Below are positions 1 to 64,000 of a stretch of 64,000 bases of DNA, in pieces (position 1 is the stretch's first letter; each line of letters begins with the position of its first letter). The notes beneath the pieces are model-generated. The model searched no databases. It had not been told where the DNA came from and saw only the letters and a list, made by a program, of their open reading frames with translations. Origin of the DNA: a virus; IMG/VR virus record IMGVR_UViG_3300030098_000945, positions 1-64,000 of that record. The stretch is one strand, 5' to 3'. The position numbers were made by a program, and so were the translations under genes.

Positions 1-12
1 GAGAAAATCACA

Positions 13-492
13 ATGGGAACTAAAAACTCAGACTTAGTAGCAAATTTTGAAGCTACGCCACCAGTTCTTACAGATAGCAGCCTTCTTCACGGAGTAGTTC
101 GTGTTGCACAAGGTACTATAGTTGTAGCAGCTGGCGATAGTGATGATGACGATATTGTTATGCTTGCACCTATACCAAGTAATGCTGTCGTTCCACAAAT
201 TTGGATCGGTTCAGATACACTTGGAGGTTCATGTACTTTCAATGTTGGAATTTATCAAAGTGATGGAACAGTAGTAGACGAAGATTACTTCGCAACTGCG
301 GTGGCTGATGCTGGCGCAATGGCTGATGTAAGACACGAAGCTGCTGACATCAATACTGCTGGAAAAGCAATGTGGGAAATGGCTGGAGCGTCAAGCGATC
401 CTGGAGGTTACTACTACATAGCGGCTACTATGGCTGCTGCGGGTGGAACTGAAGGTGATATGTCGTTCTGCATTAACTATGTTTGTAACTAG
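13..492 (+). CDS. Probable head decoration protein (unit A)
   Basis: A 159-residue protein that starts after a GAGAAAATCACA leader. It is nearly identical to the protein at 39208-39687, which directly follows the major capsid gene of unit B, so the capsid gene of unit A should lie just left of the window. It is acidic, rich in Ala, Gly and Val, has no signal peptide or membrane segment, and contains the run GDSDDDDIVM. Position after the capsid gene, size and composition suggest a capsid cement or decoration protein. That role is inferred from position; I recognise no named family. A minor head protein is an alternative. Confidence 0.6.
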   Translation: MGTKNSDLVANFEATPPVLTDSSLLHGVVRVAQGTIVVAAGDSDDDDIVMLAPIPSNAVVPQIWIGSDTLGGSCTFNVGIYQSDGTVVDEDYFATAVADAGAMADVRHEAADINTAGKAMWEMAGASSDPGGYYYIAATMAAAGGTEGDMSFCINYVCN

Positions 493-503
493 CAAATAGA
501 ATT

Positions 504-537
504 TTAGGCGGGGGAAGCGAGAGTGGAACCCGCCTAA
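504..537 (+). promoter_or_regulatory. Conserved 9-bp stem hairpin before the 68-residue gene
   Basis: TTAGGCGGG (504-512) pairs perfectly with CCCGCCTAA (529-537) around a 16-base purine-rich loop. The downstream start codon is only 6 bases away. There is no T-run, so it is unlikely to be a simple intrinsic terminator. The same hairpin stands at the same place in unit B (39700-39733). A role in translation control or mRNA processing between the decoration gene and the next gene is inferred. Confidence 0.6.
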
Positions 538-543
538 GATGCA

Positions 544-750
544 ATGATAAAAAAGTTAGATAAACCAAAACTTGTCTTACATTTTAAAAGTGGAAATTAT
601 ATTTACCGATATGTTTTGGTAGACAGATTTAAAAACGATAACAAGTATCATTATGGTTTTGATACTAAAGAAGAATTAACTGAAGCTGAAATATTTGCTT
701 TGGTAAAACCAAGAACATTAAGAAGAAAATATATAATTAAAAAGGAATAG
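544..750 (+). CDS. Small basic conserved phage protein (68 aa)
   Basis: A 68-residue basic protein with a near-identical copy at 39740-39946 in unit B. It has no membrane segment. It contains the motif YIYRYVLVDRF, and a similar string (YRYILVDKF) recurs in the 95-residue protein at 19621-19908, so the two may share a small fold. It lies between the decoration and tail tubular A genes. Its start has no obvious ribosome binding site and sits directly behind a strong hairpin. Function unknown. Confidence 0.7.
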   Translation: MIKKLDKPKLVLHFKSGNYIYRYVLVDRFKNDNKYHYGFDTKEELTEAEIFALVKPRTLRRKYIIKKE

Positions 751-751
751 T

Positions 752-820
752 ATGTACGGAAGTAAAAAAAGTAGACCACCAAAAAAACCTAAAACAAAAC
801 CAAAACCAAAAAATAGATAA
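752..820 (+). CDS. Lys/Pro-rich mini-protein (22 aa)
   Basis: A 22-residue open frame starting MYGSKKSRPPKK and continuing with alternating Lys and Pro residues. It begins 1 base after the preceding stop codon, and AAGGA upstream gives a Shine-Dalgarno match. Very short Lys/Pro-rich proteins at this point of the virion operon occur in other marine podoviruses as I recall, but unit B lacks it: there the next gene follows directly. Function unknown. Confidence 0.4.
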   Translation: MYGSKKSRPPKKPKTKPKPKNR

Positions 821-828
821 AGGATAAC

Positions 829-1410
829 ATGGCATCAGTAGTTCAAATTTGTAATTCAGCATTAAATCAATTAGGCGCAAGTTCAATTACAGCTCTTACA
901 GATGATAGTAAAAATGCTAGATTATGTAATGAAAGATATACAACAATTAGAGATGCAGTATTTAGAACGCATCCTTGGAATTGTTTAATTAAAAGAGTTC
1001 AATTAGCACAAGATAGCGATACTCCAGCTTGGGGTTTTGATTATCAATATACTTTACCCGCAGATTGTTTAAGAATTTTAGGAATTAAAGATTACAACGC
1101 AGATTACAAAGTTGAAGGTAGAAAATTATTAATTAGTGAAAGTGAAGTATATTTAATTTATTTAGCACAAATAACTGATGTTAATCAATTAGATGTTTTA
1201 TTAAGAGAAACTATCTCTGCACATTTAGCGCAAGATATTGCTTATGCTATAACTGCTAATATGCAAGTTGCAAATCTAATGGCAGAAAAATATCAAGCTA
1301 AATTATCAGAGGCAAGACACGCAGACGCTAGCGAAGGTTACAATACTAATCCAGAGTTAGCTCCAACAGATCAAATCATAACTGAAGATTTTTTAAACAG
1401 TAGATATTAA
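829..1410 (+). CDS. Tail tubular protein A (T7 gp11-like)
   Basis: A 193-residue protein of the T7 gp11 / tail tube A family, which forms the adaptor ring between portal and tail nozzle. The N-terminus (QICNSALNQLGASSI) and the HPWNC segment are typical of the family, and length is near the usual ~190-200 residues. The copy in unit B (39948-40529) is clearly orthologous. An AAAGGAT ribosome binding site precedes the start. The following gene encodes the nozzle protein, the standard T7-like order. Confidence 0.85.
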   Translation: MASVVQICNSALNQLGASSITALTDDSKNARLCNERYTTIRDAVFRTHPWNCLIKRVQLAQDSDTPAWGFDYQYTLPADCLRILGIKDYNADYKVEGRKLLISESEVYLIYLAQITDVNQLDVLLRETISAHLAQDIAYAITANMQVANLMAEKYQAKLSEARHADASEGYNTNPELAPTDQIITEDFLNSRY

Positions 1411-1412
1411 AT

Positions 1413-4178
1413 ATGGGAAAACAACTTTTAAGTATCCCTAGCTTTACCGCTGGGGAGCTTTCCTCTTCTATGGAGGGAAGAACAGATTTTGCAAAATACT
1501 TTAATGGTGCAACTAATATTGAAAACTTTGTGGTTATGCCACATGGACCAATAACAAGACGACCAGGAACTTATTTTGTATCTGAAATAAAAACATCTGC
1601 AAATAAAACAAGACTTATTCCTTTTACATTTTCAACTGAACAAACTTACATTTTAGAATTTGGCGATCAATACATTCGTTTCTTTAAAGATAACGGTCAA
1701 ATTGTGGAGGCTAATAAAACTATTACTGGAATTACGCAAGCTAATCCAGCTGTAGTTACATCTAGCTCACATGGTTATAATAATGGAGATTTTGTAACTA
1801 TTTCATCTGTTGTAGGAATGACAGAAGTAAATGGTAAAACTTTTAAAGTAGCAGATAAAACTACTAATACTTTTGAATTACAAGATGTTGATGGTAACGA
1901 TATAAACTCTTCTGGTTATACTGCTTATTCATCTGCTGGTGTAGCCAATAGAATTTATCAAATCACAACTAACTATACGACAGCACAACTATTTGATTTA
2001 AAATTTGCACAGTCTGCTGACGTTATGTATATAACGCATCCTAGCCATGAAGCCTCAAAACTATCCAGAACGGGTCATACTTCCTGGACACTTTCAGAAG
2101 TAGACTTTGGCGAAACTGGACCCTACATGGATGCTAATACTACAGCGACAACTTTAACTCCAGCATCATCTGGAACTGGAACGGGTGTTAATATAACTGC
2201 TAGCTCAACTACAGGAATAAATGGTGGTAATGGTTGGCAAACAACAGATGTTGGAAGAATTTTAAAATTTAATAGTGGCGAGGCTGTAATTACAGCAAGA
2301 ACAAATACCACAGTTGTAGTCTGCACAATTACTAAAGCATTTGCTAATACTGATGCAACAGCAGCTTTTCAACTTGGTTCTTTTTCAGATACCACGGGTC
2401 ATCCATCGGTAGTTACTTTCTTTGAACAAAGATTAGTATTTGCTGGAACATCCGATCAACCACAAACTATGTTTTTCTCAAAGTCTGGAGATTATGAGAA
2501 TATGACAGCTGGAACTGATGCTGACGATGCTATGATTTATACCATTGCATCTAACCAGGTTAATGCAATTAAAGCTATGAAGGCAACAAGAACTTTAATT
2601 GTAATGACAACGGGTGGGGAATATGCTGTATCCGCTGGAACCGCATCTGCAATTACACCAACAAATATTTCAATCGTTAAACAATCTAATTATGGTTCAG
2701 CTGGAGTAGATGCTTTATCTATTGGAAACGCAACTATCTTTTTACAAAGAGCAAAAAGAAAAATGAGAGAACTTGCTTATAATTTTGACACCGATGGTTA
2801 TGTTGCTCCAGATTTAACTATTCTTGCAGAACATATAACTGATAGTGGTATTACCCAAATGGATTACCAACAAGAACCATACTCAATAGTTTGGGGAGCA
2901 AGAACAGATGGCGTATTAGCTGGTTTAACTTATAACAGATTAGAAAATGTTGTTGCTTGGCATAGACACATTATAGGCGGTAAGTCTGACACTACAAAAA
3001 ATATTATTCAACAATCAATTAGTTTCACTTCAAACTCTTCAAATGTAAATACCACAGCTAATACAATTACTATTTCATCACACGGATTATCAACTGCTGA
3101 TCCAGTTTATTATTATGCAGCTAGCAATGCGATTGGTGGATTAAATAATTCAACATTATATTATGCTATCGCAACCGATAGTAATACCATAAAATTAGCG
3201 ACAACAGCATCAAATGCTACTGCGGGAACAGCTATATCATTTAATTCAGCTCCTAGTTCAGACACAACTCAATACATTTATCAAGGTGTAAATATATCAT
3301 CTAATTTTATTTATTCTGCCTCTCATGGTTTTACAACAGGCGATATTTTTTATTATGATAACACAGGAACATCTATTGGTGGTTTGTCTGAAAATACAAA
3401 ATATTATATTGAAAAAATTGATAACAACCAATTTAAACTTTATTCAGATAAAACTTTATCTACTGTTGTTAGTTTAACTTCAGCACATACATCAGAGCAA
3501 ACTGATAATATTTTAACTCATGCTAAAGTGGAAAGTGTTGCTGTTATTGATGGCGATGCAGACGAAGATCAAGTTTGGGTTATAGTTCAAAGATGGGTTA
3601 ATGGAGCTGTAAGAAGGCACGTTGAATATTTTACTCCATTTGATTTTAATAGAGATGTTACTGCATTTCATTATTTAGATAGTGGATTAAGTTATGTTGG
3701 CGATGAAACGACTACTCTTACCGGATTAGATCATTTAGAAGGAGAAGTTGTAGATGTTATTGGCGAAGGTGCTGCACAAACTAATAAAACAGTTTCAAGC
3801 GGCAGTATAACAATAGATAGCGCAACTGAACAAGCTAAAGTTGGTTTACTGTATACATCTGATTTACAAACAATGAGATTAGATGAAGGTTATACAGAAA
3901 CAACTCAAACTAAAACAAAAAGAATTTATGATTTATCTGTTAGGTTTCAAGATACCGTTGGAGCTAAAGTTGGACCCAACGCAGCAAACTTAACATCAAT
4001 AAATTTTAGAGCTAGTGGATCTCCAATGAACTTACCTATTCCATTATTTACAGGAGATAAATCTGTTGAATTTGACACAGGCTATGGCACGGAAGGTTTA
4101 GTTTATGTTCAACAACCACAGGCTCTACCAATGACTATCCTTGGTATTTATCCAAGATTGGAGACAGAGAGTGTCTAA
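1413..4178 (+). CDS. Tail nozzle protein (T7 gp12-like) with FCCH-like insertions
   Basis: A 921-residue tail tubular protein B-type nozzle, the tube through which DNA leaves the virion. The N-terminus (PSFTAGELSSSMEGR) is characteristic of large gp12-like proteins of marine podoviruses. Two insertions look like the small beta-barrel often annotated as E1-FCCH: one around residues 108-175 (SSSHGYNNGDF, VNGKTFKV) and a tandem pair around 535-700 (SSHGLSTADPVY, SHGFTTGDIFYY). It is colinear with 40532-43300 in unit B. The stop overlaps the next gene by 8 bases. Confidence 0.85.
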   Translation: MGKQLLSIPSFTAGELSSSMEGRTDFAKYFNGATNIENFVVMPHGPITRRPGTYFVSEIKTSANKTRLIPFTFSTEQTYILEFGDQYIRFFKDNGQIVEANKTITGITQANPAVVTSSSHGYNNGDFVTISSVVGMTEVNGKTFKVADKTTNTFELQDVDGNDINSSGYTAYSSAGVANRIYQITTNYTTAQLFDLKFAQSADVMYITHPSHEASKLSRTGHTSWTLSEVDFGETGPYMDANTTATTLTPASSGTGTGVNITASSTTGINGGNGWQTTDVGRILKFNSGEAVITARTNTTVVVCTITKAFANTDATAAFQLGSFSDTTGHPSVVTFFEQRLVFAGTSDQPQTMFFSKSGDYENMTAGTDADDAMIYTIASNQVNAIKAMKATRTLIVMTTGGEYAVSAGTASAITPTNISIVKQSNYGSAGVDALSIGNATIFLQRAKRKMRELAYNFDTDGYVAPDLTILAEHITDSGITQMDYQQEPYSIVWGARTDGVLAGLTYNRLENVVAWHRHIIGGKSDTTKNIIQQSISFTSNSSNVNTTANTITISSHGLSTADPVYYYAASNAIGGLNNSTLYYAIATDSNTIKLATTASNATAGTAISFNSAPSSDTTQYIYQGVNISSNFIYSASHGFTTGDIFYYDNTGTSIGGLSENTKYYIEKIDNNQFKLYSDKTLSTVVSLTSAHTSEQTDNILTHAKVESVAVIDGDADEDQVWVIVQRWVNGAVRRHVEYFTPFDFNRDVTAFHYLDSGLSYVGDETTTLTGLDHLEGEVVDVIGEGAAQTNKTVSSGSITIDSATEQAKVGLLYTSDLQTMRLDEGYTETTQTKTKRIYDLSVRFQDTVGAKVGPNAANLTSINFRASGSPMNLPIPLFTGDKSVEFDTGYGTEGLVYVQQPQALPMTILGIYPRLETESV

Positions 4179-4623
4179 TATAAAATTTGTACCTTTTGAA
4201 AACGAACACGCACATTATATTTTAGATCAAGGTTTAAATAGTGAATTATTAGAAATGAAACCAGAGCATAGAAAATATGCTTATTATCTAAAAGAAGTTG
4301 GAATGTCGTTTACAGGGTTATTGAATAACAAACCTATAGCGGCTGGAGGGATCTTTCCCCTCTGGGATGGCTGTGCCGAGGGGTGGGTCTTGGCTACAAA
4401 AGAAATAAATAACTATCCAATAACATTTGCAAAGGTTATTAAGCAAAGAACTGACATGATGTTAAAAAATAATTTTATTAGAAGATTACAAACATCAGTC
4501 AAAGCCGATTGTTTAGTTGCATTAAGATTTGCAAAATTTTTAGGATTGAAAGAAGAAGGTTTAATGAAGGGTTATGGACCAGACGGTTCTGACTTTTATA
4601 GATTTGCGAGGATTATAAAATGA
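4171..4623 (+). CDS. Internal virion protein A-like (T7 gp13 family), GTG start
   Basis: A 150-residue protein of the T7 gp13 / DUF2833 type, related in fold to GNAT acetyltransferases. Signature segments are NEHAHYIL, GMSFTGL, PLWDGCAEGWVLAT and MKGYGPDGSDFYRFARI. In T7 gp13 is needed for assembly of the internal core. The GTG start at 4171, inside the end of the nozzle gene and preceded by GGAGACAGA, gives the same length as the unit B copy (43293-43745), also a GTG start. The stop overlaps the next ATG (ATGA). Confidence 0.8.
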   Translation: MSNIKFVPFENEHAHYILDQGLNSELLEMKPEHRKYAYYLKEVGMSFTGLLNNKPIAAGGIFPLWDGCAEGWVLATKEINNYPITFAKVIKQRTDMMLKNNFIRRLQTSVKADCLVALRFAKFLGLKEEGLMKGYGPDGSDFYRFARIIK

Positions 4624-5072
4624 GTTTTTTTGGAGATATATTTGCTGGAAGAGCTGAAAAAAAAGCATCTGAATATAATGCAAGGATTATAGAAAATAAT
4701 AAAAAAATTAAAGAGCAAGAGGCAGTTCAGATTATGTCTGTTCATAATAATTTTACTCTTCCAAAATTTGATAAGACAGTTGAACAAATACAAGGCGAAA
4801 CTAGAGTTGCGTATCTTTCTAGTGGAGCTGCCTTAGAAGGTACTGTGCTTGATACTCTTTATGCACAAGCATTAGAATTAGAAACAGATAGAGATATTTT
4901 AACTTTTAATGCAGAAAATGCAAAAGCAACAAAAGAAAATGAGGCAATTATGATGCAAGCAGACGCAGATCTTCAAAGATGGAGAGGTAAAGTTGCTAAG
5001 AAAGCATCTTACTATGCAGCGGGTGCAAGTCTATTAGACACAGCAGCAACAGTACAAAGTATGAGAGGATAA
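4620..5072 (+). CDS. Internal virion protein B-like (T7 gp14 position)
   Basis: A 150-residue helical protein that starts with a Gly-rich MSFFGDIFAG segment, followed by long Ala/Glu/Lys helices and ending in an Ala-rich stretch (SYYAAGASLLDTAA). Length, composition and position between gp13-like and large internal proteins match T7 gp14, which is ejected and forms the outer-membrane part of the DNA channel. Sequence similarity to T7 gp14 is weak, so the call rests mostly on synteny and on the copy at 43742-44182. Confidence 0.65.
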   Translation: MSFFGDIFAGRAEKKASEYNARIIENNKKIKEQEAVQIMSVHNNFTLPKFDKTVEQIQGETRVAYLSSGAALEGTVLDTLYAQALELETDRDILTFNAENAKATKENEAIMMQADADLQRWRGKVAKKASYYAAGASLLDTAATVQSMRG

Positions 5073-5074
5073 AT

Positions 5075-7171
5075 ATGTCAATTAAATTATACAAATCACA
5101 ATTAGAACCAACAACTAAATCTTCAAATGTAGAAAATAGAGCTTTTGCTAGCATGAGTGAGGCTGGTTCTATTGGTAGAGCTTTTAAAGGTATGGTTCAA
5201 TCTGGAGAAAAACTTTATGTAAAACACCAAGATTATAAAACCGATAATGAAATTTTAGAAAAATCTAAAGAGGTTATGAATGGTACTGATAGTTACGAAG
5301 GTTTAAGTTCAATAGAATTAAAAGCTAAACAAATGAGCGACCCAGATAAAGCTCTTCAATACTACAATACAGAATGGCAAAAAATATTTGATAGTGTCAA
5401 TGGATCTTTGTCTAACAAAATGGCGCAAAGAAAATTTAAAGATTTTATGACTAAACAAAATATTAAAGATGGTAATTCAATTAAATTATCAGCAACAAGT
5501 AATATGATTGAAAATCTCCGTGCCAATAAATTAGATGAAATAAATACCAAAGTTAAATCTATAATTTGGGGTAATGAATTAGAAAGTAAAATAGCAACGA
5601 ATGAATTAGAGGCAATATATAAAGATGCAAAAACAGTAGAAATTTTTGGTGATAAATTAGATGATATGATTAGATCTACTCAAACAGATATTGCTTTTTA
5701 TGGATATAAAAATGTACCGCTAGATCAAAGAGACAAAGCATTAGAAGAAGCAAAAAAAGATCCAAGATTACAACCAGATGATGTTCAAAAATTAATAACT
5801 TCTTTTAATGTTAAAAAAACATCCATAGATCATAAGAATAGATCTAATGTTACTACTATGGTAGAAAATGTTAAAAAAGGATTTCCTTTAAGTCAAGCTG
5901 ATTATGAGAATGCTGTTAATATTGCAATCAATACAGAAGATCAAATAACTTTAAATAAATTAGAACAACTTGCAAAAGATGCAAATATTTACGCTCAGTT
6001 AGCAACCATGAGTGTTGGCGAAATTGAAAATAGAAAAAATATTTTACTTGAATTTCAAAAAACAAAGGGATCTTTAAGTTTAGATGATACAAATAATTTA
6101 AGAATTACAACTGAATATTTATCAAAATTAACAAGTGATTTAAACAAAGATCAACTAATGACAGCCAATGAAAGAAATATTGGTGTATCTATTCAAGATA
6201 TTGGATTTGAAAAATTATTAACAGGAGAATTAAAGCCAGAAGATTTTACAGAAAAAGTAAAACAAAGAATTGGAAATGCTTATGCCGTAGCAAATCATTA
6301 TAAAAGGGATGTTGTTTTTTTTACTAATAATGAAAAAAAAGCAATCCAAGCAGCATATCAACAAGCAGATACACCAGGTCAAATCATTAAATTAACAACG
6401 GCATTAGTTCAATCTTTTGGTATGGAAAGCGATAAGGCTTTTGCACAATTTAGTAAAGAAGATAGTTTTTTTGCACATATTGGAGGATTGGTTATGCAAA
6501 CAGGCGGAGCTGGAGATAATGTTAAGTTAGCTGTTGAAGGATTTTTATTAATGCAAGGTGAAGAAAATAAAAAAATATATTCTGTTAAAAACGAAGATAG
6601 AGCAAGTGTTGTCGATGAATACAGCTCTGCTTTTTTAATGAACCGAGATACTCAAAATTCAACAATAGAGGCTGCAAATTATATTTATGCAGCTCAATTA
6701 AAAAATGCTGGTAAATCTGGTTTTGATAGTTTTGACAAATTTGCTTATGAGAAAGCATTTAAAATGGCAGCGGGTGCAACTTATGTAGCTGGAGTTATGG
6801 GATCTAAAAATTTTGATGCTTTTTACGGTGGCTTTGATGAACATAACGATAATAAAGTTTATATTCCAGGATGGTTACAAGAAGGTAAATTTGATGATGT
6901 TGTTAAAACATTAAAAGATCATCCAGAATTAATAGATATGGGTTCAACCAATGGTAAGGCTCCTGTTGCTATTAATGGAGAACTAATAGATGTATTTGCG
7001 GGTGATGCTCCATATTTTATTAGTGTAGGTGATGGAGTTTATTTAATAGGTGTTGGTGATAATCCCAAAGATGTTACTGGTGAACCAAAGTATTTATTAA
7101 ATAGTGATGGTGGATATTTCAAACTTGATCTCAATAAAATTAAAGGGGATCTACAACCTTATATACAATAA
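5075..7171 (+). CDS. Large internal virion / ejection protein (T7 gp15 position)
   Basis: A 698-residue, charged, mostly helical protein without signal peptide. It sits between the gp14-like and the next large internal protein, the position of T7 gp15, which is ejected and spans the periplasm. The start follows an AGAGGATAA ribosome binding site. Its counterpart at 44190-46382 keeps the N-terminal pattern (YKSQLEPTT versus YQTQIRPTT, then GRAFxxMxxxGEKLYVK) but diverges strongly afterwards. The stop overlaps the next ATG. Confidence 0.65.
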   Translation: MSIKLYKSQLEPTTKSSNVENRAFASMSEAGSIGRAFKGMVQSGEKLYVKHQDYKTDNEILEKSKEVMNGTDSYEGLSSIELKAKQMSDPDKALQYYNTEWQKIFDSVNGSLSNKMAQRKFKDFMTKQNIKDGNSIKLSATSNMIENLRANKLDEINTKVKSIIWGNELESKIATNELEAIYKDAKTVEIFGDKLDDMIRSTQTDIAFYGYKNVPLDQRDKALEEAKKDPRLQPDDVQKLITSFNVKKTSIDHKNRSNVTTMVENVKKGFPLSQADYENAVNIAINTEDQITLNKLEQLAKDANIYAQLATMSVGEIENRKNILLEFQKTKGSLSLDDTNNLRITTEYLSKLTSDLNKDQLMTANERNIGVSIQDIGFEKLLTGELKPEDFTEKVKQRIGNAYAVANHYKRDVVFFTNNEKKAIQAAYQQADTPGQIIKLTTALVQSFGMESDKAFAQFSKEDSFFAHIGGLVMQTGGAGDNVKLAVEGFLLMQGEENKKIYSVKNEDRASVVDEYSSAFLMNRDTQNSTIEAANYIYAAQLKNAGKSGFDSFDKFAYEKAFKMAAGATYVAGVMGSKNFDAFYGGFDEHNDNKVYIPGWLQEGKFDDVVKTLKDHPELIDMGSTNGKAPVAINGELIDVFAGDAPYFISVGDGVYLIGVGDNPKDVTGEPKYLLNSDGGYFKLDLNKIKGDLQPYIQ

Positions 7172-9684
7172 TGAGTATATTTTACGATACAAAAAACACA
7201 GAAACAATACAACCATACGAAAGTTTAGCCAAAGGCAAAAGAACAGATTTTAGAGATAACTTTTCATCTGCTTGGGATGCTTTTACAAAAACTGAAATGA
7301 TCTTATCTGAAATAAACAATTTAGATGAGGCTTATGGTAATATGAATGAAATATTAACTAAAGCGGGTCATACTAATTTTATATCTCCAACTGATCCAGA
7401 TAATTATATGGTGGATGATACAGAAGTACCACCTTCAAGAAGATCTTTAGAAGAAGCATATTGGAAACAAATTGCTGAAGTTATTGCACAAGATGAAAAT
7501 TTAAAAAATCTTTTAGTTGAAGCTGGTTTAGATACCCAAGAAAATATGCACAAACTTATTGCAGAACAAAGTCATAGTGCTTGGAAAAATTTTGCAGATA
7601 TTTCTGAAAGAGCTACAACAATGGGTAAAGTCGGTGGATTTACTGGTATAGCCTCTGGAGCATTTACAGATCCAGTAATGCTTGCAACGCTACCAATATC
7701 TATGATGTATTCTGTTCCAGCTAATTTTAGTAAAGCTGCTTGGAAAGTTGCAAAAATAGAAACAGTATTAGCTGGTATTGCCGAGACTGCTATACAATTA
7801 AAATCTCAACCTTATAGAAAAGAACTTGGTTTTGAAGATGCTGGTTTAGAAACTGGATTAAAAAATATTGCAATGGTTTCTCTTGCAGCTGGTACAATTT
7901 CACCAGCTTTGTTAGGAGTATTTAAAGCATTTGGTAAAGGTATTGAGGTTGGTAAAAAACATTTATTTAAACTATCTGATGAAGAGTTAAATACTGTTTC
8001 AAAAGAAATGGGAGAAATTAATCCTAAATTTAAAGATGAAACTTTAGATAATCATAAATTACCAGAAAAAGATAATCCTTTTCCAGACAATAGAGCTGGC
8101 AGAACAGAACATAACGAAAGATTAAACGATACTTTAAAAGCAATTCAAAATGGAGAAGATGTAAATTTAGCAGCTCCTAGAAACCAAACAGTTCCAGATA
8201 ATTTAGTTCCTCCAGGAAAAATTAAACCTGGAGAATTTTTTGATATTTTTGATAATGATGGAAATATTGTTAATGTTCAAGCTGTTGCAATAAGTAAAAA
8301 AACAGGAAGTATTAAAATAAAATTAGCCGATGGTTCTGAAAGAGTTATATCTATAGATCCAAAATCTTCTGCTTTTCAAAGTATAAGAAATCCTAATTAT
8401 GTAATTAGATCTGCTGGTTTAAATGCACAAGGTAAGACAGTTTCTCAATTAAAAAAAAAAGAATTAACACAATTAAGAAAAAAATTACAAGATAGAAAAA
8501 ATCAAATGGAAACTGAAGGCACGACTAATCAAGGTGCTTATAGAGATACATTGGAAGATTTAAACTCTATAGATTTTAACATCAATAAAGCTACAAACGA
8601 AACAAACTCTCCAAATATTAATAAAGCTAATTTTAATAAAAATGAAAGTAAGTTAGCTGAAGATTTAGAAAATGTTAAAGATTTTGATGTACCAAGTGAA
8701 GCAGCTTACAGAAATCAAGCCTTAAATAATGAAGTATCTATGTTTGACACATCTACTTCTTCTTCCATTAAAAGTGGAGCCGAGGCTGGTGCTGCTGCCA
8801 AAACATCGCCAACAGTATTATCTGATAAACTCCAAGATTTAACTAAAGGATCCCAAAAAACAGACGCAACTCCAGTATCAGTTTTAGCCAAAGCTAATAC
8901 TGTTCCACCACTATTTCGTGGTTCTAAAACTAATAAAGTTGGTGATAAAAGTGCCATAACTAAAAAGGTAATATATCATAAATCCGATGATTTCAATACG
9001 ATCTACAATACATTATCTAAAAAAATTGAGGATGTTAAGAAAGAATTACAACCTATAGCAACAAAATATAATGGCGATTTAAAGGCAAGAGTAAAAGAGT
9101 TAAAAGAGTTAAATAAAAAAACAAATAAAGGAATAAAAGCAGTGCATATTTCTGATTATTTGGGTGCTAGAATATCAACAGATACAATATTAGAGGCTAA
9201 ACTAGCAGTAGCAGAAATTAATAAAAAATATAAAATTATTGGTGGTATTGATGATTTTTTAACTGATGCTGGCAGAGCTGGTAGTGAGTATAGAGCTATT
9301 CATATCCAGGCTTTAACTAATGATGGTTTTACATTTGAAATACAAATTAGAGTAAAAGATTTAGACCCATTAACAGAACAATCTCACACTATTTATAAAA
9401 AGAAAACATGGGCGGAAAAAGAATACACAGACGCAGAATATAATAAAATTGTAAAAGAAGAGGCGGAAATAAATAAAAAATTAAAAGCTAAATATTTTGA
9501 AATAAAAGATAAAGAATTTATTAAATTAAATAGCGATGATCCTTTAGATTTTCCAATACCTATCGGTCAAAGAGTAGATGAGGCTACAGGCGAAAAAGTA
9601 GCTCTAACTAAAACAGCAAGAGAATTATTTGAAGAAGAAGGCAAAACTAAAACAATGTTAGAAAGATTGAAAGATTGCGTATGA
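7171..9684 (+). CDS. Internal virion (pilot) protein with C-terminal RelA/SpoT-like domain
   Basis: An 837-residue protein in the block of ejected internal proteins. The N-terminal third contains a hydrophobic segment near residues 160-185 (GGFTGIASGAFTDPVMLATL), also present in the unit B counterpart at 46382-47668. From about residue 600 to 740 it looks like a RelA/SpoT-type (p)ppGpp synthetase: R640-V-K642, D662-Y-L-G-A-R667-I, G704-S-E-Y707-R-A-I-H711 and E723-I-Q-I-R727 occur in the correct order and spacing, so the catalytic signature appears complete. In known enzymes this fold transfers pyrophosphate from ATP to GDP/GTP; some relatives modify adenine nucleotides or tRNA. Ejection into the host cell is inferred from position. 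The unit B protein lacks this domain. The stop overlaps the next start (ATGA). Confidence 0.75.
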   Translation: MSIFYDTKNTETIQPYESLAKGKRTDFRDNFSSAWDAFTKTEMILSEINNLDEAYGNMNEILTKAGHTNFISPTDPDNYMVDDTEVPPSRRSLEEAYWKQIAEVIAQDENLKNLLVEAGLDTQENMHKLIAEQSHSAWKNFADISERATTMGKVGGFTGIASGAFTDPVMLATLPISMMYSVPANFSKAAWKVAKIETVLAGIAETAIQLKSQPYRKELGFEDAGLETGLKNIAMVSLAAGTISPALLGVFKAFGKGIEVGKKHLFKLSDEELNTVSKEMGEINPKFKDETLDNHKLPEKDNPFPDNRAGRTEHNERLNDTLKAIQNGEDVNLAAPRNQTVPDNLVPPGKIKPGEFFDIFDNDGNIVNVQAVAISKKTGSIKIKLADGSERVISIDPKSSAFQSIRNPNYVIRSAGLNAQGKTVSQLKKKELTQLRKKLQDRKNQMETEGTTNQGAYRDTLEDLNSIDFNINKATNETNSPNINKANFNKNESKLAEDLENVKDFDVPSEAAYRNQALNNEVSMFDTSTSSSIKSGAEAGAAAKTSPTVLSDKLQDLTKGSQKTDATPVSVLAKANTVPPLFRGSKTNKVGDKSAITKKVIYHKSDDFNTIYNTLSKKIEDVKKELQPIATKYNGDLKARVKELKELNKKTNKGIKAVHISDYLGARISTDTILEAKLAVAEINKKYKIIGGIDDFLTDAGRAGSEYRAIHIQALTNDGFTFEIQIRVKDLDPLTEQSHTIYKKKTWAEKEYTDAEYNKIVKEEAEINKKLKAKYFEIKDKEFIKLNSDDPLDFPIPIGQRVDEATGEKVALTKTARELFEEEGKTKTMLERLKDCV

Positions 9685-12218
9685 GTAGTTTTAAACAATG
9701 TATTATTAATGGTTTTAAAGAAGGTTTAATTAGTGCTGAACAAGCTGATAAATTAAATAAAAATTTAGACGAAGTTACCGAATTTTATCAATTTAGAAAA
9801 GGGTTAAGCAAATCAGAGGCGGAAAGAGCAGCTGCTAAAAAAACATACGATGAATTAAAAATAGAAGAAGCTAACAAATTAAGAATTACCTTATTACAAA
9901 AAGCAAAGATTGATGAAATAACTACTTTATTTGCAACCTATAGAAATGCAAATGGTGAAATAGACATGGCTAATGCTTATAGATCTCTTTATGCCGTAGA
10001 TCAACACGCTTTAACTCCAAATATAGAAAATCAAATTATTAATGAGGGAAATAAAGCAAATAAATTTATGGTAAATGTTTTAGAGCAAATGAGATATAAA
10101 TTAGGTGGTAGGCAAACCAAACTTCAAAAAGCTACTTTAAGATTAGTGGTTAAAGAGCTAATGGGAGAAAATACTGGAAATGTAAATGCTAAACAATTAG
10201 CGGATGCCTGGAGACAAACAGCTGAACATTTAAGAAAAAGAGCCAATAGTTTTGGTATGAAAATATTATCAAGAAAAGATTGGGGATTACCACAATTACA
10301 CGACACATTATTAGTTAAATCCGTTTCTAAAGAAGATTGGATTGATTTTATTTTACCTAAATTAGATTTAGATAAAATGGTTAATGAAACAACTGGTTTA
10401 CCTTTTAATGATAAAACAATTAGACAAGCATTAAGTGGAGTTTATGATAATATTTCAACAGAAGGAATGGCAACCTTTAAACCAGGAACATCTGCTTATG
10501 GTAGAGCTTTACATAATAGAAGATTAGATCATAGATTTTTAGCTTTTAAAAGTGCTGACGATTGGATGGAATACCAAACAAGATTTGGTTCTCCAGATCC
10601 ATTTAAAACAATGCTAGAGCATATCAACGGTATGTCGAGAGATATTGCTATGCTTAAAATACTTGGACCAAACCCAGACGCAACGCATACTTGGGCGTTA
10701 GGTATGATTAAAAAACAAATGAAAATTGATGCAGCTGCGGAGGCACAAGGTAAATTTAAAAGAAAAAAATTAAATAAATTTAGAAATGAAGAAGATAGAA
10801 CTAATTGGATTATAGAAAATATAAATAATTTATACGCACACCATAAAGGAACTTTACACAAACCTATTGATGGATTTTTTGGAAGAACTTTTGCGGCTTT
10901 AAGGCAGTTATTAACTTCTGCACAATTAGGAGGTGCTGCAATTATGGCAATTACTGATTTTCATTGGTCGAGAATGACTGCTAAATTTAACGGTTTACCA
11001 GCAACTAAAGCTAATGCAACAGCCGTAAAATTACTAGCTGAAGGGATTAAAAAAGATAAAGCTCTAGCAAGAACAGCAATTAGACTTGGATTAATAACTG
11101 AAAGTTGGAATACTATTGCTGGTGTTCAAACTAGATACTTAAATGATGTAGAGGCTCCAGTTTGGTCTAAAAGAGTTTCTGATTTTGTATTAAGAGGATC
11201 TGGATTATCACACATAACTCAATCTGGTAAATGGGCGTTTGGTATGACAGTAATGGGAGAGCTTGCAGAACAAAGCGGAAAATCATTTAATAAATTAGAT
11301 CCAAAATTATCAGCACAATTAAAAAAATATGGCATAGGAGCTGATGAATGGGAAATTATTAGAACAACAAAATTATATGATGCTGGTGCAGATGAACCAA
11401 CAATGATTGGTAAAGGTGCTACTTTTTTAAGACCAGACGATATTCATGCTAGAGCTGATTTAGATGAGGCAACAAGAGAATTTTTAACTACAAGGTTAAT
11501 GACTTATGTTACTAATGAAACTAACTTTGCTGTACCATCATCATCTGCAAAAGGTAGAGTAACTTTAGCTGGATCTTCTCAACCAGGTACATTTAAAGGG
11601 GAATTAATGAACTCTGTTTTAATGTATAAAAACTTTCCAATAACATTAGGAATGACACATTTGAATAGAGGGTTTCAACAAAAAGGATTAATTGGTAAAG
11701 CCAAATATTTAGTACCTATGATTATTGGTGGTACTGTAATGGGATCTTTAGCTTATGAAATAAAACAAGTTGCAGCTGGTAAAAAACCAACTTCTCCAGA
11801 AAATATGAATACTAGATATTGGATGAATGCTATGGTTTATGGTGGTGGATTAGGAATATTTGGTGATTTCTTATTTTCAGATCAAAATAGATATGGTGGA
11901 TCTTTTAGTAAAACATTAGCTGGACCAGTAGCATCTTTTATTGGGGATGCTATCATGTTAACATTTGGTAATCTTCAACAAGCATTAACTGGAGAAAAAA
12001 CTAATGCTGGTAAAGAGCTTGCAGCATTTATTCAAAGATATACTCCTGGATCATCCCTTTGGTATACAAGATTAGCTTATGAAAGACTTATAATGGATAC
12101 ACTTGAAAAGTTAATAAATCCTAATTTTGACAAAGATAATAGAAGAAATATTAAAAAATTAAAGTCTCGAACTGGACAAGAATATTGGTGGAAACCAGGA
12201 GAAATAACACCAAATTAA
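9681..12218 (+). CDS. Large internal virion / ejection protein (T7 gp16 position)
   Basis: An 845-residue protein if it starts at the ATG at 9681, which overlaps the preceding stop; a TTG two codons earlier is possible. The N-terminal half is helical and charged. The C-terminal quarter has hydrophobic Gly-rich stretches (PMIIGGTVMGSLAYEI, GGGLGIFGDFLF) and ends with the pattern RYTPGSSLWYTRLAYERL. Unit B carries a related protein at 47668-50154 with the same C-terminal layout. It is the last gene before an intergenic promoter. A role in forming the DNA-ejection channel is inferred; no lytic transglycosylase motif was recognised. Confidence 0.65.
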   Translation: MSSFKQCIINGFKEGLISAEQADKLNKNLDEVTEFYQFRKGLSKSEAERAAAKKTYDELKIEEANKLRITLLQKAKIDEITTLFATYRNANGEIDMANAYRSLYAVDQHALTPNIENQIINEGNKANKFMVNVLEQMRYKLGGRQTKLQKATLRLVVKELMGENTGNVNAKQLADAWRQTAEHLRKRANSFGMKILSRKDWGLPQLHDTLLVKSVSKEDWIDFILPKLDLDKMVNETTGLPFNDKTIRQALSGVYDNISTEGMATFKPGTSAYGRALHNRRLDHRFLAFKSADDWMEYQTRFGSPDPFKTMLEHINGMSRDIAMLKILGPNPDATHTWALGMIKKQMKIDAAAEAQGKFKRKKLNKFRNEEDRTNWIIENINNLYAHHKGTLHKPIDGFFGRTFAALRQLLTSAQLGGAAIMAITDFHWSRMTAKFNGLPATKANATAVKLLAEGIKKDKALARTAIRLGLITESWNTIAGVQTRYLNDVEAPVWSKRVSDFVLRGSGLSHITQSGKWAFGMTVMGELAEQSGKSFNKLDPKLSAQLKKYGIGADEWEIIRTTKLYDAGADEPTMIGKGATFLRPDDIHARADLDEATREFLTTRLMTYVTNETNFAVPSSSAKGRVTLAGSSQPGTFKGELMNSVLMYKNFPITLGMTHLNRGFQQKGLIGKAKYLVPMIIGGTVMGSLAYEIKQVAAGKKPTSPENMNTRYWMNAMVYGGGLGIFGDFLFSDQNRYGGSFSKTLAGPVASFIGDAIMLTFGNLQQALTGEKTNAGKELAAFIQRYTPGSSLWYTRLAYERLIMDTLEKLINPNFDKDNRRNIKKLKSRTGQEYWWKPGEITPN

Positions 12219-12221
12219 TTA

Positions 12222-12250
12222 TAGACACTATGGATAAATTTTAATAAAGA
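12222..12250 (+). promoter_or_regulatory. Sigma70-type promoter for the tail fibre operon (unit A)
   Basis: A -35 box TAGACA (12222-12227), a 17-base spacer and a -10 box TAAAGA (12245-12250). Unit B has TAGACA, 17 bases and TATAGA at the matching place. Transcription would begin close to the 5' foot of the conserved hairpin. The call rests on conservation and spacing. Confidence 0.5.
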
Positions 12251-12292
12251 GAAACATAGTGTAGGATTTTAATGCCTACAAATCACTTTCTC
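12249..12292 (+). promoter_or_regulatory. Structured RNA leader of the tail fibre gene (unit A)
   Basis: Nested inverted repeats: GAGAA (12249-12253) with TTCTC (12288-12292), AGTG (12258-12261) with CACT (12284-12287), and GTAGG (12261-12265) with CCTAC (12275-12279) around a 9-base loop. The tail fibre ATG lies 20 bases downstream with no Shine-Dalgarno sequence. The same architecture stands before the unit B gene. It may be a 5' stabilising or RNase III-processed hairpin, or a translation control element. Confidence 0.55.
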
Positions 12293-12312
12293 ACAACCTA
12301 AATATAAAAATT

Positions 12313-14907
12313 ATGACAATATCAAGTACAACTTTACGTAACTCATATAGTGGTAACGGATCCACGACTGAGTTTTCGTACACATTTCCGATTAATTCAA
12401 CTTCAGAAATTTCTGTAATTGAAAGATCGGCTACTGGAACAGAAACAGTTAAATCAGAAGGATCTGGTTCTACTAACTATTCAATAGTTGACAATGGAGC
12501 TAGCGGTGGAACGGTAACTATGGTTACAGCTCCCGCATCGGGAACTACTTTGGTTCTTTTAAGAAACACAACTTTAACGCAAGAAACAGATTATGTTGCA
12601 AATGATCCTTTTGGAGCTGAAACGCATGAAGATGCTTTGGATAAACTCCAAATGCAAAACCAAGAATTACAAGAAGAATTAGATAGATCATTTAAAGTTT
12701 CAAAAACAAATACTATTACTTCAGCTGAATTTACAACATCTGCAACAGACAGAGCTAGTAAAACTTTAGGATTTGATAGTTCAGGAAACTTAACAACTGT
12801 TGCTGATTTCCTTCCAGCTGGAGGAGACAGCGCACAATTTACTTATTCAACAACTACAACAGATAGTGATCCGGGTTCAGGATATATTCGTTTTAACAAC
12901 GCAACTCTTTCTTCTGCGACTATTGCTTATGTGGATGACAATGAAGCAAATGGAACTGATGTTTCAGCTTGGGTTCAAAGTTTTGATGATGTAACTGGTA
13001 ATGCGACTAACAGAGGAAGAATTAGATTATCAAAAGCAAATACCTTAGATGTATGGCATGTTTGGAAAGTTTCAGGAGCTGTTACAGATGCTAGTGGTTA
13101 TACAAAATTAGCTTTAACTTATATTGATGGAGCTGGTGCTTTAGCAGCAGATGATAAAGTATTTTTATCATTTACTGCATCTGGAGAAGATGGAGCAATT
13201 CCGGGTTACTATTATAAATTTGATACTGGAACAAGTGATGCTGATCCGGGAGCTGGAGAGATTTCTTTTAACAACGGAACCTACGCATCTGTAACCGCAA
13301 TTTATATTGACGATGCTGATGCAAATGGAGTTACTACTCAAACCGATACGATTACTTGGGATGATAGCACTTCAACAATTAAAGGCTATATTCATATAGT
13401 TGATATTAACGACAGCACTACATACGCAAGATTTTCTATAACTGGTAGTTCAACCGATGCTTCTGGCTATAATAAATTAGCTGTTACTCATTTGGTTTCA
13501 AATAATACTTTTTCTGCTGACGATGAGCTTTCAGTTCACTTTACAAGACAAGGAGATAAAGGAGATACTGGTGCAACTGGTTCTACTGGAAGCACAGGAT
13601 CAACTGGCTCAACTGGAGCAAGTGGAACTAACTCACAACTTTCAATGACTTGGAGTAGCTCAACTTCTGATGCTGATCCAGGTAGTGGTAAAATAGCTTT
13701 TAATCATGCAACACTTTCAAGCGTTTCAATTTTATATGTAGATGATGCAGACGATGCCTCTGCTGATATTTCTGGTTATGTTCAATCTTGGGATGATGTT
13801 TCAAACTCAACAGCAAGAGGAATTGTAACTATAACTAAAGAAGGAACTGCATCAACTTATGCAATCTTTAAAGTAAGTGGTGCTGTAACCGATGCTTCTG
13901 GTTATACAAAAGTTCCAGTAACTCATGTTGTATCCAATGGTTCATTTTCTAATACAGATGGAGTTGGAGTTCATTTTGGTTTTTCTGGTGCTGATACTTC
14001 TTTAGCTTATAAATTAGAAGGTACTAATTTTAGTAATTCTTTATTAATTGGTCATTCAACAACAGGAACTTTAAGCTCTGCTGAAAAAAATACAGGAGTT
14101 GGTCTAGCCGCTTTAGATGCAATAACACAAGGTGATAAAAATGTAGCAGTTGGTTATTCATCTGGTTCATCCATAACTACAGGTAATAGAAATATGGTGT
14201 TTGGTAATGAAGCTGGTGATGGTTTAACAACTGGTAGTGATAATGTTAATATTGGAGATAGTGCTGCTTATTATAATGTTTCTGGTAGCGAAAATGTTGC
14301 TATAGGTAAAAGTGCTATGCAAGGTGCATCTGGTCAAAGTAATTCTTATAATATTGCTTTAGGAGTAGATGCTTTAAAAAATATAACTACTGGTGGTCGT
14401 AATATTGGAATTGGTTATCAATCTGGAGATAATATAACTTCTGGTTCTGGTAATGTAATGATTGGTGCTGGTATAGATTTAGGTTCTGCAACAGGAGCAA
14501 GACAATTAAAAATTGCTGGTAATGATGGTTCAACAACTACGACTTGGATTGAAGGCAGTAGTGCTGGAGTAGTAACTTTTAATGCTGCTAATGTAACTCA
14601 ACAAGCAATTACATCTTCATCAAATGCTGTAGCTTGGGATGCTTCTGCTAAACCAAATGCTTATCATCAAACAACTGAAAATACGACTTTTTCTGCACCA
14701 AGTAATGCAGTTGAAGGTGCATTTATTTGTTTAGAAATTAATTACAACGGATCGCATACGATTGGCTGGAATACAGTTTTTGAATTTGCAGCAAGTACAG
14801 AACCAACTGAAACTGCAACAGATGGTAAAACCGATCTTCATGTCTTTAGATATAATGGCGCTGTTTGGCAAGAAGTAGGAAGAACATTAAATTTAAGTGA
14901 AAGTTAA
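12313..14907 (+). CDS. Tail fibre protein (T7 gp17 N-terminus, collagen-like, YadA-like repeats)
   Basis: An 864-residue modular fibre. Residues 1-150 match the T7 tail-fibre N-terminal domain that anchors to the tail (NSYSGNGSTTEFSYTFPI, ETHEDALDKL, LDRSFKV). Three ~95-residue repeats follow, each with a DxDPGxGxIxFNxxT signature, then a collagen-like GDTGATGSTGSTG stretch between the second and third repeat. Unlike unit B, residues ~575-730 hold repeats such as NVAVGYSSG, NMVFGNEAGDG and NVAIGKSAM, resembling the beta-roll head of YadA-type trimeric adhesins. The last ~100 residues (from QQAITSSSNAVAWDA) are nearly the same in A and B. Role: receptor contact, trimeric by analogy. Confidence 0.85.
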   Translation: MTISSTTLRNSYSGNGSTTEFSYTFPINSTSEISVIERSATGTETVKSEGSGSTNYSIVDNGASGGTVTMVTAPASGTTLVLLRNTTLTQETDYVANDPFGAETHEDALDKLQMQNQELQEELDRSFKVSKTNTITSAEFTTSATDRASKTLGFDSSGNLTTVADFLPAGGDSAQFTYSTTTTDSDPGSGYIRFNNATLSSATIAYVDDNEANGTDVSAWVQSFDDVTGNATNRGRIRLSKANTLDVWHVWKVSGAVTDASGYTKLALTYIDGAGALAADDKVFLSFTASGEDGAIPGYYYKFDTGTSDADPGAGEISFNNGTYASVTAIYIDDADANGVTTQTDTITWDDSTSTIKGYIHIVDINDSTTYARFSITGSSTDASGYNKLAVTHLVSNNTFSADDELSVHFTRQGDKGDTGATGSTGSTGSTGSTGASGTNSQLSMTWSSSTSDADPGSGKIAFNHATLSSVSILYVDDADDASADISGYVQSWDDVSNSTARGIVTITKEGTASTYAIFKVSGAVTDASGYTKVPVTHVVSNGSFSNTDGVGVHFGFSGADTSLAYKLEGTNFSNSLLIGHSTTGTLSSAEKNTGVGLAALDAITQGDKNVAVGYSSGSSITTGNRNMVFGNEAGDGLTTGSDNVNIGDSAAYYNVSGSENVAIGKSAMQGASGQSNSYNIALGVDALKNITTGGRNIGIGYQSGDNITSGSGNVMIGAGIDLGSATGARQLKIAGNDGSTTTTWIEGSSAGVVTFNAANVTQQAITSSSNAVAWDASAKPNAYHQTTENTTFSAPSNAVEGAFICLEINYNGSHTIGWNTVFEFAASTEPTETATDGKTDLHVFRYNGAVWQEVGRTLNLSES

Positions 14908-14922
14908 TAGGAGTTAAAATAT

Positions 14923-15543
14923 ATGTGGGGATTAGTACAAGATGGATCAATTACAAAATTTATAAATAAACCAAAAGGTTTAGTTATTGGCGATGTTCGT
15001 CATTCAAGAAAAATATTTGAATTATGGAGTAAAGCAGAACTAGAAGCTATTGGAATTTATGAAGTAGAATTTGATAATTCTAATAAAAAAGATGAGCAAT
15101 GGTATATTAACACCAATCAATCTTTTGCTTTTGCTGATGGAAAAATTACAGCAAGTTATGGTTCAGCTACAGCTAAAGCTCATGCTGATATTTTATGGAC
15201 AGAACAAGACAAAACAGATGGTTTAATACCAGATGATAAAGATGTAGGCGATGTTGCTGTCAAAGGATTAAAAACAGTTTTAATTGAAAATATAAAAAAA
15301 CAAGCTGCTGGAATATTACAAGATACAGATTGGTACATAACTAGAAAAGCAGATGCTGGAACAGCAGTACCAAGTTCAATCACTACTCATAGAGCAGCGG
15401 TTAGAACAAAAGCCGCTGAACAAGAAACTCAAATTACAAACGCAGCAGATACACCAGCTCTTGAAACTTTATATACTTATACAAGACAAGAAGATGGATC
15501 AGTTACTAGACCATTAGGCGAACTACCAACATTGGAGAGTTAA
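14923..15543 (+). CDS. Tail fibre-associated protein, possible fibre chaperone
   Basis: A 206-residue protein directly after the fibre gene, with a TAGGAG ribosome binding site. The C-terminal part (QQ/KQAAGILQDTDWYITRKAD, then HRAAVRTKAAEQE and LGELPTLES) resembles the C-terminal region of tail-fibre assembly or DUF4376-like proteins, which act as fibre chaperones. The unit B copy at 52595-53227 is ~80% identical by eye. The stop overlaps the next ATG (TAATG), so it is translationally coupled to the receptor-binding gene. Confidence 0.55.
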   Translation: MWGLVQDGSITKFINKPKGLVIGDVRHSRKIFELWSKAELEAIGIYEVEFDNSNKKDEQWYINTNQSFAFADGKITASYGSATAKAHADILWTEQDKTDGLIPDDKDVGDVAVKGLKTVLIENIKKQAAGILQDTDWYITRKADAGTAVPSSITTHRAAVRTKAAEQETQITNAADTPALETLYTYTRQEDGSVTRPLGELPTLES

Positions 15544-16994
15544 TGCCTTTAATTATACCAGCTAATACTTTATCTGGCGGATATGAAGTAGCCAACTCAT
15601 GTAGGTTTAATGATGGTGATAGTGCCAGTATGACTAAAACACCTGGCTCAAATGGTAGTCAAACAACATTTACATTTAGTTGTTGGGTAAAAAGAAGTGC
15701 TTTAGGATCAGCTCAAAATATTATAACAGCTAGATATTCTGGTGGAACATCAGGTAGTAGATATTCTTATCTGCAATTTGATGGAGATGATAAAATAGTT
15801 GTTTTTGGTGGAGTTTATTCAACAAGTTCCACATCTCAATCTTTTCAAAAGCAATCTCCTGGTGTTTATAGAGATTGTTCTGCCTGGTATAACATTTGTT
15901 GGATTCATGATACAACAGAAGATTCTGCTATTAATAGAGATAAACTTTTTGTAAATGGAACCCAAGTTACTTGGAATACTGGTTATACTTATGATGGAGA
16001 TGCCGCAGAAGATGCTGCAACATTTTTTAATGTAACAACCTCTCCAATATATATTGGTCAATATGATAGCTCTAATTATTTTGATGGATATATGGCAGAA
16101 GTTTGTTTCATTGATGGTTCAGCTTTAGCTGCAACTTCTTTTGGAGAATTTGACGAAGATAGTCCGACAATTTGGAAACCGAAAGATGTATCAGGATTAA
16201 CTTTTGGTACTAATGGTTTTTATTTAGATTTTGAAGATAGTAGTAATTTAGGTAATGATGCAAATGGTGGAACAGATTTTACAGAATCTAATCTAGCAGC
16301 AACAGATCAAGCTACAGATACACCGACTAATAATTTTGCAACTTGGAATCCTTTAGCACAAACACCACAAAAAGGAACAATAGCAGAAGGAAATTTAGAA
16401 TATGATAGATCAGGATCAAGTGATAATTGGGTAACCATTGCTTCAACAATAGCTGCTACAGCTGGAAAATGGTATTATGAATATAAAATTATTGATGGTG
16501 GAAGTAGTGCTGGTAATGGTTCATTAGTAGGATTTTTAGATTACAATACATCTGCTTTTCAACATACAGCTAATGATGCTATAACAAATGCAGGAGAATA
16601 TGCTTGGTATGGTGCTTCTGGAAATCTTTACATAAATGGCACAGATGTTGCACAAGTAGATAGTTACACCGATGATGATATAGTTATGGTAGCAATGGAT
16701 TTAGATAATTCAAAGGCGTATTGGGGTAAAAATGGCACATGGATAGATTCAGGAGATCCAACATCAGGAGCAACAGGAACTGGTGCTAGGGATATTGCAA
16801 ATGTTTCTTCTGGTACTTTTGCTTTTGCAGTTTCACATAGAGAAGGTGGTAATGGTCAAGCAAACTTTGGCAATCCACCATTTAGTATCTCATCAGGAAA
16901 CGCAGATGATAATGGATATGGAAATTTTGAATATGATGTTCCTACTGGTTATCTTGCGTTATGTACGAAGAATTTAGGAAGTGATGGAGGATAA
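15543..16994 (+). CDS. LamG/SPRY-type tail protein, probable receptor-binding
   Basis: A 483-residue protein with two lectin-like beta-sandwich modules. Residues ~25-190 resemble a LamG / concanavalin A-like domain (TFTFSCWVKR, IYIGQYDSSNYFDGYMAEVCFIDG), and residues ~300-440 resemble a SPRY domain (GKWYYEYKI, VMVAMDLDNSKAYWGKNGTW). Such modules bind sugars or proteins on cell surfaces. The junction EFDEDSPTIWKPKxVSGLTFGTNGFYLDFE is also conserved in 53227-54660 while the flanking domains differ, which fits host-range diversification. It is coupled to its neighbours by overlapping or adjacent start and stop codons. Confidence 0.7.
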   Translation: MPLIIPANTLSGGYEVANSCRFNDGDSASMTKTPGSNGSQTTFTFSCWVKRSALGSAQNIITARYSGGTSGSRYSYLQFDGDDKIVVFGGVYSTSSTSQSFQKQSPGVYRDCSAWYNICWIHDTTEDSAINRDKLFVNGTQVTWNTGYTYDGDAAEDAATFFNVTTSPIYIGQYDSSNYFDGYMAEVCFIDGSALAATSFGEFDEDSPTIWKPKDVSGLTFGTNGFYLDFEDSSNLGNDANGGTDFTESNLAATDQATDTPTNNFATWNPLAQTPQKGTIAEGNLEYDRSGSSDNWVTIASTIAATAGKWYYEYKIIDGGSSAGNGSLVGFLDYNTSAFQHTANDAITNAGEYAWYGASGNLYINGTDVAQVDSYTDDDIVMVAMDLDNSKAYWGKNGTWIDSGDPTSGATGTGARDIANVSSGTFAFAVSHREGGNGQANFGNPPFSISSGNADDNGYGNFEYDVPTGYLALCTKNLGSDGG

Positions 16995-18059
16995 ATGGCA
17001 GTTTATACATCAATAGACAATCCAGAATTATATTTTCAGTGTAAGCTCTATACTGGAAATGGAAGCACAAATGCTATTACTTTAGATGGCGATGAAAATA
17101 TGCAACCAGATTTAGTTTGGGTTAAACGAAGAAATGGTGCTACTAAATCAATGTTATTTGATAATGCAAGATCAGCTAATTTTTTACAAACAGAATCAAG
17201 TGATGCTGAACAAGATGGTGCAGATTATTTTGTTTCATTAGATAGTGATGGTTTTACTTTTGAGGGTTCAGATAACTCTAATAATGCAAGTTCACAAACG
17301 TATGTAGCTTGGTGCTGGAAAATGGCTAATGGAACAGCTTCAAATTCTAATGGAACAAATATTACTTCAACTGTTTCTGCCAATACAACTGCTGGACAAT
17401 CTATCGTTTCTTATAGTGGATCTGGAACAACATCAGATACAGTTGGACATGGTTTAAGTTCATTGGATTTTTTAATTGTAAAAAGTAGAGGTGAAAATGA
17501 TAGTTGGTTTGTAAAACATAAAGATTTAGCTTCAAGTAAAAATTTGAATTTAAACCAAACTGTAGCAGAAACAGATGTTACTTCAGCTTATAGCGAAGGT
17601 GGTTTATCTAATTTATCTGGTAATACTTTTGGATTTTTAGATGGAACTTCAGATGCAAATGCTGTTAATGAAAGTTCCGAAGCGCATATCGCATATTGCT
17701 TTAAAAGTGTTCAAGGTTATTCAAAATTTGGCTCATTCACAGGAAATGGAAATGCTTCAGGAACATTTGTTTTCTGTGGCTTTCGACCAGCTTGGATACT
17801 TATAAAAAATTCGTCAAGTGTTACTTCATGGACTTTGTACGATAATAAAAGACCAGGCTTTAATGAAGATAATGCTTATTTATTGCCTGATGCTAGTGAT
17901 AATGAATTAAGTGATAAAGATATTGATTTACTTTCTAATGGTTTTAAACCAAGAACAAGTAATAGTGCTTTGAACACATCAGGAGATACATATATCTTTA
18001 TGGCGTTTGCAGAAGCACCATTTGTCAACTCTAAAGGCGTTCCAGCCAATTCTCGTTGA
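16995..18059 (+). CDS. Tail protein, DUF7483-like, probable receptor-binding
   Basis: A 354-residue Ser/Asn/Gly-rich protein that follows the LamG/SPRY gene without a gap. It starts with IDNPELYFQ and ends with IFMAFAEAPFVNSKGVPANSR; both ends are conserved in 54660-55757 while the centre varies. The WxxRxGATKSMLFDNARS and FVAWCWK-type segments recall the DUF7483 domain found in tail fibres of marine phages. It has no signal peptide. A distal fibre or receptor-binding role is inferred from neighbours and composition. Confidence 0.6.
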   Translation: MAVYTSIDNPELYFQCKLYTGNGSTNAITLDGDENMQPDLVWVKRRNGATKSMLFDNARSANFLQTESSDAEQDGADYFVSLDSDGFTFEGSDNSNNASSQTYVAWCWKMANGTASNSNGTNITSTVSANTTAGQSIVSYSGSGTTSDTVGHGLSSLDFLIVKSRGENDSWFVKHKDLASSKNLNLNQTVAETDVTSAYSEGGLSNLSGNTFGFLDGTSDANAVNESSEAHIAYCFKSVQGYSKFGSFTGNGNASGTFVFCGFRPAWILIKNSSSVTSWTLYDNKRPGFNEDNAYLLPDASDNELSDKDIDLLSNGFKPRTSNSALNTSGDTYIFMAFAEAPFVNSKGVPANSR

Positions 18060-18099
18060 TTAAATAAAATAACAAAATTAATAAGAGGAGAAGTACACT

Positions 18100-18312
18100 A
18101 TGAAGGTGCTACTAATTATGATTATGTGTAGCGCAGTTCAGAATGAGTGTCTACCTCCACATCAAATGCCAACAACTTATGACAGCTACTATGATTGTTT
18201 ACAAGCTGGCTACCAGGAGGCAATTTTAAAACAAACTGAAATAGGAAAAGCGGATACTAATGAACATAAAATATTCATTAGGTTCACTTGTAAGGGAACT
18301 TATGAAACGTAA
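18100..18312 (+). CDS. Small secreted or membrane protein at the lysis module (70 aa)
   Basis: A 70-residue protein with a short hydrophobic N-terminus (MKVLLIMIMCSAV) followed by a Cys-containing polar region. It is preceded by a strong AAGAGGAG ribosome binding site. The copy at 55860-56072 is ~80% identical. Similar small proteins sit beside lysis genes in marine podoviruses; the function is not known to me. Its end overlaps the next gene by 11 bases. Confidence 0.65.
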   Translation: MKVLLIMIMCSAVQNECLPPHQMPTTYDSYYDCLQAGYQEAILKQTEIGKADTNEHKIFIRFTCKGTYET

Positions 18313-18538
18313 AAAAAAATCAATTTTATCTAATCTTGAAGAAACAAATGGAATAAGAATATCTTATCATGAAAAGGTTTGTGCAGAGAGGATGAAAACT
18401 TTGTTTAAAGCAATAGATGAAATGAGAAAAGATATTAAAGAATTAAAAACTTTTATGAATGTAGGAAAAGGTGCTGCCGCAATAATAATCTTTATTGGGG
18501 GTTTACTTGGCTCGATTTTCTACTTCTTCACGAAATAG
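18302..18538 (+). CDS. C-terminally anchored small membrane protein (78 aa)
   Basis: The ATG at 18302 (MKRKKKSIL) is taken as the start because it lies just behind AAGGGAA and matches the unit B start at 56062. The protein has a basic N-terminus, the conserved segment RISYHEKVCAERMKTL, a short coiled coil and one C-terminal membrane segment (GAAAIIIFIGGLLGSIFYFF). The location before the endolysin suggests a holin or antiholin-like role, but this is inferred. Confidence 0.65.
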   Translation: MKRKKKSILSNLEETNGIRISYHEKVCAERMKTLFKAIDEMRKDIKELKTFMNVGKGAAAIIIFIGGLLGSIFYFFTK

Positions 18539-18800
18539 AACTACAGCTGCTAAAGGTTTAAGTAGTGAACTATTAGCTGCCGCAAAGTTTGCCAAAGATC
18601 CAAACTTAATTGTGTTCACACCAGTTGGTGCTGGACCCATAGATATATTAACTTTGAATATTAAAACGGGGGAGTACCAAGGTTATGATGTCAAGACAAG
18701 AAATTACCGTAAAGATGGTTCTAAAATTAATAGACCAAGAACCAGGGAACAAAAAAGACTAGGTGTTAAAATTTTTAATTTTGACCCAGAAAAGGATTGA
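18495..18800 (+). CDS. PD-(D/E)XK-type nuclease-like protein, TTG start
   Basis: About 100 residues. It overlaps the preceding gene and must start at a TTG: either 18495 or, better placed behind GGGGG, 18507. The pattern of a helix (KGLSSELLAAAKFA), then GPIDILTL, then YQGYDVKTRNYR resembles the core of PD-(D/E)XK nucleases such as small Holliday-junction resolvases (D, then DxK). T7-like phages need such an enzyme to resolve branched DNA before packaging. A full copy is in unit B (56258-56563). Family assignment is tentative. Confidence 0.5.
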   Translation: MGVYLARFSTSSRNRTTAAKGLSSELLAAAKFAKDPNLIVFTPVGAGPIDILTLNIKTGEYQGYDVKTRNYRKDGSKINRPRTREQKRLGVKIFNFDPEKD

Positions 18801-18806
18801 AGAGTT

Positions 18807-19244
18807 ATGGATACATATAACGAGCTTAAACAAGACATTAAAACCCACGAAGGTTACAGAGATCATATATACAAAGATAGCCTGGGTATTCCTACTATCT
18901 TTTGGGGTCATATGGTTTTACCTACCGATGATTATGTTGAAGGTGTTAATTACAGTATTGAAGATGCTGAGAAGTGTTTTAATAAAGATTTTAATATTGC
19001 TCTACAAGCTGCTGAGAAGTTAATTGGCGATATAGAAGTTAATCATATTCAGAAATGCGTAATCATTGAATGCGTGTATCAACTTGGTGGACCAAGGTTT
19101 TCAAAATTTAAAAAGTTTTGGCAAGCTATGAAAGATGGTGATATGGAAAAAGCTGCCGATGAAATGATAGATAGCAGATGGCACAAACAAACACCTAGTA
19201 GATGTGAGAAAGCTGCTGCTAAAATGAGGAGCAGTAATAAATGA
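18807..19244 (+). CDS. Endolysin, T4-type lysozyme (GH24 family)
   Basis: A 145-residue protein with the GH24 lysozyme signature: Glu in HEGYRDHIY, Asp in YKDSLGIPT and the following Thr form the Glu-8aa-Asp/Cys-5aa-Thr triad, with GH close behind. It hydrolyses the N-acetylmuramic acid to N-acetylglucosamine bond of peptidoglycan. It has no signal peptide, so it needs a holin; the next gene fits. The copy at 56570-57007 is ~90% identical, making it one of the best conserved genes between the units. Confidence 0.9.
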   Translation: MDTYNELKQDIKTHEGYRDHIYKDSLGIPTIFWGHMVLPTDDYVEGVNYSIEDAEKCFNKDFNIALQAAEKLIGDIEVNHIQKCVIIECVYQLGGPRFSKFKKFWQAMKDGDMEKAADEMIDSRWHKQTPSRCEKAAAKMRSSNK

Positions 19245-19624
19245 TACAATTTTTAGGTTTCTTAAAAAATCCTCTGGTTAAATTTGTAGCAAATAAAACC
19301 ATGGGTGCAATTACTCATAAGCTAGAAAAAGATAAAATTATTAAAGCCAAAGAATTAGAAGCTGCTAATAACCTGGATGTTAAAAAGGTTGAGGTGCAGC
19401 TTGAACAAGTAAGACAACAACAAAATTCGTGGAAAGACGAATGGCTCGTATTATTTTTTTCCATAATCTTTGGATTACATTTTACACCTTGGACAGTCTC
19501 CTGGTGTGATAGAGCTTGGGATGCTCTTCAAAAAGCAGATCCAATGTTTTGGTATATAATTTTAACAATGGTAGGAGCGAGCTTTGGTGTAACTACCATG
19601 AACAAGTTAGGTAAAAAGAAATGA
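19241..19624 (+). CDS. Holin-like protein (3TM type), unit A version
   Basis: A 127-residue protein with a charged N-terminal helix and hydrophobic segments around residues 68-88 (WLVLFFSIIFGLHF) and 103-120 (FWYIILTMVGASFGV). The motif SWKDEW before the first segment is typical of the GTA-type 3TM holin family. It overlaps the endolysin stop. The unit B gene at the same place (57009-57389) keeps only SDWKDEF and the overall layout, so the holin has been replaced or has diverged fast. Confidence 0.65.
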   Translation: MIQFLGFLKNPLVKFVANKTMGAITHKLEKDKIIKAKELEAANNLDVKKVEVQLEQVRQQQNSWKDEWLVLFFSIIFGLHFTPWTVSWCDRAWDALQKADPMFWYIILTMVGASFGVTTMNKLGKKK

Positions 19625-19908
19625 CAATAACTAAATCAGACTTTGATCCGCATTGCTTTGGCGGTCATTATCAAGAACCACCAGATACTTTACACTTTCA
19701 GTTTGAAGGTGCTAGATGCGATAACTATGTTTACAGATACATATTAGTTGACAAGTTTAGACCCAATAAGATTGATGCAAGAAGTAAAAAGACAGAGGAA
19801 GAAAAAGATAAATCTGGAAAAGAGATAGCTGCTAGTTACTTACCTTTGGTTTTAACAGAGGAAGTAAAACCAACTTTAATAGATAAGATAAAAAATATTT
19901 TTTTTTAA
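19621..19908 (+). CDS. Conserved hypothetical protein (95 aa)
   Basis: A 95-residue protein beginning TITKSDFDPHCFGG. It contains YRYILVDKFRPNKI, a string reminiscent of the small protein at 544-750. It overlaps the holin stop by 4 bases and the next start by 1 base. It is ~80% identical to 57386-57679. No membrane segment or known domain was recognised. Confidence 0.65.
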   Translation: MTITKSDFDPHCFGGHYQEPPDTLHFQFEGARCDNYVYRYILVDKFRPNKIDARSKKTEEEKDKSGKEIAASYLPLVLTEEVKPTLIDKIKNIFF

Positions 19909-20408
19909 TGATTGACCCAAAAGAAGATGAGTTATCTCATTTTGCACATTGGTATTTAAACTCTGGAGAAGTTGATAAAGTTTATACACCTATAAAAAAT
20001 GGTTTATTATTTATAGAAGGTGTAAGTGGAATTGTTTTATATAGAAATAAACCTTTTCAAGTTGAGCTTTTTATTTGTCAACCTAATCTGGTTATACCAG
20101 AACATACACATCCAGACGTAGATAGTTACGAATGTTTTTTGTATGGAATGAAATTTACTCATTCTGGTAATACAGCTATTGATATTGAACAAGCATTAGA
20201 GGAACAAAATGGTTATCCAATTAATGCTTATCAAACCATAAGAGTTAAACCAAACGATCTTCATGGTGGAACTGCATCAAAATATGGTGGAGCTTTTATA
20301 TCAATTCAGCATTGGTTAAATGACGTAGATCCAACTCATGTTAGTTCAAATTGGGATGGAAAATCTATGGGTAAAAATCATTCGGAACAAGCGGGATTGA
20401 ATGGCTAG
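19908..20408 (+). CDS. Cupin-fold protein, accessory, unit A only
   Basis: A 166-residue protein with a cupin-like metal-binding pattern: PEHTHPDVDSYECFLYG provides His-x-His and a downstream Glu, and later KPNDLHGG provides the distal His. Cupins include dioxygenases, isomerases and sugar-binding proteins; no substrate can be named. It is inserted between two genes that are adjacent in unit B (57386-57679 and 57672-57803), so it is a recent accessory gain or loss. The ends overlap its neighbours, so it is part of the operon. Confidence 0.6.
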   Translation: MIDPKEDELSHFAHWYLNSGEVDKVYTPIKNGLLFIEGVSGIVLYRNKPFQVELFICQPNLVIPEHTHPDVDSYECFLYGMKFTHSGNTAIDIEQALEEQNGYPINAYQTIRVKPNDLHGGTASKYGGAFISIQHWLNDVDPTHVSSNWDGKSMGKNHSEQAGLNG

Positions 20409-20535
20409 AGTTAAGTTTACTCACTTTGTACCAAGGGATAAACCACCTAAAAGACCAGGGGTACATAAAAAAAATTTAAACAAATCTGAAAAGAGAAACA
20501 AAAAACTTACTAGATATAAGGGTCAAGGCAGATGA
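20401..20535 (+). CDS. Small basic protein (44 aa) with YKGQGR tail
   Basis: A 44-residue, Lys/Arg-rich protein starting at 20401 inside the end of the cupin gene and overlapping the next start. It has the segment HKKNLNKSEKRNKK and ends in YKGQGR. The unit B copy (57672-57803) ends in YRGQGR. Nucleic-acid binding is suggested by charge only. Function unknown. Confidence 0.6.
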   Translation: MARVKFTHFVPRDKPPKRPGVHKKNLNKSEKRNKKLTRYKGQGR

Positions 20536-20894
20536 AGATAAACGAGAATACAAATATTTCTTTACCAGTTAGAAATCTTTTAGCTTTGTGTGCGGCTGTA
20601 GCTTTGGGAATTTTCGCATATACAGAAATAACAGCCAGGATTACGAGCTTAGAAACATCAAGAGAATTACACCAAGCAGATTTATTAAAGAAGAGCGAGC
20701 AGTTACCAACAGATCAAGAACAGTTTATGCTGCTTGAACACATAGCGGGTCAAGTAGAAAATATAGAAAAAGAGATGGAGGGTATGAGAAACAATACTGT
20801 AAATCTTAATAGAGCTATGGAAGATATAAAACAAATTGAACAAACTTTAGAAATTTTAAAAGACAAAGTAAGAGATAATGGTAACCACCAATGA
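20532..20894 (+). CDS. Membrane-anchored coiled-coil protein (possible inner spanin)
   Basis: A 120-residue protein with an N-terminal membrane segment (NLLALCAAVALGIFAYTEI) and a long periplasmic coiled coil rich in Glu, Lys and Leu. This topology is that of an inner-membrane spanin, which joins the membranes during lysis of Gram-negative hosts. It is in the lysis region and conserved at 57800-58159. A Cys-containing lipoprotein candidate lies at 21530-21694. Confidence 0.5.
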   Translation: MKINENTNISLPVRNLLALCAAVALGIFAYTEITARITSLETSRELHQADLLKKSEQLPTDQEQFMLLEHIAGQVENIEKEMEGMRNNTVNLNRAMEDIKQIEQTLEILKDKVRDNGNHQ

Positions 20895-21142
20895 TGGAAA
20901 AAATATTAACATTATTGGTTGGATTATTAATTGCTTTAGGAGGCTGGTCGCTTTCCAGAACATTTGAACTATCTACGGGTCAAGCAGTTCTTGAAGATAA
21001 AGTTGAAAGATTAGAAATGCAGCTAACATTAATAGATCAGAAGATGGATGAAATGTTTGATATGGATGAAGAAATTATGAAACAACACGAACAATTATTT
21101 AAAAAATTAGAAAATTCAAACACAGGGTATAGTTATAACTAA
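20891..21142 (+). CDS. Membrane-anchored coiled-coil protein (83 aa), unit A only
   Basis: An 83-residue protein with an N-terminal membrane segment (LTLLVGLLIALGGWSL) and an acidic coiled coil (LEDKVERLEMQL, then DMDEEIMKQHEQL). It resembles the preceding gene in topology but not in sequence. Absent from unit B, where the next conserved gene follows directly. A lysis-related role is possible. Confidence 0.5.
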   Translation: MMEKILTLLVGLLIALGGWSLSRTFELSTGQAVLEDKVERLEMQLTLIDQKMDEMFDMDEEIMKQHEQLFKKLENSNTGYSYN

Positions 21143-21357
21143 TGATAGAAACAGTAATAGCTCTTTTATTAATTGTAGATCACGAAATAAAAGAACACAG
21201 AATACAAGATAGTTTAAGTAAATGCTTAAAAGGGAAGAGGGTAGCCGAGAGGCAATTAAAATCTGGAGATAGAGTTCAATATAAATGTATTAAATCTAAA
21301 GCAGAGATAGAAGTTTATATGGGAGAAAAAAAAATAACTAAATTAATAATGGAATAA
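21142..21357 (+). CDS. Small exported-like protein (71 aa)
   Basis: A 71-residue protein with a short hydrophobic N-terminus (TVIALLLIVD) then a polar region with two Cys. It is conserved at 58159-58377 (pattern EIKExRIQxSLSxCLKGKR and the ending KKLIME). It begins in the stop of the preceding gene. Function unknown. Confidence 0.6.
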   Translation: MIETVIALLLIVDHEIKEHRIQDSLSKCLKGKRVAERQLKSGDRVQYKCIKSKAEIEVYMGEKKITKLIME

Positions 21358-21533
21358 TGGATATAAAAGATAAAATAGTTGGATTAGCTTTAGTAGCTTT
21401 GGTTTCACTTATTGGTTGGAACCTTCACGCTACTTGGGATTTAAAATCTGAATTAATGAAAATTCAACAAGATCAAAAAGTCTTACACAAGAAAATGAAT
21501 AAAGTTTTAAAAAAAGTTAAAAAGAAAAAATGA
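21357..21533 (+). CDS. Small membrane protein with basic tail (58 aa)
   Basis: A 58-residue protein: N-terminal membrane segment (IVGLALVALVSLIGWNL), a short coiled coil and a Lys-rich end (KKVKKKK). The start overlaps the previous stop (TAATG). With the lipoprotein that follows, it could form a spanin pair, but the sequence alone does not show it. No counterpart in unit B. Confidence 0.5.
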   Translation: MDIKDKIVGLALVALVSLIGWNLHATWDLKSELMKIQQDQKVLHKKMNKVLKKVKKKK

Positions 21534-21694
21534 AGTATTGGATAATAGTTATAGTCTATACTTTATTATTTTTAACAGCTTGTGTTTATAAGTTAGAGCC
21601 AAATCAAACTACTGTTGAATATGGTACTTCTGAAAATGGTAAAGATAAAACAAGTAAAAGTATTAAACAAACTTTTAAATGGAATAAGCAATGA
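21530..21694 (+). CDS. Small lipoprotein (54 aa), candidate outer spanin
   Basis: A 54-residue protein with signal peptide IIVIVYTLLFLTAC: LTAC is a good lipobox, predicting lipidation at Cys18 and a mature peptide of ~37 residues. Size and place in the lysis region fit an outer-membrane spanin, or a small phage-encoded surface lipoprotein. It overlaps both neighbours by 4 bases. No counterpart was seen in unit B. Confidence 0.5.
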   Translation: MKYWIIVIVYTLLFLTACVYKLEPNQTTVEYGTSENGKDKTSKSIKQTFKWNKQ

Positions 21695-21807
21695 TTGATA
21701 AAATTTTATTAAAATTTTTTGGCGGTATAGATAAAGTAACCGAATGGCTCTTTGCCTGGCAAGCTCCTAGATGCAAATGCAAAAACAGAAAAAAAAGACG
21801 TGGGTAA
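21691..21807 (+). CDS. Small conserved protein with CKC motif (38 aa)
   Basis: A 38-residue protein starting MIDKILLKFFGGID and ending in a basic PRCKCKNRKK tail. An almost identical 37-residue version stands at 58382-58495 in unit B. The amphipathic N-terminus and basic Cys-containing tail suggest a membrane-associated peptide. Its end overlaps the start of the zinc-ribbon-like gene. Confidence 0.55.
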   Translation: MIDKILLKFFGGIDKVTEWLFAWQAPRCKCKNRKKRRG

Positions 21808-21968
21808 AACCAGTTCAATATGTAATGAATATTGGACCATGTAGGTATTGCAAAAAGGAAATGGAAAATACTGAAAGTTTTGTAGCTTTTTTAGATAAAA
21901 CTAAAGCTCATTATCAATGTATGAAAGAAGATGATAACCAGAGAGCTTTGGATAAGACTTTTGAATAA
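21771..21968 (+). CDS. Small zinc-finger-like protein (65 aa)
   Basis: A 65-residue protein with GPCRYCKKEM and, ~22 residues later, KAHYQCMKEDD: two CxxC/HxxC-type pairs that could bind zinc. The ATG at 21777 is an equally good start. A homologue ends unit B at 60847-61029. It is the last rightward gene of unit A and converges on a small leftward gene that begins its stop 1 base later. Confidence 0.6.
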   Translation: MQMQKQKKKTWVKPVQYVMNIGPCRYCKKEMENTESFVAFLDKTKAHYQCMKEDDNQRALDKTFE

Positions 21969-22124
21969 TTAATTTAATTTTATTTTAGGGTCTTTTTTTA
22001 ATAAAATAAAAGCAGTATTTCTTATTTGTAATGCTTTTAATTTAGATCTTTCTTCTACATCTTTTTTCATTCTTTGGTGTATTTCTCTTACTTGTTCAGC
22101 AGTATAAATTTTTTTTTTCTTCAT
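21969..22124 (-). CDS. Small leftward hypothetical protein (51 aa)
   Basis: A 51-residue, Lys-rich, helical open frame starting MKKKKIYTAEQVREIHQR. Its stop touches the stop of the rightward zinc-finger-like gene. It has no membrane segment. There is no clear ribosome binding site and no copy in unit B, so it could be spurious. Confidence 0.4.
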   Translation of the reverse strand: MKKKKIYTAEQVREIHQRMKKDVEERSKLKALQIRNTAFILLKKDPKIKLN

Positions 22125-22162
22125 AAATTAATAATAATATAAAAATTATAAAGATCAAATAG

Positions 22163-22239
22163 TGGTCTGGGTGGGAGGATTTGAACCTCCGATCCTCTGC
22201 TCCCAAAGCAGATGCGATACCAGGCTTCGCTACACCCAG
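22163..22239 (-). tRNA. tRNA-Pro (anticodon TGG)
   Basis: A complete 77-base cloverleaf on the minus strand with encoded CCA. Acceptor CTGGGTG pairs with CACCCAG; D-stem GCGA pairs with TCGC; anticodon stem TCTGC/GCAGA encloses the loop TTTGGGA with anticodon TGG; T-stem GGAGG/CCTCC encloses TTCAAAT. It lies at the end of unit A, left of the att core, with its 3' end facing unit A. It may be phage-borne or a remnant of an attachment gene. Confidence 0.93.
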
Positions 22240-22251
22240 ACAATTTTAAAT

Positions 22252-22499
22252 TGGGGAGTATATGGGGAGTAAAAGATGGTATCAAATAGAAACTTCACTA
22301 TTTTAAAAGGTTATTTTATAGGTATATTTGTCAACTATTTTTTTACAATTTAAGAAAGAAACTGTTATATAACAATACAAATCGGAGATTTTAACGGTAG
22401 GTTCAAATGCTATCGCTCCTCTAAAAAAAGTGTTGATAATTAATATTTTTTTTTAAGTGGGGAGTAAAGTGGGGAGTGAATTATTATAGGCGGGGAGTA
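22252..22499 (+). repeat. Direct repeats of TGGGGAGTA flanking the att core (probable integrase arm sites)
   Basis: Five copies of (T/C)GGGGAGT(A/G): 22252-22260, 22263-22271, 22458-22466, 22470-22478 and 22491-22499. Two lie ~140 bases left and three 50-90 bases right of the tRNA-like core at 22398-22408. This layout is that of arm-type binding sites of lambda-like tyrosine integrases. The last copy falls inside a terminator-like stem. The unit C junction instead has GAGTGAAAC and GAGAGTGAA, fitting a different integrase. Confidence 0.55.
22309..22425 (+). other. Attachment site region between units A and B (conserved block plus core)
   Basis: Positions 22309-22383 are closely matched at 61089-61160: GGTTATTTTATA, TTGTCAACTA, ACAATTTAAGAAAGAAA and the perfect palindrome TGTTATATAACA (22363-22374). 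The core TAGGTTCAAAT (22398-22408) is identical in both junctions and matches a tRNA T-loop; the bases after it look like a degenerate tRNA 3' end (GCTATCGCTCCTCT). The core is the inferred crossover region; the conserved block probably binds excision or bending proteins. Confidence 0.55.
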
Positions 22500-22511
22500 T
22501 GGATCCCCGCC
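22489..22511 (+). terminator. Strong GC-rich hairpin, terminator-like
   Basis: GGCGGGGA (22489-22496) pairs with TCCCCGCC (22504-22511) around a 7-base loop, followed by AATCTTTCTT. It lies right of the att core. Unit C has a better terminator at the same place (61269-61301), which supports a role in stopping rightward transcription that enters from the upstream unit. Confidence 0.5.
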
Positions 22512-22531
22512 AATCTTTCTTAACTTATTAT

Positions 22532-22699
22532 TTATTTACCTCCTTTAATATATTGTTTAGCTTCTTCTTTATTCACAAAGAATTTTTTAGTAAATAATTC
22601 AAGATTAAGAGTATTAATTAATTTTTTTAATTTAATTTTTTTTGGTCTATTAGAACCATTTTTTACTACCCAAACATAAAGATCTTTTTTAATTGTCAT
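22532..22699 (-). CDS. Small basic hypothetical protein (55 aa)
   Basis: A 55-residue Lys-rich open frame beginning MTIKKDLYVWVVKNG and ending with KQYIKGGK. It is the last possible gene of the leftward integrase operon, 8 bases beyond a hairpin at 22708-22725. Size and charge would suit an excisionase or DNA-bending factor, but no motif shows this. Unit C has no copy at this place. Confidence 0.4.
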   Translation of the reverse strand: MTIKKDLYVWVVKNGSNRPKKIKLKKLINTLNLELFTKKFFVNKEEAKQYIKGGK

Positions 22700-22707
22700 A
22701 TTTTAAA

Positions 22708-22725
22708 GTGGGGATTTCTCCCCAC
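22708..22725 (-). terminator. Hairpin after the integrase operon
   Basis: GTGGGGA (22708-22714) pairs with TCCCCAC (22719-22725) around a 4-base loop. It lies 16 bases past the stop codon of the HTH gene in the leftward direction, with only a weak T-run on either side. Possible terminator of the integrase operon. Confidence 0.45.
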
Positions 22726-22741
22726 CTTTGTTTTAAACATA

Positions 22742-23173
22742 TTATCCTTTATATGTTGATTGATATGCAAGCTCCCGTTCTAACTTTGGGAGCATTGGTC
22801 TATATTTTGCTTGGAGTTTCCTTTCTTGTTCTATATTTTTATCTACTCTAGCAAAATTCTCTAATACTTTTTTGTGGTATTTCTTATCTATCTTTGCCAA
22901 TACCTCTTCTGGATTAGTATTAAACATTAAGTTAATGTCGTAACCTTCCTTTTTTAATAATAAAAACAAATCATGTGCTGGTATTCCGTTTTGACCCTTT
23001 TCTTGTTTTTGTACTTGCTGAAAAGTTTTACCTTGTGCTTTAGCATGAACTGTTTGGTTTTTATGTTTTGGCAATCTTGATTGTGAACCATTGCCATTAT
23101 CTATAACTTTATCTAGGAACCTAAAGGCAAAGAGAAACTTTGCAATTCTTCCTTTATAGTGTAGTGCATCCAT
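22742..23173 (-). CDS. Helix-turn-helix protein (XRE-like) downstream of integrase
   Basis: A 143-residue protein. Residues ~45-90 (AKAQGKTFQQVQKQEKG, then IPAHDLFLLLKKEG) match the XRE helix-turn-helix pattern common in Alphaproteobacteria. The C-terminal half is a charged helix. It starts 3 bases after the integrase stop, so it is co-transcribed. The equivalent gene in unit C (61306-61743) is ~75% identical. It may act as an excision factor or regulator of the integrase operon; this is inferred from linkage. Confidence 0.65.
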   Translation of the reverse strand: MDALHYKGRIAKFLFAFRFLDKVIDNGNGSQSRLPKHKNQTVHAKAQGKTFQQVQKQEKGQNGIPAHDLFLLLKKEGYDINLMFNTNPEEVLAKIDKKYHKKVLENFARVDKNIEQERKLQAKYRPMLPKLERELAYQSTYKG

Positions 23174-23176
23174 ATT

Positions 23177-24343
23177 TTATCCTTTTATTAGATTGTTTAT
23201 GGCAGCTAGTCTTTTTGTCTTATTCATATTAAGATCCTTTTGATAAAACTTTCCAAATGTTTTTAGATTGGTCCAGCCATATCTATCTTGGAATTGTTTA
23301 TCAGTAAGAATTTTCATGTCTCTAACTAAAGAACTATTGAACGGTCTAAACACAGCAAATCCTTCTTGCCAATCAATACCCAGTTTTTTAGTAGATTGTT
23401 TAATTTTTTTATAAGCTGTTCCTTTAGTAATATTAAATACTCTTTTTAATAAACCTTCTTTTTTAGGAAAAATCTGGTTCTGCATATGTAATTTTAATAT
23501 ATTTAAACAAAGATCTGACACCTCAACGGATCTTCTGGAGCTGTCGGTCTTTAAAAAGTTTTCTCTAAAATTACTTTTTTTATCTAAAGAATGTCTAAAG
23601 TGAATTAATCCTTTATCAAAATCTACATCATTATAACAGATTGCAACAACTTCATTTGGTCTAGCACCTGTCTCAGCTGCCAATCTATAAAGAGCTTTCA
23701 TTTTTATATCGTGTTCTTCATTACATAATCTAACAACATTTGCATATTGTGGGATCCAATAATCTTTTGGAACCTGTTGAAAGAAATTTTTGTGGAATTG
23801 AAAGTCTAAGATACTTTCGTCTATATGCCATTTATTTGCTTTGCAGTATTTTAAAAATAACTTAAATTCTGCAACAGCATATTTAATAGTTTTTTTACCA
23901 ATGGTTTTATTTAATTGAATTAAAGTTCCTTTATTTCTATTAACCCATTTTTTACTGCTATTAACTCTTGGAAGGGTATACTTTAAAAAATCTGCTAAGA
24001 TATACTCATTAACCCAAACTTTGTTAATATACGGCTGGATATGGAGCTTTAACAGGCTAATTTTAACATGGTTACTCTCTTCCTGGTTAAGTTTATCGTT
24101 TTTTAAATACTTAAAATAATCTGAAAAAGCATTTTCAAATTTAACTCTTCCACCAGGTAAACTAATTTCTTCTGGTTTTAAACTATCTTTATATATATTA
24201 GCTTGTCTTTTTTGATTTGGTTGAAACTTAACTGTTTCTCCATTTTCTTTAACGGTAATTTTTTGTTTACCTTCATAACCAACAACCTTCCAATAAATAA
24301 GATGACCCTTGGAGTTATTAACTCTTTGAACTTGAAATTTCAA
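23177..24343 (-). CDS. int: Tyrosine integrase, TTG start
   Basis: A 388-residue phage integrase. The C-terminal catalytic domain shows the first Arg in AAETGARPNEVVAI, a beta-hairpin Lys in FLKTDSSRR, the second Arg in NSSLVRD, Trp in DRYGW (replacing the usual second His) and a candidate nucleophile Tyr in FGKFYQKDL. The usual His of the HxxR box is Ser here, as in the unit C integrase. The TTG start follows the overlapping TAA and an AAGGAGC ribosome binding site embedded in the end of the upstream gene. It catalyses recombination between attP and attB. It is read leftwards toward the att region. Confidence 0.85.
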   Translation of the reverse strand: MKFQVQRVNNSKGHLIYWKVVGYEGKQKITVKENGETVKFQPNQKRQANIYKDSLKPEEISLPGGRVKFENAFSDYFKYLKNDKLNQEESNHVKISLLKLHIQPYINKVWVNEYILADFLKYTLPRVNSSKKWVNRNKGTLIQLNKTIGKKTIKYAVAEFKLFLKYCKANKWHIDESILDFQFHKNFFQQVPKDYWIPQYANVVRLCNEEHDIKMKALYRLAAETGARPNEVVAICYNDVDFDKGLIHFRHSLDKKSNFRENFLKTDSSRRSVEVSDLCLNILKLHMQNQIFPKKEGLLKRVFNITKGTAYKKIKQSTKKLGIDWQEGFAVFRPFNSSLVRDMKILTDKQFQDRYGWTNLKTFGKFYQKDLNMNKTKRLAAINNLIKG

Positions 24344-24907
24344 TTAAACAGCTCCTTGTTGTTTTTGTTTTTCTTTTTCTGCATATTCTTTTTTCTTCTG
24401 CTCCCAATATGGCTCATAGTCTTTGCTGCCATATTTTGGATTACTGTTGAAAGTTACCCAAGCTCCAGAAGAAACTTTTACTGCCTGCTCAACTGGTTTT
24501 GGATAATCATAACCTTGAACGGAACCACCAGTAACAGCTCCACCTCCATTGTTATCTGCAGCAGCAACAGATCCATCTGGCATTAACCAAATATCTTCAT
24601 AGTATTTGTAATCAACCATGCCATCAAAACCTGCACCAGAATAAGTATCTACAAACTTTTGCATCTCATCTGTTTGTTCTTTGGTAACTCCTTTTTTCCA
24701 ACCATCCTGTAAATAAATATCTACAGAGCAGCCTCCTGCAAAATACTTACTGCTTTTTGCAAACTTGTATTGAGGATATTTCTTTTTAATACCTTCAAGA
24801 ATTAAAGTTGCTAACTCTGTAGCAGAAATTGAAACATAGGGATTTTTATTTCCCTGGGAAACTTCTGCATCATATTTAGCTTTGCATTTTTGATATAGTT
24901 TATTCAT
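24344..24907 (-). CDS. Hypothetical protein (187 aa), LPD29-like
   Basis: A 187-residue protein with the segments ISATELATLILEGIKKKYP and FAGGCSVDIYLQDGW, which recall domains associated with phage and plasmid polyvalent proteins (LPD29 type); this is a tentative match. The central region is Gly-rich and the C-terminus is a charged helix (EQKKKEYAEKEKQ). It is translationally coupled on both sides: it starts in the stop of the upstream gene and its own end encodes the integrase ribosome binding site. Confidence 0.5.
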   Translation of the reverse strand: MNKLYQKCKAKYDAEVSQGNKNPYVSISATELATLILEGIKKKYPQYKFAKSSKYFAGGCSVDIYLQDGWKKGVTKEQTDEMQKFVDTYSGAGFDGMVDYKYYEDIWLMPDGSVAAADNNGGGAVTGGSVQGYDYPKPVEQAVKVSSGAWVTFNSNPKYGSKDYEPYWEQKKKEYAEKEKQKQQGAV

Positions 24908-25206
24908 TAAGCAGCCTCCTTATTTAATTGTTTGTGATTTTCTAAGATAGCATCCATGTTTAACTTGCCGTTGCCAACTTCAATATTAAGCTCTTTTAAA
25001 AGTTTTTTTCCAGCAGCGTTTTTTACTAATCTTGCAGCAACTAAAAAGCCATGAAAAAACTTATCAAATTTTTTCCAACTTTTAGTATCAACTTTATTTG
25101 CAAGATCTGCTGCTCCAAGAGCAGCTAGTAAATCATAAAGAGTAATAACTCTTATAGATCCATCTTTTCTTTTTATTTTATCTCCAACTTTATAACCTTT
25201 ATACAT
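24907..25206 (-). CDS. Hypothetical protein (99 aa) of the integrase operon
   Basis: A 99-residue protein starting YKGYKVGDKIKRKDGS, which resembles a small SH3-like or KOW-like strand pattern, followed by helices. It ends in KEAA because the GGAGG ribosome binding site of the next gene is embedded in its last codons. No family recognised. Confidence 0.55.
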   Translation of the reverse strand: MYKGYKVGDKIKRKDGSIRVITLYDLLAALGAADLANKVDTKSWKKFDKFFHGFLVAARLVKNAAGKKLLKELNIEVGNGKLNMDAILENHKQLNKEAA

Positions 25207-25532
25207 TAAGCAGCCTCCTTTAAATTGTTTCTGTATAATTGAGCCTTAAAAACTTCTCCAACAAACTGATCTTGTTTAAGTTTTTTTAAATTCTTAAACC
25301 ACGCTACCATCACAGATAAATCGTTATTCATTTTGAATTGAGTAGTTTTTAATTTTACATGGATCTTGCCATCAAAGTTATAGTTATGAGATCCAGTAAA
25401 AAATTTACCAACAAAAGAATTTAACCATTTACCCTTGTCGGTATTGTTAGAGATCTTAGGAACCTTATATGAAACATCTTTTTTCATCCAGGTTCTCCAT
25501 GGATCAGTTTGTTTTACATAGTGAATTATCAA
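25206..25532 (-). CDS. Hypothetical protein (108 aa) of the integrase operon, TTG start
   Basis: A 108-residue basic protein. It must start at a TTG that overlaps the TGA of the upstream gene (TTGA), 4 bases behind the embedded GGAGG. It contains FTGSHNYNFDGKIHVKLKTT and ends LKEAA. No known domain was recognised. The operon position suggests a role in early or lysogeny functions. Confidence 0.55.
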   Translation of the reverse strand: MIIHYVKQTDPWRTWMKKDVSYKVPKISNNTDKGKWLNSFVGKFFTGSHNYNFDGKIHVKLKTTQFKMNNDLSVMVAWFKNLKKLKQDQFVGEVFKAQLYRNNLKEAA

Positions 25533-25681
25533 GCAGCCTCCTTTTTTGTTTTATCCCACACAAGCAAAACCTTACCGATAACCTTTGAAGATTTATTTTT
25601 TTGTGGAAGGATTATTTTAGTAAAGTATTTCTCTAAAGCAGAGAAGGTAGCGAACTTGTATCTTTTTAAGTTTTTTACCAT
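25529..25681 (-). CDS. First gene of the integrase operon (50 aa), likely leaderless
   Basis: A 50-residue basic protein (MVKNLKRYKFATFSALEKYF, ending KTKKEAA). The ATG lies only ~9 bases beyond the -10 box of a consensus leftward promoter, so the transcript would have almost no leader. Its last codons carry the GGAGG for the next gene. Function unknown. Confidence 0.5.
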   Translation of the reverse strand: MVKNLKRYKFATFSALEKYFTKIILPQKNKSSKVIGKVLLVWDKTKKEAA

Positions 25682-25689
25682 ACATTATT

Positions 25690-25723
25690 TATATAAGTGT
25701 TAGTTGCTAGTTTGTCAACACTT
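25690..25723 (-). promoter_or_regulatory. Promoter and operator of the integrase operon (unit B)
   Basis: On the minus strand TTGACA (25713-25718), a 17-base spacer and TATATA (25690-25695) form a near-consensus sigma70 promoter. It is overlapped by an inverted repeat AAGTGTT (25695-25701) / AACACTT (25717-25723), well placed for a repressor. Unit C has TTGACA-17-TAATCT at 63853-63881 with its own inverted repeat. Confidence 0.7.
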
Positions 25724-25743
25724 ATGGATAAATAAATATTAAA

Positions 25744-25767
25744 TTGACAAATAAGCAAATTTATCAA
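25744..25767. promoter_or_regulatory. Imperfect inverted repeat, possible operator
   Basis: TTGACAAAT and ATTTATCAA form a 24-base dyad (8 of 9 positions). A related dyad TTGACA/TTATCAA of 23 bases lies at 63909-63931 in unit C, at the same distance behind the integrase promoter. A shared regulator site is inferred. Confidence 0.4.
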
Positions 25768-25819
25768 GGCAAAATGAGGGTATTACTAATATTCAATTAG
25801 TTTAGAATAGTTATAAAGT

Positions 25820-25835
25820 ACCAGTTTAACCTGGT
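25820..25835 (-). terminator. Small hairpin at the end of the recombination operon
   Basis: ACCAG (25820-25824) pairs with CTGGT (25831-25835) around a 6-base loop that holds the stop codon of the last leftward gene. Unit C has CTAGA/TCTAG at 63984-64000 in the corresponding place. Weak terminator or attenuator candidate. Confidence 0.35.
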
Positions 25836-26023
25836 AATTTACTTTGTTCGTCTTTCAAAGTAATTATATCAATCAGCTTTGAATGACTTTGTTTAGAAAG
25901 AGCAGCAATAGCTGGATGAACAGTATCGTCTTTTAACAACTTATTTATTTTTCTGTTCAACTTTTTTCTCTCCTTTTCTTTCTCCTGGATTTCTTTTCCC
26001 AGGTGTTGGTAGTGTGTTATCAT
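25826..26023 (-). CDS. Small coiled-coil protein (65 aa)
   Basis: A 65-residue helical, Lys/Glu-rich protein (GKEIQEKEKERKKLNRKINK). Its start lies 83 bases inside the preceding gene in another frame, but a strong AAGGAGG lies 12 bases upstream of the ATG, which supports translation. It is the last gene of the leftward recombination operon. Function unknown. Confidence 0.45.
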   Translation of the reverse strand: MITHYQHLGKEIQEKEKERKKLNRKINKLLKDDTVHPAIAALSKQSHSKLIDIITLKDEQSKLPG

Positions 26024-26198
26024 TTGGATTACTAACCTCCTTCATCCTATTGAAATCGTAACTGATAGTTTTTTCATCAATTACTATTTTAGCTGCGGTA
26101 GTTGGCACACTAGCTTTAACCGCAGTATCCAGATCTTTAAAGGTTTCTGTAGCTGTAAATGAAACAGAACCAGACCAGAATTTTTCAACTTTACCCAT
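25941..26198 (-). CDS. Hypothetical protein (85 aa)
   Basis: An 85-residue protein with an ordered N-terminal part (VEKFWSGSVSFTATETFKDL) and a Lys/Pro/Glu-rich tail. Its start overlaps the DUF3310 gene by 8 bases and it contains the ribosome binding site of the following gene. No family recognised. Confidence 0.5.
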   Translation of the reverse strand: MGKVEKFWSGSVSFTATETFKDLDTAVKASVPTTAAKIVIDEKTISYDFNRMKEVSNPNDNTLPTPGKRNPGERKGEKKVEQKNK

Positions 26199-26484
26199 TT
26201 GGGTAATCTCTTTCTTTAATCATTTGTAAATAGTGAATGGCTTTATTGATGTCTTGAATTTTGCCTTTTTTTGAATGTCTACAGGTGTATTTTATAACAT
26301 TTCCTTCAGCAAATGGAAGTTTATTTTCGTTTATAAATTGTGCTGGCTGGATCTTCATTCCTTTATAATGATTGCCGTCTACCTGGGTTTCTAAACTATC
26401 GTAAATCATTGGTTTAAACATATCCGCATTTGTCATTTTATTACTTGGATACTTCTTGCTTTTCCTGGTAGTTTTTTTATCCAT
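26191..26484 (-). CDS. DUF3310 protein
   Basis: A 97-residue protein with the DUF3310 signature: VDGNHYKGMKIQPAQFI, then KLPFAEGNVIKYTCRH and KGKIQDINKAIHYLQMI. This family is common in phages, sometimes fused to nucleotide kinases, and its biochemical role is unsettled; links to nucleotide metabolism are assumed from fusions. The start lies within the LexA-like gene behind AGAGGAAAG. Confidence 0.85.
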   Translation of the reverse strand: MDKKTTRKSKKYPSNKMTNADMFKPMIYDSLETQVDGNHYKGMKIQPAQFINENKLPFAEGNVIKYTCRHSKKGKIQDINKAIHYLQMIKERDYPNG

Positions 26485-26648
26485 CCTCTTTCCTCTAATT
26501 GTTTAATTCTAGCATAAATTCCACATTTGGATTTTGCACCTATCGCCACCTTCATTTCATCGTAAGATGGCGATATGTTTTTTTTAGAAATATAGCTTTT
26601 AATAAACTTAAAAAGTTTTAGTTGCTTTTCAGTTAAGCCATATTGCAT
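26433..26648 (-). CDS. LexA-like DNA-binding domain protein (71 aa)
   Basis: A 71-residue stand-alone winged helix closely resembling the N-terminal domain of LexA: LTEKQLKLFKFIKSYI, then SPSYDEMKVAIGAKSKCGIY and LEERGWIKKLPGKARSI. The peptidase domain that lets RecA trigger self-cleavage is absent. It starts behind GGGGAAACA in the recombination operon. It may bind SOS-like or phage operators and regulate this operon; that is inferred. Confidence 0.75.
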   Translation of the reverse strand: MQYGLTEKQLKLFKFIKSYISKKNISPSYDEMKVAIGAKSKCGIYARIKQLEERGWIKKLPGKARSIQVIK

Positions 26649-26656
26649 TGTTTCCC

Positions 26657-26944
26657 CTAAAATTGATCGTCAAATCCATCATTAGAAGCTGGCTTATCTC
26701 CACCAGTTTTCTTAATGGTAATTTTTAGATCCTTATTTTCTTGGATATAACAAGCTGCCTCGCACCAGGTACCATTAATCGTAAAGTTCTTACGATAAGG
26801 TTTCCCAGATTTTTGATTTATCTTTTCACTATCCACCAAAACTAGATCTGGTTTATTATCGCCAGGTTTTTTATCTGGGTTCCTCTTCAATGAAAAGGTA
26901 CACATCCAGTTTGGGTCTTTTGGTTTATTTTTAAAATCAGCCAT
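26657..26944 (-). CDS. SSB-like small protein with acidic tail
   Basis: A 95-residue protein in a recombination operon. The core (WMCTFSLKRNP, KNFTINGTWCEAACYIQEN, LKITIKK) suggests a small beta-barrel, and the C-terminus DGFDDQF resembles the acidic tip by which single-strand binding proteins recruit partners. Located directly after the probable annealing protein. Identification as a single-strand DNA-binding protein is inferred from the tail, size and neighbours. Confidence 0.5.
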   Translation of the reverse strand: MADFKNKPKDPNWMCTFSLKRNPDKKPGDNKPDLVLVDSEKINQKSGKPYRKNFTINGTWCEAACYIQENKDLKITIKKTGGDKPASNDGFDDQF

Positions 26945-26949
26945 ATATA

Positions 26950-27534
26950 TTATCCTCCTATGAATTGCTGGTTTCTATTTAAAAAGGCTTGTTTTAATTT
27001 TTCGTACCTTTTTAAATCTTGTTTCTTTAGCTCTGTTAAGAAATCTTTATTTTGACTTTTAATTTGTTCCAAGTTTGCTTGATGACTTGCGTTTTTAATT
27101 CTTTCTAAAATGATTGTTTCCTGGTTTAAATCTATACCGGTATTTTGATTATTATTATTTTTTATATTTGATAATTCTTCTGAACTATAAATATTACCAT
27201 GAATACCAAGAGCTTTAAGAATAGCTCGATCCGCAGCTCTCTTTTCTGCTACAGCTACAGGAAATATAAAATCATTATTAAGAGGGGAAACTTCTCCAAG
27301 TGTATAAAAGTTTTTACCGTTAAATGTTGCAACAGCTTTAACTACTGCACAACCTTTTTCTAAATTACAATGTTTTATTTCTACATTGGTTTCAATATTA
27401 TAAGTGTTGGCTAATTTTTCTAATTCTAAATGTTTGATAGCAAATTTACCATTGCCAATCTCCCACATACCGCCATTAGCTTTTAACTTTGTTATTTCAT
27501 TTTCAATTTTATTAATATTAATAACTTTACCCAT
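26950..27534 (-). CDS. Probable single-strand annealing recombinase (ERF/Rad52-like)
   Basis: A 194-residue protein. The central segment VAVAEKRAADRAILKALGI resembles the conserved AxxRAxxRAIxxAL helix of phage annealing proteins in the ERF/Rad52-like groups, preceded by beta-strands (CAVVKAVATFNGKNF, YTLGEVSP). The C-terminus is a charged coiled coil. Its neighbours are a PD-(D/E)XK exonuclease and an SSB-like protein, a typical phage recombination trio. Exact family is uncertain. Confidence 0.6.
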   Translation of the reverse strand: MGKVININKIENEITKLKANGGMWEIGNGKFAIKHLELEKLANTYNIETNVEIKHCNLEKGCAVVKAVATFNGKNFYTLGEVSPLNNDFIFPVAVAEKRAADRAILKALGIHGNIYSSEELSNIKNNNNQNTGIDLNQETIILERIKNASHQANLEQIKSQNKDFLTELKKQDLKRYEKLKQAFLNRNQQFIGG

Positions 27535-27781
27535 AATCCCTTTCTGATAGCCAGATGAATGAAACTGGGGAAAGATAACTGCCTGTTATAAAACCCAGGT
27601 TTAACCTCTCGATCAAACGCATCTGGCTACCGTTATTAGTAAAGAGATGACTTATAACTATGAGGGAGATAAGAAAAACAATCAATATAAGGAGCATACC
27701 TTTTGATTTGTTTTTTTTCTTTACTAATTCTTTTTTCAGCAGCCAAGATTGAGGATTAATCATTGAGTTATCTTCTCTCAT
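27527..27781 (-). CDS. Small membrane protein (84 aa) in the recombination operon
   Basis: An 84-residue protein starting at the ATG that overlaps the exonuclease stop (ATGA). It has a basic stretch and one membrane segment (MLLILIVFLISLIVISHLF) near residues 29-47. Inserted between exonuclease and annealing protein. Its role is unclear; a membrane protein in a lysogeny-side operon could affect superinfection, but nothing in the sequence shows this. Confidence 0.5.
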   Translation of the reverse strand: MREDNSMINPQSWLLKKELVKKKNKSKGMLLILIVFLISLIVISHLFTNNGSQMRLIERLNLGFITGSYLSPVSFIWLSERDYG

Positions 27782-28710
27782 AGTAAACCCCATAGTTTCA
27801 TTGCTGCTTGTTTGTGATCTCCTAAACCGTTCCAAAAGAAGTGGTCGAAATCACATGGAATATCTTGGAACCAAGTAGTTTTACCAGCATGGTTTTCCAT
27901 TACTCTTTCTCTACGTTTGGCAACTATTGCCATTTTATTTAATTGAAGTTCTAAATTTTCTGGTTTTAAATCATCGCAATTATCTGGAGTAAAAACATTA
28001 TAATCTTTTTCATTAATTACTAATAAGTGAGGTTTCTTTTTTTTATTGCAAGCTAACCAATAGAAAGCAACTTGGAGAATGTGATCTTGCCAACCTAAAT
28101 AACCTTCATCTATTTTAGGTAAAGAATAATTAGATGTACCATCTTTTTTGGGTCTGTTTTTCTTTCGCCATTTTGTTTTAATTTCAACAAAATTATTTTC
28201 ATCTTCTATATCTATTCTACCGATACAAGGTAATAAGCAATTAGGTAATTCTAAACTAACGGATCTCTCGCAATCTATTGGATTTTTTAATTTAATTTCT
28301 CTTAATCCATATTTTAATTGTTGGAATGTTAAAGCTAAACCTTGTCTATTTATATCGTGTTGCTCTCTGTCTTTATCATCTGCGGGATCATATAAATTAA
28401 ATTTTTCTATAATTTTTTCAAAAACTTTTCTTTGCGGTGGTATTTCTTTTCTGGTTAATCCTGTACCTTTAACATATTCCCAAACATAATTGCCAAATTG
28501 TAATTGCGCCATATCGCCAATACAAACTCCAGAAAACATTTTAGAATTAATAGGCAGCTCTCGTCTCTCTTCTTGGGATAAGTATAAATATTTGTAACTC
28601 CAAATATCATCATTGGAATTTATTTGAGATGGGGAGTGATGGTTGATGCCGTATAGCTCAACCCATTTAGGTAATTCTTTTATATTGTCTAAAAATTCGT
28701 CTTTTTCCAT
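27778..28710 (-). CDS. PD-(D/E)XK exonuclease (RecB/Cas4-like)
   Basis: A 310-residue protein from the ATG at 28710; a TTG at 28722 would add 4 residues. The nuclease core shows PCIGRIDIEDENNFVEIKTK: Asp, Glu and Lys of the D-ExK motif, with helices before and after. It likely degrades one strand of linear double-stranded DNA to feed the annealing protein. It is the first gene of the leftward recombination operon; a weak promoter and a perfect palindrome lie upstream. Confidence 0.75.
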   Translation of the reverse strand: MEKDEFLDNIKELPKWVELYGINHHSPSQINSNDDIWSYKYLYLSQEERRELPINSKMFSGVCIGDMAQLQFGNYVWEYVKGTGLTRKEIPPQRKVFEKIIEKFNLYDPADDKDREQHDINRQGLALTFQQLKYGLREIKLKNPIDCERSVSLELPNCLLPCIGRIDIEDENNFVEIKTKWRKKNRPKKDGTSNYSLPKIDEGYLGWQDHILQVAFYWLACNKKKKPHLLVINEKDYNVFTPDNCDDLKPENLELQLNKMAIVAKRRERVMENHAGKTTWFQDIPCDFDHFFWNGLGDHKQAAMKLWGLL

Positions 28711-28730
28711 AAAGCAAATCAATAGATACT

Positions 28731-28794
28731 TTTATGAACATTATGAGAACTTTGTCAATACGGAATATGTATATATCCATATTATTATGGATAT
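28731..28794 (-). promoter_or_regulatory. Promoter and palindromic operator of the recombination operon
   Basis: On the minus strand TTGACA (28753-28758) is followed 16-17 bases later by CATAAA/ATAAAA (28730-28736), a usable promoter for the exonuclease gene. Directly upstream stands a perfect dyad: ATATCCATA (28773-28781), TTAT, TATGGATAT (28786-28794). It should bind a dimeric regulator; the LexA-like protein or the CI-like repressor are candidates. Confidence 0.5.
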
Positions 28795-28810
28795 TAGGAA
28801 TTACGAATAT

Positions 28811-29485
28811 TTAACACAAATCTGGGTTGTATTTAACTTTGACGGGTACGCAAATATCTATATCTTTTATATTAACTTTTACACAATCTTGATTTACTGG
28901 TTCTCTGGTTAAAGGATTAATAATAACCATTGAGCCATCCTCGTTAGCTCTTACAACACCCATAGTTTCATTGATTTTACCAGTTTTACTACTCCAAGAT
29001 TTAGAGCAAGTAACATAACATAGATTAGGAACAGAAAATTTTGAAAATTTATCTGCTTTTTTTATAGGCATATCAAATAAAAATATTTCTCTGTGTAAAA
29101 AATTACCTGGTATATTTACTTGAATAGCTTTAACATTAGGTTTGTAAAACTCAAAAGGAATTGGAACCTCAAATATTTCTTCCTTTGGAAAAGTTTTTAC
29201 TAAAAAATTATTATCAATATATTTATCTAATATTATTTCTTGTCTAGGTTGGAATACTTCTACTGGATGAACATTTAAAACTTTAGCAATCTTAATAGCA
29301 TTATCCCAAGTGATCTCACGACTATTTTTCGACCACCGATTAATCGTAGTCTTGTCTCTTTTAAGTGCAGATCCTAACTGCGCTTGTGTCATTTGTTTAG
29401 AATCTAATAATTTTTTTAATTCTGCCATAGTATCTTGTTGATGCGTATTATTTATAATATGCAGCTCTGGTTTCTTTATTGTCAT
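28811..29485 (-). CDS. CI-type phage repressor (HTH_XRE plus C-terminal domain)
   Basis: A 224-residue protein. Residues ~20-80 are an XRE helix-turn-helix (KKLLDSKQMTQAQLGSALKR, TTINRWSKNSREIT). The C-terminal 130 residues end with the pattern GSMVIINPLTREPV, resembling the dimerising domain of S24-type repressors; the Ser/Lys peptidase pair is not clear, so self-cleavage is uncertain. It is divergent from the Cro-like gene with a shared operator. Start at 29485 or 29428; neither has a good ribosome binding site. It should hold the lysogenic state. Confidence 0.75.
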   Translation of the reverse strand: MTIKKPELHIINNTHQQDTMAELKKLLDSKQMTQAQLGSALKRDKTTINRWSKNSREITWDNAIKIAKVLNVHPVEVFQPRQEIILDKYIDNNFLVKTFPKEEIFEVPIPFEFYKPNVKAIQVNIPGNFLHREIFLFDMPIKKADKFSKFSVPNLCYVTCSKSWSSKTGKINETMGVVRANEDGSMVIINPLTREPVNQDCVKVNIKDIDICVPVKVKYNPDLC

Positions 29486-29497
29486 ATTGTCAATTTA

Positions 29498-29557
29498 ATG
29501 CAATAAGTATATTTATGCAAGAACTATTTGCAAATACGTCTCAAAGTTGCATAAATA
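29498..29557. promoter_or_regulatory. Divergent CI/Cro promoter and operators
   Basis: Leftward: TTTGCA (29529-29534, minus), 17 bases, TATACT (29506-29511). Rightward: TTGCAA (29528-29533), 18 bases, TAAATA (29552-29557). The two -35 boxes share the palindrome TTTGCAAA (29527-29534). Related half-sites TTATGCAA (29513-29520), TTGCATAA (29547-29554) and ATGCAA (29498-29503) flank it, as expected for a multi-operator repressor switch. Confidence 0.6.
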
Positions 29558-29592
29558 TTTAGTTTTACAGCATATATCCACAATAAATATGT

Positions 29593-29832
29593 ATGAATAG
29601 TTGCCAAATTGGTAAATATCCATATAAGCAAATCATGCAATTAGAGCAATTTAGAAAATCAAAAAATTTATCACATAAAAAGCTAGCAGAATTTTTAGGA
29701 ATTAAAGGCACATCTCCTGGATCAACTGTATTTCGTTGGTGCAATAAAGAGAGAATACCTCGACCAGAATTTATGAAACTGATCTCCGAAAAAACCAAAG
29801 GAAAAGTCAAACCTTCTAGCTTTTATGAATAG
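29593..29832 (+). CDS. Cro-like helix-turn-helix protein
   Basis: A 79-residue protein (65 residues if it starts at the ATG at 29635). The segment QFRKSKNLSHKKLAEFLGIK and STVFRWCNKERIP form a helix-turn-helix. It is the first rightward gene opposite the CI-type repressor, the position of Cro. It probably represses the lysogenic promoter. Neither start has a good ribosome binding site. Overlaps the next gene by 8 bases. Confidence 0.65.
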   Translation: MNSCQIGKYPYKQIMQLEQFRKSKNLSHKKLAEFLGIKGTSPGSTVFRWCNKERIPRPEFMKLISEKTKGKVKPSSFYE

Positions 29833-30118
29833 AAAAAAAGAAAATAAAATAACTGGCAATATAGAAGATTATCCATTTGTTGAAGTTAGGTGGTTCGACA
29901 CCTTGGCGGACAATTCCTGGATGTCAGTTGAAAAAGCTAAAAAGTTAAAACCCGCAGTTTGTATTTCAAAGGGTCATAAATTAATTCAAACAAAAGAACT
30001 ACTTACAATTTTTGCAGACTATTCAATAGATGCAGAGGATGGATCTTTAACTGTTGGTAATACAAACACTATTCCTGGAGCTTGGGTACAGGAGGTTACG
30101 GAGATAGTGATTAAATGA
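29825..30118 (+). CDS. Hypothetical early protein (97 aa)
   Basis: A 97-residue protein that begins inside the end of the Cro-like gene. It has a beta-rich pattern (FVEVRWFDTLADNSWM) and the centre resembles small phage proteins of unknown function that precede replication genes. No membrane segment. It is coupled to the next start by a 4-base overlap. Confidence 0.6.
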   Translation: MNRKKENKITGNIEDYPFVEVRWFDTLADNSWMSVEKAKKLKPAVCISKGHKLIQTKELLTIFADYSIDAEDGSLTVGNTNTIPGAWVQEVTEIVIK

Positions 30119-30363
30119 AAATATTATTTTTATTTATTGTTGCAGCTCTAATTTTATTTCCAAAAGAAACACAAAATCAAATAGTAGAGGATCCTTATAA
30201 ATTAGAATGGGAACGATTTTGTAAAGTTTGGATGCGTTATGTAAATAAATATCCAAAAGCAATGCACGCTGGATGTTGCGAAATAGATCATCCATCAAAT
30301 GATATTTTAAAACAAGGTTGGGAAGGAGAAAGTTTATTATTATGTCAAACGGAGACGATTTAA
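30115..30363 (+). CDS. Small exported protein (82 aa)
   Basis: An 82-residue protein with a signal-like N-terminus (MKILFLFIVAALILFP) and a mature part with several Cys and aromatic residues (CKVWMRYVNKYPKAMHAGCC). It is the only secreted product in the early rightward operon. Its place beside the immunity region would suit a superinfection-exclusion or surface-modifying function, but this is a guess from location. Confidence 0.5.
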   Translation: MKILFLFIVAALILFPKETQNQIVEDPYKLEWERFCKVWMRYVNKYPKAMHAGCCEIDHPSNDILKQGWEGESLLLCQTETI

Positions 30364-30665
30364 CTTACGAAAATGAGATCAGAAAGATAAGAGTTTCTTT
30401 AACTGATGTTGAGGATGCCAAAAAGGTAGCTGATAACCTAATGATTAAAAAGGTTGAGAAATATGAGGCTCAAATCAAAGATCTTAAAAATGAAATCAAC
30501 AGGCTACAAGAAAGCTATAATAACTTAAAGGTTATAGACGAGGGTCATCAAAAGTTAAATGGAGAACTCCAGGTTAGAGTTAATAAATTAGAAAAAGATA
30601 ATAAAATTTTAGAAGTAAAGTTAGAGAAACAATTAAAGGAATTTAGAAATAAGGGAGATCTTTAA
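30342..30665 (+). CDS. Coiled-coil early protein (107 aa)
   Basis: A 107-residue protein from the ATG at 30342, behind GGAAGGAG. Almost the whole length is a Lys/Glu/Leu/Asn coiled coil (KVEKYEAQIKDLKNEINRLQ, LEKDNKILEVKLEKQ). It begins within the end of the exported protein gene. Function unknown; a structural or scaffold role in replication complexes is possible. Confidence 0.55.
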   Translation: MSNGDDLTYENEIRKIRVSLTDVEDAKKVADNLMIKKVEKYEAQIKDLKNEINRLQESYNNLKVIDEGHQKLNGELQVRVNKLEKDNKILEVKLEKQLKEFRNKGDL

Positions 30666-31052
30666 TTGGCTAGAGATATTTATTATAAGGATGTAAAGTT
30701 TACAGCTTATTCTTTATGGCATAGAGCATTACCTCAAAAGCTCGGAATGATAGATATTGATGCAACGGGTATTTGTTTAAAATGTAAAACTCCTTTGTAT
30801 CTAGCTGAAACTGCTTTTGATGTGGGTCAACCTTGGAAGGCAACTACAACTACAAAGAAATTAGCCGAATTAGCTGGTCTGCCAAGTTTCCTGGTTTTTT
30901 ATAAGGTGGATGGGGAGAGTATTACATCCTTTAGAATTAAGCAACTAACACCATGGAGATCTGATGAGATGTATATGTTGCCAGATGGTTGGTTGCAAGT
31001 GATGCAATTACTCCAGGAACGGCACGATTTAATTTGTGAGGGGAAGAGATGA
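30666..31052 (+). CDS. Hypothetical protein (128 aa), nuclease-like, TTG start
   Basis: A 128-residue protein that must start at the TTG at 30666, directly after TAA and with GGGAGATC upstream. It contains CLKCKTPLYLAETAFDVGQP and SFLVFYKVDGESITSFRIKQL, a layout (Glu then strand, helix, strand) seen in small phage proteins resembling PD-(D/E)XK endonucleases. The first CxxC may bind metal. The call is tentative. Confidence 0.4.
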   Translation: MARDIYYKDVKFTAYSLWHRALPQKLGMIDIDATGICLKCKTPLYLAETAFDVGQPWKATTTTKKLAELAGLPSFLVFYKVDGESITSFRIKQLTPWRSDEMYMLPDGWLQVMQLLQERHDLICEGKR

Positions 31053-31660
31053 GTTTATTCTTTGTAGGCGATAGAAATATCATATTTAATAAAAAGCTAT
31101 CAGCTATTGATAAGATAGTTTATTTTGCGCTGGTTTGTTATATGGGTAAAAAGGATGGGAAAGCCTATCCTCGATATGCGACATTGAAGAAGGAAACGGG
31201 GTTATCTCGTAGTAGTATTCATCGAGCCATTCACAACCTTGCCAAGCACAAATTGATAACAATAAAACGCTTAACTTCGACTAATTTGTATTTATTAACA
31301 CAACAGTTGGAGTTAGAGAAATTAAGGCTAAATAGAGTGAAGTCTCTCACAGAGACCAGTGAGGTGTCTAAAAGAGACTTATTAATAAAACCATTAGTAT
31401 ATAACCAGTATAGATCTAATAATAGGAATACCTATGATAGAGCATTCTCGAACAGGGGGGTTGCTAAACAATCTATAGAATATGAAGGGGAAACATATAT
31501 AGAATGTGGTCGTGAGGGTCATTATGTCGAATATAGAAGTAAAAAAGGGAATTTAATCCGCAAACATACATTTAAGAAGGATGAACCTATTAAAATAGTT
31601 TCATCACCTAACGGGGATAAACCTATAAAAAAGTTTAATGCCATCGAAGAGGTGGCATGA
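31049..31660 (+). CDS. Replication initiator-like winged-helix protein
   Basis: A 203-residue protein. Residues 10-85 form a winged helix of the HTH_36 / phage O-protein type (LSAIDKIVYFALVCYMG, KKETGLSRSSIHRAIHNLAKHKLI). The C-terminal part is basic with Gly and Tyr. The centre of its gene contains two dyads and an AT-rich stretch, as in phage genes that carry the origin inside the initiator gene. It probably binds the origin and recruits host replication proteins. Neither helicase nor polymerase is encoded nearby. Confidence 0.6.
   Translation: MSLFFVGDRNIIFNKKLSAIDKIVYFALVCYMGKKDGKAYPRYATLKKETGLSRSSIHRAIHNLAKHKLITIKRLTSTNLYLLTQQLELEKLRLNRVKSLTETSEVSKRDLLIKPLVYNQYRSNNRNTYDRAFSNRGVAKQSIEYEGETYIECGREGHYVEYRSKKGNLIRKHTFKKDEPIKIVSSPNGDKPIKKFNAIEEVA
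31342..31425. other. Candidate replication origin inside the initiator gene
   Basis: A perfect dyad GTCTCT-CAC-AGAGAC (31342-31356), then a second one GTCT-5 bases-AGAC (31366-31378) sharing GTCT and AGAGAC. They are followed by a ~45-base AT-rich tract (TTATTAATAAAACCATTAGT and beyond). Paired iteron-like dyads plus an AT-rich unwinding region inside the initiator gene resemble lambda-type origins. Confidence 0.45.
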
Positions 31661-32064
31661 AATTAAGAGCTGCTAAAATAATTGATATTTTAGATACTGC
31701 TGGCACGGCAGAACGGTTTATGCCAGGTTTACCAAGACCCACAAATCCCTCAATGTATAAAATATTACGAGATATTACTTATGAGCCAAAGGATTATGGC
31801 TACTGGAATACGACTAAAAAGCTAAAATTACGAGCTAATAGTAAACAAATTGATTGCTGGCTATTAGCCATTGATTTACTGCCTAAAGTTGAATTAAAGG
31901 ATAGAAAGCTAGTTTGGTCCAGAGCAAGAAAGTATTCCTGGGTAGATTTGGCTAAAATGTATTCTTGTCATCGAGTTACGATTAAGAGGAGATATATAAA
32001 AGCAATAATTAATTTAGAATTTAGTTTGGATAAATCTATACTAGACAGAATCGATAAAATTTAA
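31657..32064 (+). CDS. Helix-turn-helix protein before terminase, possible late regulator (DUF6362-like)
   Basis: A 135-residue protein. The C-terminal half (LVWSRARKYSWVDLAKMYSC, RVTIKRRYIKAI) is a sigma-like helix-turn-helix resembling DUF6362. It is the last regulator-like gene before the packaging genes, the position of Q, ArpU-type or similar late activators. As no phage RNA polymerase exists, such a factor may switch on the late operon through host RNA polymerase. That function is inferred. Confidence 0.6.
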   Translation: MKLRAAKIIDILDTAGTAERFMPGLPRPTNPSMYKILRDITYEPKDYGYWNTTKKLKLRANSKQIDCWLLAIDLLPKVELKDRKLVWSRARKYSWVDLAKMYSCHRVTIKRRYIKAIINLEFSLDKSILDRIDKI

Positions 32065-32082
32065 TAATAGGAACTATATACT

Positions 32083-32343
32083 GTGGTTGGTAGACCGTTA
32101 CAGAAAATCCCTTGCGAAAGTTATACTAGATCAAGCAATTATACTGTTCAATGTAAGTGTAAAGGCAAGCTAATGAAGTCTGGTAAGTTCCGTTGCAAGT
32201 TCCATGGAGGAGCTTCTACCGGAGCAACATCGCTTGAAGGAAAGATAAAAGCATATAAGAATTTAAGACAGTTTAAAAATTATACAGACGAACAATTATT
32301 ACAATGGATCAAAAACAAATTAGAGAAATCATCAAGCAGCTAG
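32083..32343 (+). CDS. HGG-motif phage protein (86 aa), GTG start
   Basis: An 86-residue protein from a GTG start behind AATAGGAAC. It contains CRFHGGAST-like CKFHGGASTGATSLEGK, the HGG(x)STG motif known from small phage proteins that usually lie next to terminase genes, and a CxC pair (CKCKGK). Its role is unknown, but constant linkage to terminase genes suggests packaging or DNA binding. It overlaps the terminase small subunit gene by 40 bases. Confidence 0.65.
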   Translation: MVGRPLQKIPCESYTRSSNYTVQCKCKGKLMKSGKFRCKFHGGASTGATSLEGKIKAYKNLRQFKNYTDEQLLQWIKNKLEKSSSS

Positions 32344-32744
32344 AACTTGGCAAACCATTATCAACCATTTGTAAATCAAAAAATATGCCAGATGTATCAA
32401 CAGTTTATAAATGGTGTAGAACTGATGATGAAGTACAAAAGAAAGTTATGGATGCAAGACAAATGGGTGTCTGGACTTTATTAGATAAAATTGCAGAGGA
32501 TATGGATGTACCTAAAACACCGCAAGAAGTTCATTGGATGCGTGAGAGGTATAATCATATTAGATGGTTAGCGAGTAGATTATTGTCGACAACATTTGGC
32601 GACAAACAAAAGATTGAACAAAAGACAGATACAACATTAACTATTAGTTGGGGTAGACCAGATGATAAGAAGGATTTGTTACCAGCTCAGAAGATTGTTG
32701 AGAGCATATCAAGCGAGACTGTTAAAGAGTTACCGACAACTTAA
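32304..32744 (+). CDS. terS: Terminase small subunit
   Basis: A 146-residue protein with the small-subunit pattern of Sf6/Bbp25-type terminases: N-terminal helix-turn-helix (IREIIKQLELGKPLSTICKS, DVSTVYKWC), then a helical oligomerisation segment (RERYNHIRWLASRLLSTTFG) and a basic tail. It recognises phage DNA for packaging. The large subunit follows after a non-coding gap and two small genes. Its start lies inside the HGG gene. Confidence 0.8.
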   Translation: MDQKQIREIIKQLELGKPLSTICKSKNMPDVSTVYKWCRTDDEVQKKVMDARQMGVWTLLDKIAEDMDVPKTPQEVHWMRERYNHIRWLASRLLSTTFGDKQKIEQKTDTTLTISWGRPDDKKDLLPAQKIVESISSETVKELPTT

Positions 32745-33031
32745 CAACTGAATGGCTGGTTAAACTCCGTTCTTTCATGCCAGCGCCAGAGCTGGAGGCT
32801 CGCACATTATGGAGTTCGATTGTGGTTCTACTCCCGACTTACTCCCGTTTGGTTAAATTAATATTGAAAAATGTAGTAAGAGCGACAGGTTATCAACCTA
32901 AAGCCTACTTAATCTGCATATAAAAAGCTAGATTTTGAAAGAACAAACCAGGGGTATAGACCAAAAACAAGCCGCAACTTTTAAGAATATATAAATCGGG
33001 ACTTTGACACACAGACACAGACAGACACACT
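32745..33031 (+). promoter_or_regulatory. Non-coding region between terminase genes: candidate cos/pac and promoter region
   Basis: 287 bases without a supported gene, GC-richer on the left. It holds a nested dyad, AACTCC (32763-32768)/GGAGTT (32811-32816) enclosing CCAGC (32780-32784)/GCTGG (32791-32795); two copies of TACTCCCG near 32828-32850; a TTGACA box (33004-33009); and a GACA/CA-rich simple repeat up to 33030. A packaging site or late control region is inferred from its location next to terS. Confidence 0.4.
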
Positions 33032-33220
33032 ATGGATATAAAAAACAAATTAATAACAGCAATGGTATTTACTGCCGAAGATACGGGGGGTTTAATTATT
33101 CACTTAAACGGTTTTGAAGATCAAACCCATGCTAACAAATTTTTAAAAAGATTAATGAAGAACAGCGGCATTGAATACAAGTCGGTTAAAGAGTTATTTG
33201 ATTTACCAACAATTCACTAG
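33032..33220 (+). CDS. Hypothetical protein (62 aa)
   Basis: A 62-residue protein (MDIKNKLITAMVFTAEDTGG) with no known domain. Its ATG follows the GACA-rich repeat directly with no Shine-Dalgarno sequence. It is followed 9 bases later by a small membrane protein gene with a strong GGGAGGG ribosome binding site. Function unknown. Confidence 0.5.
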   Translation: MDIKNKLITAMVFTAEDTGGLIIHLNGFEDQTHANKFLKRLMKNSGIEYKSVKELFDLPTIH

Positions 33221-33229
33221 GGAGGGATT

Positions 33230-33328
33230 ATGGATTTATTTATTCACGAAGTGAAACACTACTGGAACGACCATAAAAAAGTTGTACTTGGTGTTGCAGC
33301 TTTGATTATTATATTAGCGATTTTATAA
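33230..33328 (+). CDS. Small membrane protein before terminase (32 aa)
   Basis: A 32-residue protein: MDLFIHEVKHYWNDHKK then a membrane segment VVLGVAALIIILAIL. It is preceded by GGGAGGG and its stop shares a base with the terL start (TAATG). Similar tiny membrane proteins precede terL in marine podoviruses as I recall; a holin-like or packaging-linked role is unproven. Confidence 0.6.
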   Translation: MDLFIHEVKHYWNDHKKVVLGVAALIIILAIL

Positions 33329-34605
33329 TGCACATACAAATACCTTATGTTCCAAGACCCCTACAGGCAAAACTGCATAATGATTTAGATAATCATAGAT
33401 TTGCGGTGTTAAACTGCCACAGGAGGTTTGGCAAGACTATACTGATTATTTTACATTTGATTAAGAAAGCTCTTACAAATGATAAAAAGAACCCAAGGTA
33501 TTATCTTATTGGACCAACATTCGTATCTATTAAAAGGGTATGCTGGGATTATTTAAAACAGTACGCAAGCTGTATACCAGGAACTACTTTTAACGAAACT
33601 GAATTAAGGTGCGATTTACCTAATGGTGCTAGGATAACTTTACTGTCAAGTGAAGATCCAGATAAGATTAGAGGAATTTATGCTGACGGGGTTTGTATTG
33701 ACGAATGCAGCCAAATGAACCCGATATTGTGGAATGAAATTATTAGACCCGCTCTATCAGATAGAAAAGGTTTTTGTTACTTCATTTCAACACCAGCTGG
33801 AATGAGTAATATATTTTATGATTTATACCAGCACGCACAATCTGATCCAACCTGGTTAGCCTACACGGCAAAAGCCAGCGAGACAGGAATTATCGACCAA
33901 GAGGAATTAGATGCTGCTAAAGCTCAAATGGGAGATGCAAAGTATAAGCAAGAATTTGAGTGCGATTGGATTGCAAATATCGAAGGAGCAGTATATGGAG
34001 AAATTATAAAATCTTTAGAAGAAAAAAAACAAATAACTAGAATTGCATACGACCCAGCTTTAGAAGTTCATACAGCCTGGGATCTTGGAGTTGACGATAG
34101 TACAGCAATAGTTTTCTATCAATTACTGGGGAACCAGATTTTAATAATTGATTATTATGAAAACAACCGAGAAGGGTTGCCGCATTATGTTCAAGTCGTA
34201 AAAGATAAAGATTATGTCTATGGGGAACACTTTGCGCCACATGACATAGAAGTAACAGAATTTTCAACTGGTAAGACCAGAAGAGAGGTAGCTTACCAAT
34301 TAGGAATAAGGTTTAAGATTTTACCTAAAATAAATTTAGAAGATGGTATCCACAGCTTAAAGATGGTTTTACCTAAGTGTTGGTTTGACGGAGAAAACAC
34401 AAAACCATTAGTAGATGCTTTAAGACACCATCATCGAAAATATAACGAGAAGATGAAAATGTTTAGTAATAAACCAGTAAAGGATTGGAGTAGTCATGCA
34501 GCAGATGCCGCAAGATATATGGCTCTGTCGATTACTGATTTACCTAGACAAAAAGCAACAGCACAAAGTTTAGCAGTAAACGAATATAGAATACACGGAG
34601 AATAA
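33328..34605 (+). CDS. terL: Terminase large subunit
   Basis: A 425-residue packaging motor. The ATPase part has the Walker A-like CHRRFGKTI (~residue 30) and Walker B GVCIDECSQM (~residue 125); the coupling motif follows at ISTPAG. The RNase H-like nuclease has Asp in TAWDLGVDDSTAI (~residue 250) and the C-terminal SSHAADAARYMAL. It pumps DNA into the prohead and cuts concatemers. Length is slightly below that of larger TerL proteins but all motifs are present. Confidence 0.9.
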   Translation: MHIQIPYVPRPLQAKLHNDLDNHRFAVLNCHRRFGKTILIILHLIKKALTNDKKNPRYYLIGPTFVSIKRVCWDYLKQYASCIPGTTFNETELRCDLPNGARITLLSSEDPDKIRGIYADGVCIDECSQMNPILWNEIIRPALSDRKGFCYFISTPAGMSNIFYDLYQHAQSDPTWLAYTAKASETGIIDQEELDAAKAQMGDAKYKQEFECDWIANIEGAVYGEIIKSLEEKKQITRIAYDPALEVHTAWDLGVDDSTAIVFYQLLGNQILIIDYYENNREGLPHYVQVVKDKDYVYGEHFAPHDIEVTEFSTGKTRREVAYQLGIRFKILPKINLEDGIHSLKMVLPKCWFDGENTKPLVDALRHHHRKYNEKMKMFSNKPVKDWSSHAADAARYMALSITDLPRQKATAQSLAVNEYRIHGE

Positions 34606-34607
34606 TT

Positions 34608-34832
34608 ATGGGAGCAATATTTAGAACACCAAAAATGCCAGCTATACCAGAGCCGAAACCTTTACCAGAGCCACCAAGCTACGATGATGAGGCAAGAAGA
34701 AAAGAGATTGAAGAAAAAAGAGCCAAAGTAAGAAGAAATAGAAAAGGCAGAAAACAAACAATATTAACTGGAGCTGACGGTTTAGAAGATGACGATAGCT
34801 TATTAGTTAAAAAGAAAAAGTTAGGAGGATAA
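34608..34832 (+). CDS. Small Pro/Lys-rich protein with GRKQTILTGADGL motif (74 aa)
   Basis: A 74-residue protein: Pro-rich N-terminus (MGAIFRTPKMPAIPEPKPLP), a charged helix, then GRKQTILTGADGL and a Lys-rich end. Short proteins with the ILT-GL motif lie next to the portal gene in many podoviruses. The neighbouring 227-residue protein ends with the same motif. It may be a minor virion component or portal-associated factor; the role is unknown. Confidence 0.6.
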   Translation: MGAIFRTPKMPAIPEPKPLPEPPSYDDEARRKEIEEKRAKVRRNRKGRKQTILTGADGLEDDDSLLVKKKKLGG

Positions 34833-35516
34833 ATGGGAGGAGCAAGTAGTAGTGGCGGAAATGATAATGATGTATCTGGAGCAGAAGCAGTAGTTACTGG
34901 TGGAACAACTTATTCATCAAGAAAAATAAATACTAAAAAAAAACCAGCAGACTATAATCCAGAAAAAGACGATACAGAAGCTAAACTATCTTTATTTCAT
35001 AATCAAGGTGCAACTGATATAAAAAATAAAGCAAGCAAAGTTCCATCTCCAGCATTAGCAATTTTATCTGGACCATTACAAGCGGGTTCTAAAATGACTA
35101 GAGAATTTTTTACTAATAAAGTTTTAACTTCAGAAAGAGGAATGAAAAATCTTGGTTATACTAAAGATGAATTTTCAAGATTAAGCAGAACAAAACAAGA
35201 AGAAGTTTATAAAAGTTATTTAACTGGTAGACAAAGTGGCACAACAGATGCTTATGGAAATGTTAAACCTGGTGGTGGAAATGATAACCAGCCTATTTTA
35301 TCAAAACCAAAAACTACTTATGTTGAAGGAGTGGGTGCATCTGCGGTTACAGCATCTCCAACAAAAGCAGAAATGGATCAAGCAACAGCTACCACAATGT
35401 CTGCTGATGAAACTTTACTTGCAACAAATAAAAAAGGTAGATCGGAAAATATTTTAACTTCTGCAAAAGGGTTAGGAGATACAAATTTAACAATTAAAAG
35501 AAAAACATTAGGATAA
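34833..35516 (+). CDS. Hypothetical virion-operon protein with C-terminal ILT-GL motif (227 aa)
   Basis: A 227-residue, Gly/Ser/Thr/Lys-rich, probably partly disordered protein. Its C-terminus (GRSENILTSAKGLGDTNL) repeats the end of the preceding 74-residue protein, suggesting a shared docking peptide. It starts 1 base after the previous stop and is followed by the portal gene. No known catalytic motif. Confidence 0.5.
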   Translation: MGGASSSGGNDNDVSGAEAVVTGGTTYSSRKINTKKKPADYNPEKDDTEAKLSLFHNQGATDIKNKASKVPSPALAILSGPLQAGSKMTREFFTNKVLTSERGMKNLGYTKDEFSRLSRTKQEEVYKSYLTGRQSGTTDAYGNVKPGGGNDNQPILSKPKTTYVEGVGASAVTASPTKAEMDQATATTMSADETLLATNKKGRSENILTSAKGLGDTNLTIKRKTLG

Positions 35517-35519
35517 AAA

Positions 35520-37115
35520 ATGGCAGTAGAAAAAAAAGCACAAAAAATTATTGACAAATATAATACTTTAAAAAATCAAAGAGTTACTTGGGAAGAACAT
35601 TGGCAAGAGATTGCAGATTATTTTTTACCAAGAAAATCTAATATAACTATTAAAAGAACTAAAGGCGATAAACGACACGACCAGATATATGATGGTACGG
35701 CTACTCACGCATTAGAATTATTATCCGCTAGCTTAAATGGTATGCTAACCAATACGATTTCTCCGTGGTTCGTTTTAAAATTTAGAAATGAGGCAACTAA
35801 CCAAGATGATACAGCAGTAGAATGGTTAGAGAGCTGCGCTAAAATTATGCAGCAAGTATTTGCTCGTTCAAATTTTCAACAAGAAGTTTTTGAACTTTAC
35901 CATGAACTATTAGCTTTTGGAACATCGGCTATGTTTATTACTGACGATGTTAAAGATGATTTACGTTTTAAAACTTTACATATTTCAGAAATATTTATTA
36001 CTGAAAATGAAAAAGGTTTTGTTGACAGCTTATTAAGAAGATTTCATCTTAAAAATAAAAATATTCCTTTAATGTATCCAGATGTGGTGTTACCAAAATC
36101 TTTACAGGATGCAGTTAAAAATAAACCTTTTGAAGATAGTGTTATACTTCATTCAGTACATAAATCTGATACTCCAATGGGTTATCAGAATAAAGATAAT
36201 ATGGATTATATATCATGCCATATTCATCAAGAGACAGGAGCCATTTTAAGAGAAAGTGGATTTAGAGAATTTCCTTATGTAGTACCAAGATATTTAAAAT
36301 CTTCATCTAATGAAATCTATGGCAGATCGCCAGCGATGAATGCTTTACCAGATACTAAGATGTTAAACACAATGTCTAAAACATCTATTAAAGCTGCACA
36401 AAAACAAATTGACCCACCTTTAATGGTTCCCGATGATGGTTTTATTTTACCAATTAGAACTGTACCAGGTGGATTAAATTTCTATAGATCTGGAACCAGA
36501 GATAGAATTGAACCATTGCAAATTGGATCGAATGCGCCTGTGGGTATTCAAATGGAAGAGCAAAGAAGAAAAGCAATTAGAGAAAATTTCTTTGTCGACC
36601 AACTAATGATGATACAGGGTCAAAACATGACAGCAACAGAAGTCATGCAAAGAACTGAAGAGAAGATGAGATTGTTGGGTCCAGTATTAGGAAGATTACA
36701 AAGTGAATTACTACAACCATTAATTACAAGAGCTTTTAATTTATTATTAAAAAATAATAAACTTCCACCAATACCAGAAGAGATTGGCGACCAAGATGTT
36801 GAGATAGAATATGTATCTCCATTAGCCAAAGCTCAAAAGACACAAGAGCTATCATCTGTTATGAGAGGAATAGAAATATTTGGCTCAATGCAAAATATTG
36901 CACCGGTATTTGATTATATAGATATAGATGGTTTAGTCGATCACATTAAAAATGTTTTAGGTTTACCAGCTAAAATTATGAGATCAAAAGCAGAGGTTCA
37001 ACAAATCCAACAACAAAAACAACAAGCCGAAATGCAGATGCAACAATTACAACAAGCGCAAGCAGTTGCAGAGAGTGCTGGTAAAATAGCACCAGCTTTA
37101 AAGGCGGTTGAGTAA
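35520..37115 (+). CDS. Portal protein (T7-type head-tail connector)
   Basis: A 531-residue protein of the Head-tail connector family. The N-terminal segment VTWEEHWQEIADYFLPRKS and ATHALELLSASLNGMLTN are typical; the C-terminus is a Gln-rich coiled coil (QQQKQQAEMQMQQLQQA), as in T7-like portals. It forms the 12-subunit ring through which DNA enters and leaves. Length fits the family (~500-550). Confidence 0.9.
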   Translation: MAVEKKAQKIIDKYNTLKNQRVTWEEHWQEIADYFLPRKSNITIKRTKGDKRHDQIYDGTATHALELLSASLNGMLTNTISPWFVLKFRNEATNQDDTAVEWLESCAKIMQQVFARSNFQQEVFELYHELLAFGTSAMFITDDVKDDLRFKTLHISEIFITENEKGFVDSLLRRFHLKNKNIPLMYPDVVLPKSLQDAVKNKPFEDSVILHSVHKSDTPMGYQNKDNMDYISCHIHQETGAILRESGFREFPYVVPRYLKSSSNEIYGRSPAMNALPDTKMLNTMSKTSIKAAQKQIDPPLMVPDDGFILPIRTVPGGLNFYRSGTRDRIEPLQIGSNAPVGIQMEEQRRKAIRENFFVDQLMMIQGQNMTATEVMQRTEEKMRLLGPVLGRLQSELLQPLITRAFNLLLKNNKLPPIPEEIGDQDVEIEYVSPLAKAQKTQELSSVMRGIEIFGSMQNIAPVFDYIDIDGLVDHIKNVLGLPAKIMRSKAEVQQIQQQKQQAEMQMQQLQQAQAVAESAGKIAPALKAVE

Positions 37116-37327
37116 TGGATCAAAAAGAACTTAAACAATTAGGAATAGATTATAAAACAGTTTTTAAATCGGAAGCGGGAGAACGAGTGCTTTCTGATTT
37201 GGAAAAAAGATGCAGCTTTCACGCAACTACTCACGTTAAAGGAGACAGCCACGAAAGCGCATTTTTAGAAGGTTCAAGAGCAGTAGTCTTGTTCATTAAA
37301 AATATGCTTAACAAAAAAGGAGAATAA
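37115..37327 (+). CDS. Bbp19-like small protein (70 aa)
   Basis: A 70-residue protein that begins in the stop of the portal gene. The segment FKSEAGERVLSDLEKRC, HESAFLEGSRAVVLFI matches Bbp19-type phage proteins, which stand between portal and scaffold in many podoviruses. Function is not established; a head-assembly role is inferred from position. Confidence 0.7.
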   Translation: MDQKELKQLGIDYKTVFKSEAGERVLSDLEKRCSFHATTHVKGDSHESAFLEGSRAVVLFIKNMLNKKGE

Positions 37328-37329
37328 AA

Positions 37330-38169
37330 ATGTCAAGCGAAAATCAAGAGGTAGTAACACCAGAAGTTCAAACTGAAAATTCTGTGTTATCTGGAGATCC
37401 TAAAACAGAAACTCCAACAAGTACAGATTGGAAAGCAAATCTTTCCGATGAAATAAAAGCAGATAAATCTTTAGAAAATATTAAAGATATTGAAAGCCTA
37501 GCAAAAAGTTATGTCCACGCACAAAAGCTAGTAGGTGCAGATAAAATTCCTGTACCTAATAAATTTGCAACAGAAAAAGATTGGGATGCAGTTTATGAAA
37601 AACTAGGTAGACCAAAGGATGCAACTGGATATAAATATGAGTTAGGAGAAAATACCAAAATTAATGAAGAGGCTTTAAAAACTTTTTCAGACCAAGCGCA
37701 TAAGTTGGGACTATTACCAACACAAGCTAATGGTGTTGTAAAATGGTATAATGATATGGCAGCTCAACAACAACAAGATGCAGACACAGTAGCCATGGGT
37801 GCTAGAGAGCAAAGCGAAACAGCTCTTAAAAAAGAGTGGGGTCAAGCATACGACCAGCAAATTAATAAAGCGGCAACTGTTGCTAAACAAGTTTTAGATG
37901 CTGATTTTTTAAATTCAAATTTAGCAGATGGAACTAAAATTGGCGACCATCCAAGTTTTATTAAAGCATTTGCAAATTTAGCAGATAAGATGGGAGAAGA
38001 TACTATAACACAAGCATCTGGACCAGCTTATCAAACGCCAGCTCAAATAGAAAAACAAATTGGAGAATTAACACAACAAGGTTCAGCTTATTGGGATAAA
38101 AGACATCCTAACCATGAACTAGCTGTTAAAGAAGTTTTGGCTTTACGAGAACAAAAAAATCAAGTATAG
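37330..38169 (+). CDS. Scaffolding protein
   Basis: A 279-residue acidic, Gln/Ala/Lys-rich helical protein directly before the major capsid gene. The pattern KSYVHAQKLVGADKIPVPNK, then DWDAVYEKLGRP, DATGY is characteristic of T7-like capsid assembly scaffolds of marine podoviruses. It guides capsid assembly inside the prohead and is then lost. A good GGAGAATAAAA ribosome binding site lies upstream. Confidence 0.8.
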   Translation: MSSENQEVVTPEVQTENSVLSGDPKTETPTSTDWKANLSDEIKADKSLENIKDIESLAKSYVHAQKLVGADKIPVPNKFATEKDWDAVYEKLGRPKDATGYKYELGENTKINEEALKTFSDQAHKLGLLPTQANGVVKWYNDMAAQQQQDADTVAMGAREQSETALKKEWGQAYDQQINKAATVAKQVLDADFLNSNLADGTKIGDHPSFIKAFANLADKMGEDTITQASGPAYQTPAQIEKQIGELTQQGSAYWDKRHPNHELAVKEVLALREQKNQV

Positions 38170-38202
38170 CCGAAATATATTGGGATAATCGAAAGACCCT
38201 AG

Positions 38203-38307
38203 TTGACACTATGAAAGTATAGGTTCCAGGAGAACTAAAATCGAGGTTTCGACCCGTAAGGATAATCAGCCGCTTAACATTAACAACAACCCAAGGAGGA
38301 ACTTATT
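38203..38307 (+). promoter_or_regulatory. Leader region of the major capsid gene
   Basis: A 138-base gap between scaffold and capsid genes. It has a TTGACA box (38203-38208) without a well-spaced -10 box, a TTCG-loop hairpin (GAGGTTTCGACC near 38245), and a strong AAGGAGG ribosome binding site 9 bases before the capsid ATG. A promoter or processing site that boosts capsid expression is plausible. Confidence 0.35.
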
Positions 38308-39183
38308 ATGAGTTCACAAATAACTACTTCTTTCGTTGAACAGTATAGCTCTAATGTTGCTATGCTTTCTCAACAAATGGGAAGTAAACTTAGAGGTTCT
38401 GTTGATGTGGAAACTGTTAGAGGTAAAAACGCATTCTTCGATCAAGTCGGAGTAACAGCTGCTCAATTAAGAACGAGCAGACATGGCGATACACCTCAAA
38501 TAGACACGCCTCACAGCAGAAGAAGATTGAGCTTGGCTGACTACGAATGGGCTGACTTAGTTGACGATGTCGACAAAGTTAGAATGCTTGTAGACCCGAC
38601 AAGTTCATACGCAAGAGCAGCGGCAGCAGCTATGAACAGAGCAATGGATGATGTTATTATAACAGCGTTCAACGCATCTGCGAATACTGGTGTTGCTGGT
38701 GGTACATCTACGGCTCTACCTTCTGGACAAAAAACAGCAACTTCAGACCAATCAGATGGTTTGACGATTGCTAAACTTTTGGCTGCGAAGAAAATCCTAG
38801 ATAACAACGATGTTGACCCTTCATTGAAGAGATATATCGTTTGTGGACCACAACAGATCTCGGATCTATTAGGAACTACACAAGTAACTAGCTCTGACTA
38901 TAACACAGTTAAAGCTCTTGCTGAAGGTAGTATCAATTCCTACTTAGGATTTGAGTTTATAATGTCAACAAGATTGAACAAGGATGCAACTAACACTACT
39001 GACAGATTAGTTTTTGCATATACTGAAGATGCTATCAAGTTAGGTATCGGTAAGGATATTTCTGCAAAAATTTCTGAAAGAGCTGATAAAAGCTACAGTA
39101 CACAAGTATATTACTGTATGTCGCTTGGAGCAGTTCGTATGGAAGAAGAGAAAGTTGTTCAAATTCCTTGTCATGAAGCATAA
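38308..39183 (+). CDS. Major capsid protein
   Basis: A 291-residue protein in the Phage_capsid_2-like group, seen in non-T7 podoviruses with T7-like tails. The N-terminus VEQYSSNVAMLSQQMGSKLR and SRRRLSLADYEWADLVDDVD are typical, as is the C-terminal RMEEEKVVQIPCHEA. It assembles the HK97-fold icosahedral shell. Strong ribosome binding site and codon use richer in C than its neighbours fit high expression. Confidence 0.85.
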   Translation: MSSQITTSFVEQYSSNVAMLSQQMGSKLRGSVDVETVRGKNAFFDQVGVTAAQLRTSRHGDTPQIDTPHSRRRLSLADYEWADLVDDVDKVRMLVDPTSSYARAAAAAMNRAMDDVIITAFNASANTGVAGGTSTALPSGQKTATSDQSDGLTIAKLLAAKKILDNNDVDPSLKRYIVCGPQQISDLLGTTQVTSSDYNTVKALAEGSINSYLGFEFIMSTRLNKDATNTTDRLVFAYTEDAIKLGIGKDISAKISERADKSYSTQVYYCMSLGAVRMEEEKVVQIPCHEA

Positions 39184-39207
39184 TCAATAGAATAGGAGAA
39201 AATCACA

Positions 39208-39687
39208 ATGGGAACTAAAAACTCAGACTTAGTAGCAAATTTTGAAGCTACGCCACCAGTTCTTACAGATAGTGGTCTTTTACACGGAGTTCTTCGTGTT
39301 GCACAAGGCACTATAGTTGTAGCAGCTGGCGATAGTGATGATGACGATATTGTTATGCTTGCACCGATACCAAGTAATGCGATTGTACCTCAAATATGGG
39401 TAGGATCAGATACATTTGGCGGTTCATGTACTTTCAATGTTGGAATTTATCAAAGTAATGGAACAGTAGTAGACGAAGATTACTTCGCAACTGCGGTAGC
39501 TGATGCTGCTGCAATGGCAGATGTAAGACACGAAGCTGCTGACATTAATACTGCTGGTAAAGCAATGTGGGAAATGGCTGGAGCAAGTTCAGATCCTGGA
39601 GGTTTCTACTACATAGCGGCTACTATGGCTGCTGCGGGTGGAACTGAAGGCGATATGTCTTTCTGCATACACTACGTTGTTAACTAG
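39208..39687 (+). CDS. Probable head decoration protein (unit B)
   Basis: 159 residues, ~93% identical by eye to the protein at 13-492. It follows the major capsid gene by 24 bases with a TAGGAGA ribosome binding site. Its tight linkage to the capsid gene is the main reason for the decoration call. It is acidic and rich in small residues, without membrane segments. Confidence 0.6.
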   Translation: MGTKNSDLVANFEATPPVLTDSGLLHGVLRVAQGTIVVAAGDSDDDDIVMLAPIPSNAIVPQIWVGSDTFGGSCTFNVGIYQSNGTVVDEDYFATAVADAAAMADVRHEAADINTAGKAMWEMAGASSDPGGFYYIAATMAAAGGTEGDMSFCIHYVVN

Positions 39688-39699
39688 AAAAAAAGAATT

Positions 39700-39733
39700 T
39701 TAGGCGGGGAAAGCGAGAGTGGAACCCGCCTAG
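39700..39733 (+). promoter_or_regulatory. Conserved hairpin before the 68-residue gene (unit B)
   Basis: TAGGCGGG (39701-39708) pairs with CCCGCCTA (39725-39732) around AAAGCGAGAGTGGAA. Stem and loop are almost unchanged from unit A, although third codon positions of the flanking genes vary, so the element appears to be selected. Confidence 0.6.
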
Positions 39734-39739
39734 GATGCA

Positions 39740-39946
39740 ATGATAAAAAAGTTAGATAAACCAAAACTTGTCTTACATTTTAAAAGTGGAAATCATATTT
39801 ATAGATACGTTTTGGTAGACAGATTTAAAAACGATAACAAGTATCATTATGGTTTTGATACTAAAGAAGAATTAACAGAAGCAGAAATATTTGCTTTAAC
39901 AAAACCAAGAACATTAAGAAGAAAATATATAATTAAAAAGGATTAA
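39740..39946 (+). CDS. Small basic conserved phage protein (68 aa, unit B)
   Basis: Ortholog of 544-750 with only three or four substitutions. Unlike unit A, no Lys/Pro mini-protein gene follows; the tail tubular A gene begins 1 base later. No clear ribosome binding site, hairpin immediately upstream. Function unknown. Confidence 0.7.
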   Translation: MIKKLDKPKLVLHFKSGNHIYRYVLVDRFKNDNKYHYGFDTKEELTEAEIFALTKPRTLRRKYIIKKD

Positions 39947-39947
39947 T

Positions 39948-40529
39948 ATGGCATCAGTAGTACAAATTTGTAATTCAGCATTAAATCAATTAGGAGCTAG
40001 TTCTATTACAGCTCTTACTGAAAATTCTAAAAATGCAAGAATATGCAACGAAAGATATGAAACAGTTAGAGATGCGGTTTATAGATCTCATCCTTGGAAC
40101 TGTTTAGTTAAGAGAGTTCAATTAGCGCAAGACAGCGATACTCCAGCTTGGGGTTTTTCTTATCAATATACTTTACCAAGTGATTGCTTGCGTGTTTTAC
40201 AAATTAAAGATTACAATTCAGATTACAAAATTGAGGGTAGAAAATTATTAATAGAAGAAAGTGAAGTCTATTTAATTTATCTAGCCATGGAATCAGATGT
40301 TAATCAATTAGATGTTTTATTAAGAGAAACTATATCAGCTTGTTTAGCACAAGATATAGCTTATGCCATAACATCAAATCTGCAAGTTGCAAAACTTATG
40401 GCAGAAAAATACCAAGCAAAATTATCTGAAGCAAGACATACAGACGCAAGTGAAGGATATAATACTGATCCTAATCTTGCACCAACAGATCAAATAATAA
40501 CAGAAGATTTTATAAACAGTAGATACTAA
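39948..40529 (+). CDS. Tail tubular protein A (T7 gp11-like, unit B)
   Basis: 193 residues, ortholog of 829-1410 with the same QICNSALNQLGASSI N-terminus and C-terminal DQIITEDFINSRY. Differences are scattered rather than clustered, as expected for vertical divergence. It forms the ring between portal and nozzle. Confidence 0.85.
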   Translation: MASVVQICNSALNQLGASSITALTENSKNARICNERYETVRDAVYRSHPWNCLVKRVQLAQDSDTPAWGFSYQYTLPSDCLRVLQIKDYNSDYKIEGRKLLIEESEVYLIYLAMESDVNQLDVLLRETISACLAQDIAYAITSNLQVAKLMAEKYQAKLSEARHTDASEGYNTDPNLAPTDQIITEDFINSRY

Positions 40530-40531
40530 AT

Positions 40532-43300
40532 ATGCCTAAACAACTTTTAAGCATACCGAGCTTTACGGCTGGGGAGCTTTCATCCTCTATGGAGGGTAGA
40601 ACAGATTTTGCCAAATACTTTAATGGCGCAAGCAACATTGAAAATTTTGTTGTATTACCACATGGTCCAGTAACGAGACGACCAGGTACTTATTTTGTTT
40701 CTGAAGTTAAAACATCTGCTAATTCAACAAGATTAATTCCATTTTCATTTTCAACTGAACAAACTTACGTTTTAGAATTTGGTAATCAATATATTCGTTT
40801 CTTTAAAGACAACGGACAAATTACAGAAGGTAATAAAACTATTACTGCAATAACTTCTGCTAATCCAGCCGTGGTTACATCTAGCTCGCATGGTTATTCT
40901 AATGGAGATTTTGTAAATATTTCTGGCGTTGTAGGAATGACGGAAGTAAATGGTAAAACATTTAAAGTAGCTGACAAAACTACTAACACCTTTGAATTAC
41001 AAGACGTTGATGGTAATGATATTAATTCATCTGGCTACACATCTTATTCATCTGGTGGAGTTGCCAATAAAATTTATCAAATAACAACTGAATATACGAC
41101 AGCTCAACTTTTCGATTTAAAATTCGCACAATCCGCAGACGTTATGTATATCTGCCACAACTCTCACGAAGTAATGAAACTTTCAAGAACGGGTCATACT
41201 TCCTGGACATTAACAGAAGTAGATTTTGGAACTAAGGGACCCTACATGGATGCCAATACTACGGCAACTACTTTAACTCCAGCATCATCAGGTACGGGAA
41301 CGGGTGTTAATATTACAGCTAGTGCTATAGTTGGTATTAATGGTGGTACAGGATTTCAAACTACAGATGTTGGCAGAATAATAAAATTTAATGGTGGCGA
41401 AGCAAAGATAACGGCTAGAACAAATACTACAGTTGTAGTCTGTACGATTACAGATGCTTTTACCAATACCGATGCCACAGCATCTTTTCAACTTGGTTCC
41501 TTTTCAGATACCACGGGTCATCCAGCTTGCGTTTCTTTCTTTGAACAAAGATTAGTATTTGCTGCAACAACCGATCAACCCCAAACAATGTTTTTCTCAA
41601 AATCTGGAGATTATGAGAATATGACATCTGGTACAGACGCTGACGATGCTATGGTTTATACTATTGCATCAAATCAAGTTAATGCGATTAAATCTTTAAA
41701 AGCAACAAGAACTTTAATTTGTATGACAACCGGTGGCGAATATGCCGTTAGTTCTGGTTCTTCACAAGATGCTATTACTCCAACAAATATAAATATTAGA
41801 AAACAATCAAACTATGGTTCAGCGGGAGTGGATGCTTTATCTATTGGTAACGCAACTATTTTCTTACAACGTGCTAAAAGGAAAGTGAGAGAGCTTGCTT
41901 ATAACTTTGATACTGATGGTTATGTTGCACCAGACTTAACAATTTTGGCGGATCATATAACAGAAAGTGGCGTTGTGCAAATGGATTATCAACAAGAACC
42001 ATATTCTGTTGTTTGGGGAGTTAGAACAGATGGAGTATTATCTGGTTTAACTTATAATAGATTAGAAAATGTTGTTGCCTGGCACAGACATATTATTGGT
42101 GGTAAATCAGACACAACAAAAAACATTATTCATCAACAAATTTCTTTTACATCAAATACAACAATAGTTAATACAACTAACAACACCATAACTTTAACAT
42201 CACACGGATTATCTACTGGCGATCCAGTTTATTATTACGCAGCTAGTAATGCGATTGGTGGTTTAAATAATTCAACATTATATTTTGCTATCGCATCTGA
42301 TAGTAATACAATCAAATTAGCAACAACCGCATCTAACGCTACTGCGGGAACTGCCATATCTTTTACATCTGCTCCTAGTTCAGACACAACTCAATACATT
42401 TATCAAGGTGTTAATATTTCATCTAATTTTATTTATTCAGCTTCTCATGGTTTTACTACTGGGGATATTTTTTATTATGATAACACGGGAACTGCTATTG
42501 GTGGTTTGTCTGAAAATACAAAATACTACATTGAAAAAATAGACGACAATCAATTTAAACTTTATACAAATAAAACTTTATCTACTGTTGTTAGTTTAAC
42601 TTCAGCTCATACATCAGAGCAAACAGATAATATTTTAACTCATGCTAAAGTAGAAAGTGTTGCTGTTATTGATGGCGATGCAGATGAAGATCAAGTTTGG
42701 GTTATTGTTAAAAGATGGATTAATGGTGCTGTAAGAAGATATGTGGAATATTTTACACCATTTGATTTCAATGAAGATTTAACTGCATTTCATTATTTAG
42801 ATAGTGGTTTAAGTTATACGGGAGATTTAACTTCAAGTCTTTCTGGTTTAGATCATTTAGAAGGAGAAGTAGTTGACATCATTGGCGAAGGTTCAGCACA
42901 AAACTCAAAAACAGTTTCAAGTGGAGCCATTACAATAACCAATGCTACTGAACAAGCTAAAGTTGGATTGTTATATACATCTGATTTACAAACAATGAGA
43001 TTAGACGAAGGTTATACAGAAACAACTCAAACTAAGACTAAAAGAATTTACGACTTATCAGTTAGATTTCAAAATACAGTTGGCGCAAGCGTTGGACCCA
43101 ATGCTGCCAATCTAACTTCTATAGATTTCAGATCTAGTGGATCTCCTATGGATTTACCCATTCCATTATTTACTGGAGATAAATCTGTTGAATTTGATAC
43201 CGGATATGGAACTGAAGGATTAGTTTATATCCAACAACCACAAGCATTACCTATGACGATCCTAGGAATATATCCAAGATTGGAGACAGAAAGTGTCTAA
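40532..43300 (+). CDS. Tail nozzle protein (T7 gp12-like, unit B)
   Basis: 922 residues, colinear with 1413-4178 over its whole length, including the three FCCH-like beta-barrel insertions (near residues 108-175 and 535-700). Variable positions concentrate in loops such as ITSANPAVV and in the segment before the tandem insertion. The end overlaps the GTG start of the gp13-like gene. Confidence 0.85.
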   Translation: MPKQLLSIPSFTAGELSSSMEGRTDFAKYFNGASNIENFVVLPHGPVTRRPGTYFVSEVKTSANSTRLIPFSFSTEQTYVLEFGNQYIRFFKDNGQITEGNKTITAITSANPAVVTSSSHGYSNGDFVNISGVVGMTEVNGKTFKVADKTTNTFELQDVDGNDINSSGYTSYSSGGVANKIYQITTEYTTAQLFDLKFAQSADVMYICHNSHEVMKLSRTGHTSWTLTEVDFGTKGPYMDANTTATTLTPASSGTGTGVNITASAIVGINGGTGFQTTDVGRIIKFNGGEAKITARTNTTVVVCTITDAFTNTDATASFQLGSFSDTTGHPACVSFFEQRLVFAATTDQPQTMFFSKSGDYENMTSGTDADDAMVYTIASNQVNAIKSLKATRTLICMTTGGEYAVSSGSSQDAITPTNINIRKQSNYGSAGVDALSIGNATIFLQRAKRKVRELAYNFDTDGYVAPDLTILADHITESGVVQMDYQQEPYSVVWGVRTDGVLSGLTYNRLENVVAWHRHIIGGKSDTTKNIIHQQISFTSNTTIVNTTNNTITLTSHGLSTGDPVYYYAASNAIGGLNNSTLYFAIASDSNTIKLATTASNATAGTAISFTSAPSSDTTQYIYQGVNISSNFIYSASHGFTTGDIFYYDNTGTAIGGLSENTKYYIEKIDDNQFKLYTNKTLSTVVSLTSAHTSEQTDNILTHAKVESVAVIDGDADEDQVWVIVKRWINGAVRRYVEYFTPFDFNEDLTAFHYLDSGLSYTGDLTSSLSGLDHLEGEVVDIIGEGSAQNSKTVSSGAITITNATEQAKVGLLYTSDLQTMRLDEGYTETTQTKTKRIYDLSVRFQNTVGASVGPNAANLTSIDFRSSGSPMDLPIPLFTGDKSVEFDTGYGTEGLVYIQQPQALPMTILGIYPRLETESV

Positions 43301-43745
43301 AGTTGAGATAATTCCTTTTGAAAATGAACACGCACATTACATTTTAAGTCAACCCTTAAATAGTAAGTTTTTAGAATTAAGACCAGAACATAAAAAGTAT
43401 GGTTATTTTTTAAAAGAAGTTGGGATGTCGTTCACGGGTATTGTCAATAACAAACCCATAGCGGCTGGAGGAGTGTTTCCACTCTGGGATGGCGTTGCCG
43501 AAGGGTGGGTCTTGGCAACAGAAGAAATAAATAACTATCCAATAACGTTTGCAAGAGTTATGAAGCAAAGAACTGACATGATGATAAAAAATAATTTAAT
43601 TAAAAGATTACAAACTAGCGTTAAAGCAGATTGCGATTTGGCAATCCGTTTTGCTAAGTGGTTAGGTTTAAAAGAAGAAGGTTTAATGAAAGGTTATGGT
43701 CCAGACGGATCGGACTTTTATAGATTTGCGAGGATTATAGTATGA
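43293..43745 (+). CDS. Internal virion protein A-like (T7 gp13 family, unit B), GTG start
   Basis: 150 residues from a GTG inside the nozzle gene, with GGAGACAGAAA upstream. It has the conserved NEHAHYIL, GMSFTGI, PLWDGVAEGWVLAT and GYGPDGSDFYRFARI segments. Same family as 4171-4623. Its stop overlaps the next ATG. Confidence 0.8.
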   Translation: MSKVEIIPFENEHAHYILSQPLNSKFLELRPEHKKYGYFLKEVGMSFTGIVNNKPIAAGGVFPLWDGVAEGWVLATEEINNYPITFARVMKQRTDMMIKNNLIKRLQTSVKADCDLAIRFAKWLGLKEEGLMKGYGPDGSDFYRFARIIV

Positions 43746-44182
43746 GTTTTTTTGGTGCATTAATTGGTGGAAAAGCTGCTCAAGCAGCAGCAAATTATAA
43801 TGCAGCTCTTATGGAAAGAGATGCACAGATTAAAGAACAAGAAGCAAAAGCTGGTTATGCTGTTTATACCAAATTTGATTTACCAAGATTTAACGATAAC
43901 GCAGAAAAATTAAGGGGTCAAATCGTTACAAATTATGCAACATCTGGCGTTGCTTATTCTGGTTCTGTTTTAGAAACTTTAATGGAGAATGAATTAAATT
44001 TAGAAAGAGACAGAGACATGATGAAATATAATGCTGAAGTTGCTAGAGATCAAAAATACAACGAAGCAATTAATCAAAGAGCAGAAGCAAACATAGAAAG
44101 ATACAGAGGTGCTGTTGCAAGAAAAGTATCTTACTACCAAGCTGGACAAAGTTTATTATCAACTGCTGGAATGTTCGTATAG
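43742..44182 (+). CDS. Internal virion protein B-like (T7 gp14 position, unit B)
   Basis: 146 residues, helical, with the Gly-rich N-terminus MSFFGALIGG and C-terminal KVSYYQAGQSLLSTA. It aligns with 4620-5072 at both ends but only ~35-40% overall, showing that divergence between the units increases from this gene onward. Confidence 0.65.
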   Translation: MSFFGALIGGKAAQAAANYNAALMERDAQIKEQEAKAGYAVYTKFDLPRFNDNAEKLRGQIVTNYATSGVAYSGSVLETLMENELNLERDRDMMKYNAEVARDQKYNEAINQRAEANIERYRGAVARKVSYYQAGQSLLSTAGMFV

Positions 44183-44189
44183 GAGAAAC

Positions 44190-46382
44190 ATGGCAATAAA
44201 AATATATCAAACACAAATTAGACCAACAACTGAAGTTAAGGAAAGAGCATCAACTCCTGGTATGAAAATATCATTAGATACTGCTGCCGCTCCTGGCAGA
44301 GCTTTTGGTAATATGATGGCTGCTGGCGAAAAACTTTATGTAAAATACGAACAACAAAAATCTGAAAATGAAGTTATTGAAGCTGGTAAAAATATAGATG
44401 AAAATATTATTTCAGATCATCCAACTGGAGGATCTTCTTATTCTAAAAAAGGATTAGGTACTACTGTTAATGAATTGTCTGAAAGTACAAAACCTGATGA
44501 AGCATTAACATCATATAAATTAGCTTGGCAAGCAGAATACGATAGAATTTTACCAACTCTTAAAGGTAAATTTTCTAAACAATTATTTAAAAATTATATG
44601 AATAAAAGATTTATTAGTGAATCTGGTTCCATAAGAGATAAGACTTTTGTTAATTTTAGAAATGAATCAAGAGTTTTAAAAATAAATGAATTAGATAATA
44701 TTACAAAAAGATTATCAAATAATGAAAAAGGCACATTACCTCATAATCAAGCATTAATTGACTTTAATGCTTTTTTTTCATCACAAAGTAATTATGATTT
44801 ATTTGGCGATAAATTTAAACAATTAGAATTTCAAACTTTAAATAATATTGATGTTTTAAAAATTCAAGCTGATTTAAGTAAAGATGCTAAAGCAACTTTA
44901 AAAAAATTTAATGCTGGAGAATATAAAAATTTAGATACAGAAAATCATACAAGGTTAAAAAATAAAATTACTTTAGCTGCACAACAACAAGCTTTAGGAG
45001 AAATAGGTAGTGATGAAGAAAGAGCTAAATTAGGATTGGAAAGTAAAGTTGATTTATCAGAAAATTTAAAATTATTTGAGGGATATGAAACTTATAAAGA
45101 TGTTAAATTAGCTGTTGATGTAAATAATTATGTTAGAGGAGCAGTATCACAAGTACATACCTCAAAACAATCTGATTTAGCACAAATTAAATTATACGAA
45201 TTAAAGGGTACTGGAGACGAAATTGCAGCAAAAAGAAAAGCTAATGTAGTTATACAAAATGCTATTTCAGAAAGAATAAAAGCAGTTAAAGAAAATGATA
45301 TAGTTGGTTATATAAATAAGATTGATCCAGAATTAGCAGACTTAGATAATAGAATCCAAAATTCAAATGACGAAGAAACTATAAAATCTTTAATCAAAGA
45401 AAAAAAATTATTATTAGATCAAAAATTTATTGAACTTGATATAGAAGAAAGCAAACAATTTTATTTAAGTAAATCAGAAGTTCAAGCAGCTGTCTTAACA
45501 ATTACATCTCCAGACAAAATATGGCAAGAAAAGAAAGCAACCTTATTAAATTTTGGAGAATTGTATGGCAAGGAGAACTTACCTCAAATTATGAAACAAA
45601 TGGCTGGAGAAAACTTACCAGAGCATTTTGTTATAGCAATGAGTACCAATAGTTCTGCTTTAAACCAGGATATTTTACAATCTCATGACATTAAAGATTT
45701 AGAAAAAAATGCTTTAAATGAAACATCTGCATCAAAAAAAGATATTACAAAAAGAATAGCAAACAATCTTGAAAAATGGGAAGAGGTTATTGAAAATCAA
45801 AATTTAGGAACTGAGGATGCTATTAAATATAAAGCAATGGTAGAAAAAACTTTATATAGAGTAGCTCTTTTAAGAATAGATAATGATAAAAATAATGATT
45901 GGAATAAAGCAGTTGATAGTGCAACAGATCAATTTTTAAGTGATTATTCAATAGCTCCAGAAAAAACTTATTTTATTCCCCAAGATGTAAATGGAAAATT
46001 TGTTAATCAAGGAATTGTTCAAACAAAATCTGAAGCAATTAAATTAGATGTTGAAGAAGGAAGTTATTTAGATAATTTTATGGGAAAAGATGGTTATCAA
46101 CATTATGCAAGTAATAGCGATATTGATGGAGTATCAAAAGAAGATATAGATATTAGAGTTAAAAGTGCAATTCAAAATAATAATATGTGGTTATTAAATG
46201 ATACTTCTACTGGTTTAGTTTTACATTTTACTTGGTTTGATGGAACTAAAGTTCCAGTAGTAAATAGCTCTGGACAAAAAATTGAATTTAATTTTTTAGA
46301 TACAGATTACAATGCACCAGGTACAAAAACTCCTTTAACTGTCATTGAAACTTACGATGTATTTGAGGAGCCAAGCGCATAA
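44190..46382 (+). CDS. Large internal virion / ejection protein (T7 gp15 position, unit B)
   Basis: 730 residues from the ATG at 44190, behind ATAGGAGAAAC; this start gives the same N-terminal pattern as the unit A protein. It is charged and helical with no signal peptide. Only the first ~50 residues resemble 5075-7171 clearly; the rest has diverged or been replaced. Its stop overlaps the next ATG. Confidence 0.65.
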   Translation: MAIKIYQTQIRPTTEVKERASTPGMKISLDTAAAPGRAFGNMMAAGEKLYVKYEQQKSENEVIEAGKNIDENIISDHPTGGSSYSKKGLGTTVNELSESTKPDEALTSYKLAWQAEYDRILPTLKGKFSKQLFKNYMNKRFISESGSIRDKTFVNFRNESRVLKINELDNITKRLSNNEKGTLPHNQALIDFNAFFSSQSNYDLFGDKFKQLEFQTLNNIDVLKIQADLSKDAKATLKKFNAGEYKNLDTENHTRLKNKITLAAQQQALGEIGSDEERAKLGLESKVDLSENLKLFEGYETYKDVKLAVDVNNYVRGAVSQVHTSKQSDLAQIKLYELKGTGDEIAAKRKANVVIQNAISERIKAVKENDIVGYINKIDPELADLDNRIQNSNDEETIKSLIKEKKLLLDQKFIELDIEESKQFYLSKSEVQAAVLTITSPDKIWQEKKATLLNFGELYGKENLPQIMKQMAGENLPEHFVIAMSTNSSALNQDILQSHDIKDLEKNALNETSASKKDITKRIANNLEKWEEVIENQNLGTEDAIKYKAMVEKTLYRVALLRIDNDKNNDWNKAVDSATDQFLSDYSIAPEKTYFIPQDVNGKFVNQGIVQTKSEAIKLDVEEGSYLDNFMGKDGYQHYASNSDIDGVSKEDIDIRVKSAIQNNNMWLLNDTSTGLVLHFTWFDGTKVPVVNSSGQKIEFNFLDTDYNAPGTKTPLTVIETYDVFEEPSA

Positions 46383-47668
46383 TGATTAATGTTGGTTTCG
46401 GACAATTTGAAAAATCAAAAGAAGAGATAGGAGCTACATTTAATAATTTATCTGTAGGTTTTTTTGAGGCACAAAAATCAAATATAGTTAATACTTGGAA
46501 TTACAATCCTACTTATTCTTTATGGAGAAAAGGAGAAGAGTTATCAGCTTATAATCAAGATAACACTTTAGTTGATAGAAATGAATTAAACGAAAAATAT
46601 GGAAAACTTGGTTTAAATTTTAAAGAAGATACTAGACAATCTGTTGTTGATTATTTAGTTAAAAGAAAAGAATTAGAAATAGAAAGAGCTAATAAAGTTG
46701 CTAGGGGACCACAAAATTTGTGGGCTAAAGGTTCTTATTTTTTAACTTCTTTAGCAACAAGTTTTGCAGATCCCATTAACATTGGTGCATCTTTCGTTCC
46801 TGTAATCGGTCAAGGAAAATTTGCAGCTATGGTTGCAAAATCTGGAAAAAATATAGCAAGATTAAAAAAAGGTGCAGTAGAGGGTTTCGTTGGAAACTTA
46901 GCTGTTGAGCCAATAGTTTATGGAGTACATAGATCTCAACAATCCGATTACGATCAATACGATGCTTTTATAAATGTTGCAGCTGGTGGATTAATTGGTG
47001 CTAAATTTCATTTTGCCTTTGGTAGATTAGGAGATTATATGGCAAAAGTACAAGGTAAGCCAAATATTTACCAAAGATTAGCTGCAATTTCTCCAGAGCA
47101 TCAACAAGCTTTATTAAAATATACTGTTGGCAAACATATTAGAGGAGAAAAAGTAGATACTGGAGATTTAATTGTAAATAAATCAAGAACAGGAGATAAA
47201 CAATTAAATCAATTAGACGATCAAATTTCAGAATTTAAAACTTTATATGCAAATGCTATTAAAAAAGGAGATAGAAAATCTGCTAAAATTTATTTACAAA
47301 ATTTAAGAAATTTACAAAGAACAGAAAGACAAATATTTGAAGCTAAGAAAAAAGCAAACGATCAAGCATTAGAAAAAGAAAGAGCAAATTTAAAAGTTAG
47401 AGATGATACAACAAACATAGCAAGGGAAGAGTTAAACCTTAAAGAAAAAAATACTACTGAACTTGAAGCAGAAGCAGAAAATTTAAATCAAAGACAAAAA
47501 TTACATCAAAAACAATTAGACGTTAAAGATGAAGATTTAGACGAAATAGATATTGGTTTAAAAAGTGATAGAGCGGAAATAGATAAAATAGATAATAACA
47601 TTAAAAATAAAACAACAATTAGAAACGCAATAAAAGCTGGAGCTAATTGTGTCAAAAGAGGAACTTAA
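46382..47668 (+). CDS. Internal virion (pilot) protein without enzymatic domain (unit B)
   Basis: 428 residues. The first ~250 residues are comparable with the N-terminal part of 7171-9684, including the hydrophobic segment SLATSFADPINIGASFVPVI. The rest is a long Lys/Glu/Gln coiled coil. The RelA/SpoT-like domain and the preceding linker of the unit A protein are missing. The C-terminus (AIKAGANCVKRGT) ends naturally in a stop that overlaps the next start, so it is not an obvious truncation. Confidence 0.6.
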   Translation: MINVGFGQFEKSKEEIGATFNNLSVGFFEAQKSNIVNTWNYNPTYSLWRKGEELSAYNQDNTLVDRNELNEKYGKLGLNFKEDTRQSVVDYLVKRKELEIERANKVARGPQNLWAKGSYFLTSLATSFADPINIGASFVPVIGQGKFAAMVAKSGKNIARLKKGAVEGFVGNLAVEPIVYGVHRSQQSDYDQYDAFINVAAGGLIGAKFHFAFGRLGDYMAKVQGKPNIYQRLAAISPEHQQALLKYTVGKHIRGEKVDTGDLIVNKSRTGDKQLNQLDDQISEFKTLYANAIKKGDRKSAKIYLQNLRNLQRTERQIFEAKKKANDQALEKERANLKVRDDTTNIAREELNLKEKNTTELEAEAENLNQRQKLHQKQLDVKDEDLDEIDIGLKSDRAEIDKIDNNIKNKTTIRNAIKAGANCVKRGT

Positions 47669-50154
47669 TGGCTAAAAAAAATCCTACAGTTAAAACAATA
47701 AGCAAATGTTTTAAAGAAGTTAAAAGATTAACTGGAGATTTATTACCAGATGAACAAATAAATAATATTCTTGATGAAGTTAAAATTAAAATTAACGAAA
47801 GAAAATTTCAAAGTTTAGAAGAGCAAACGGAAGATTTAATTGCCGATGGTGTAGCAAGTAAATTAGAATATGAACAAGCTCTTAAAAAAAGAAATTTAGC
47901 TGAAAATAATATTAAAGCTTTAGAGATTGCAGAAAAAGTAATTGATGCAGTAGCATTATCAGAGGGAAAATTAACACCTAAAAAAGCATTAATGGGAATA
48001 CTTGTTGGTATTCAAGAATTTTCTACTTTAGCCAGAAATTCCATTGGTTCAAAACAAGATACTATCGAGGTAGTTGAATTAACAAGATTATATCAAGCCA
48101 TAAAAGATTTAGGCGATAATGTGTGGGATGATTTTACCGATGGAATTTTTGATTTAGAGATAAAACAAGCAATGTTAGGAGAAACAGTTGTAAATGAAAA
48201 TGCTTTAGTAATTTCTAAAATTTTAAAAAAATTTCAAAATGATTGGCGAACAAGGTTAAATGATTTAGGAGCCAACATTGCAGAGCTTGACGATTGGATT
48301 ACGAGACAATGGCATAATACAGAAAAAATGGCTAATGCAAGCAAACGTCTAAAAACTGTAGGGGAAAACAGAGTAGCTTGGAGAGAATATATTAAACCAA
48401 GATTAGATATTGAAAGAACTTTTCCCGATGTTGGAGATCCAGGAAAAGTAGATGAAATTTTAGATGGTATCTATAACAGTTTAATGGCTAACGATCATTT
48501 AAAACATGGAGGAACTAACAGTATTTATGGAACTAGAAATGTTGCAAATAGATTAAACGCATCAAGAGTTTTACATTTTAAAGATGCAACGGCTAGACAC
48601 GAATACGATTTAGAATTTGGAGAACCATCATTAAAAGAAAGCGTAATGGCAGTTTTAAGTAATTCTGCAAGAAACATAGCTTTAATGCAAGAGCTTGGAA
48701 CTAACCCACAAGCTACTTTTGAAAAAGCTTTAGCAATTTTAAGAAAAACATACAAAAATCAAGATCATAAAATAACTAAAGATTTAAATTTTCATATTTT
48801 TAAAAATGAATTTTCAGAAATTGATGGTTCAATTAATGGTGTAGGAAATGCTGTTATGGCAAAAGTCGGTATGACAGTTAGAGCTATACAAACAATGGGT
48901 AAATTAGGTTTTGCGGCTCCAACATCTATAGCAGATTTGGGTCAGTATATGAGTACCTCTAATTTCCAAGGTAGAGGTTTTTTACATGGTTTATTTGAAG
49001 CAATGGGTGCTTTATTTAAAACACAAGATAAAGCTGCAATGGAATCTTTAGGAGTTATGAGTAATTCCATACACTCTTTTATGGGTAATAAATTTGGTTC
49101 AAGTAGCGATACCTGGGGAGCGATGGGAAAACTACAAAATATGTTTTTTAAATACAATAGTTTGAACAGATGGATTTCAAGTTTAAAATCTGGAATGACG
49201 ATTGGTTTAGCTCGTCATTATGGAATGTTAGCTGATACTAAATGGGGTAGTTTAAAAGTTAGAGAAAGAAATTTATTAAAACTTTATGGTTTTGATGAGG
49301 GTAAATGGGATATGTTGCGTTCCATTAAAACTTTAGATGTTGAAGATAGAAGATATATGACAGCTGAAATGGTTAATGAAATTTCAGATGAATCAATTAT
49401 TAATTATACTGGAAAAAAATTAAGTCAAAGAGAAATTAGAAATTTTAAAAGAGATTTAGAAATGACTTGGCGTAATGTTTTAGTAGATCAAGCTATGCAC
49501 GGAACACCAGAACCAGATACAGCAGTTAGATCTATTATGAACCAAGGATTAAGAAAAGGAACTGGAATGGGAGAGGTAATAAGATTTATCGGTCAATTTA
49601 AAGCTTTTCCAGTTTCTATTTGGAAAAAGGTAGTGGGTAGAGAATTAAAATCTTATGGTCCCGATGATAGCGGTTTATCAAGATTTACTGGTCTAGGTGC
49701 TAATTTAATTTTAGCAACCATGTTTGGTTATATTGCAATGTCAGTTAAAGATATGCTTAAAGGAAGATCCCCAAGAGATCCATCAAATCCAGGCGTTGTT
49801 AAACAAGCTTTATTGCAAGGTGGAGGTTTAGGTATTTATGGAGATTTTATTGTTGGAAATTTAAAAAATGAGTATGGCGGTGGAAAATGGGATAGTATTA
49901 TGGGACCCACAGCTGGAGATATTTCTAAAATTATAGGAATTGTAGAAAATGTAAATAAACCACAAAAAGCTGGTAAGAAATTTTTGCAATTTGCCGAAGG
50001 AAATATACCTTTTTTAAATATGTATTATTCGAAAGCTGCCTACGACTACTTAATAGGTTACCAAATCAAAGAAATGCTAGATCCTGGTTTCTTTGAGAGA
50101 ATGAGGGATAGACATGAGGAACAACGGGGTCAAACTTATTATTTTAAACCATAA
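47668..50154 (+). CDS. Large internal virion / ejection protein (T7 gp16 position, unit B)
   Basis: 828 residues from the ATG at 47668, which overlaps the preceding stop and follows AGAGGAAC. The N-terminus is charged and helical. The C-terminal quarter has Gly-rich hydrophobic stretches (GLGANLILATMFGYIAMSVK, GGGLGIYGDFIVG) that match the layout of 9681-12218. The last third is the best conserved part between the units. Probable inner-membrane channel component of the ejection machinery. Confidence 0.65.
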   Translation: MAKKNPTVKTISKCFKEVKRLTGDLLPDEQINNILDEVKIKINERKFQSLEEQTEDLIADGVASKLEYEQALKKRNLAENNIKALEIAEKVIDAVALSEGKLTPKKALMGILVGIQEFSTLARNSIGSKQDTIEVVELTRLYQAIKDLGDNVWDDFTDGIFDLEIKQAMLGETVVNENALVISKILKKFQNDWRTRLNDLGANIAELDDWITRQWHNTEKMANASKRLKTVGENRVAWREYIKPRLDIERTFPDVGDPGKVDEILDGIYNSLMANDHLKHGGTNSIYGTRNVANRLNASRVLHFKDATARHEYDLEFGEPSLKESVMAVLSNSARNIALMQELGTNPQATFEKALAILRKTYKNQDHKITKDLNFHIFKNEFSEIDGSINGVGNAVMAKVGMTVRAIQTMGKLGFAAPTSIADLGQYMSTSNFQGRGFLHGLFEAMGALFKTQDKAAMESLGVMSNSIHSFMGNKFGSSSDTWGAMGKLQNMFFKYNSLNRWISSLKSGMTIGLARHYGMLADTKWGSLKVRERNLLKLYGFDEGKWDMLRSIKTLDVEDRRYMTAEMVNEISDESIINYTGKKLSQREIRNFKRDLEMTWRNVLVDQAMHGTPEPDTAVRSIMNQGLRKGTGMGEVIRFIGQFKAFPVSIWKKVVGRELKSYGPDDSGLSRFTGLGANLILATMFGYIAMSVKDMLKGRSPRDPSNPGVVKQALLQGGGLGIYGDFIVGNLKNEYGGGKWDSIMGPTAGDISKIIGIVENVNKPQKAGKKFLQFAEGNIPFLNMYYSKAAYDYLIGYQIKEMLDPGFFERMRDRHEEQRGQTYYFKP

Positions 50155-50161
50155 AAAAGGA

Positions 50162-50190
50162 TAGACAGTATAGACATTTTTAAATATAGA
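50162..50190 (+). promoter_or_regulatory. Sigma70-type promoter for the tail fibre operon (unit B)
   Basis: TAGACA (50162-50167), 17 bases, TATAGA (50185-50190). Spacing and the distance to the downstream hairpin are identical to those in unit A although the spacer sequence differs, which supports function. Confidence 0.55.
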
Positions 50191-50233
50191 GAAACATATA
50201 GTAGGATTATAACGCCTACAAAATACATTTCTC
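50189..50233 (+). promoter_or_regulatory. Structured RNA leader of the tail fibre gene (unit B)
   Basis: GAGAA (50189-50193) pairs with TTCTC (50229-50233) and GTAGG (50201-50205) with CCTAC (50215-50219) around a 9-base loop, as in unit A; the middle helix is weaker here. The ATG is 19 bases downstream and has no Shine-Dalgarno sequence. Confidence 0.55.
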
Positions 50234-50252
50234 ACAACAACTTATAAAAATT

Positions 50253-52583
50253 ATGACAGTAACAACAACAACAATTAAGAATAGTTATTCGGGTAATGGC
50301 TCTACTACAGAGTTTGCTTATACATTTCCTATTAATTCTACATCTGAAATAACAGTAATTGAAAGATCGGCTACTGGAACTGAAACAGTTAAATCTGAAG
50401 GTTCTGGTTCTACTAATTATTCTATTTCTGATAACGGAGCTAGTGGTGGAACTGTAACTATGGTTACGGCTCCGGCATCAGGTACAACTTTAGTTATAAG
50501 ACGTAATACTGCTTTAACGCAAGAAACAGATTATGTAGCAAACGATCCGTTTCCAGCTGAAACGCATGAAGACGCTCTTGATAAACTTAATATGCAGACA
50601 CAAGAGCTGCAAGAAGAATTAGATAGATCATTTAAAGTTTCAAGAACAAATACAATTACTTCAGCTGAATTTACTACGTCTGCAACAGACAGAGCTAGTA
50701 AAACTTTAGGATTTGACAGCGATGGCAATCTAACGACAGTAAGTGATTTCTTACCGGCTGGTGGAGATGCAGCACAATTTACTTATTCAACAACTACAAG
50801 TGATGCAGATCCAGGAAGTGGATTTATAAGATTTAATAACGCAACTCTTTCATCTGCAACCATTGCTTATGTGGATGATGATGAAGCTAATGGAACTGAT
50901 GTTTCTGCTTGGGTGCAAAGTTTTGATGATGTAACTGGTAATGCGACTAACAGAGGAAGAATAAGAGTTACAAAATCTAATACCTTAGATGTTTGGCACG
51001 TCTGGAAAATTTCGGGAGCTGTTACTGACGCATCTGGTTATACTAAATTAGCTTTAACTTATATTGATGGTGCTGGAGCTTTAGCAAATAATGATAAGGT
51101 ATTTTTATCTTTTGTTCCTTCTGGAGAAGATGGTGCAATTCCTGGTTATTATTATAAATTTGCAACATCAACAACGGATAGTGATCCTGGAGGCGGATAT
51201 TTAAGATTTAATAATGGTACTTATGCAAGTGCTACAGCAATCTATATTGATGATGATGATGCTAATGGAGCAACTGTTTCTACAGATGTTTTGGCTTGGG
51301 ATGATAGCACATCAACAATTAGAGGATTTGTTCATATCGTAGATATTAATGACAGTACCACTTATGCAAGATTTAAAATAACTGGAGCTTCAACAGATGC
51401 TTCGGGTTATAATAAGTTAGCAGTAGCTCACTTATCATCTAATAATACTTTTTCTGCTGATGATGAACTTTCAGTTCATTTCACAATGACTGGTTTAAAA
51501 GGAGATACTGGAGCAACTGGTTCTACTGGTAGTACGGGTTCAACAGGAAGTACGGGAGCTTCGGGAACGAACTCTCAACTTTCAATGACTTGGAGTTCAT
51601 CAACTTCTGATGCTGATCCAGGTGCTGGAAAAATTGCTTTTAATAATGGTACTGTTGGTTCAGTTTCAATTTTATATGTAGATGATGCTGATGACGCATC
51701 TGCTGATATTTCTGGTTTTGTTCAATCTTGGGATGATGTATCTAATTCAACAGCAAGAGGATATGTTTCTGTTACCAAAGAAGGAACTGCATCAACTTAT
51801 GCTATTTTTAAAGTTACTGGTGCTGTAACGGATGCTTCTGGTTATACTAAAGTTCCAGTTACACACATTGTTTCAAATGGTTCATTTTCAAATACTGATG
51901 GAGTAGGAGTTCACTTTACACCTTCTGGAGCTGATGGAACTGGAGATATGTCTGATCTTACAGATGATAGTTCTCCTCAACTTGCTGGAGATTTAGATGT
52001 TGTTACTTATGATATAGTTTCAACTTCAAACAGAGATATTGACATTATTCCAAATGGAACTGGAGATGTAAATCTTGGAGCAGATACAGTTCAAGTTGGC
52101 GATAATAATGCTGATGCTACAATTACCACACAAGGAACTGGAGACTTAACATTAAATACAAATAATGGAACAAACTCTGGCTCTATTGTAATTGCAGACG
52201 GAGCAAACGGTCATATAGACATTACCACAAATGGAACAGGAACAATTAAATTTAATGATTTAGCTTATATTCCACAACAAGCAATTACTTCATCATCGAA
52301 TGCTGTTGCCTGGGATGCACAAGCTAAACCAAACGCATATCATCAGACATCAGAAAATACTACTTTCTCTGCACCAAGTAATGCAACAGAAGGTGCGTTT
52401 ATTTGTTTAGAATTAAATTATAATGGTTCTCATACTATTGGTTGGAATACAGTATTTGAATTTTCAGCATCAACAGAACCAACTGAAACTGCAACGGATG
52501 GAAAAACTGACATCCATATCTTTAGATACAACGGAGCAGTTTGGCAAGAAGTTGGTAGAACAATGAATTTAAGTGAAAGTTAA
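50253..52583 (+). CDS. Tail fibre protein (T7 gp17 N-terminus, collagen-like, unit B)
   Basis: 776 residues. The N-terminal anchor, three DxDPGxG repeats and collagen-like GDTGATGSTGSTG region match unit A closely. After VGVHFTPSGADG the YadA-like head is replaced by a different repeat set (SNRDIDIIPNGTGDVNLGAD, TTQGTGDLTLNTNNG, ITTNGTGTIKFND) of the kind found in other marine phage fibres. The last ~100 residues again match unit A. This is a clear cassette exchange in the distal shaft. Confidence 0.85.
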   Translation: MTVTTTTIKNSYSGNGSTTEFAYTFPINSTSEITVIERSATGTETVKSEGSGSTNYSISDNGASGGTVTMVTAPASGTTLVIRRNTALTQETDYVANDPFPAETHEDALDKLNMQTQELQEELDRSFKVSRTNTITSAEFTTSATDRASKTLGFDSDGNLTTVSDFLPAGGDAAQFTYSTTTSDADPGSGFIRFNNATLSSATIAYVDDDEANGTDVSAWVQSFDDVTGNATNRGRIRVTKSNTLDVWHVWKISGAVTDASGYTKLALTYIDGAGALANNDKVFLSFVPSGEDGAIPGYYYKFATSTTDSDPGGGYLRFNNGTYASATAIYIDDDDANGATVSTDVLAWDDSTSTIRGFVHIVDINDSTTYARFKITGASTDASGYNKLAVAHLSSNNTFSADDELSVHFTMTGLKGDTGATGSTGSTGSTGSTGASGTNSQLSMTWSSSTSDADPGAGKIAFNNGTVGSVSILYVDDADDASADISGFVQSWDDVSNSTARGYVSVTKEGTASTYAIFKVTGAVTDASGYTKVPVTHIVSNGSFSNTDGVGVHFTPSGADGTGDMSDLTDDSSPQLAGDLDVVTYDIVSTSNRDIDIIPNGTGDVNLGADTVQVGDNNADATITTQGTGDLTLNTNNGTNSGSIVIADGANGHIDITTNGTGTIKFNDLAYIPQQAITSSSNAVAWDAQAKPNAYHQTSENTTFSAPSNATEGAFICLELNYNGSHTIGWNTVFEFSASTEPTETATDGKTDIHIFRYNGAVWQEVGRTMNLSES

Positions 52584-52594
52584 TAGGAGATAAT

Positions 52595-53227
52595 ATGTGG
52601 GGATTAGTAGAATCAGGATCAATTACAAAAATAATAAATAAACCAAAAGGTATGGTTATTGGCGATGTTCGTTATTCAAGAAAAATATTTGAATTATGGA
52701 GCAAGTCTGAACTAGAAGCTAAAGGTATTTATGAAGTAGAATTTGATAACACTAATAAAAAAGATGAGAAATGGTATATCAATACTAATCAATCATTTGC
52801 TTTTGCTGGTGGAAAAATTACAGCAAGTTATGGCTCAGCTACACCTAAAAAACACGCAGATACTTTATGGACATCACAAGATAAAACAGATGGTAAAATA
52901 CCAGATGGTAAAGATGTTGGCGATGTTGCTGTTGAAGGATTAAAAACAAAATTAATTAGAACAGTTAAACAACAAGCTGCTGGAATATTACAAGATACGG
53001 ATTGGTACATAACTAGAAAAGCAGATGCTGGAACAGCAGTACCATCATCAATCACAACTCATAGAGCAGCAGTAAGAACAAAAGCTGCTGAACAAGAAAC
53101 AGCAATTACAAACGCTGCTGATACACCAGCTCTTGAAACTTTATATACTTATGTCAATACAGCGGATGAAGGAGATCCAGTTGTAATGGAAAGACCATTA
53201 GGCGAACTGCCAACATTGGAGAGTTAA
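52595..53227 (+). CDS. Tail fibre-associated protein, possible fibre chaperone (unit B)
   Basis: 210 residues, ortholog of 14923-15543, with a TAGGAGA ribosome binding site. Most changes lie at the C-terminal end, where an insertion (NTADEGDPVVMERP) replaces the unit A sequence before the shared LGELPTLES. Coupled to the next gene by TAATG. Confidence 0.55.
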   Translation: MWGLVESGSITKIINKPKGMVIGDVRYSRKIFELWSKSELEAKGIYEVEFDNTNKKDEKWYINTNQSFAFAGGKITASYGSATPKKHADTLWTSQDKTDGKIPDGKDVGDVAVEGLKTKLIRTVKQQAAGILQDTDWYITRKADAGTAVPSSITTHRAAVRTKAAEQETAITNAADTPALETLYTYVNTADEGDPVVMERPLGELPTLES

Positions 53228-54660
53228 TGATACCAATTTTATCAGGTAATGTAGCAACAGCTTTAGGTGGTGCTTACGAAGTAGCCAACTCTTGTAGGTT
53301 TAATGATGATTCAACAGATCATTTAACAAGATCACAAACTGCTGGAGATCAAAGACAAGGTACTTTTTCTGCTTGGGTTAAAAGAGCTAATTTAGGTTAT
53401 CAATATTTAATTTCATGGAATACTACAACTTCAGGAACATCATTAGGAGATTGGATTAGATTTAATGGAGAAAGATTAGATGTAATAAGATATACAGGCT
53501 CTGTTATTTACAGAAAACAAACAAATAGATTATTTAGAGATAGTTCAGCTTGGTATCATATTTGCGTTGCTTTTGACAGCGATCAAGGAACAGCAGATAA
53601 TAGAATTAAAATTTATGTTAATGGAATACAAGAAACATCTTTTGAAACAAATACTGCACCATCACAAAATTTAGATTTTAATTTTAATAGTAATGGTGTT
53701 GTTGCTTGTATAGGTAGAAATTATGATACTGAAGCAAATTTTGATGGTTATATGTCAGAGGTTTGTTGGATAGATGGCACACAAAACGCAGTTACAGATT
53801 TCGGAGAATTTGACGAAGATAGTCCGACAATTTGGAAACCAAAAAATGTATCAGGATTAACATTTGGTACAAATGGATTTTATTTAGATTTTGAAAACTC
53901 TGGTAGTCTAGGTGCAGATGTATCTGGAAATGGAAATAACTTTACTGTAAATAATTTAACAAGTGTAGATCAAGCTACAGATACACCGACTAATAATTTT
54001 GCAACATTAAATTCTTTAGACACATATATAGGTGGAACTCAAGCTACCTTTTCAAATGGTAATACTGAATGGAGTTCAGCTGGTAATTCATCATCAAATG
54101 GTGGAACAAGAATGACATTTGGTTTATCAACTGGTAAATGGTATTTTGAAGCAAAACTTTTACAAGCAACTGAAACAGTTATTGCCTACTCTTTAGACAG
54201 TGTTACTCCTTGGTTCACTGTTACTGGTTATACATTAGATAGTTCTGCTACTTATGGTTTATATATAAATGGTAGCGATAATTTATATGCTATTGTTGGT
54301 GGTACAAATCAAAATAATAATTTAGGTTCAGTAAGTAATAATGATATTATAGGAGTTGCTTTTGATTTTGATAATGGTAAATTTTATTTTTCTAAAAATG
54401 GAAGTTGGTTAAATAGTGGCGATCCAACATCAGGCTCAACAGGAACAGGCTCATTTGGTAATTTACCTAGTGGAACTTATCTTCCATCAATAAGTAATGC
54501 TAGTTGGTCTATTTCTTCAAGCACTTCATTTAATTTCGGCAACCCATCATTTAGTATCTCATCAGGAAACGCAGATGGAGCTGGTTATGGCAATTTTGAA
54601 TACGCAGTACCTAGTGGATATTACGCATTATGTTCAAAGAATTTAGCGGAGTTTGGATAA
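53227..54660 (+). CDS. LamG/SPRY-type tail protein, probable receptor-binding (unit B)
   Basis: 477 residues. The N-terminal LamG-like domain (GTFSAWVKRANLGYQYLISW, FDGYMSEVCWIDG) and C-terminal SPRY-like domain (GKWYFEAKL, VAFDFDNGKFYFSKNGSWLN) differ considerably from 15543-16994 while the central linker is nearly unchanged. This suggests rapid change or recombination of binding domains around a fixed structural hinge. Confidence 0.7.
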   Translation: MIPILSGNVATALGGAYEVANSCRFNDDSTDHLTRSQTAGDQRQGTFSAWVKRANLGYQYLISWNTTTSGTSLGDWIRFNGERLDVIRYTGSVIYRKQTNRLFRDSSAWYHICVAFDSDQGTADNRIKIYVNGIQETSFETNTAPSQNLDFNFNSNGVVACIGRNYDTEANFDGYMSEVCWIDGTQNAVTDFGEFDEDSPTIWKPKNVSGLTFGTNGFYLDFENSGSLGADVSGNGNNFTVNNLTSVDQATDTPTNNFATLNSLDTYIGGTQATFSNGNTEWSSAGNSSSNGGTRMTFGLSTGKWYFEAKLLQATETVIAYSLDSVTPWFTVTGYTLDSSATYGLYINGSDNLYAIVGGTNQNNNLGSVSNNDIIGVAFDFDNGKFYFSKNGSWLNSGDPTSGSTGTGSFGNLPSGTYLPSISNASWSISSSTSFNFGNPSFSISSGNADGAGYGNFEYAVPSGYYALCSKNLAEFG

Positions 54661-55757
54661 TGGCTTATACAACAATAGACAATCCAGAATTATATTTTCA
54701 GTCAGTTCTCTGGACTGGAAATGGCTCAAATCCAAGAACAATAACTTTTGGTGGCGATGAAAATATGCAACCAGATTTACTCTGGTATAAATGCAGATCA
54801 CATGCTGTTCCACATATTCTTTTAGATAGTGTTAGAGGTGCTGGTAATGATAAAGAATTACAACCAGACGACACTACATTAGAAGGTGGAACTTCAGCAG
54901 AAACAGATGGTTATATTTCTGCATTCACTTCTAATGGTTTTACTCTAGCTGCTGGTAGTTCTGGTGGCGACCATTATACGAATGAAGGTAGCAGAACTTT
55001 TGTAGCTTGGTGCTGGAAAGCTGGTGGTTCAACAGCTTCAAATAGTAGTGGAGATATAACTTCTACTGTAAGTGTAGATACTACAGCTGGTTTTTCAATC
55101 ACATCTTATACAGGAAATAACAGTAACGATCAAACAGTTGGTCATTCACTTTCAGCAGTTCCTCATTTAATGATTATTAAAAATAGAGATGATACTAATG
55201 GTTGGATTGTTTATCATCACAAAAATACATCAGCACCAGAAACAGATTACTTGGGTTTAAATGGTAATAGTGTAACAACAGATGATGATGGTATATTCAA
55301 TGATACTGCACCAACAAGCACTCTTTTTACTATTGGAGATGAGAGTGATGTAGGTGCTGGAACTGGTGGTAATACAGAAAAAATAATTGCTTATCTATGG
55401 AGTGAAAAACAAGGTTTCAGCAAGTTTGGCTCATACACAGGAAATGGAAATGCTGATGGTACATTTGTTTATACAGGATTTCGACCAGCTATGATTATTT
55501 TAAAAAATACTGAAACTGCAAAAGATTGGAATATTTGGGATACCAAAAGAGATCCATATAATGGTGCGAACCATTTGTTATATCCTAGTTTAAATAATGC
55601 TGAAGGATCAGGCACAGTCTATCTTGATCTTTTAAGTAATGGTTTTAAATTAAGAAATAGTAATAATAAATGGAACTCAACAGAAACATTTATCTACATA
55701 GCCTTCGCAGAAGCACCATTCGTAAATTCTAATGGAGTACCTTGCAATGCTCGTTAA
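54660..55757 (+). CDS. Tail protein, DUF7483-like, probable receptor-binding (unit B)
   Basis: 365 residues from the ATG at 54660, which overlaps the preceding stop. It shares IDNPELYFQ, DENMQPDLLWYK, FVAWCWKAGG and the C-terminal FAEAPFVNSNGVPCNAR with 16995-18059; the middle varies. Probable distal fibre protein. Confidence 0.6.
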   Translation: MAYTTIDNPELYFQSVLWTGNGSNPRTITFGGDENMQPDLLWYKCRSHAVPHILLDSVRGAGNDKELQPDDTTLEGGTSAETDGYISAFTSNGFTLAAGSSGGDHYTNEGSRTFVAWCWKAGGSTASNSSGDITSTVSVDTTAGFSITSYTGNNSNDQTVGHSLSAVPHLMIIKNRDDTNGWIVYHHKNTSAPETDYLGLNGNSVTTDDDGIFNDTAPTSTLFTIGDESDVGAGTGGNTEKIIAYLWSEKQGFSKFGSYTGNGNADGTFVYTGFRPAMIILKNTETAKDWNIWDTKRDPYNGANHLLYPSLNNAEGSGTVYLDLLSNGFKLRNSNNKWNSTETFIYIAFAEAPFVNSNGVPCNAR

Positions 55758-55764
55758 TAAATTA

Positions 55765-55815
55765 ACGAGAAGCTAACGCAGCTAGGTAACAAGTTACCAG
55801 AAGCTACGCAGCAAG
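55765..55815 (+). repeat. Short insert with direct repeats and a palindrome, unit B only
   Basis: About 55 bases absent from the same gap in unit A. It holds two near-copies of AGAAGCTA(A)CGCAGC (55768-55782 and 55799-55812) flanking GGTAAC-AA-GTTACC (55785-55798). It could be a tiny mobile repeat or a regulatory insertion before the lysis genes. Confidence 0.4.
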
Positions 55816-55859
55816 ATAATTAAATAAAATAACAAAATTAATAAGAGGAGAAGTACACT

Positions 55860-56072
55860 ATGAAGGTGCTACTAATTATGATTATGTGTAGCGCAGTTCA
55901 AGGAGATTGCTTAACTCCACATCAAATGCCTACTACTTATGACAACTACTATGATTGCTTACAAGCTGGTTATAAGGAGGCAATAAAAAAACAAACTGAA
56001 ATAGGAAAAGTAGATACTAATGAACATAAGATATTCATTAGGTTCACTTGTAAGAGTAGTTATGAAACGTAA
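55860..56072 (+). CDS. Small secreted or membrane protein at the lysis module (unit B, 70 aa)
   Basis: Ortholog of 18100-18312 with the same hydrophobic start (MKVLLIMIMCSAV) and a strong AAGAGGAG ribosome binding site. Both upstream leader and coding region are conserved. Function unknown. Confidence 0.65.
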   Translation: MKVLLIMIMCSAVQGDCLTPHQMPTTYDNYYDCLQAGYKEAIKKQTEIGKVDTNEHKIFIRFTCKSSYET

Positions 56073-56301
56073 AAAAAGAAAATCTGTATTATCTAATGTT
56101 GAAGATCGTAATGGAATAAGAATATCTTACCATGAAAAGGTTTGTGCAGAGAGGATGAAAACAATTTTTAAACTGCTAGACGAAATGAGAAAAGACATTA
56201 GAGAATTAAAAACTTTTATGAATGTAGGAAAAGGTGCTGCCGCAATAATAATCTTTATTGGGGGTTTGCTTGGCTCAATCTTCTACTTCTTCACGAAATA
56301 G
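56062..56301 (+). CDS. C-terminally anchored small membrane protein (unit B, 79 aa)
   Basis: Starts at the ATG at 56062 inside the previous gene. It has RISYHEKVCAERMKT and the same C-terminal membrane segment as 18302-18538. Position before the resolvase-like and endolysin genes suggests a lysis role, unproven. Confidence 0.65.
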   Translation: MKRKKRKSVLSNVEDRNGIRISYHEKVCAERMKTIFKLLDEMRKDIRELKTFMNVGKGAAAIIIFIGGLLGSIFYFFTK

Positions 56302-56563
56302 GATTACAGCTGCTAAAGGTTTATCTAATGAACTATTAGCTGCTGCTAAATTTGCAAAGGATCCAAACTTAATTGTCTTTAAACCAATAGGAGCTGGTCC
56401 AGTAGACATATTAACTTTGAATATAAAAACGGGGGAGTACAGAAGTTATGATGTCAAGACAAGAAACTACCGCAAAGATGGGTCTAAGATTAATAGACCA
56501 AGAACTAAAGAACAAAAAAGACTAGGTGTTAAAATTATTAATTTTAACCCAGAAAAGGATTGA
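56258..56563 (+). CDS. PD-(D/E)XK-type nuclease-like protein (unit B), TTG start
   Basis: About 100 residues, ortholog of 18495-18800. As there, it has to begin at a TTG (56258 or 56270) within the preceding membrane protein gene. The candidate catalytic strands GPVDILTL and YRSYDVKTRNYR are retained. A junction resolvase-like role is inferred. Confidence 0.5.
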   Translation: MGVCLAQSSTSSRNRITAAKGLSNELLAAAKFAKDPNLIVFKPIGAGPVDILTLNIKTGEYRSYDVKTRNYRKDGSKINRPRTKEQKRLGVKIINFNPEKD

Positions 56564-56569
56564 AGAATT

Positions 56570-57007
56570 ATGGCAGATTATACTGAACTCAAAGAAAGCA
56601 TTAAAGAACACGAAGGGTATAGAGATCATATTTACAGGGATAGCTTGGGTATTCCTACTATCTTTTGGGGTCATATGGTTTTGGATACCGATGACTATGT
56701 TGAAGGTGTTAATTATTCCATTGAAGATGCTGAGAAGTGTTTTGATAAAGATTTTAATATTGCTTTACAAAGTGCTGAGAAATTAATTGGCGATATAGAA
56801 GTTAATCATATTCAAAAATGCGTAATCATTGAATGCGTGTATCAACTTGGTGGACCAAGGTTTTCTAAGTTTAAAAAGTTTTGGCAAGCTATGAGAGATG
56901 GCGATATGGAAAAAGCTGCCGATGAAATGATAGATAGCAGATGGCATAAGCAAACACCTGGTAGGTGTGAGAAAGCTGCTGCTAAAATGAGGAGTTCAAA
57001 TAAATAA
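56570..57007 (+). CDS. Endolysin, T4-type lysozyme (GH24 family, unit B)
   Basis: 145 residues with HEGYRDHIYRDSLGIPT and WGH: the Glu, Asp and Thr of the GH24 active site. Close ortholog of 18807-19244. Without a signal peptide it depends on the holin encoded next. Confidence 0.9.
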   Translation: MADYTELKESIKEHEGYRDHIYRDSLGIPTIFWGHMVLDTDDYVEGVNYSIEDAEKCFDKDFNIALQSAEKLIGDIEVNHIQKCVIIECVYQLGGPRFSKFKKFWQAMRDGDMEKAADEMIDSRWHKQTPGRCEKAAAKMRSSNK

Positions 57008-57008
57008 T

Positions 57009-57389
57009 ATGTGGTTAAGTGCAATTAAATTAGCGTTGAATGCTGGAACGCATATATACAAAAAGAAACAAGAAACTAAAATGGCTATGGCTGATGCACA
57101 GCACATGGCGGCTCAGAAGATGGCTAAAGGGGAAACTGAGTATCAAGGTAAATTATTAGAAGCTAGACAATCAGACTGGAAAGACGAATTTGTGCTGATC
57201 GTGTTGACGCTCCCAATATTAGTGATTGCTTACGGGGTGTTCTCAGACGATCCTGGTGCAGCAGCAAAGATAAAAGAGTTCTTTGAGCAGTTCCAACAAC
57301 TTCCATCCTGGTTCACAAATCTTTGGATTTTAGTAGTGGCTAGTATTTATGGAATTAAAGGAACTCAAATATTTAAGGGGAAAAAATGA
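57009..57389 (+). CDS. Holin-like protein (3TM type), unit B version
   Basis: 126 residues. A Gln/Lys/Met-rich helix precedes SDWKDEF, then hydrophobic segments FVLIVLTLPILVIAYGVF and SWFTNLWILVVASIYGI. The SWKDE-type motif and layout match 3TM holins, but the sequence around it differs from unit A and the gene region has higher G+C, suggesting replacement. Confidence 0.7.
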   Translation: MWLSAIKLALNAGTHIYKKKQETKMAMADAQHMAAQKMAKGETEYQGKLLEARQSDWKDEFVLIVLTLPILVIAYGVFSDDPGAAAKIKEFFEQFQQLPSWFTNLWILVVASIYGIKGTQIFKGKK

Positions 57390-57679
57390 CAATAACTAAA
57401 TCAGACTTTGATCCGCATTGCTTTGGGGGACAATACCAAGATGCACCAGAAACATTACACTTTCAGTTTGAAGGTGTGAGATGCGATAACTATGTGCATC
57501 GTTACGTTTTGGTAGATAAGTTTAGACCAAATAAAATAGATTCAAGAAGTAAAAAGACAGAAGAAGAAAAAGATAAATCTCATAAAGATATAGCTGCCGG
57601 TTATTTACCTTTGGTTTTAAAGCAAGAAACTAAACCAGGGTTAATAGATAAGATTAAAAATATTTTTTCCAATGGCTAA
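57386..57679 (+). CDS. Conserved hypothetical protein (97 aa, unit B)
   Basis: Ortholog of 19621-19908 (TITKSDFDPHCFGG start, YVLVDKFRPNKI). Its end overlaps the start of the small basic gene directly, where unit A has the cupin gene inserted. No known domain. Confidence 0.65.
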   Translation: MTITKSDFDPHCFGGQYQDAPETLHFQFEGVRCDNYVHRYVLVDKFRPNKIDSRSKKTEEEKDKSHKDIAAGYLPLVLKQETKPGLIDKIKNIFSNG

Positions 57680-57803
57680 AGCTCCTAAGTGGGGAGTAAA
57701 TACCTACGTTAAAAGAACCAAGCCAAGTGTAGGTAGGCATAAGAAGAATATGAATAAACAAGAAAAAAAATCTTATAAAAAATATAGGGGTCAAGGAAGA
57801 TGA
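57672..57803 (+). CDS. Small basic protein (43 aa) with YRGQGR tail (unit B)
   Basis: 43 residues, Lys/Arg-rich, overlapping both neighbours by a few bases. Ortholog of 20401-20535: the KxxxGxHKKNxNKxEK and GQGR ends match while the N-terminal third differs. Function unknown. Confidence 0.6.
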   Translation: MAKAPKWGVNTYVKRTKPSVGRHKKNMNKQEKKSYKKYRGQGR

Positions 57804-58159
57804 AGATTAACGACAACACAAATATATCTTTACCAGTTAGAAATTTAATAGCTTTACTTGCGGCTGTTGCTTTTGGAATTTTCGCATATACAGAAATTAC
57901 AAGTAGACTTACAAGTTTAGAGAACTCTAGGCATATTATGGAAGCTGATTTAATTACTAAATCAGATCAAAAAATTACAGACCAAGAACAATTTTTGTTG
58001 CTTGAAATATTAAGTACAGCTCAAGAAAATACAGATGAAGAAATGCAGAGCATGAGAAATAATAATGTCAACCTTAACAGAGCTATGAAAGATATTGAAG
58101 AGATGAAAGCAACAATAGAAATTTTAAAAGATAAAGTAAGAAAGAATGGGAGCCATTAA
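57800..58159 (+). CDS. Membrane-anchored coiled-coil protein (possible inner spanin, unit B)
   Basis: 119 residues, ortholog of 20532-20894, with the N-terminal membrane segment (NLIALLAAVAFGIFAYTEI) and a periplasmic coiled coil. Topology fits an inner-membrane spanin. It is coupled to the next gene by TAATG. Confidence 0.5.
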   Translation: MKINDNTNISLPVRNLIALLAAVAFGIFAYTEITSRLTSLENSRHIMEADLITKSDQKITDQEQFLLLEILSTAQENTDEEMQSMRNNNVNLNRAMKDIEEMKATIEILKDKVRKNGSH

Positions 58160-58377
58160 TGGAGCAAGTGGTAATAGCTTTATTAATGATGATAAATTCA
58201 GAAATTAAAGAAGCAAGAATACAAACCTCATTAAGCGATTGTCTTAAAGGCAAGCGTTACGCTATGAGGGAGTTGGATAGTAAATCAAAAGTTTCTTATC
58301 AATGCGTTAAATCTTTAGCTGAACTTGAAACTAATATTGACGGCTCAATATCAATTAAAAAATTAATAATGGAATAA
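58159..58377 (+). CDS. Small exported-like protein (72 aa, unit B)
   Basis: Ortholog of 21142-21357: hydrophobic start (VVIALLMMIN), EIKEARIQTSLSDCLKGKR and KKLIME end. In unit B the extra 83-residue membrane gene that precedes it in unit A is absent. Function unknown. Confidence 0.6.
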   Translation: MEQVVIALLMMINSEIKEARIQTSLSDCLKGKRYAMRELDSKSKVSYQCVKSLAELETNIDGSISIKKLIME

Positions 58378-58381
58378 CAAA

Positions 58382-58495
58382 ATGATTGACAAAATTATAT
58401 TAAAATTTTTTGGGGGTATAGATACATTTACAGAATGGCTCTTTGCCTGGCAAAAACCAAGATGTAAGTGTAAAAAAAAAAATGAAAAGGATTAA
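58382..58495 (+). CDS. Small conserved protein with CKC motif (37 aa, unit B)
   Basis: 37 residues, ortholog of 21691-21807 (MIDKIILKFFGGID, PRCKCK). In unit A two more small genes, including the lipoprotein, lie before it; here it follows directly. Its 3' end overlaps the start of the secreted Ser/Thr-rich protein. Confidence 0.55.
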   Translation: MIDKIILKFFGGIDTFTEWLFAWQKPRCKCKKKNEKD

Positions 58496-59093
58496 ACCAA
58501 TAACTTATGGAATATTAATTTTAGTATGGATTTTCTTAATAACTGCAACAACGGGTGCTTATGCTGGTTCTACGCAAACAAACGTATCTGGTTCTAATAC
58601 AGCTATTGAAGGAAACTATACTGGAGGTTCTACTACCTATGAAAGTGGATCTTCATCCTCAACTACATCTACAACAAATTCAACTTCAAACATAAGATCT
58701 GCACCACCTACAAGTTCAGCTCCAGGTATGAACACATCTAATAATTGTGCATTAGCTTTATCAGGTGGCGTACAAACTTTTTCTATTGGGGTATCTGGTG
58801 GTAAATCTTATCAAGATGAAACTTGCGAACTAATTGCTTTATCAAAAACTTTAAGTCAAATGGGAATGAAGGTGGCTGCTATCAGTTTGCTTTGTTCTGA
58901 TGAAAGAGTATTCCAAGCAATGTTCATGGCAAAAACTTATTGTCCGGTAGATGGTAAGATTGGCGAAGATGCTTACAATTTATTAGTTAATAAATATGAT
59001 TATGAAATGCCTACATATAAAAAATATGTAGAGTTAGAAAAGAAAAAAATAATTTTACCTAAAAAAAAACCAAAAATTAATAAGAAGAAATGA
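58482..59093 (+). CDS. Secreted Ser/Thr-rich protein (203 aa), unit B only
   Basis: 203 residues from the ATG at 58482. A signal peptide (ITYGILILVWIFLITATTGAYA) is followed by a Ser/Thr/Gly-rich low-complexity stretch and a C-terminal Cys-containing domain (CALALSGGVQTFSIGVSGGK, LLCSDERVFQAMFMAKTYCP) with a Lys-rich end. Proteins of this kind recur near the lysis genes of SAR11 phages as I recall, with unknown function. A host-surface role in the periplasm or envelope is possible. Confidence 0.6.
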   Translation: MKRIKPITYGILILVWIFLITATTGAYAGSTQTNVSGSNTAIEGNYTGGSTTYESGSSSSTTSTTNSTSNIRSAPPTSSAPGMNTSNNCALALSGGVQTFSIGVSGGKSYQDETCELIALSKTLSQMGMKVAAISLLCSDERVFQAMFMAKTYCPVDGKIGEDAYNLLVNKYDYEMPTYKKYVELEKKKIILPKKKPKINKKK

Positions 59094-59203
59094 TTTGGTT
59101 ATTAATTTTTATAGGAGTAATGGCTTATGCGGTTTATCGCATCAATACTTTTGCTGATAATATTAACCCTTACAATTTCAGCAGAAGAGATAACGACAGA
59201 TAA
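59090..59203 (+). CDS. Tiny membrane protein overlapping the next gene (37 aa)
   Basis: 37 residues: a membrane segment (IWLLIFIGVMAYAVY) and a short polar tail. It starts in the stop of the preceding gene, but its second half overlaps the secreted protein gene at 59127 in another frame. It could be real, since spanins are sometimes nested, or only a spacer that carries the AGGAG for the next gene. Confidence 0.3.
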   Translation: MIWLLIFIGVMAYAVYRINTFADNINPYNFSRRDNDR

Positions 59204-60548
59204 CTTATTAACTAACGGCAACTTTGAAACGGGTAATGCTAATGGTTGGACTACAAGTGGAAATACACAAGTAGTATCTGATTGCTGCGAATTAAATAAT
59301 GTAACCAGCAATTATGATTTAGAGTTTGGCGATAGCGGATCTATTACACAAGATGTAAATTTAACTACTAATACTATTACCCAAGATATGTTGGATAATG
59401 GTATTACCCTTACCCAGGTAACTGAAGTTCAAAACGGAGAATGTAATGTATCTGGATGTTGGGGTGGTCAAGGTGCAGCTGATACCTTTACTATTAATCT
59501 TAATATAAAGAATAGTTCTGGAACAGTTATTGCAACCATGACAACTGTAAGAACGGATGTAACCGGTATCAATGGAGCTAACTTTACAGATACTTTAATA
59601 TATACCGGTAATGGTTCTAACATTGGTAACACTACTATTTCAGCGATAGATGCTAATGCTCCAGCTACTCTTGGTGGACCCAACGTAGATAACATCTCTT
59701 TAAGAATGACATATAATAATGTTGTTTTAGAAGTTGAGACACAAGAAGCATTACAAGAATTTGAAGAAACAGTTTTATTTGAAGAAGAAGAAACTTTTTT
59801 TACTGAAGAGTTTGTTGAATTATTTACTGAAGAAATACAAACTATAGCAGCATCTCCATTACCCACAGAAGAAAAAGCGGTAGAGATAACGGCTGCTATC
59901 ATAGAGTTTGAAGAAAAGACAGAAACAAAAGTAACCAAAGCTGAAATTCAGACTACTGCTTTATTACCTCCACCAACAATGATGGCAGAGGAAGAAGAAG
60001 AAAAACCAGCAGAGATAGCAATGGCTATTATGGAAGAAACTCAAGAAGAGGAAGCTCCACCAGAACCTAAAGAAGAAATTATTGAAGAAACAAACAATGT
60101 TCAAGAAGAAGAAAAAACAGAGAGCAAATCAGAAGTTAAAACAGAAGAAAAACAGAAGCCGAAAGAGCAAGAAAAGCCGAAGAAAGTAAAGACTAAAGAA
60201 ACTAAATCAAAGAATACTAAAGTTGCAAAATTAGAAGCAGCTATGGATAAGGTTGATAAGGTAGTTAAAGATACTGCAAAGAACCTTGAAGTAAAAAATA
60301 TTATAAAACTAGATGCTATGCAAAGCGATATGGTTTTAGCTGAGTATATGAACCAAGAGTTTTATAAGAGTAAAGATATATATTTAAACCAGGTTATTAT
60401 GTTTGATAATAGAGACATTTATAACAATGTTAATTTGGTTCAATATACAAGTAATGATCCAATAAACATTAAAGAAAGTATCTTACAAGACATCAACATA
60501 CAAAAACAAAAACTATTAATGGAGATAGAGGTATTAAGAAATGGGTAA
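59127..60548 (+). CDS. Secreted acidic protein with carbohydrate-binding-like N-domain (473 aa), unit B only
   Basis: 473 residues. Signal peptide (FIASILLLIILTLTISA), then a domain at ~25-205 beginning LLTNGNFETGNANGWTTSG, the opening typical of CBM/galactose-binding-like jelly rolls. The middle is an extreme Glu/Lys/Pro-rich, probably unstructured region (residues ~215-390), and the last 85 residues form a charged helical end. Such architecture could span the periplasm. Absent from unit A, so it is a cargo gene of this phage. Lysis, spanin-like or surface-modifying roles are all possible. Confidence 0.6.
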   Translation: MRFIASILLLIILTLTISAEEITTDNLLTNGNFETGNANGWTTSGNTQVVSDCCELNNVTSNYDLEFGDSGSITQDVNLTTNTITQDMLDNGITLTQVTEVQNGECNVSGCWGGQGAADTFTINLNIKNSSGTVIATMTTVRTDVTGINGANFTDTLIYTGNGSNIGNTTISAIDANAPATLGGPNVDNISLRMTYNNVVLEVETQEALQEFEETVLFEEEETFFTEEFVELFTEEIQTIAASPLPTEEKAVEITAAIIEFEEKTETKVTKAEIQTTALLPPPTMMAEEEEEKPAEIAMAIMEETQEEEAPPEPKEEIIEETNNVQEEEKTESKSEVKTEEKQKPKEQEKPKKVKTKETKSKNTKVAKLEAAMDKVDKVVKDTAKNLEVKNIIKLDAMQSDMVLAEYMNQEFYKSKDIYLNQVIMFDNRDIYNNVNLVQYTSNDPINIKESILQDINIQKQKLLMEIEVLRNG

Positions 60549-60846
60549 ATTAAAAGATCAGTTAGCTGGAATAGCAGCTTTAATTGCTGCTGTTGTTGCC
60601 ATAGGTGGAGGTTTTACAAAATATGGAGAACTTACTACTAGACTTAATGAAATAGAAAATAAATCTTCTATAGATCATTCATCACAAATAGCTGTACTTG
60701 AAGAAAAGGTTGCAGCATTAGAAAATAAAAAAGAAGTAGATGTATCTGGTATAGATACTAGATCTAAGATTAATGAAAAATCTATTAAGCTACTTGAATT
60801 AAAAATTGAAGAATTAAAAGCTGCTGCAAATCCTTTAGGTGGTTAA
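60541..60846 (+). CDS. Membrane-anchored coiled-coil protein (101 aa)
   Basis: 101 residues with an N-terminal membrane segment (LAGIAALIAAVVAIGGGF) followed by a coiled coil (QIAVLEEKVAALENKKE). It overlaps the preceding gene by 8 bases. The topology resembles the possible inner spanin at 57800-58159 and the unit A gene at 20891-21142, without clear similarity. Confidence 0.55.
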   Translation: MGKLKDQLAGIAALIAAVVAIGGGFTKYGELTTRLNEIENKSSIDHSSQIAVLEEKVAALENKKEVDVSGIDTRSKINEKSIKLLELKIEELKAAANPLGG

Positions 60847-61029
60847 ATGCCTAAGAAAACTTGGGTTAGATCTAAAACTATTATTATAGATATTGGTAAA
60901 TGCCGGTATTGTAATAAGGATATGACGAATCAAGAAAGTTTTGTAGCGTTTGCAGATAAGACAAAAGCTCATTATCAATGTATGAAAGATGATGATGCTA
61001 AGAGATCAGAAGATAAAACTTACGAATAA
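60847..61029 (+). CDS. Small zinc-finger-like protein (60 aa, unit B)
   Basis: 60 residues, ortholog of 21771-21968: CRYCNKDMTNQESFVAF and KAHYQCMKDDD give paired CxxC and HxxC. It is the last rightward gene of unit B, directly before the attachment region, as in unit A. Confidence 0.6.
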   Translation: MPKKTWVRSKTIIIDIGKCRYCNKDMTNQESFVAFADKTKAHYQCMKDDDAKRSEDKTYE

Positions 61030-61305
61030 TTACAAGAGTTTTATTAGAGTGTATGATGGGTCAACTAGACACCACCCAATAAAATAAGGGTTATTTTATA
61101 CGCATAATTGTCAACTAAAATTATACAATTTAAGAAAGAAAATGTTATATAACAATAACAATTTAACGAAATGGCGTTAGGTTCAAATCCTGCCGCCCCG
61201 ACCATTTAAGCGTTGGTAATCAACACTTATTTTTTTTCTTAGAGTGAAACTGAGAGTGAATTATTAAAGAGGGGAATTAATTTTCCCCTCCTTTTTTTTT
61301 GCGTG
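61030..61305 (+). other. Attachment site region between units B and C
   Basis: No gene in these 276 bases. Positions 61089-61160 match the block at the A/B junction, including the palindrome TGTTATATAACA (61143-61154). Then comes the shared core TAGGTTCAAAT (61178-61188), continued by a perfect tRNA 3' end CCTGCCGCCCCGACCA (61189-61204). Its acceptor strand CGCCCCG-A-CCA fits a proline-type tRNA, but only the 3' fragment is present. To its right are AGTGAAACTGAGAGTGAA boxes, possible arm sites of the unit C integrase. Confidence 0.6.
61269..61301 (+). terminator. Rho-independent terminator at the left end of unit C
   Basis: GAGGGGAA (61269-61276) pairs with TTCCCCTC (61283-61290) around a 6-base loop and is followed by C and a run of nine or more T. 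It stops rightward transcription arriving from unit B before it enters the leftward integrase operon of unit C. Confidence 0.8.
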
Positions 61306-61743
61306 TTATAAACCTTTGCCAAAAGTGCTTTCGTATGACAATTCTCTTTCGAGTTTAGGGAGTATTGGTCTATATCTTGCTTGTAGTTTTCTTTCCTCCT
61401 CAATGTTTTTATCTACTTTAGCAAAATGCTTTAATATCATTTCGTGGTATTGTTTATTAATTTTATCCAACACCTCTTCTGGATTGCTATTAAAGATTAT
61501 GTTGATGTCATAACCTTCCTTTTTTAAAAGTAAAAATAGCTTATCCGATGCAATACCATTGTGCGTTTTTTCAACTTTTTGTATTTGTTGGAACGTGCAG
61601 CCAATAGCTTTTGCGTGTTGTGTTTGGTTCTTCCGTCTTGGCAATTTAGATTGTGTACCATTACCATTATCTACAACTTTATCTAAGAACCTAAATGCAA
61701 AGAGAAACTTTGCAATCTTTCCTTTATAATGTAGCGCATCCAT
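61306..61743 (-). CDS. Helix-turn-helix protein (XRE-like) downstream of integrase (unit C)
   Basis: 145 residues, ortholog of 22742-23173 with the HTH segment KAIGCTFQQIQKVEKTHNGI and GYDINIIFNSNPEEVL. It starts 2 bases after the integrase stop. Probable excision or operon control factor by linkage. Confidence 0.65.
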   Translation of the reverse strand: MDALHYKGKIAKFLFAFRFLDKVVDNGNGTQSKLPRRKNQTQHAKAIGCTFQQIQKVEKTHNGIASDKLFLLLKKEGYDINIIFNSNPEEVLDKINKQYHEMILKHFAKVDKNIEEERKLQARYRPILPKLERELSYESTFGKGL

Positions 61744-61745
61744 AT

Positions 61746-62891
61746 TTATCCTCTTATTAGATTGTTAATGGCAGCTTTTCTTTTTGGTCTATTCATATCC
61801 AAATCCCTCTGATACCATCTTCCAAAAGTATTTAAGTTTAACCAGCCATACCTATCCATAAATTGTTTGTCGGTTAGGAATTGCTGATCTCTTACTAGAG
61901 AGGAGTTGAATTTTCTAAATACAGAGAAACCACCTTGCCATTTAATGCCAAGTCTTTTAGTTACCCTGGTTAATCTTTTATAAACTCTGTCTTTGGTTAA
62001 ATTATTAAATACTCTTCTGTGTTGTTTTGTTTTAGTTATGAATCTTGATTTTAAATAAATCTTAAATAGGTTTAATAATTCATCTGATATTTCTACTCTT
62101 CTTCTTGATGTTCTTGTCTTTAAAAAGTTAGCTCTAAAGTTAGACCAACGATCCAATGAGTGTCTAAAGAATACAGTACCCTCATTATAATCAATGTCAT
62201 CTTCACAAATGGCTACTGCTTCATTGGTTCTACAACCCGTTTCAGCACCCAATCTATATAAACATTTATCCCTTAAATTTTTTTCGCTTTCTATAAGTTT
62301 AACCACATCGGCATAAGAGGGTAGAATAATATCTTTAGGTGTATCGCCAAATGTATTTTTATTAAATTCAAAATCTAATATATCTAAGTCAACTTTCCAT
62401 TTATGTTTCTTGCAAAACTTTAAAAACTTCTTAAATTCGCCAACGCATTCCTTAACTACCTTTTTACCTATAGTTTCAGTAGATCTACCACCCTCGCTAT
62501 CAAATATGTATTTCTTGGAGCGTAGGAGCTTTTTAAGGGTATATCCCTCAAAATCTGATGCGAGGTACTGGTGTAGGTACGTTTTATTAATATACGGCTG
62601 GATATGGTGCTTAATATAGCCAACTTGTACTCTATTATACTCTTCCGTATTTAATTCATTGCTTAATACAGATTTAACATAAAGATCAAAAGCATCATCA
62701 AATTTAATCTTATCATCTGGACCCACTATATCTTCTGGGTTTAAACTTTTAATATAAACTTTAGCTTGTCTCTTTTGGTTTAGTTCAAACTTAATGGTTT
62801 TACCTTTATGTCTTACAAAAAACTTTTTACCCGTATCGGTAATGGCTTGTATATTATAATGATTATTAATTTTAACTAACCAAAATTTCAT
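61746..62891 (-). CDS. int: Tyrosine integrase (unit C)
   Basis: 381 residues from the ATG at 62891. Catalytic signs: Arg in AETGCRTNEAVAI, Lys in FLKTRTSRRR, Arg in NSSLVRD with Ser in place of the usual His, Trp in DRYGW and Tyr in GRWYQRDLD. It is homologous to the unit B integrase, roughly half to two thirds identical, so specificities may differ. The different arm-like repeats at its att region agree. Confidence 0.85.
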   Translation of the reverse strand: MKFWLVKINNHYNIQAITDTGKKFFVRHKGKTIKFELNQKRQAKVYIKSLNPEDIVGPDDKIKFDDAFDLYVKSVLSNELNTEEYNRVQVGYIKHHIQPYINKTYLHQYLASDFEGYTLKKLLRSKKYIFDSEGGRSTETIGKKVVKECVGEFKKFLKFCKKHKWKVDLDILDFEFNKNTFGDTPKDIILPSYADVVKLIESEKNLRDKCLYRLGAETGCRTNEAVAICEDDIDYNEGTVFFRHSLDRWSNFRANFLKTRTSRRRVEISDELLNLFKIYLKSRFITKTKQHRRVFNNLTKDRVYKRLTRVTKRLGIKWQGGFSVFRKFNSSLVRDQQFLTDKQFMDRYGWLNLNTFGRWYQRDLDMNRPKRKAAINNLIRG

Positions 62892-62892
62892 T

Positions 62893-63201
62893 TTAAGTAT
62901 AGGAACTAAAATCATCTACTGAATAAAAATATTTGTTAATATCTTTATATTTTATTTTACAAAGTTGAGACCAATATTGGATTGCTTCAGCTCTACCCCA
63001 TTCTCCAATTTTATTCCATTTACCACAATTTTTAGGTGGAACACGATCTCCGAAACAATAAATATCCATAGTAATTCTAAAAAATTCAAGTACGTTTTTT
63101 ACATAAAGTTTAAAAGAATCTTTACCTTTATATTTATGTTTATAGAAAGCAAACATAGCTTTCATATCTTTATCTTTCTTCATTGCTTCTAGTTTTTTCA
63201 T
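62893..63201 (-). CDS. Hypothetical protein (102 aa), unit C
   Basis: 102 residues, basic and aromatic-rich (KGDSFKLY-like KDSFKLYVKNVLEFFRITM, WNKIGEWGRAEAIQYW). It stands directly upstream of the integrase, where unit B has an unrelated 187-residue gene. No domain recognised. Confidence 0.5.
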   Translation of the reverse strand: MKKLEAMKKDKDMKAMFAFYKHKYKGKDSFKLYVKNVLEFFRITMDIYCFGDRVPPKNCGKWNKIGEWGRAEAIQYWSQLCKIKYKDINKYFYSVDDFSSYT

Positions 63202-63413
63202 CTATGCCCCTTATAAGTTATGCCTAAATTACTGTAGCCTTGTACTAATTTAGTCCAAGTCTTATTTGATGTAACTCTTTTATGAACTAAATTAGTATGC
63301 GCTGCTGGAATATCCTTCCATTGAAAACCAAAACCTGGTCCATAGGCATTGTCATAAGTATAAAAAGAAGAGTATTGCTTTTTATTCTTTACTATATCTT
63401 TATTTAATTTCAT
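63198..63413 (-). CDS. Hypothetical protein (71 aa), unit C
   Basis: 71 residues with a mixed-charge start and FYTYDNAYGPGFGFQWKDIP. It begins in the stop of the upstream gene, whose last codons supply the GGAG ribosome binding site. It overlaps the next gene by 4 bases. No family recognised. Confidence 0.5.
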   Translation of the reverse strand: MKLNKDIVKNKKQYSSFYTYDNAYGPGFGFQWKDIPAAHTNLVHKRVTSNKTWTKLVQGYSNLGITYKGHR

Positions 63414-63646
63414 TACGCAGCTCCTTTACTGAAACCAAGTTTCTTTAATTTATTGATTATTTTTTTATCGGAAGTTTCAATATAAAAATTATGGTAATCG
63501 TCATCTTCTCCACCATCCTTTTTTACACCTAACTTTTTAAAATCTTTAAATAATTTTTCTAAAGATTTTAAGTGGTTAAAAATATTTGAATATGATTTGC
63601 AATGTGTAAATTCAAATTTAAACCTTATTGTGTTTTCTAACTTCAT
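63413..63646 (-). CDS. Hypothetical protein (77 aa), unit C
   Basis: 77 residues, Lys/Phe-rich with a Gly-Gly-acidic turn (KKDGGEDDDYHNFYIET), reminiscent of small ferredoxin-like folds. It ends KGAA because the next gene's ribosome binding site is embedded in its last codons. Coupled by TAATG on both sides. Confidence 0.5.
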   Translation of the reverse strand: MKLENTIRFKFEFTHCKSYSNIFNHLKSLEKLFKDFKKLGVKKDGGEDDDYHNFYIETSDKKIINKLKKLGFSKGAA

Positions 63647-63816
63647 TACGCAGCTCTCTTTCTGTTAGATTTTAAATATTTTTTTAAATCTTTAATCATA
63701 AGAGATGCTATTCCAGCAGTATGATTTCCAGGTATTTTTTTTAAGATTTTATCTTTTTCAATATCTTTCATTAAACGATTAAATCTTAATTCATATTTAG
63801 TTATTGTTTTTTGCAT
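63646..63816 (-). CDS. First gene of the unit C integrase operon (56 aa)
   Basis: 56 residues from the ATG at 63816, behind AAGGAGAAACA; an upstream in-frame ATG at 63843 lies almost at the expected transcription start and is less likely. It is a basic helical protein ending RKRAA. It occupies the place of the 50-residue unit B gene. Confidence 0.5.
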   Translation of the reverse strand: MQKTITKYELRFNRLMKDIEKDKILKKIPGNHTAGIASLMIKDLKKYLKSNRKRAA

Positions 63817-63852
63817 TGTTTCTCCTTTTTTTTTATTTAACATTATGGAACC

Positions 63853-63881
63853 AGATTATTAAATCGTTGCTAATCTGTCAA
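63853..63881 (-). promoter_or_regulatory. Promoter and operator of the unit C integrase operon
   Basis: On the minus strand TTGACA (63876-63881), 17 bases, TAATCT (63853-63858). An inverted repeat AGATTA (63853-63858)/TAATCT (63871-63876) overlaps it. The layout equals that of unit B but the operator sequence differs, suggesting a different repressor specificity. Confidence 0.65.
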
Positions 63882-63908
63882 TAAGAAAAATGGATATAAA
63901 TAAATTAA

Positions 63909-63931
63909 TTGACAATTTGGCTTTTTATCAA
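63909..63931. promoter_or_regulatory. Inverted repeat near the unit C integrase promoter
   Basis: TTGACA (63909-63914) and TTATCAA (63925-63931) form a dyad that corresponds to 25744-25767 in unit B. Beyond it the window ends with CTAGA/TCTAG (63984-64000), the likely end of the next leftward operon. No gene is visible in 63844-64000. Confidence 0.35.
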
Positions 63932-64000
63932 AAGAGCGTAGGGATACTGTACTACTTTCGTAGTTTAGAAAGATTATAAACTGCTAGATTATAATTCTAG

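What the first reader, a model, noticed from the sequence alone, without database searches (positions are those of the whole stretch)
58482..60548. Pair of secreted cargo proteins in B: Ser/Thr-rich protein and a CBM-like protein with a Glu/Lys/Pro arm
Both have signal peptides, are absent in A and sit at the variable 3' end of the late operon. The larger one joins a jelly-roll-like domain to a ~175-residue charged arm long enough to cross the periplasm. They could be a novel disruption system for the outer membrane (spanin-like), or surface proteins that alter adsorption.
Basis: partly seen in the sequence, partly recalled or inferred. Interest (0 to 1): 0.5.

Follow-up and report, generated by a model that had tools for sequence, protein, structure and literature searches.

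The report
Pelagiphage envelope-spanning lysis module candidate
The two exported proteins belong to a conserved gene unit that many ocean bacteriophages carry, often near their cell-bursting genes, and it may be a new kind of device for breaking the outer membrane, though nobody has tested it.

Summary
P1 (58482-59093) and P2 (59127-60548) have probable signal peptides and are absent from phage A. P2 joins a sugar-binding-type jelly roll to a ~166-residue acidic arm. They belong to a nearly obligate cassette with P3 (60541-60846), a probable membrane-anchored coiled coil ending in NPL, and in about half of the loci µ (59090-59203), an unannotated 37-residue membrane microprotein overlapping P2. 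In the best 80 viral-contig hits to the P2 C-terminal domain, P1 was upstream in 57 of 57 testable loci and P3 downstream in 76 of 76 (31 of 31 and 44 of 44 after removing near-duplicates). The cassette occurs in diverse pelagiphages and, with a different P2, in roseophages. It lies within 3.5 kb of an endolysin in 16 of 22 records (5.3 expected; threshold chosen afterwards), across three endolysin families. In phage A the slot holds a membrane protein plus a small lipoprotein. Best explanation: an outer-membrane disruption complex that works like a spanin but is not one by definition, since the lipid anchor is missing. Function untested. Confidence 0.5; new variant of a known kind.

The parts
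58482..59093 (+). P1: 203 aa exported protein; Ser/Thr-rich linker, C-terminal helical domain (about residues 110-190) with Cys; basic tail
   Evidence: phrog_20531 (unknown function) in 62 of 62 members; four Cys conserved in 62 of 62; AF2 mean pLDDT 61, residues 111-190 about 80
59090..59203 (+). µ: unannotated 37-aa single-TM microprotein ORF, out of frame, overlapping the stop of P1 and the start of P2
   Evidence: motif ORF in 67 of 132 loci, also in Mosig and L206; in 23 distinct sequences chosen by position alone, pN/pS over the P2 overlap is 0.35 in the µ frame against 1.06 in the P2 frame (0.48 against 0.87 without the motif codons)
59127..60548 (+). P2: 473 aa; signal peptide, jelly roll (about 21-200), acidic arm (198-363), conserved C-terminal domain (364-473)
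59718..60215 (+). acidic arm of P2 (residues 198-363), variable in length between two more constant parts
   Evidence: arm 137-277 aa against C-terminal part 108-113 aa; mean pairwise identity 0.30 against 0.55; residues 270-363 below pLDDT 50
60541..60846 (+). P3: 101 aa, N-terminal TM plus coiled-coil-like region, C-terminal NPL motif; its ATG overlaps the end of P2 by 8 bp
56570..57007 (+). endolysin of phage B (phage lysozyme)
   Evidence: PF00959, E 2.7e-12
57009..57389 (+). holin candidate (phrog_2524, unknown function; two C-terminal hydrophobic stretches), next to the lysozyme
   Evidence: position and sequence
57800..58159 (+). anch119: TM plus coiled-coil-like protein, probable distant relative of P3, matched in 44 phage records
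58159..58377 (+). g72: small probable exported protein (phrog_24646) that usually follows anch119
21357..21694 (+). counterpart slot in phage A: 58-aa TM protein (21357-21533) overlapping a 54-aa lipoprotein with lipobox LTAC (21530-21694), spanin-like pair

Best explanation
P1, P2 and P3, with µ where present, form an envelope complex that completes lysis by disrupting the outer membrane, working like a spanin with a different anchor. P3 is the inner-membrane rod: an N-terminal TM with its coiled coil and NPL tail in the periplasm. P2 is exported; its conserved C-terminal domain docks near P3 (the two genes overlap), its acidic arm crosses the periplasm, and its sugar-binding-type jelly roll holds a glycan at the outer side (lipopolysaccharide or wall). 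P1, whose Cys-rich domain stays paired with the NPL tail even where P2 is a different protein, is the likely adaptor that binds that tail. Once the endolysin has cut the wall, the complex can bring the two membranes together or destabilise the outer one. Shown here: gene order, co-occurrence, conserved motifs, predicted fold of the jelly roll, proximity to endolysins in most records with both. Inferred: export and topology, late expression, interactions, and the lysis step itself.
For: Nearly obligate unit: in the P2-anchored set P1 lies upstream in 57 of 57 and P3 downstream in 76 of 76, with P2/P3 overlapping in 73 of 76; in the P1-anchored set 41 of 42 have both; without near-duplicates 31 of 31, 44 of 44. 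P3 ends in NPL (at most six residues after it) in 73 of 76, whereas 9 of 4,556 other ORFs of 60-220 aa do, 7 of them rods downstream of P1 that the P3 profile misses. Endolysin within 3.5 kb of P1 in 16 of 22 records, three families, 5.3 expected, simulated P 5e-6. In Mosig the gene before P1, across a 223-base gap, is a GTA_holin_3TM holin over the Pfam cut-off. In four records (W02, W03, W04, G020) the unit instead lies just before the terminase gene, near where T7 keeps its spanins (T7 layout recalled). Phage A has a TM protein plus LTAC lipoprotein in the same slot. In relatives, lipoprotein-like ORFs of 52-55 aa, TM proteins of 60-65 aa or anch119-g72 lie between P1 and P2. P3 family: commonest PHROG match is 'Rz-like spanin' phrog_739, 8 of 44, plus phrog_8821, 4 of 44. 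Jelly roll: Z 19.3 over 170 residues at 2.8 A to the Fbs1 sugar-binding domain, CBM61 Z 15.0 over 136 at 2.4 A.
Against: No functional data. P1 and P2 in the window have no lipobox, so the defining o-spanin anchor is missing. Four pelagiphages without P1 also showed no lipoprotein candidate with a ribosome-site match, so lack of a classical spanin does not single out carriers. Many phages with the unit also keep anch119-g72, so it is not a simple swap. In 6 of 22 records the endolysin is 9.6-27 kb away, and 11 further P1 records had no match to the three families. The 3.5-kb threshold was chosen after seeing the data; at 1.5 kb there is no enrichment (4 of 22, P 0.2) and at 8 kb P is 0.009. 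Records are related and were picked by me for length, so effective n is below 22. The terminase control gives 4 of 13 against 1.9 expected (P 0.11), so some clustering of late genes cannot be ruled out. The PHROG spanin matches are weak, and coiled coils attract such matches. L019 has P1 with 3 kb downstream and neither P2 nor P3. µ was not found in 65 of 132 loci.
Confidence: 0.5

Rival explanations
1. Periplasmic control of lysis timing: P3 is a single-TM holin or holin partner with a periplasmic domain, and P1/P2 are exported regulators that hold or release it, comparable to T4 T and RI (recalled).
For: P3 and anch119 are TM plus coiled-coil-like proteins in the same operon stretch as the endolysin and holin candidate; exported Cys-containing neighbours P1 and g72.
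Against: Phage B already has a holin candidate next to the lysozyme; a jelly roll with a long arm is not needed for such a role; among the P3 family's PHROG matches Rz-like spanin is commonest, and the one holin-like name (phrog_8369, 'hol-like chemotaxis') is hit by 1 of 44.
Confidence: 0.17
2. Surface or periplasmic proteins that change adsorption, such as superinfection exclusion or shielding of the infected cell by the sugar-binding jelly roll.
For: Jelly roll of the CBM/Fbs type; the A-slot lipoprotein matches phrog_1119, Cor superinfection exclusion, weakly (E 0.0046); P1 matches a sortase-dependent surface-protein model below its cut-off (E 3e-4).
Against: No PADLOC match in six proteins; the P2 C-terminal domain is more conserved than the jelly roll; linkage to endolysins is not predicted.
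Confidence: 0.15
3. Virion or tail-fibre accessory proteins: P2 as a receptor-binding or adhesin protein and P1/P3 as assembly helpers.
For: Several viral structural matches of the P2 jelly roll are named tail fibre or minor tail proteins; phrog_2636 tail fibre in 2 of 45; in S28-C10 the unit follows a tail-fibre gene by a few genes.
Against: Signal peptides and a TM partner are unusual for virion proteins; the matches cover mainly the jelly roll, a common fold; in most records with an endolysin match the unit is near the endolysin.
Confidence: 0.1
4. Moron-like cargo expressed from the lysogen, unrelated to lysis.
For: Variable 3' end of the operon, two short genes before the integrase region in phage B.
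Against: The unit recurs as a block in many phages, where it often lies by the endolysin or terminase.
Confidence: 0.08

Closest known systems
Two-component spanins (lambda Rz/Rz1, T7 18.5/18.7)
   Same: Overlapping genes, often near the endolysin; an N-terminal TM with a coiled coil; an exported partner; enough length to cross the periplasm; place before the terminase in some carriers
   Different: No lipid anchor on P1 or P2 in the window; three proteins plus, in half the loci, a microprotein; a sugar-binding-type jelly roll; conserved NPL tail and a Cys-rich domain
Unimolecular spanin (T1 gp11)
   Same: Would serve the same step
   Different: u-spanin is one lipoprotein with a C-terminal TM; none of the parts has that layout
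anch119 family of pelagiphages (phrog_20984)
   Same: P3 appears homologous (hhalign 94%, E 9.5e-8; P3 profile hits anch119 at E 1.7e-5 among window ORFs)
   Different: anch119 ends in N or NG and usually precedes g72; function also unknown
CBM_4_9 / CBM61 / Fbs1-type sugar-binding jelly rolls
   Same: Predicted fold of P2 residues 21-197; CBM_4_9 in 2 of 45 members, best E 6.5e-4
   Different: 13-18% identity for the Fbs, CBM61 and CBM16 rows; sugar binding not tested; fused to an arm and a C-terminal domain without a known relative here

Membership tests
Two-component spanin | i-spanin: N-terminal TM, periplasmic coiled coil | tested here: inconclusive
   P3 has a hydropathy TM near the N-terminus; coil judged from sequence, PDB profile matches mostly coiled coils; orientation not testable; 'Rz-like spanin' PHROG matches in 8 of 44, best E 1.9e-4
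Two-component spanin | o-spanin: outer-membrane lipoprotein with lipobox | tested here: not met
   no lipobox in P1 or P2 of the window; the six-frame scan gives only two antisense hits inside phage B; strict lipobox in 2 of 62 P1 and 4 of 45 P2 homologues, and in 2 of 183 P1 and 9 of 135 P2 profile hits (one row a repeat)
Two-component spanin | genes adjacent or overlapping and linked to the lysis cassette | tested here: met
   P2/P3 overlap 73 of 76; endolysin within 3.5 kb in 16 of 22, not in 6; in the window 1.5 kb after the lysozyme gene
Two-component spanin | required for outer-membrane disruption after endolysin action | not testable with these tools
   needs a lysis assay
Unimolecular spanin | N-terminal lipobox plus C-terminal TM in one protein | tested here: not met
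   P2 has no lipobox and its hydropathy TM is at residue 1 only
Carbohydrate-binding jelly roll (CBM) | CBM-type jelly-roll fold | tested here: met
   predicted model, Z 19.3, 170 residues, 2.8 A to 1umh; CBM61 Z 15.0, CBM16 Z 13.7
Carbohydrate-binding jelly roll (CBM) | binds a sugar | not testable with these tools
   no ligand test
Type VIII secretion (curli) module of pelagiphages | CsgG in the same genome | tested here: not met
   PF03783 in 0 of 34 records (many are fragments), control positive in 4 of 14

The most novel reading that the evidence does not exclude
A lectin-anchored, lipid-free outer-membrane disruptor: a multi-protein lysis machine in which a membrane rod with a near-universal NPL docking tail (P3), a Cys-rich adaptor (P1), an arm-bearing sugar-binding protein (P2) and often a hidden overlapping microprotein (µ) replace or assist the lipoprotein spanin in phages of the ocean's most abundant bacteria.
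Probability: 0.3. Interest if true: 0.85.

Novelty: new variant of a known kind. Interest (0 to 1): 0.62.

Why it matters
Kongari et al. 2018 (PMC6139136; [quoted passage not shown] In ten phage genomes I scanned (nine pelagiphage isolates and uncultured S28-C10), no lipoprotein candidate had an upstream ribosome-site match. This unit offers a concrete, testable candidate for how SAR11 phages open the outer membrane, and it gives motifs and a fold to protein families now annotated mostly as hypothetical.

Tried and rejected
Lipobox in P2 of L136/L139/L140: after reading the sequences, LMLSC is not canonical and Baldr has LMLNW at that place, so withdrawn. 'P2-P3 without P1' in the same loci: wrong, P1 lies upstream of anch119. 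Simple exchange of P1-P2-P3 for a lipoprotein pair: not general; relatives also show anch119 with or without a detected g72 and no cassette (L098, L099, L104 and others) and mixed states. Lack of classical spanins as a mark of carriers: not discriminating (the strand of each weak hit was not checked against annotation, ORFs across piece borders could be missed). First \u00b5 test chose sequences by the \u00b5 motif, which favours the \u00b5 frame; repeated without that filter and without the motif codons, same direction; the 12 codons upstream of P2 gave 0.62 against 0.79 and 0.96, not decisive; no alignment or significance test. CRP-207 gp73 and CRP-810 gp51, annotated as lysozymes: no Pfam lysozyme match; not counted as endolysins. 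Fold of P1: no chain with Z 2 or more among 48, not evidence of a new fold. Sequence relatives in PDB: one at E 0.96 for P2, none for P1 or the P2 C-terminal domain, mostly coiled coils for P3. NCBIfam: only matches below the curated cut-offs. Homologue of the A lipoprotein in phage records: none. Mosig P3 as query found only itself. Curli/T8SS link, raised by PMC9599517 (passages seen): CsgG absent. Host range from genome contigs: 11 loci, MAG or single-cell contigs of mixed taxa, possibly misbinned phage, not used for host claims. Literature: searches; opened were PMC6139136, PMC9599517, PMC12753301 and PMC9038755 (passages; one full section of the first). None of the passages seen describes this unit; that is the extent of my not-in-print claim. 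Expression data for HTVC027P (PMC12753301) could not be matched to these genes; supplements were not readable.

Full report
What is there. The window is most of a 69,712-base IMG/VR virus record holding two related phages in tandem, each with an integrase gene; I call them pelagiphages because their relatives are. In phage B the late operon runs lysozyme (56570-57007), holin candidate (57009-57389), a 97-aa gene, anch119 (57800-58159), g72 (58159-58377), P1 (58482-59093), P2 (59127-60548), P3 (60541-60846), then a 60-aa gene (60847-61029). Phage A has homologues, in the same order, of the lysozyme, the 97-aa gene, anch119, g72 and the 60-aa gene. It differs by another holin candidate, by two extra genes (166 and 83 aa), and by a 58-aa TM protein and a 54-aa lipoprotein (LTAC) in place of P1-P2-P3. 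The P1 and P2 profiles find no phage A match below E 0.1; the P3 profile finds anch119 there.

A conserved unit. tblastn against 50,697 phage records finds P1 in 10 and, with the CRP-207 copy as query, 11: pelagiphages HTVC033P, HTVC202P, Baldr, HTVC023P, Mosig and HTVC115P, uncultured S28-C10, roseophages CRP-207 and CRP-810, and two Manatee Spring genomes. They are diverse: S28-C10 is Autographiviridae, Mosig Kyanoviridae, HTVC033P HMO-2011-type (PMC9038755, passages). In the ten regions read with annotation P1 is followed by a P2-slot protein and a TM/coil protein ending in NPL; in HTVC115P anch119 and g72 lie between P2 and P3.

In the kept P2 set, with enough flank, P1 was upstream in 57 of 57 and P3 downstream in 76 of 76; P2 and P3 overlap in 73 of 76; P3 ends in NPL with at most six residues after it in 73 of 76 (one more has NPL with eight residues after it, two end otherwise). 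In the P1 set with more than 2.6 kb downstream, 41 of 42 have both; L019 is the exception. The two sets share some contigs. After removing near-duplicates of P2, 45 remain: P1 31 of 31, P3 44 of 44, NPL 41 of 44. The kept hits are the best-scoring ones, so this speaks for the closer relatives. In genome contigs, 7 of 11 loci reach far enough past P1, and all 7 have a rod ending in NPL; in four of them (L207, L209, L210, L211) the P2 and P3 profiles miss. Outside the P3 profile, 9 of 4,556 ORFs of 60-220 aa end this way, and 7 of these are rods downstream of P1. The MW202675 rod ends in NPMQ.

Anatomy. P1: four Cys in 62 of 62 homologues; helical C-terminal domain at moderate confidence; no fold match. 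P2: the predicted jelly roll matches Fbs1 sugar-binding domains (Z 19.3), CBM61 (15.0) and CBM16 (13.7). The arm varies from 137 to 277 residues while the C-terminal part stays at 108-113 and is the most conserved (mean pairwise identity 0.55, against 0.39 for signal peptide plus jelly roll and 0.30 for the arm). P3: TM plus coil; profile comparison with anch119 gives probability 94%, E 9.5e-8 for this one pair, and the P3 profile hits anch119 in B (1.7e-5) and A (5e-5). Coils can inflate such scores. anch119 matches 44 phage records, 39 of them Pelagibacter phages; of the 40 rows listed only HTVC115P also has P1.

A hidden fourth ORF. A 37-aa single-TM ORF with an NPY[ND]F-like motif overlaps the start of P2 out of frame. 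It was found in 67 of 132 loci with a suitable P1-P2 arrangement and starts 28-49 bases before P2, also where other genes separate P1 and P2. Choosing by position alone (P2 start 34 bases after the P1 end) gives 35 loci, 23 distinct, each open for at least 33 codons. Over the overlap pN/pS is 0.35 in the µ frame and 1.06 in the P2 frame; without the motif codons 0.48 and 0.87. The µ frame thus carries the constraint, though no significance test was made.

Link to lysis. I searched 34 records, chosen mostly for length, of the loci then held. P1 is in 33. Matches to Phage_lysozyme, Amidase_2 or Peptidase_M15_3 occur in 8, 4 and 11; one lysozyme record (G018) lacks P1 and was dropped, leaving 22. 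The endolysin is within 3.5 kb in 16 of 22 against 5.3 expected by random placement (P 5e-6). Other thresholds: 4 of 22 at 1.5 kb (P 0.2), 9 at 2.5 kb (0.006), 16 at 5 kb (6e-5), 16 at 8 kb (0.009). The terminase control (13 records with a match, 3 of them under the family cut-off) gives 4 of 13 at 3.5 kb, 1.9 expected, P 0.11. Those four (W02, W03, W04, G020) are among the six records with a distant endolysin; there the unit lies just before the terminase, near where T7 keeps its spanins (recalled). In Mosig the gene before P1 is a GTA_holin_3TM protein. In S28-C10 the unit lies between a holin-like TM protein and the terminase genes, where HTVC019P and HTVC200P have anch119-g72. In relatives of phage B the slot or the P1-P2 gap also holds small lipoprotein-like ORFs (the A type; 48 aa in L155, L156, L158, L159; 52-55 aa in L038, L052, L079, L283, L288) and TM/coil proteins of 60-65 aa. 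Non-membrane small ORFs occur there too.

Spanins. A six-frame lipobox scan found no candidate with an upstream ribosome-site match in six P1 carriers, nor in four pelagiphages without P1; phage A has one. Weak hits without such a site occur in seven of these ten genomes; one, in HTVC104P (AGNC), is an annotated gene. The P3 family's commonest PHROG match is Rz-like spanin (8 of 44; a second such model 4 of 44; best E 1.9e-4), and two phage A TM proteins match the same model weakly (E 0.004 and 0.007). These matches are suggestive only.

Verdict. I rate a spanin-like outer-membrane disruption complex at 0.5, control of lysis timing 0.17, surface or adsorption role 0.15, virion role 0.10, moron 0.08. 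It is not a spanin by definition, since the lipoprotein criterion was tested and not met; 'works like a spanin' remains the best-supported reading. Kongari et al. leave this possibility open.

Noticed in passing
58382-58495 +: A 37-aa ORF (MIDKIILKFFGG...RCKCKKKNEKD) overlaps the start of P1; by eye, similar peptides with a Cys/Lys-rich tail occur near the cassette in L022, L023 and L031 and in HTVC010P and HTVC200P; could be a cationic lysis peptide.
   Followed up: partly
22163-22239 - and 61184-61204 +: Phage A carries a tRNA-Pro gene near its integrase; phage B carries a 21-base stretch like a tRNA 3' end near its own integrase, probable attachment sites.
   Followed up: partly
20891-21142 + and 21357-21533 +: Two small TM/coiled-coil-like proteins of phage A weakly match the Rz-like spanin PHROG.
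   Followed up: partly
L008:3292-3873 and L010:7204-7626: CRP-207 gp73 and CRP-810 gp51 are annotated as lysozymes but show no Pfam lysozyme match and are TM/coil proteins ending in NPL.
   Followed up: yes
bases 68055-68222 of the window's own record (beyond the window): A 55-aa lipoprotein-like ORF (TSGC, with a ribosome-site match) lies past the integrase region of phage B.
   Followed up: no
57800-58159 +: anch119 matches 44 phage records, 39 of them Pelagibacter phages, and lies one small gene after a holin candidate in HTVC010P, HTVC019P and HTVC200P; it deserves study as a general pelagiphage lysis candidate.
   Followed up: partly
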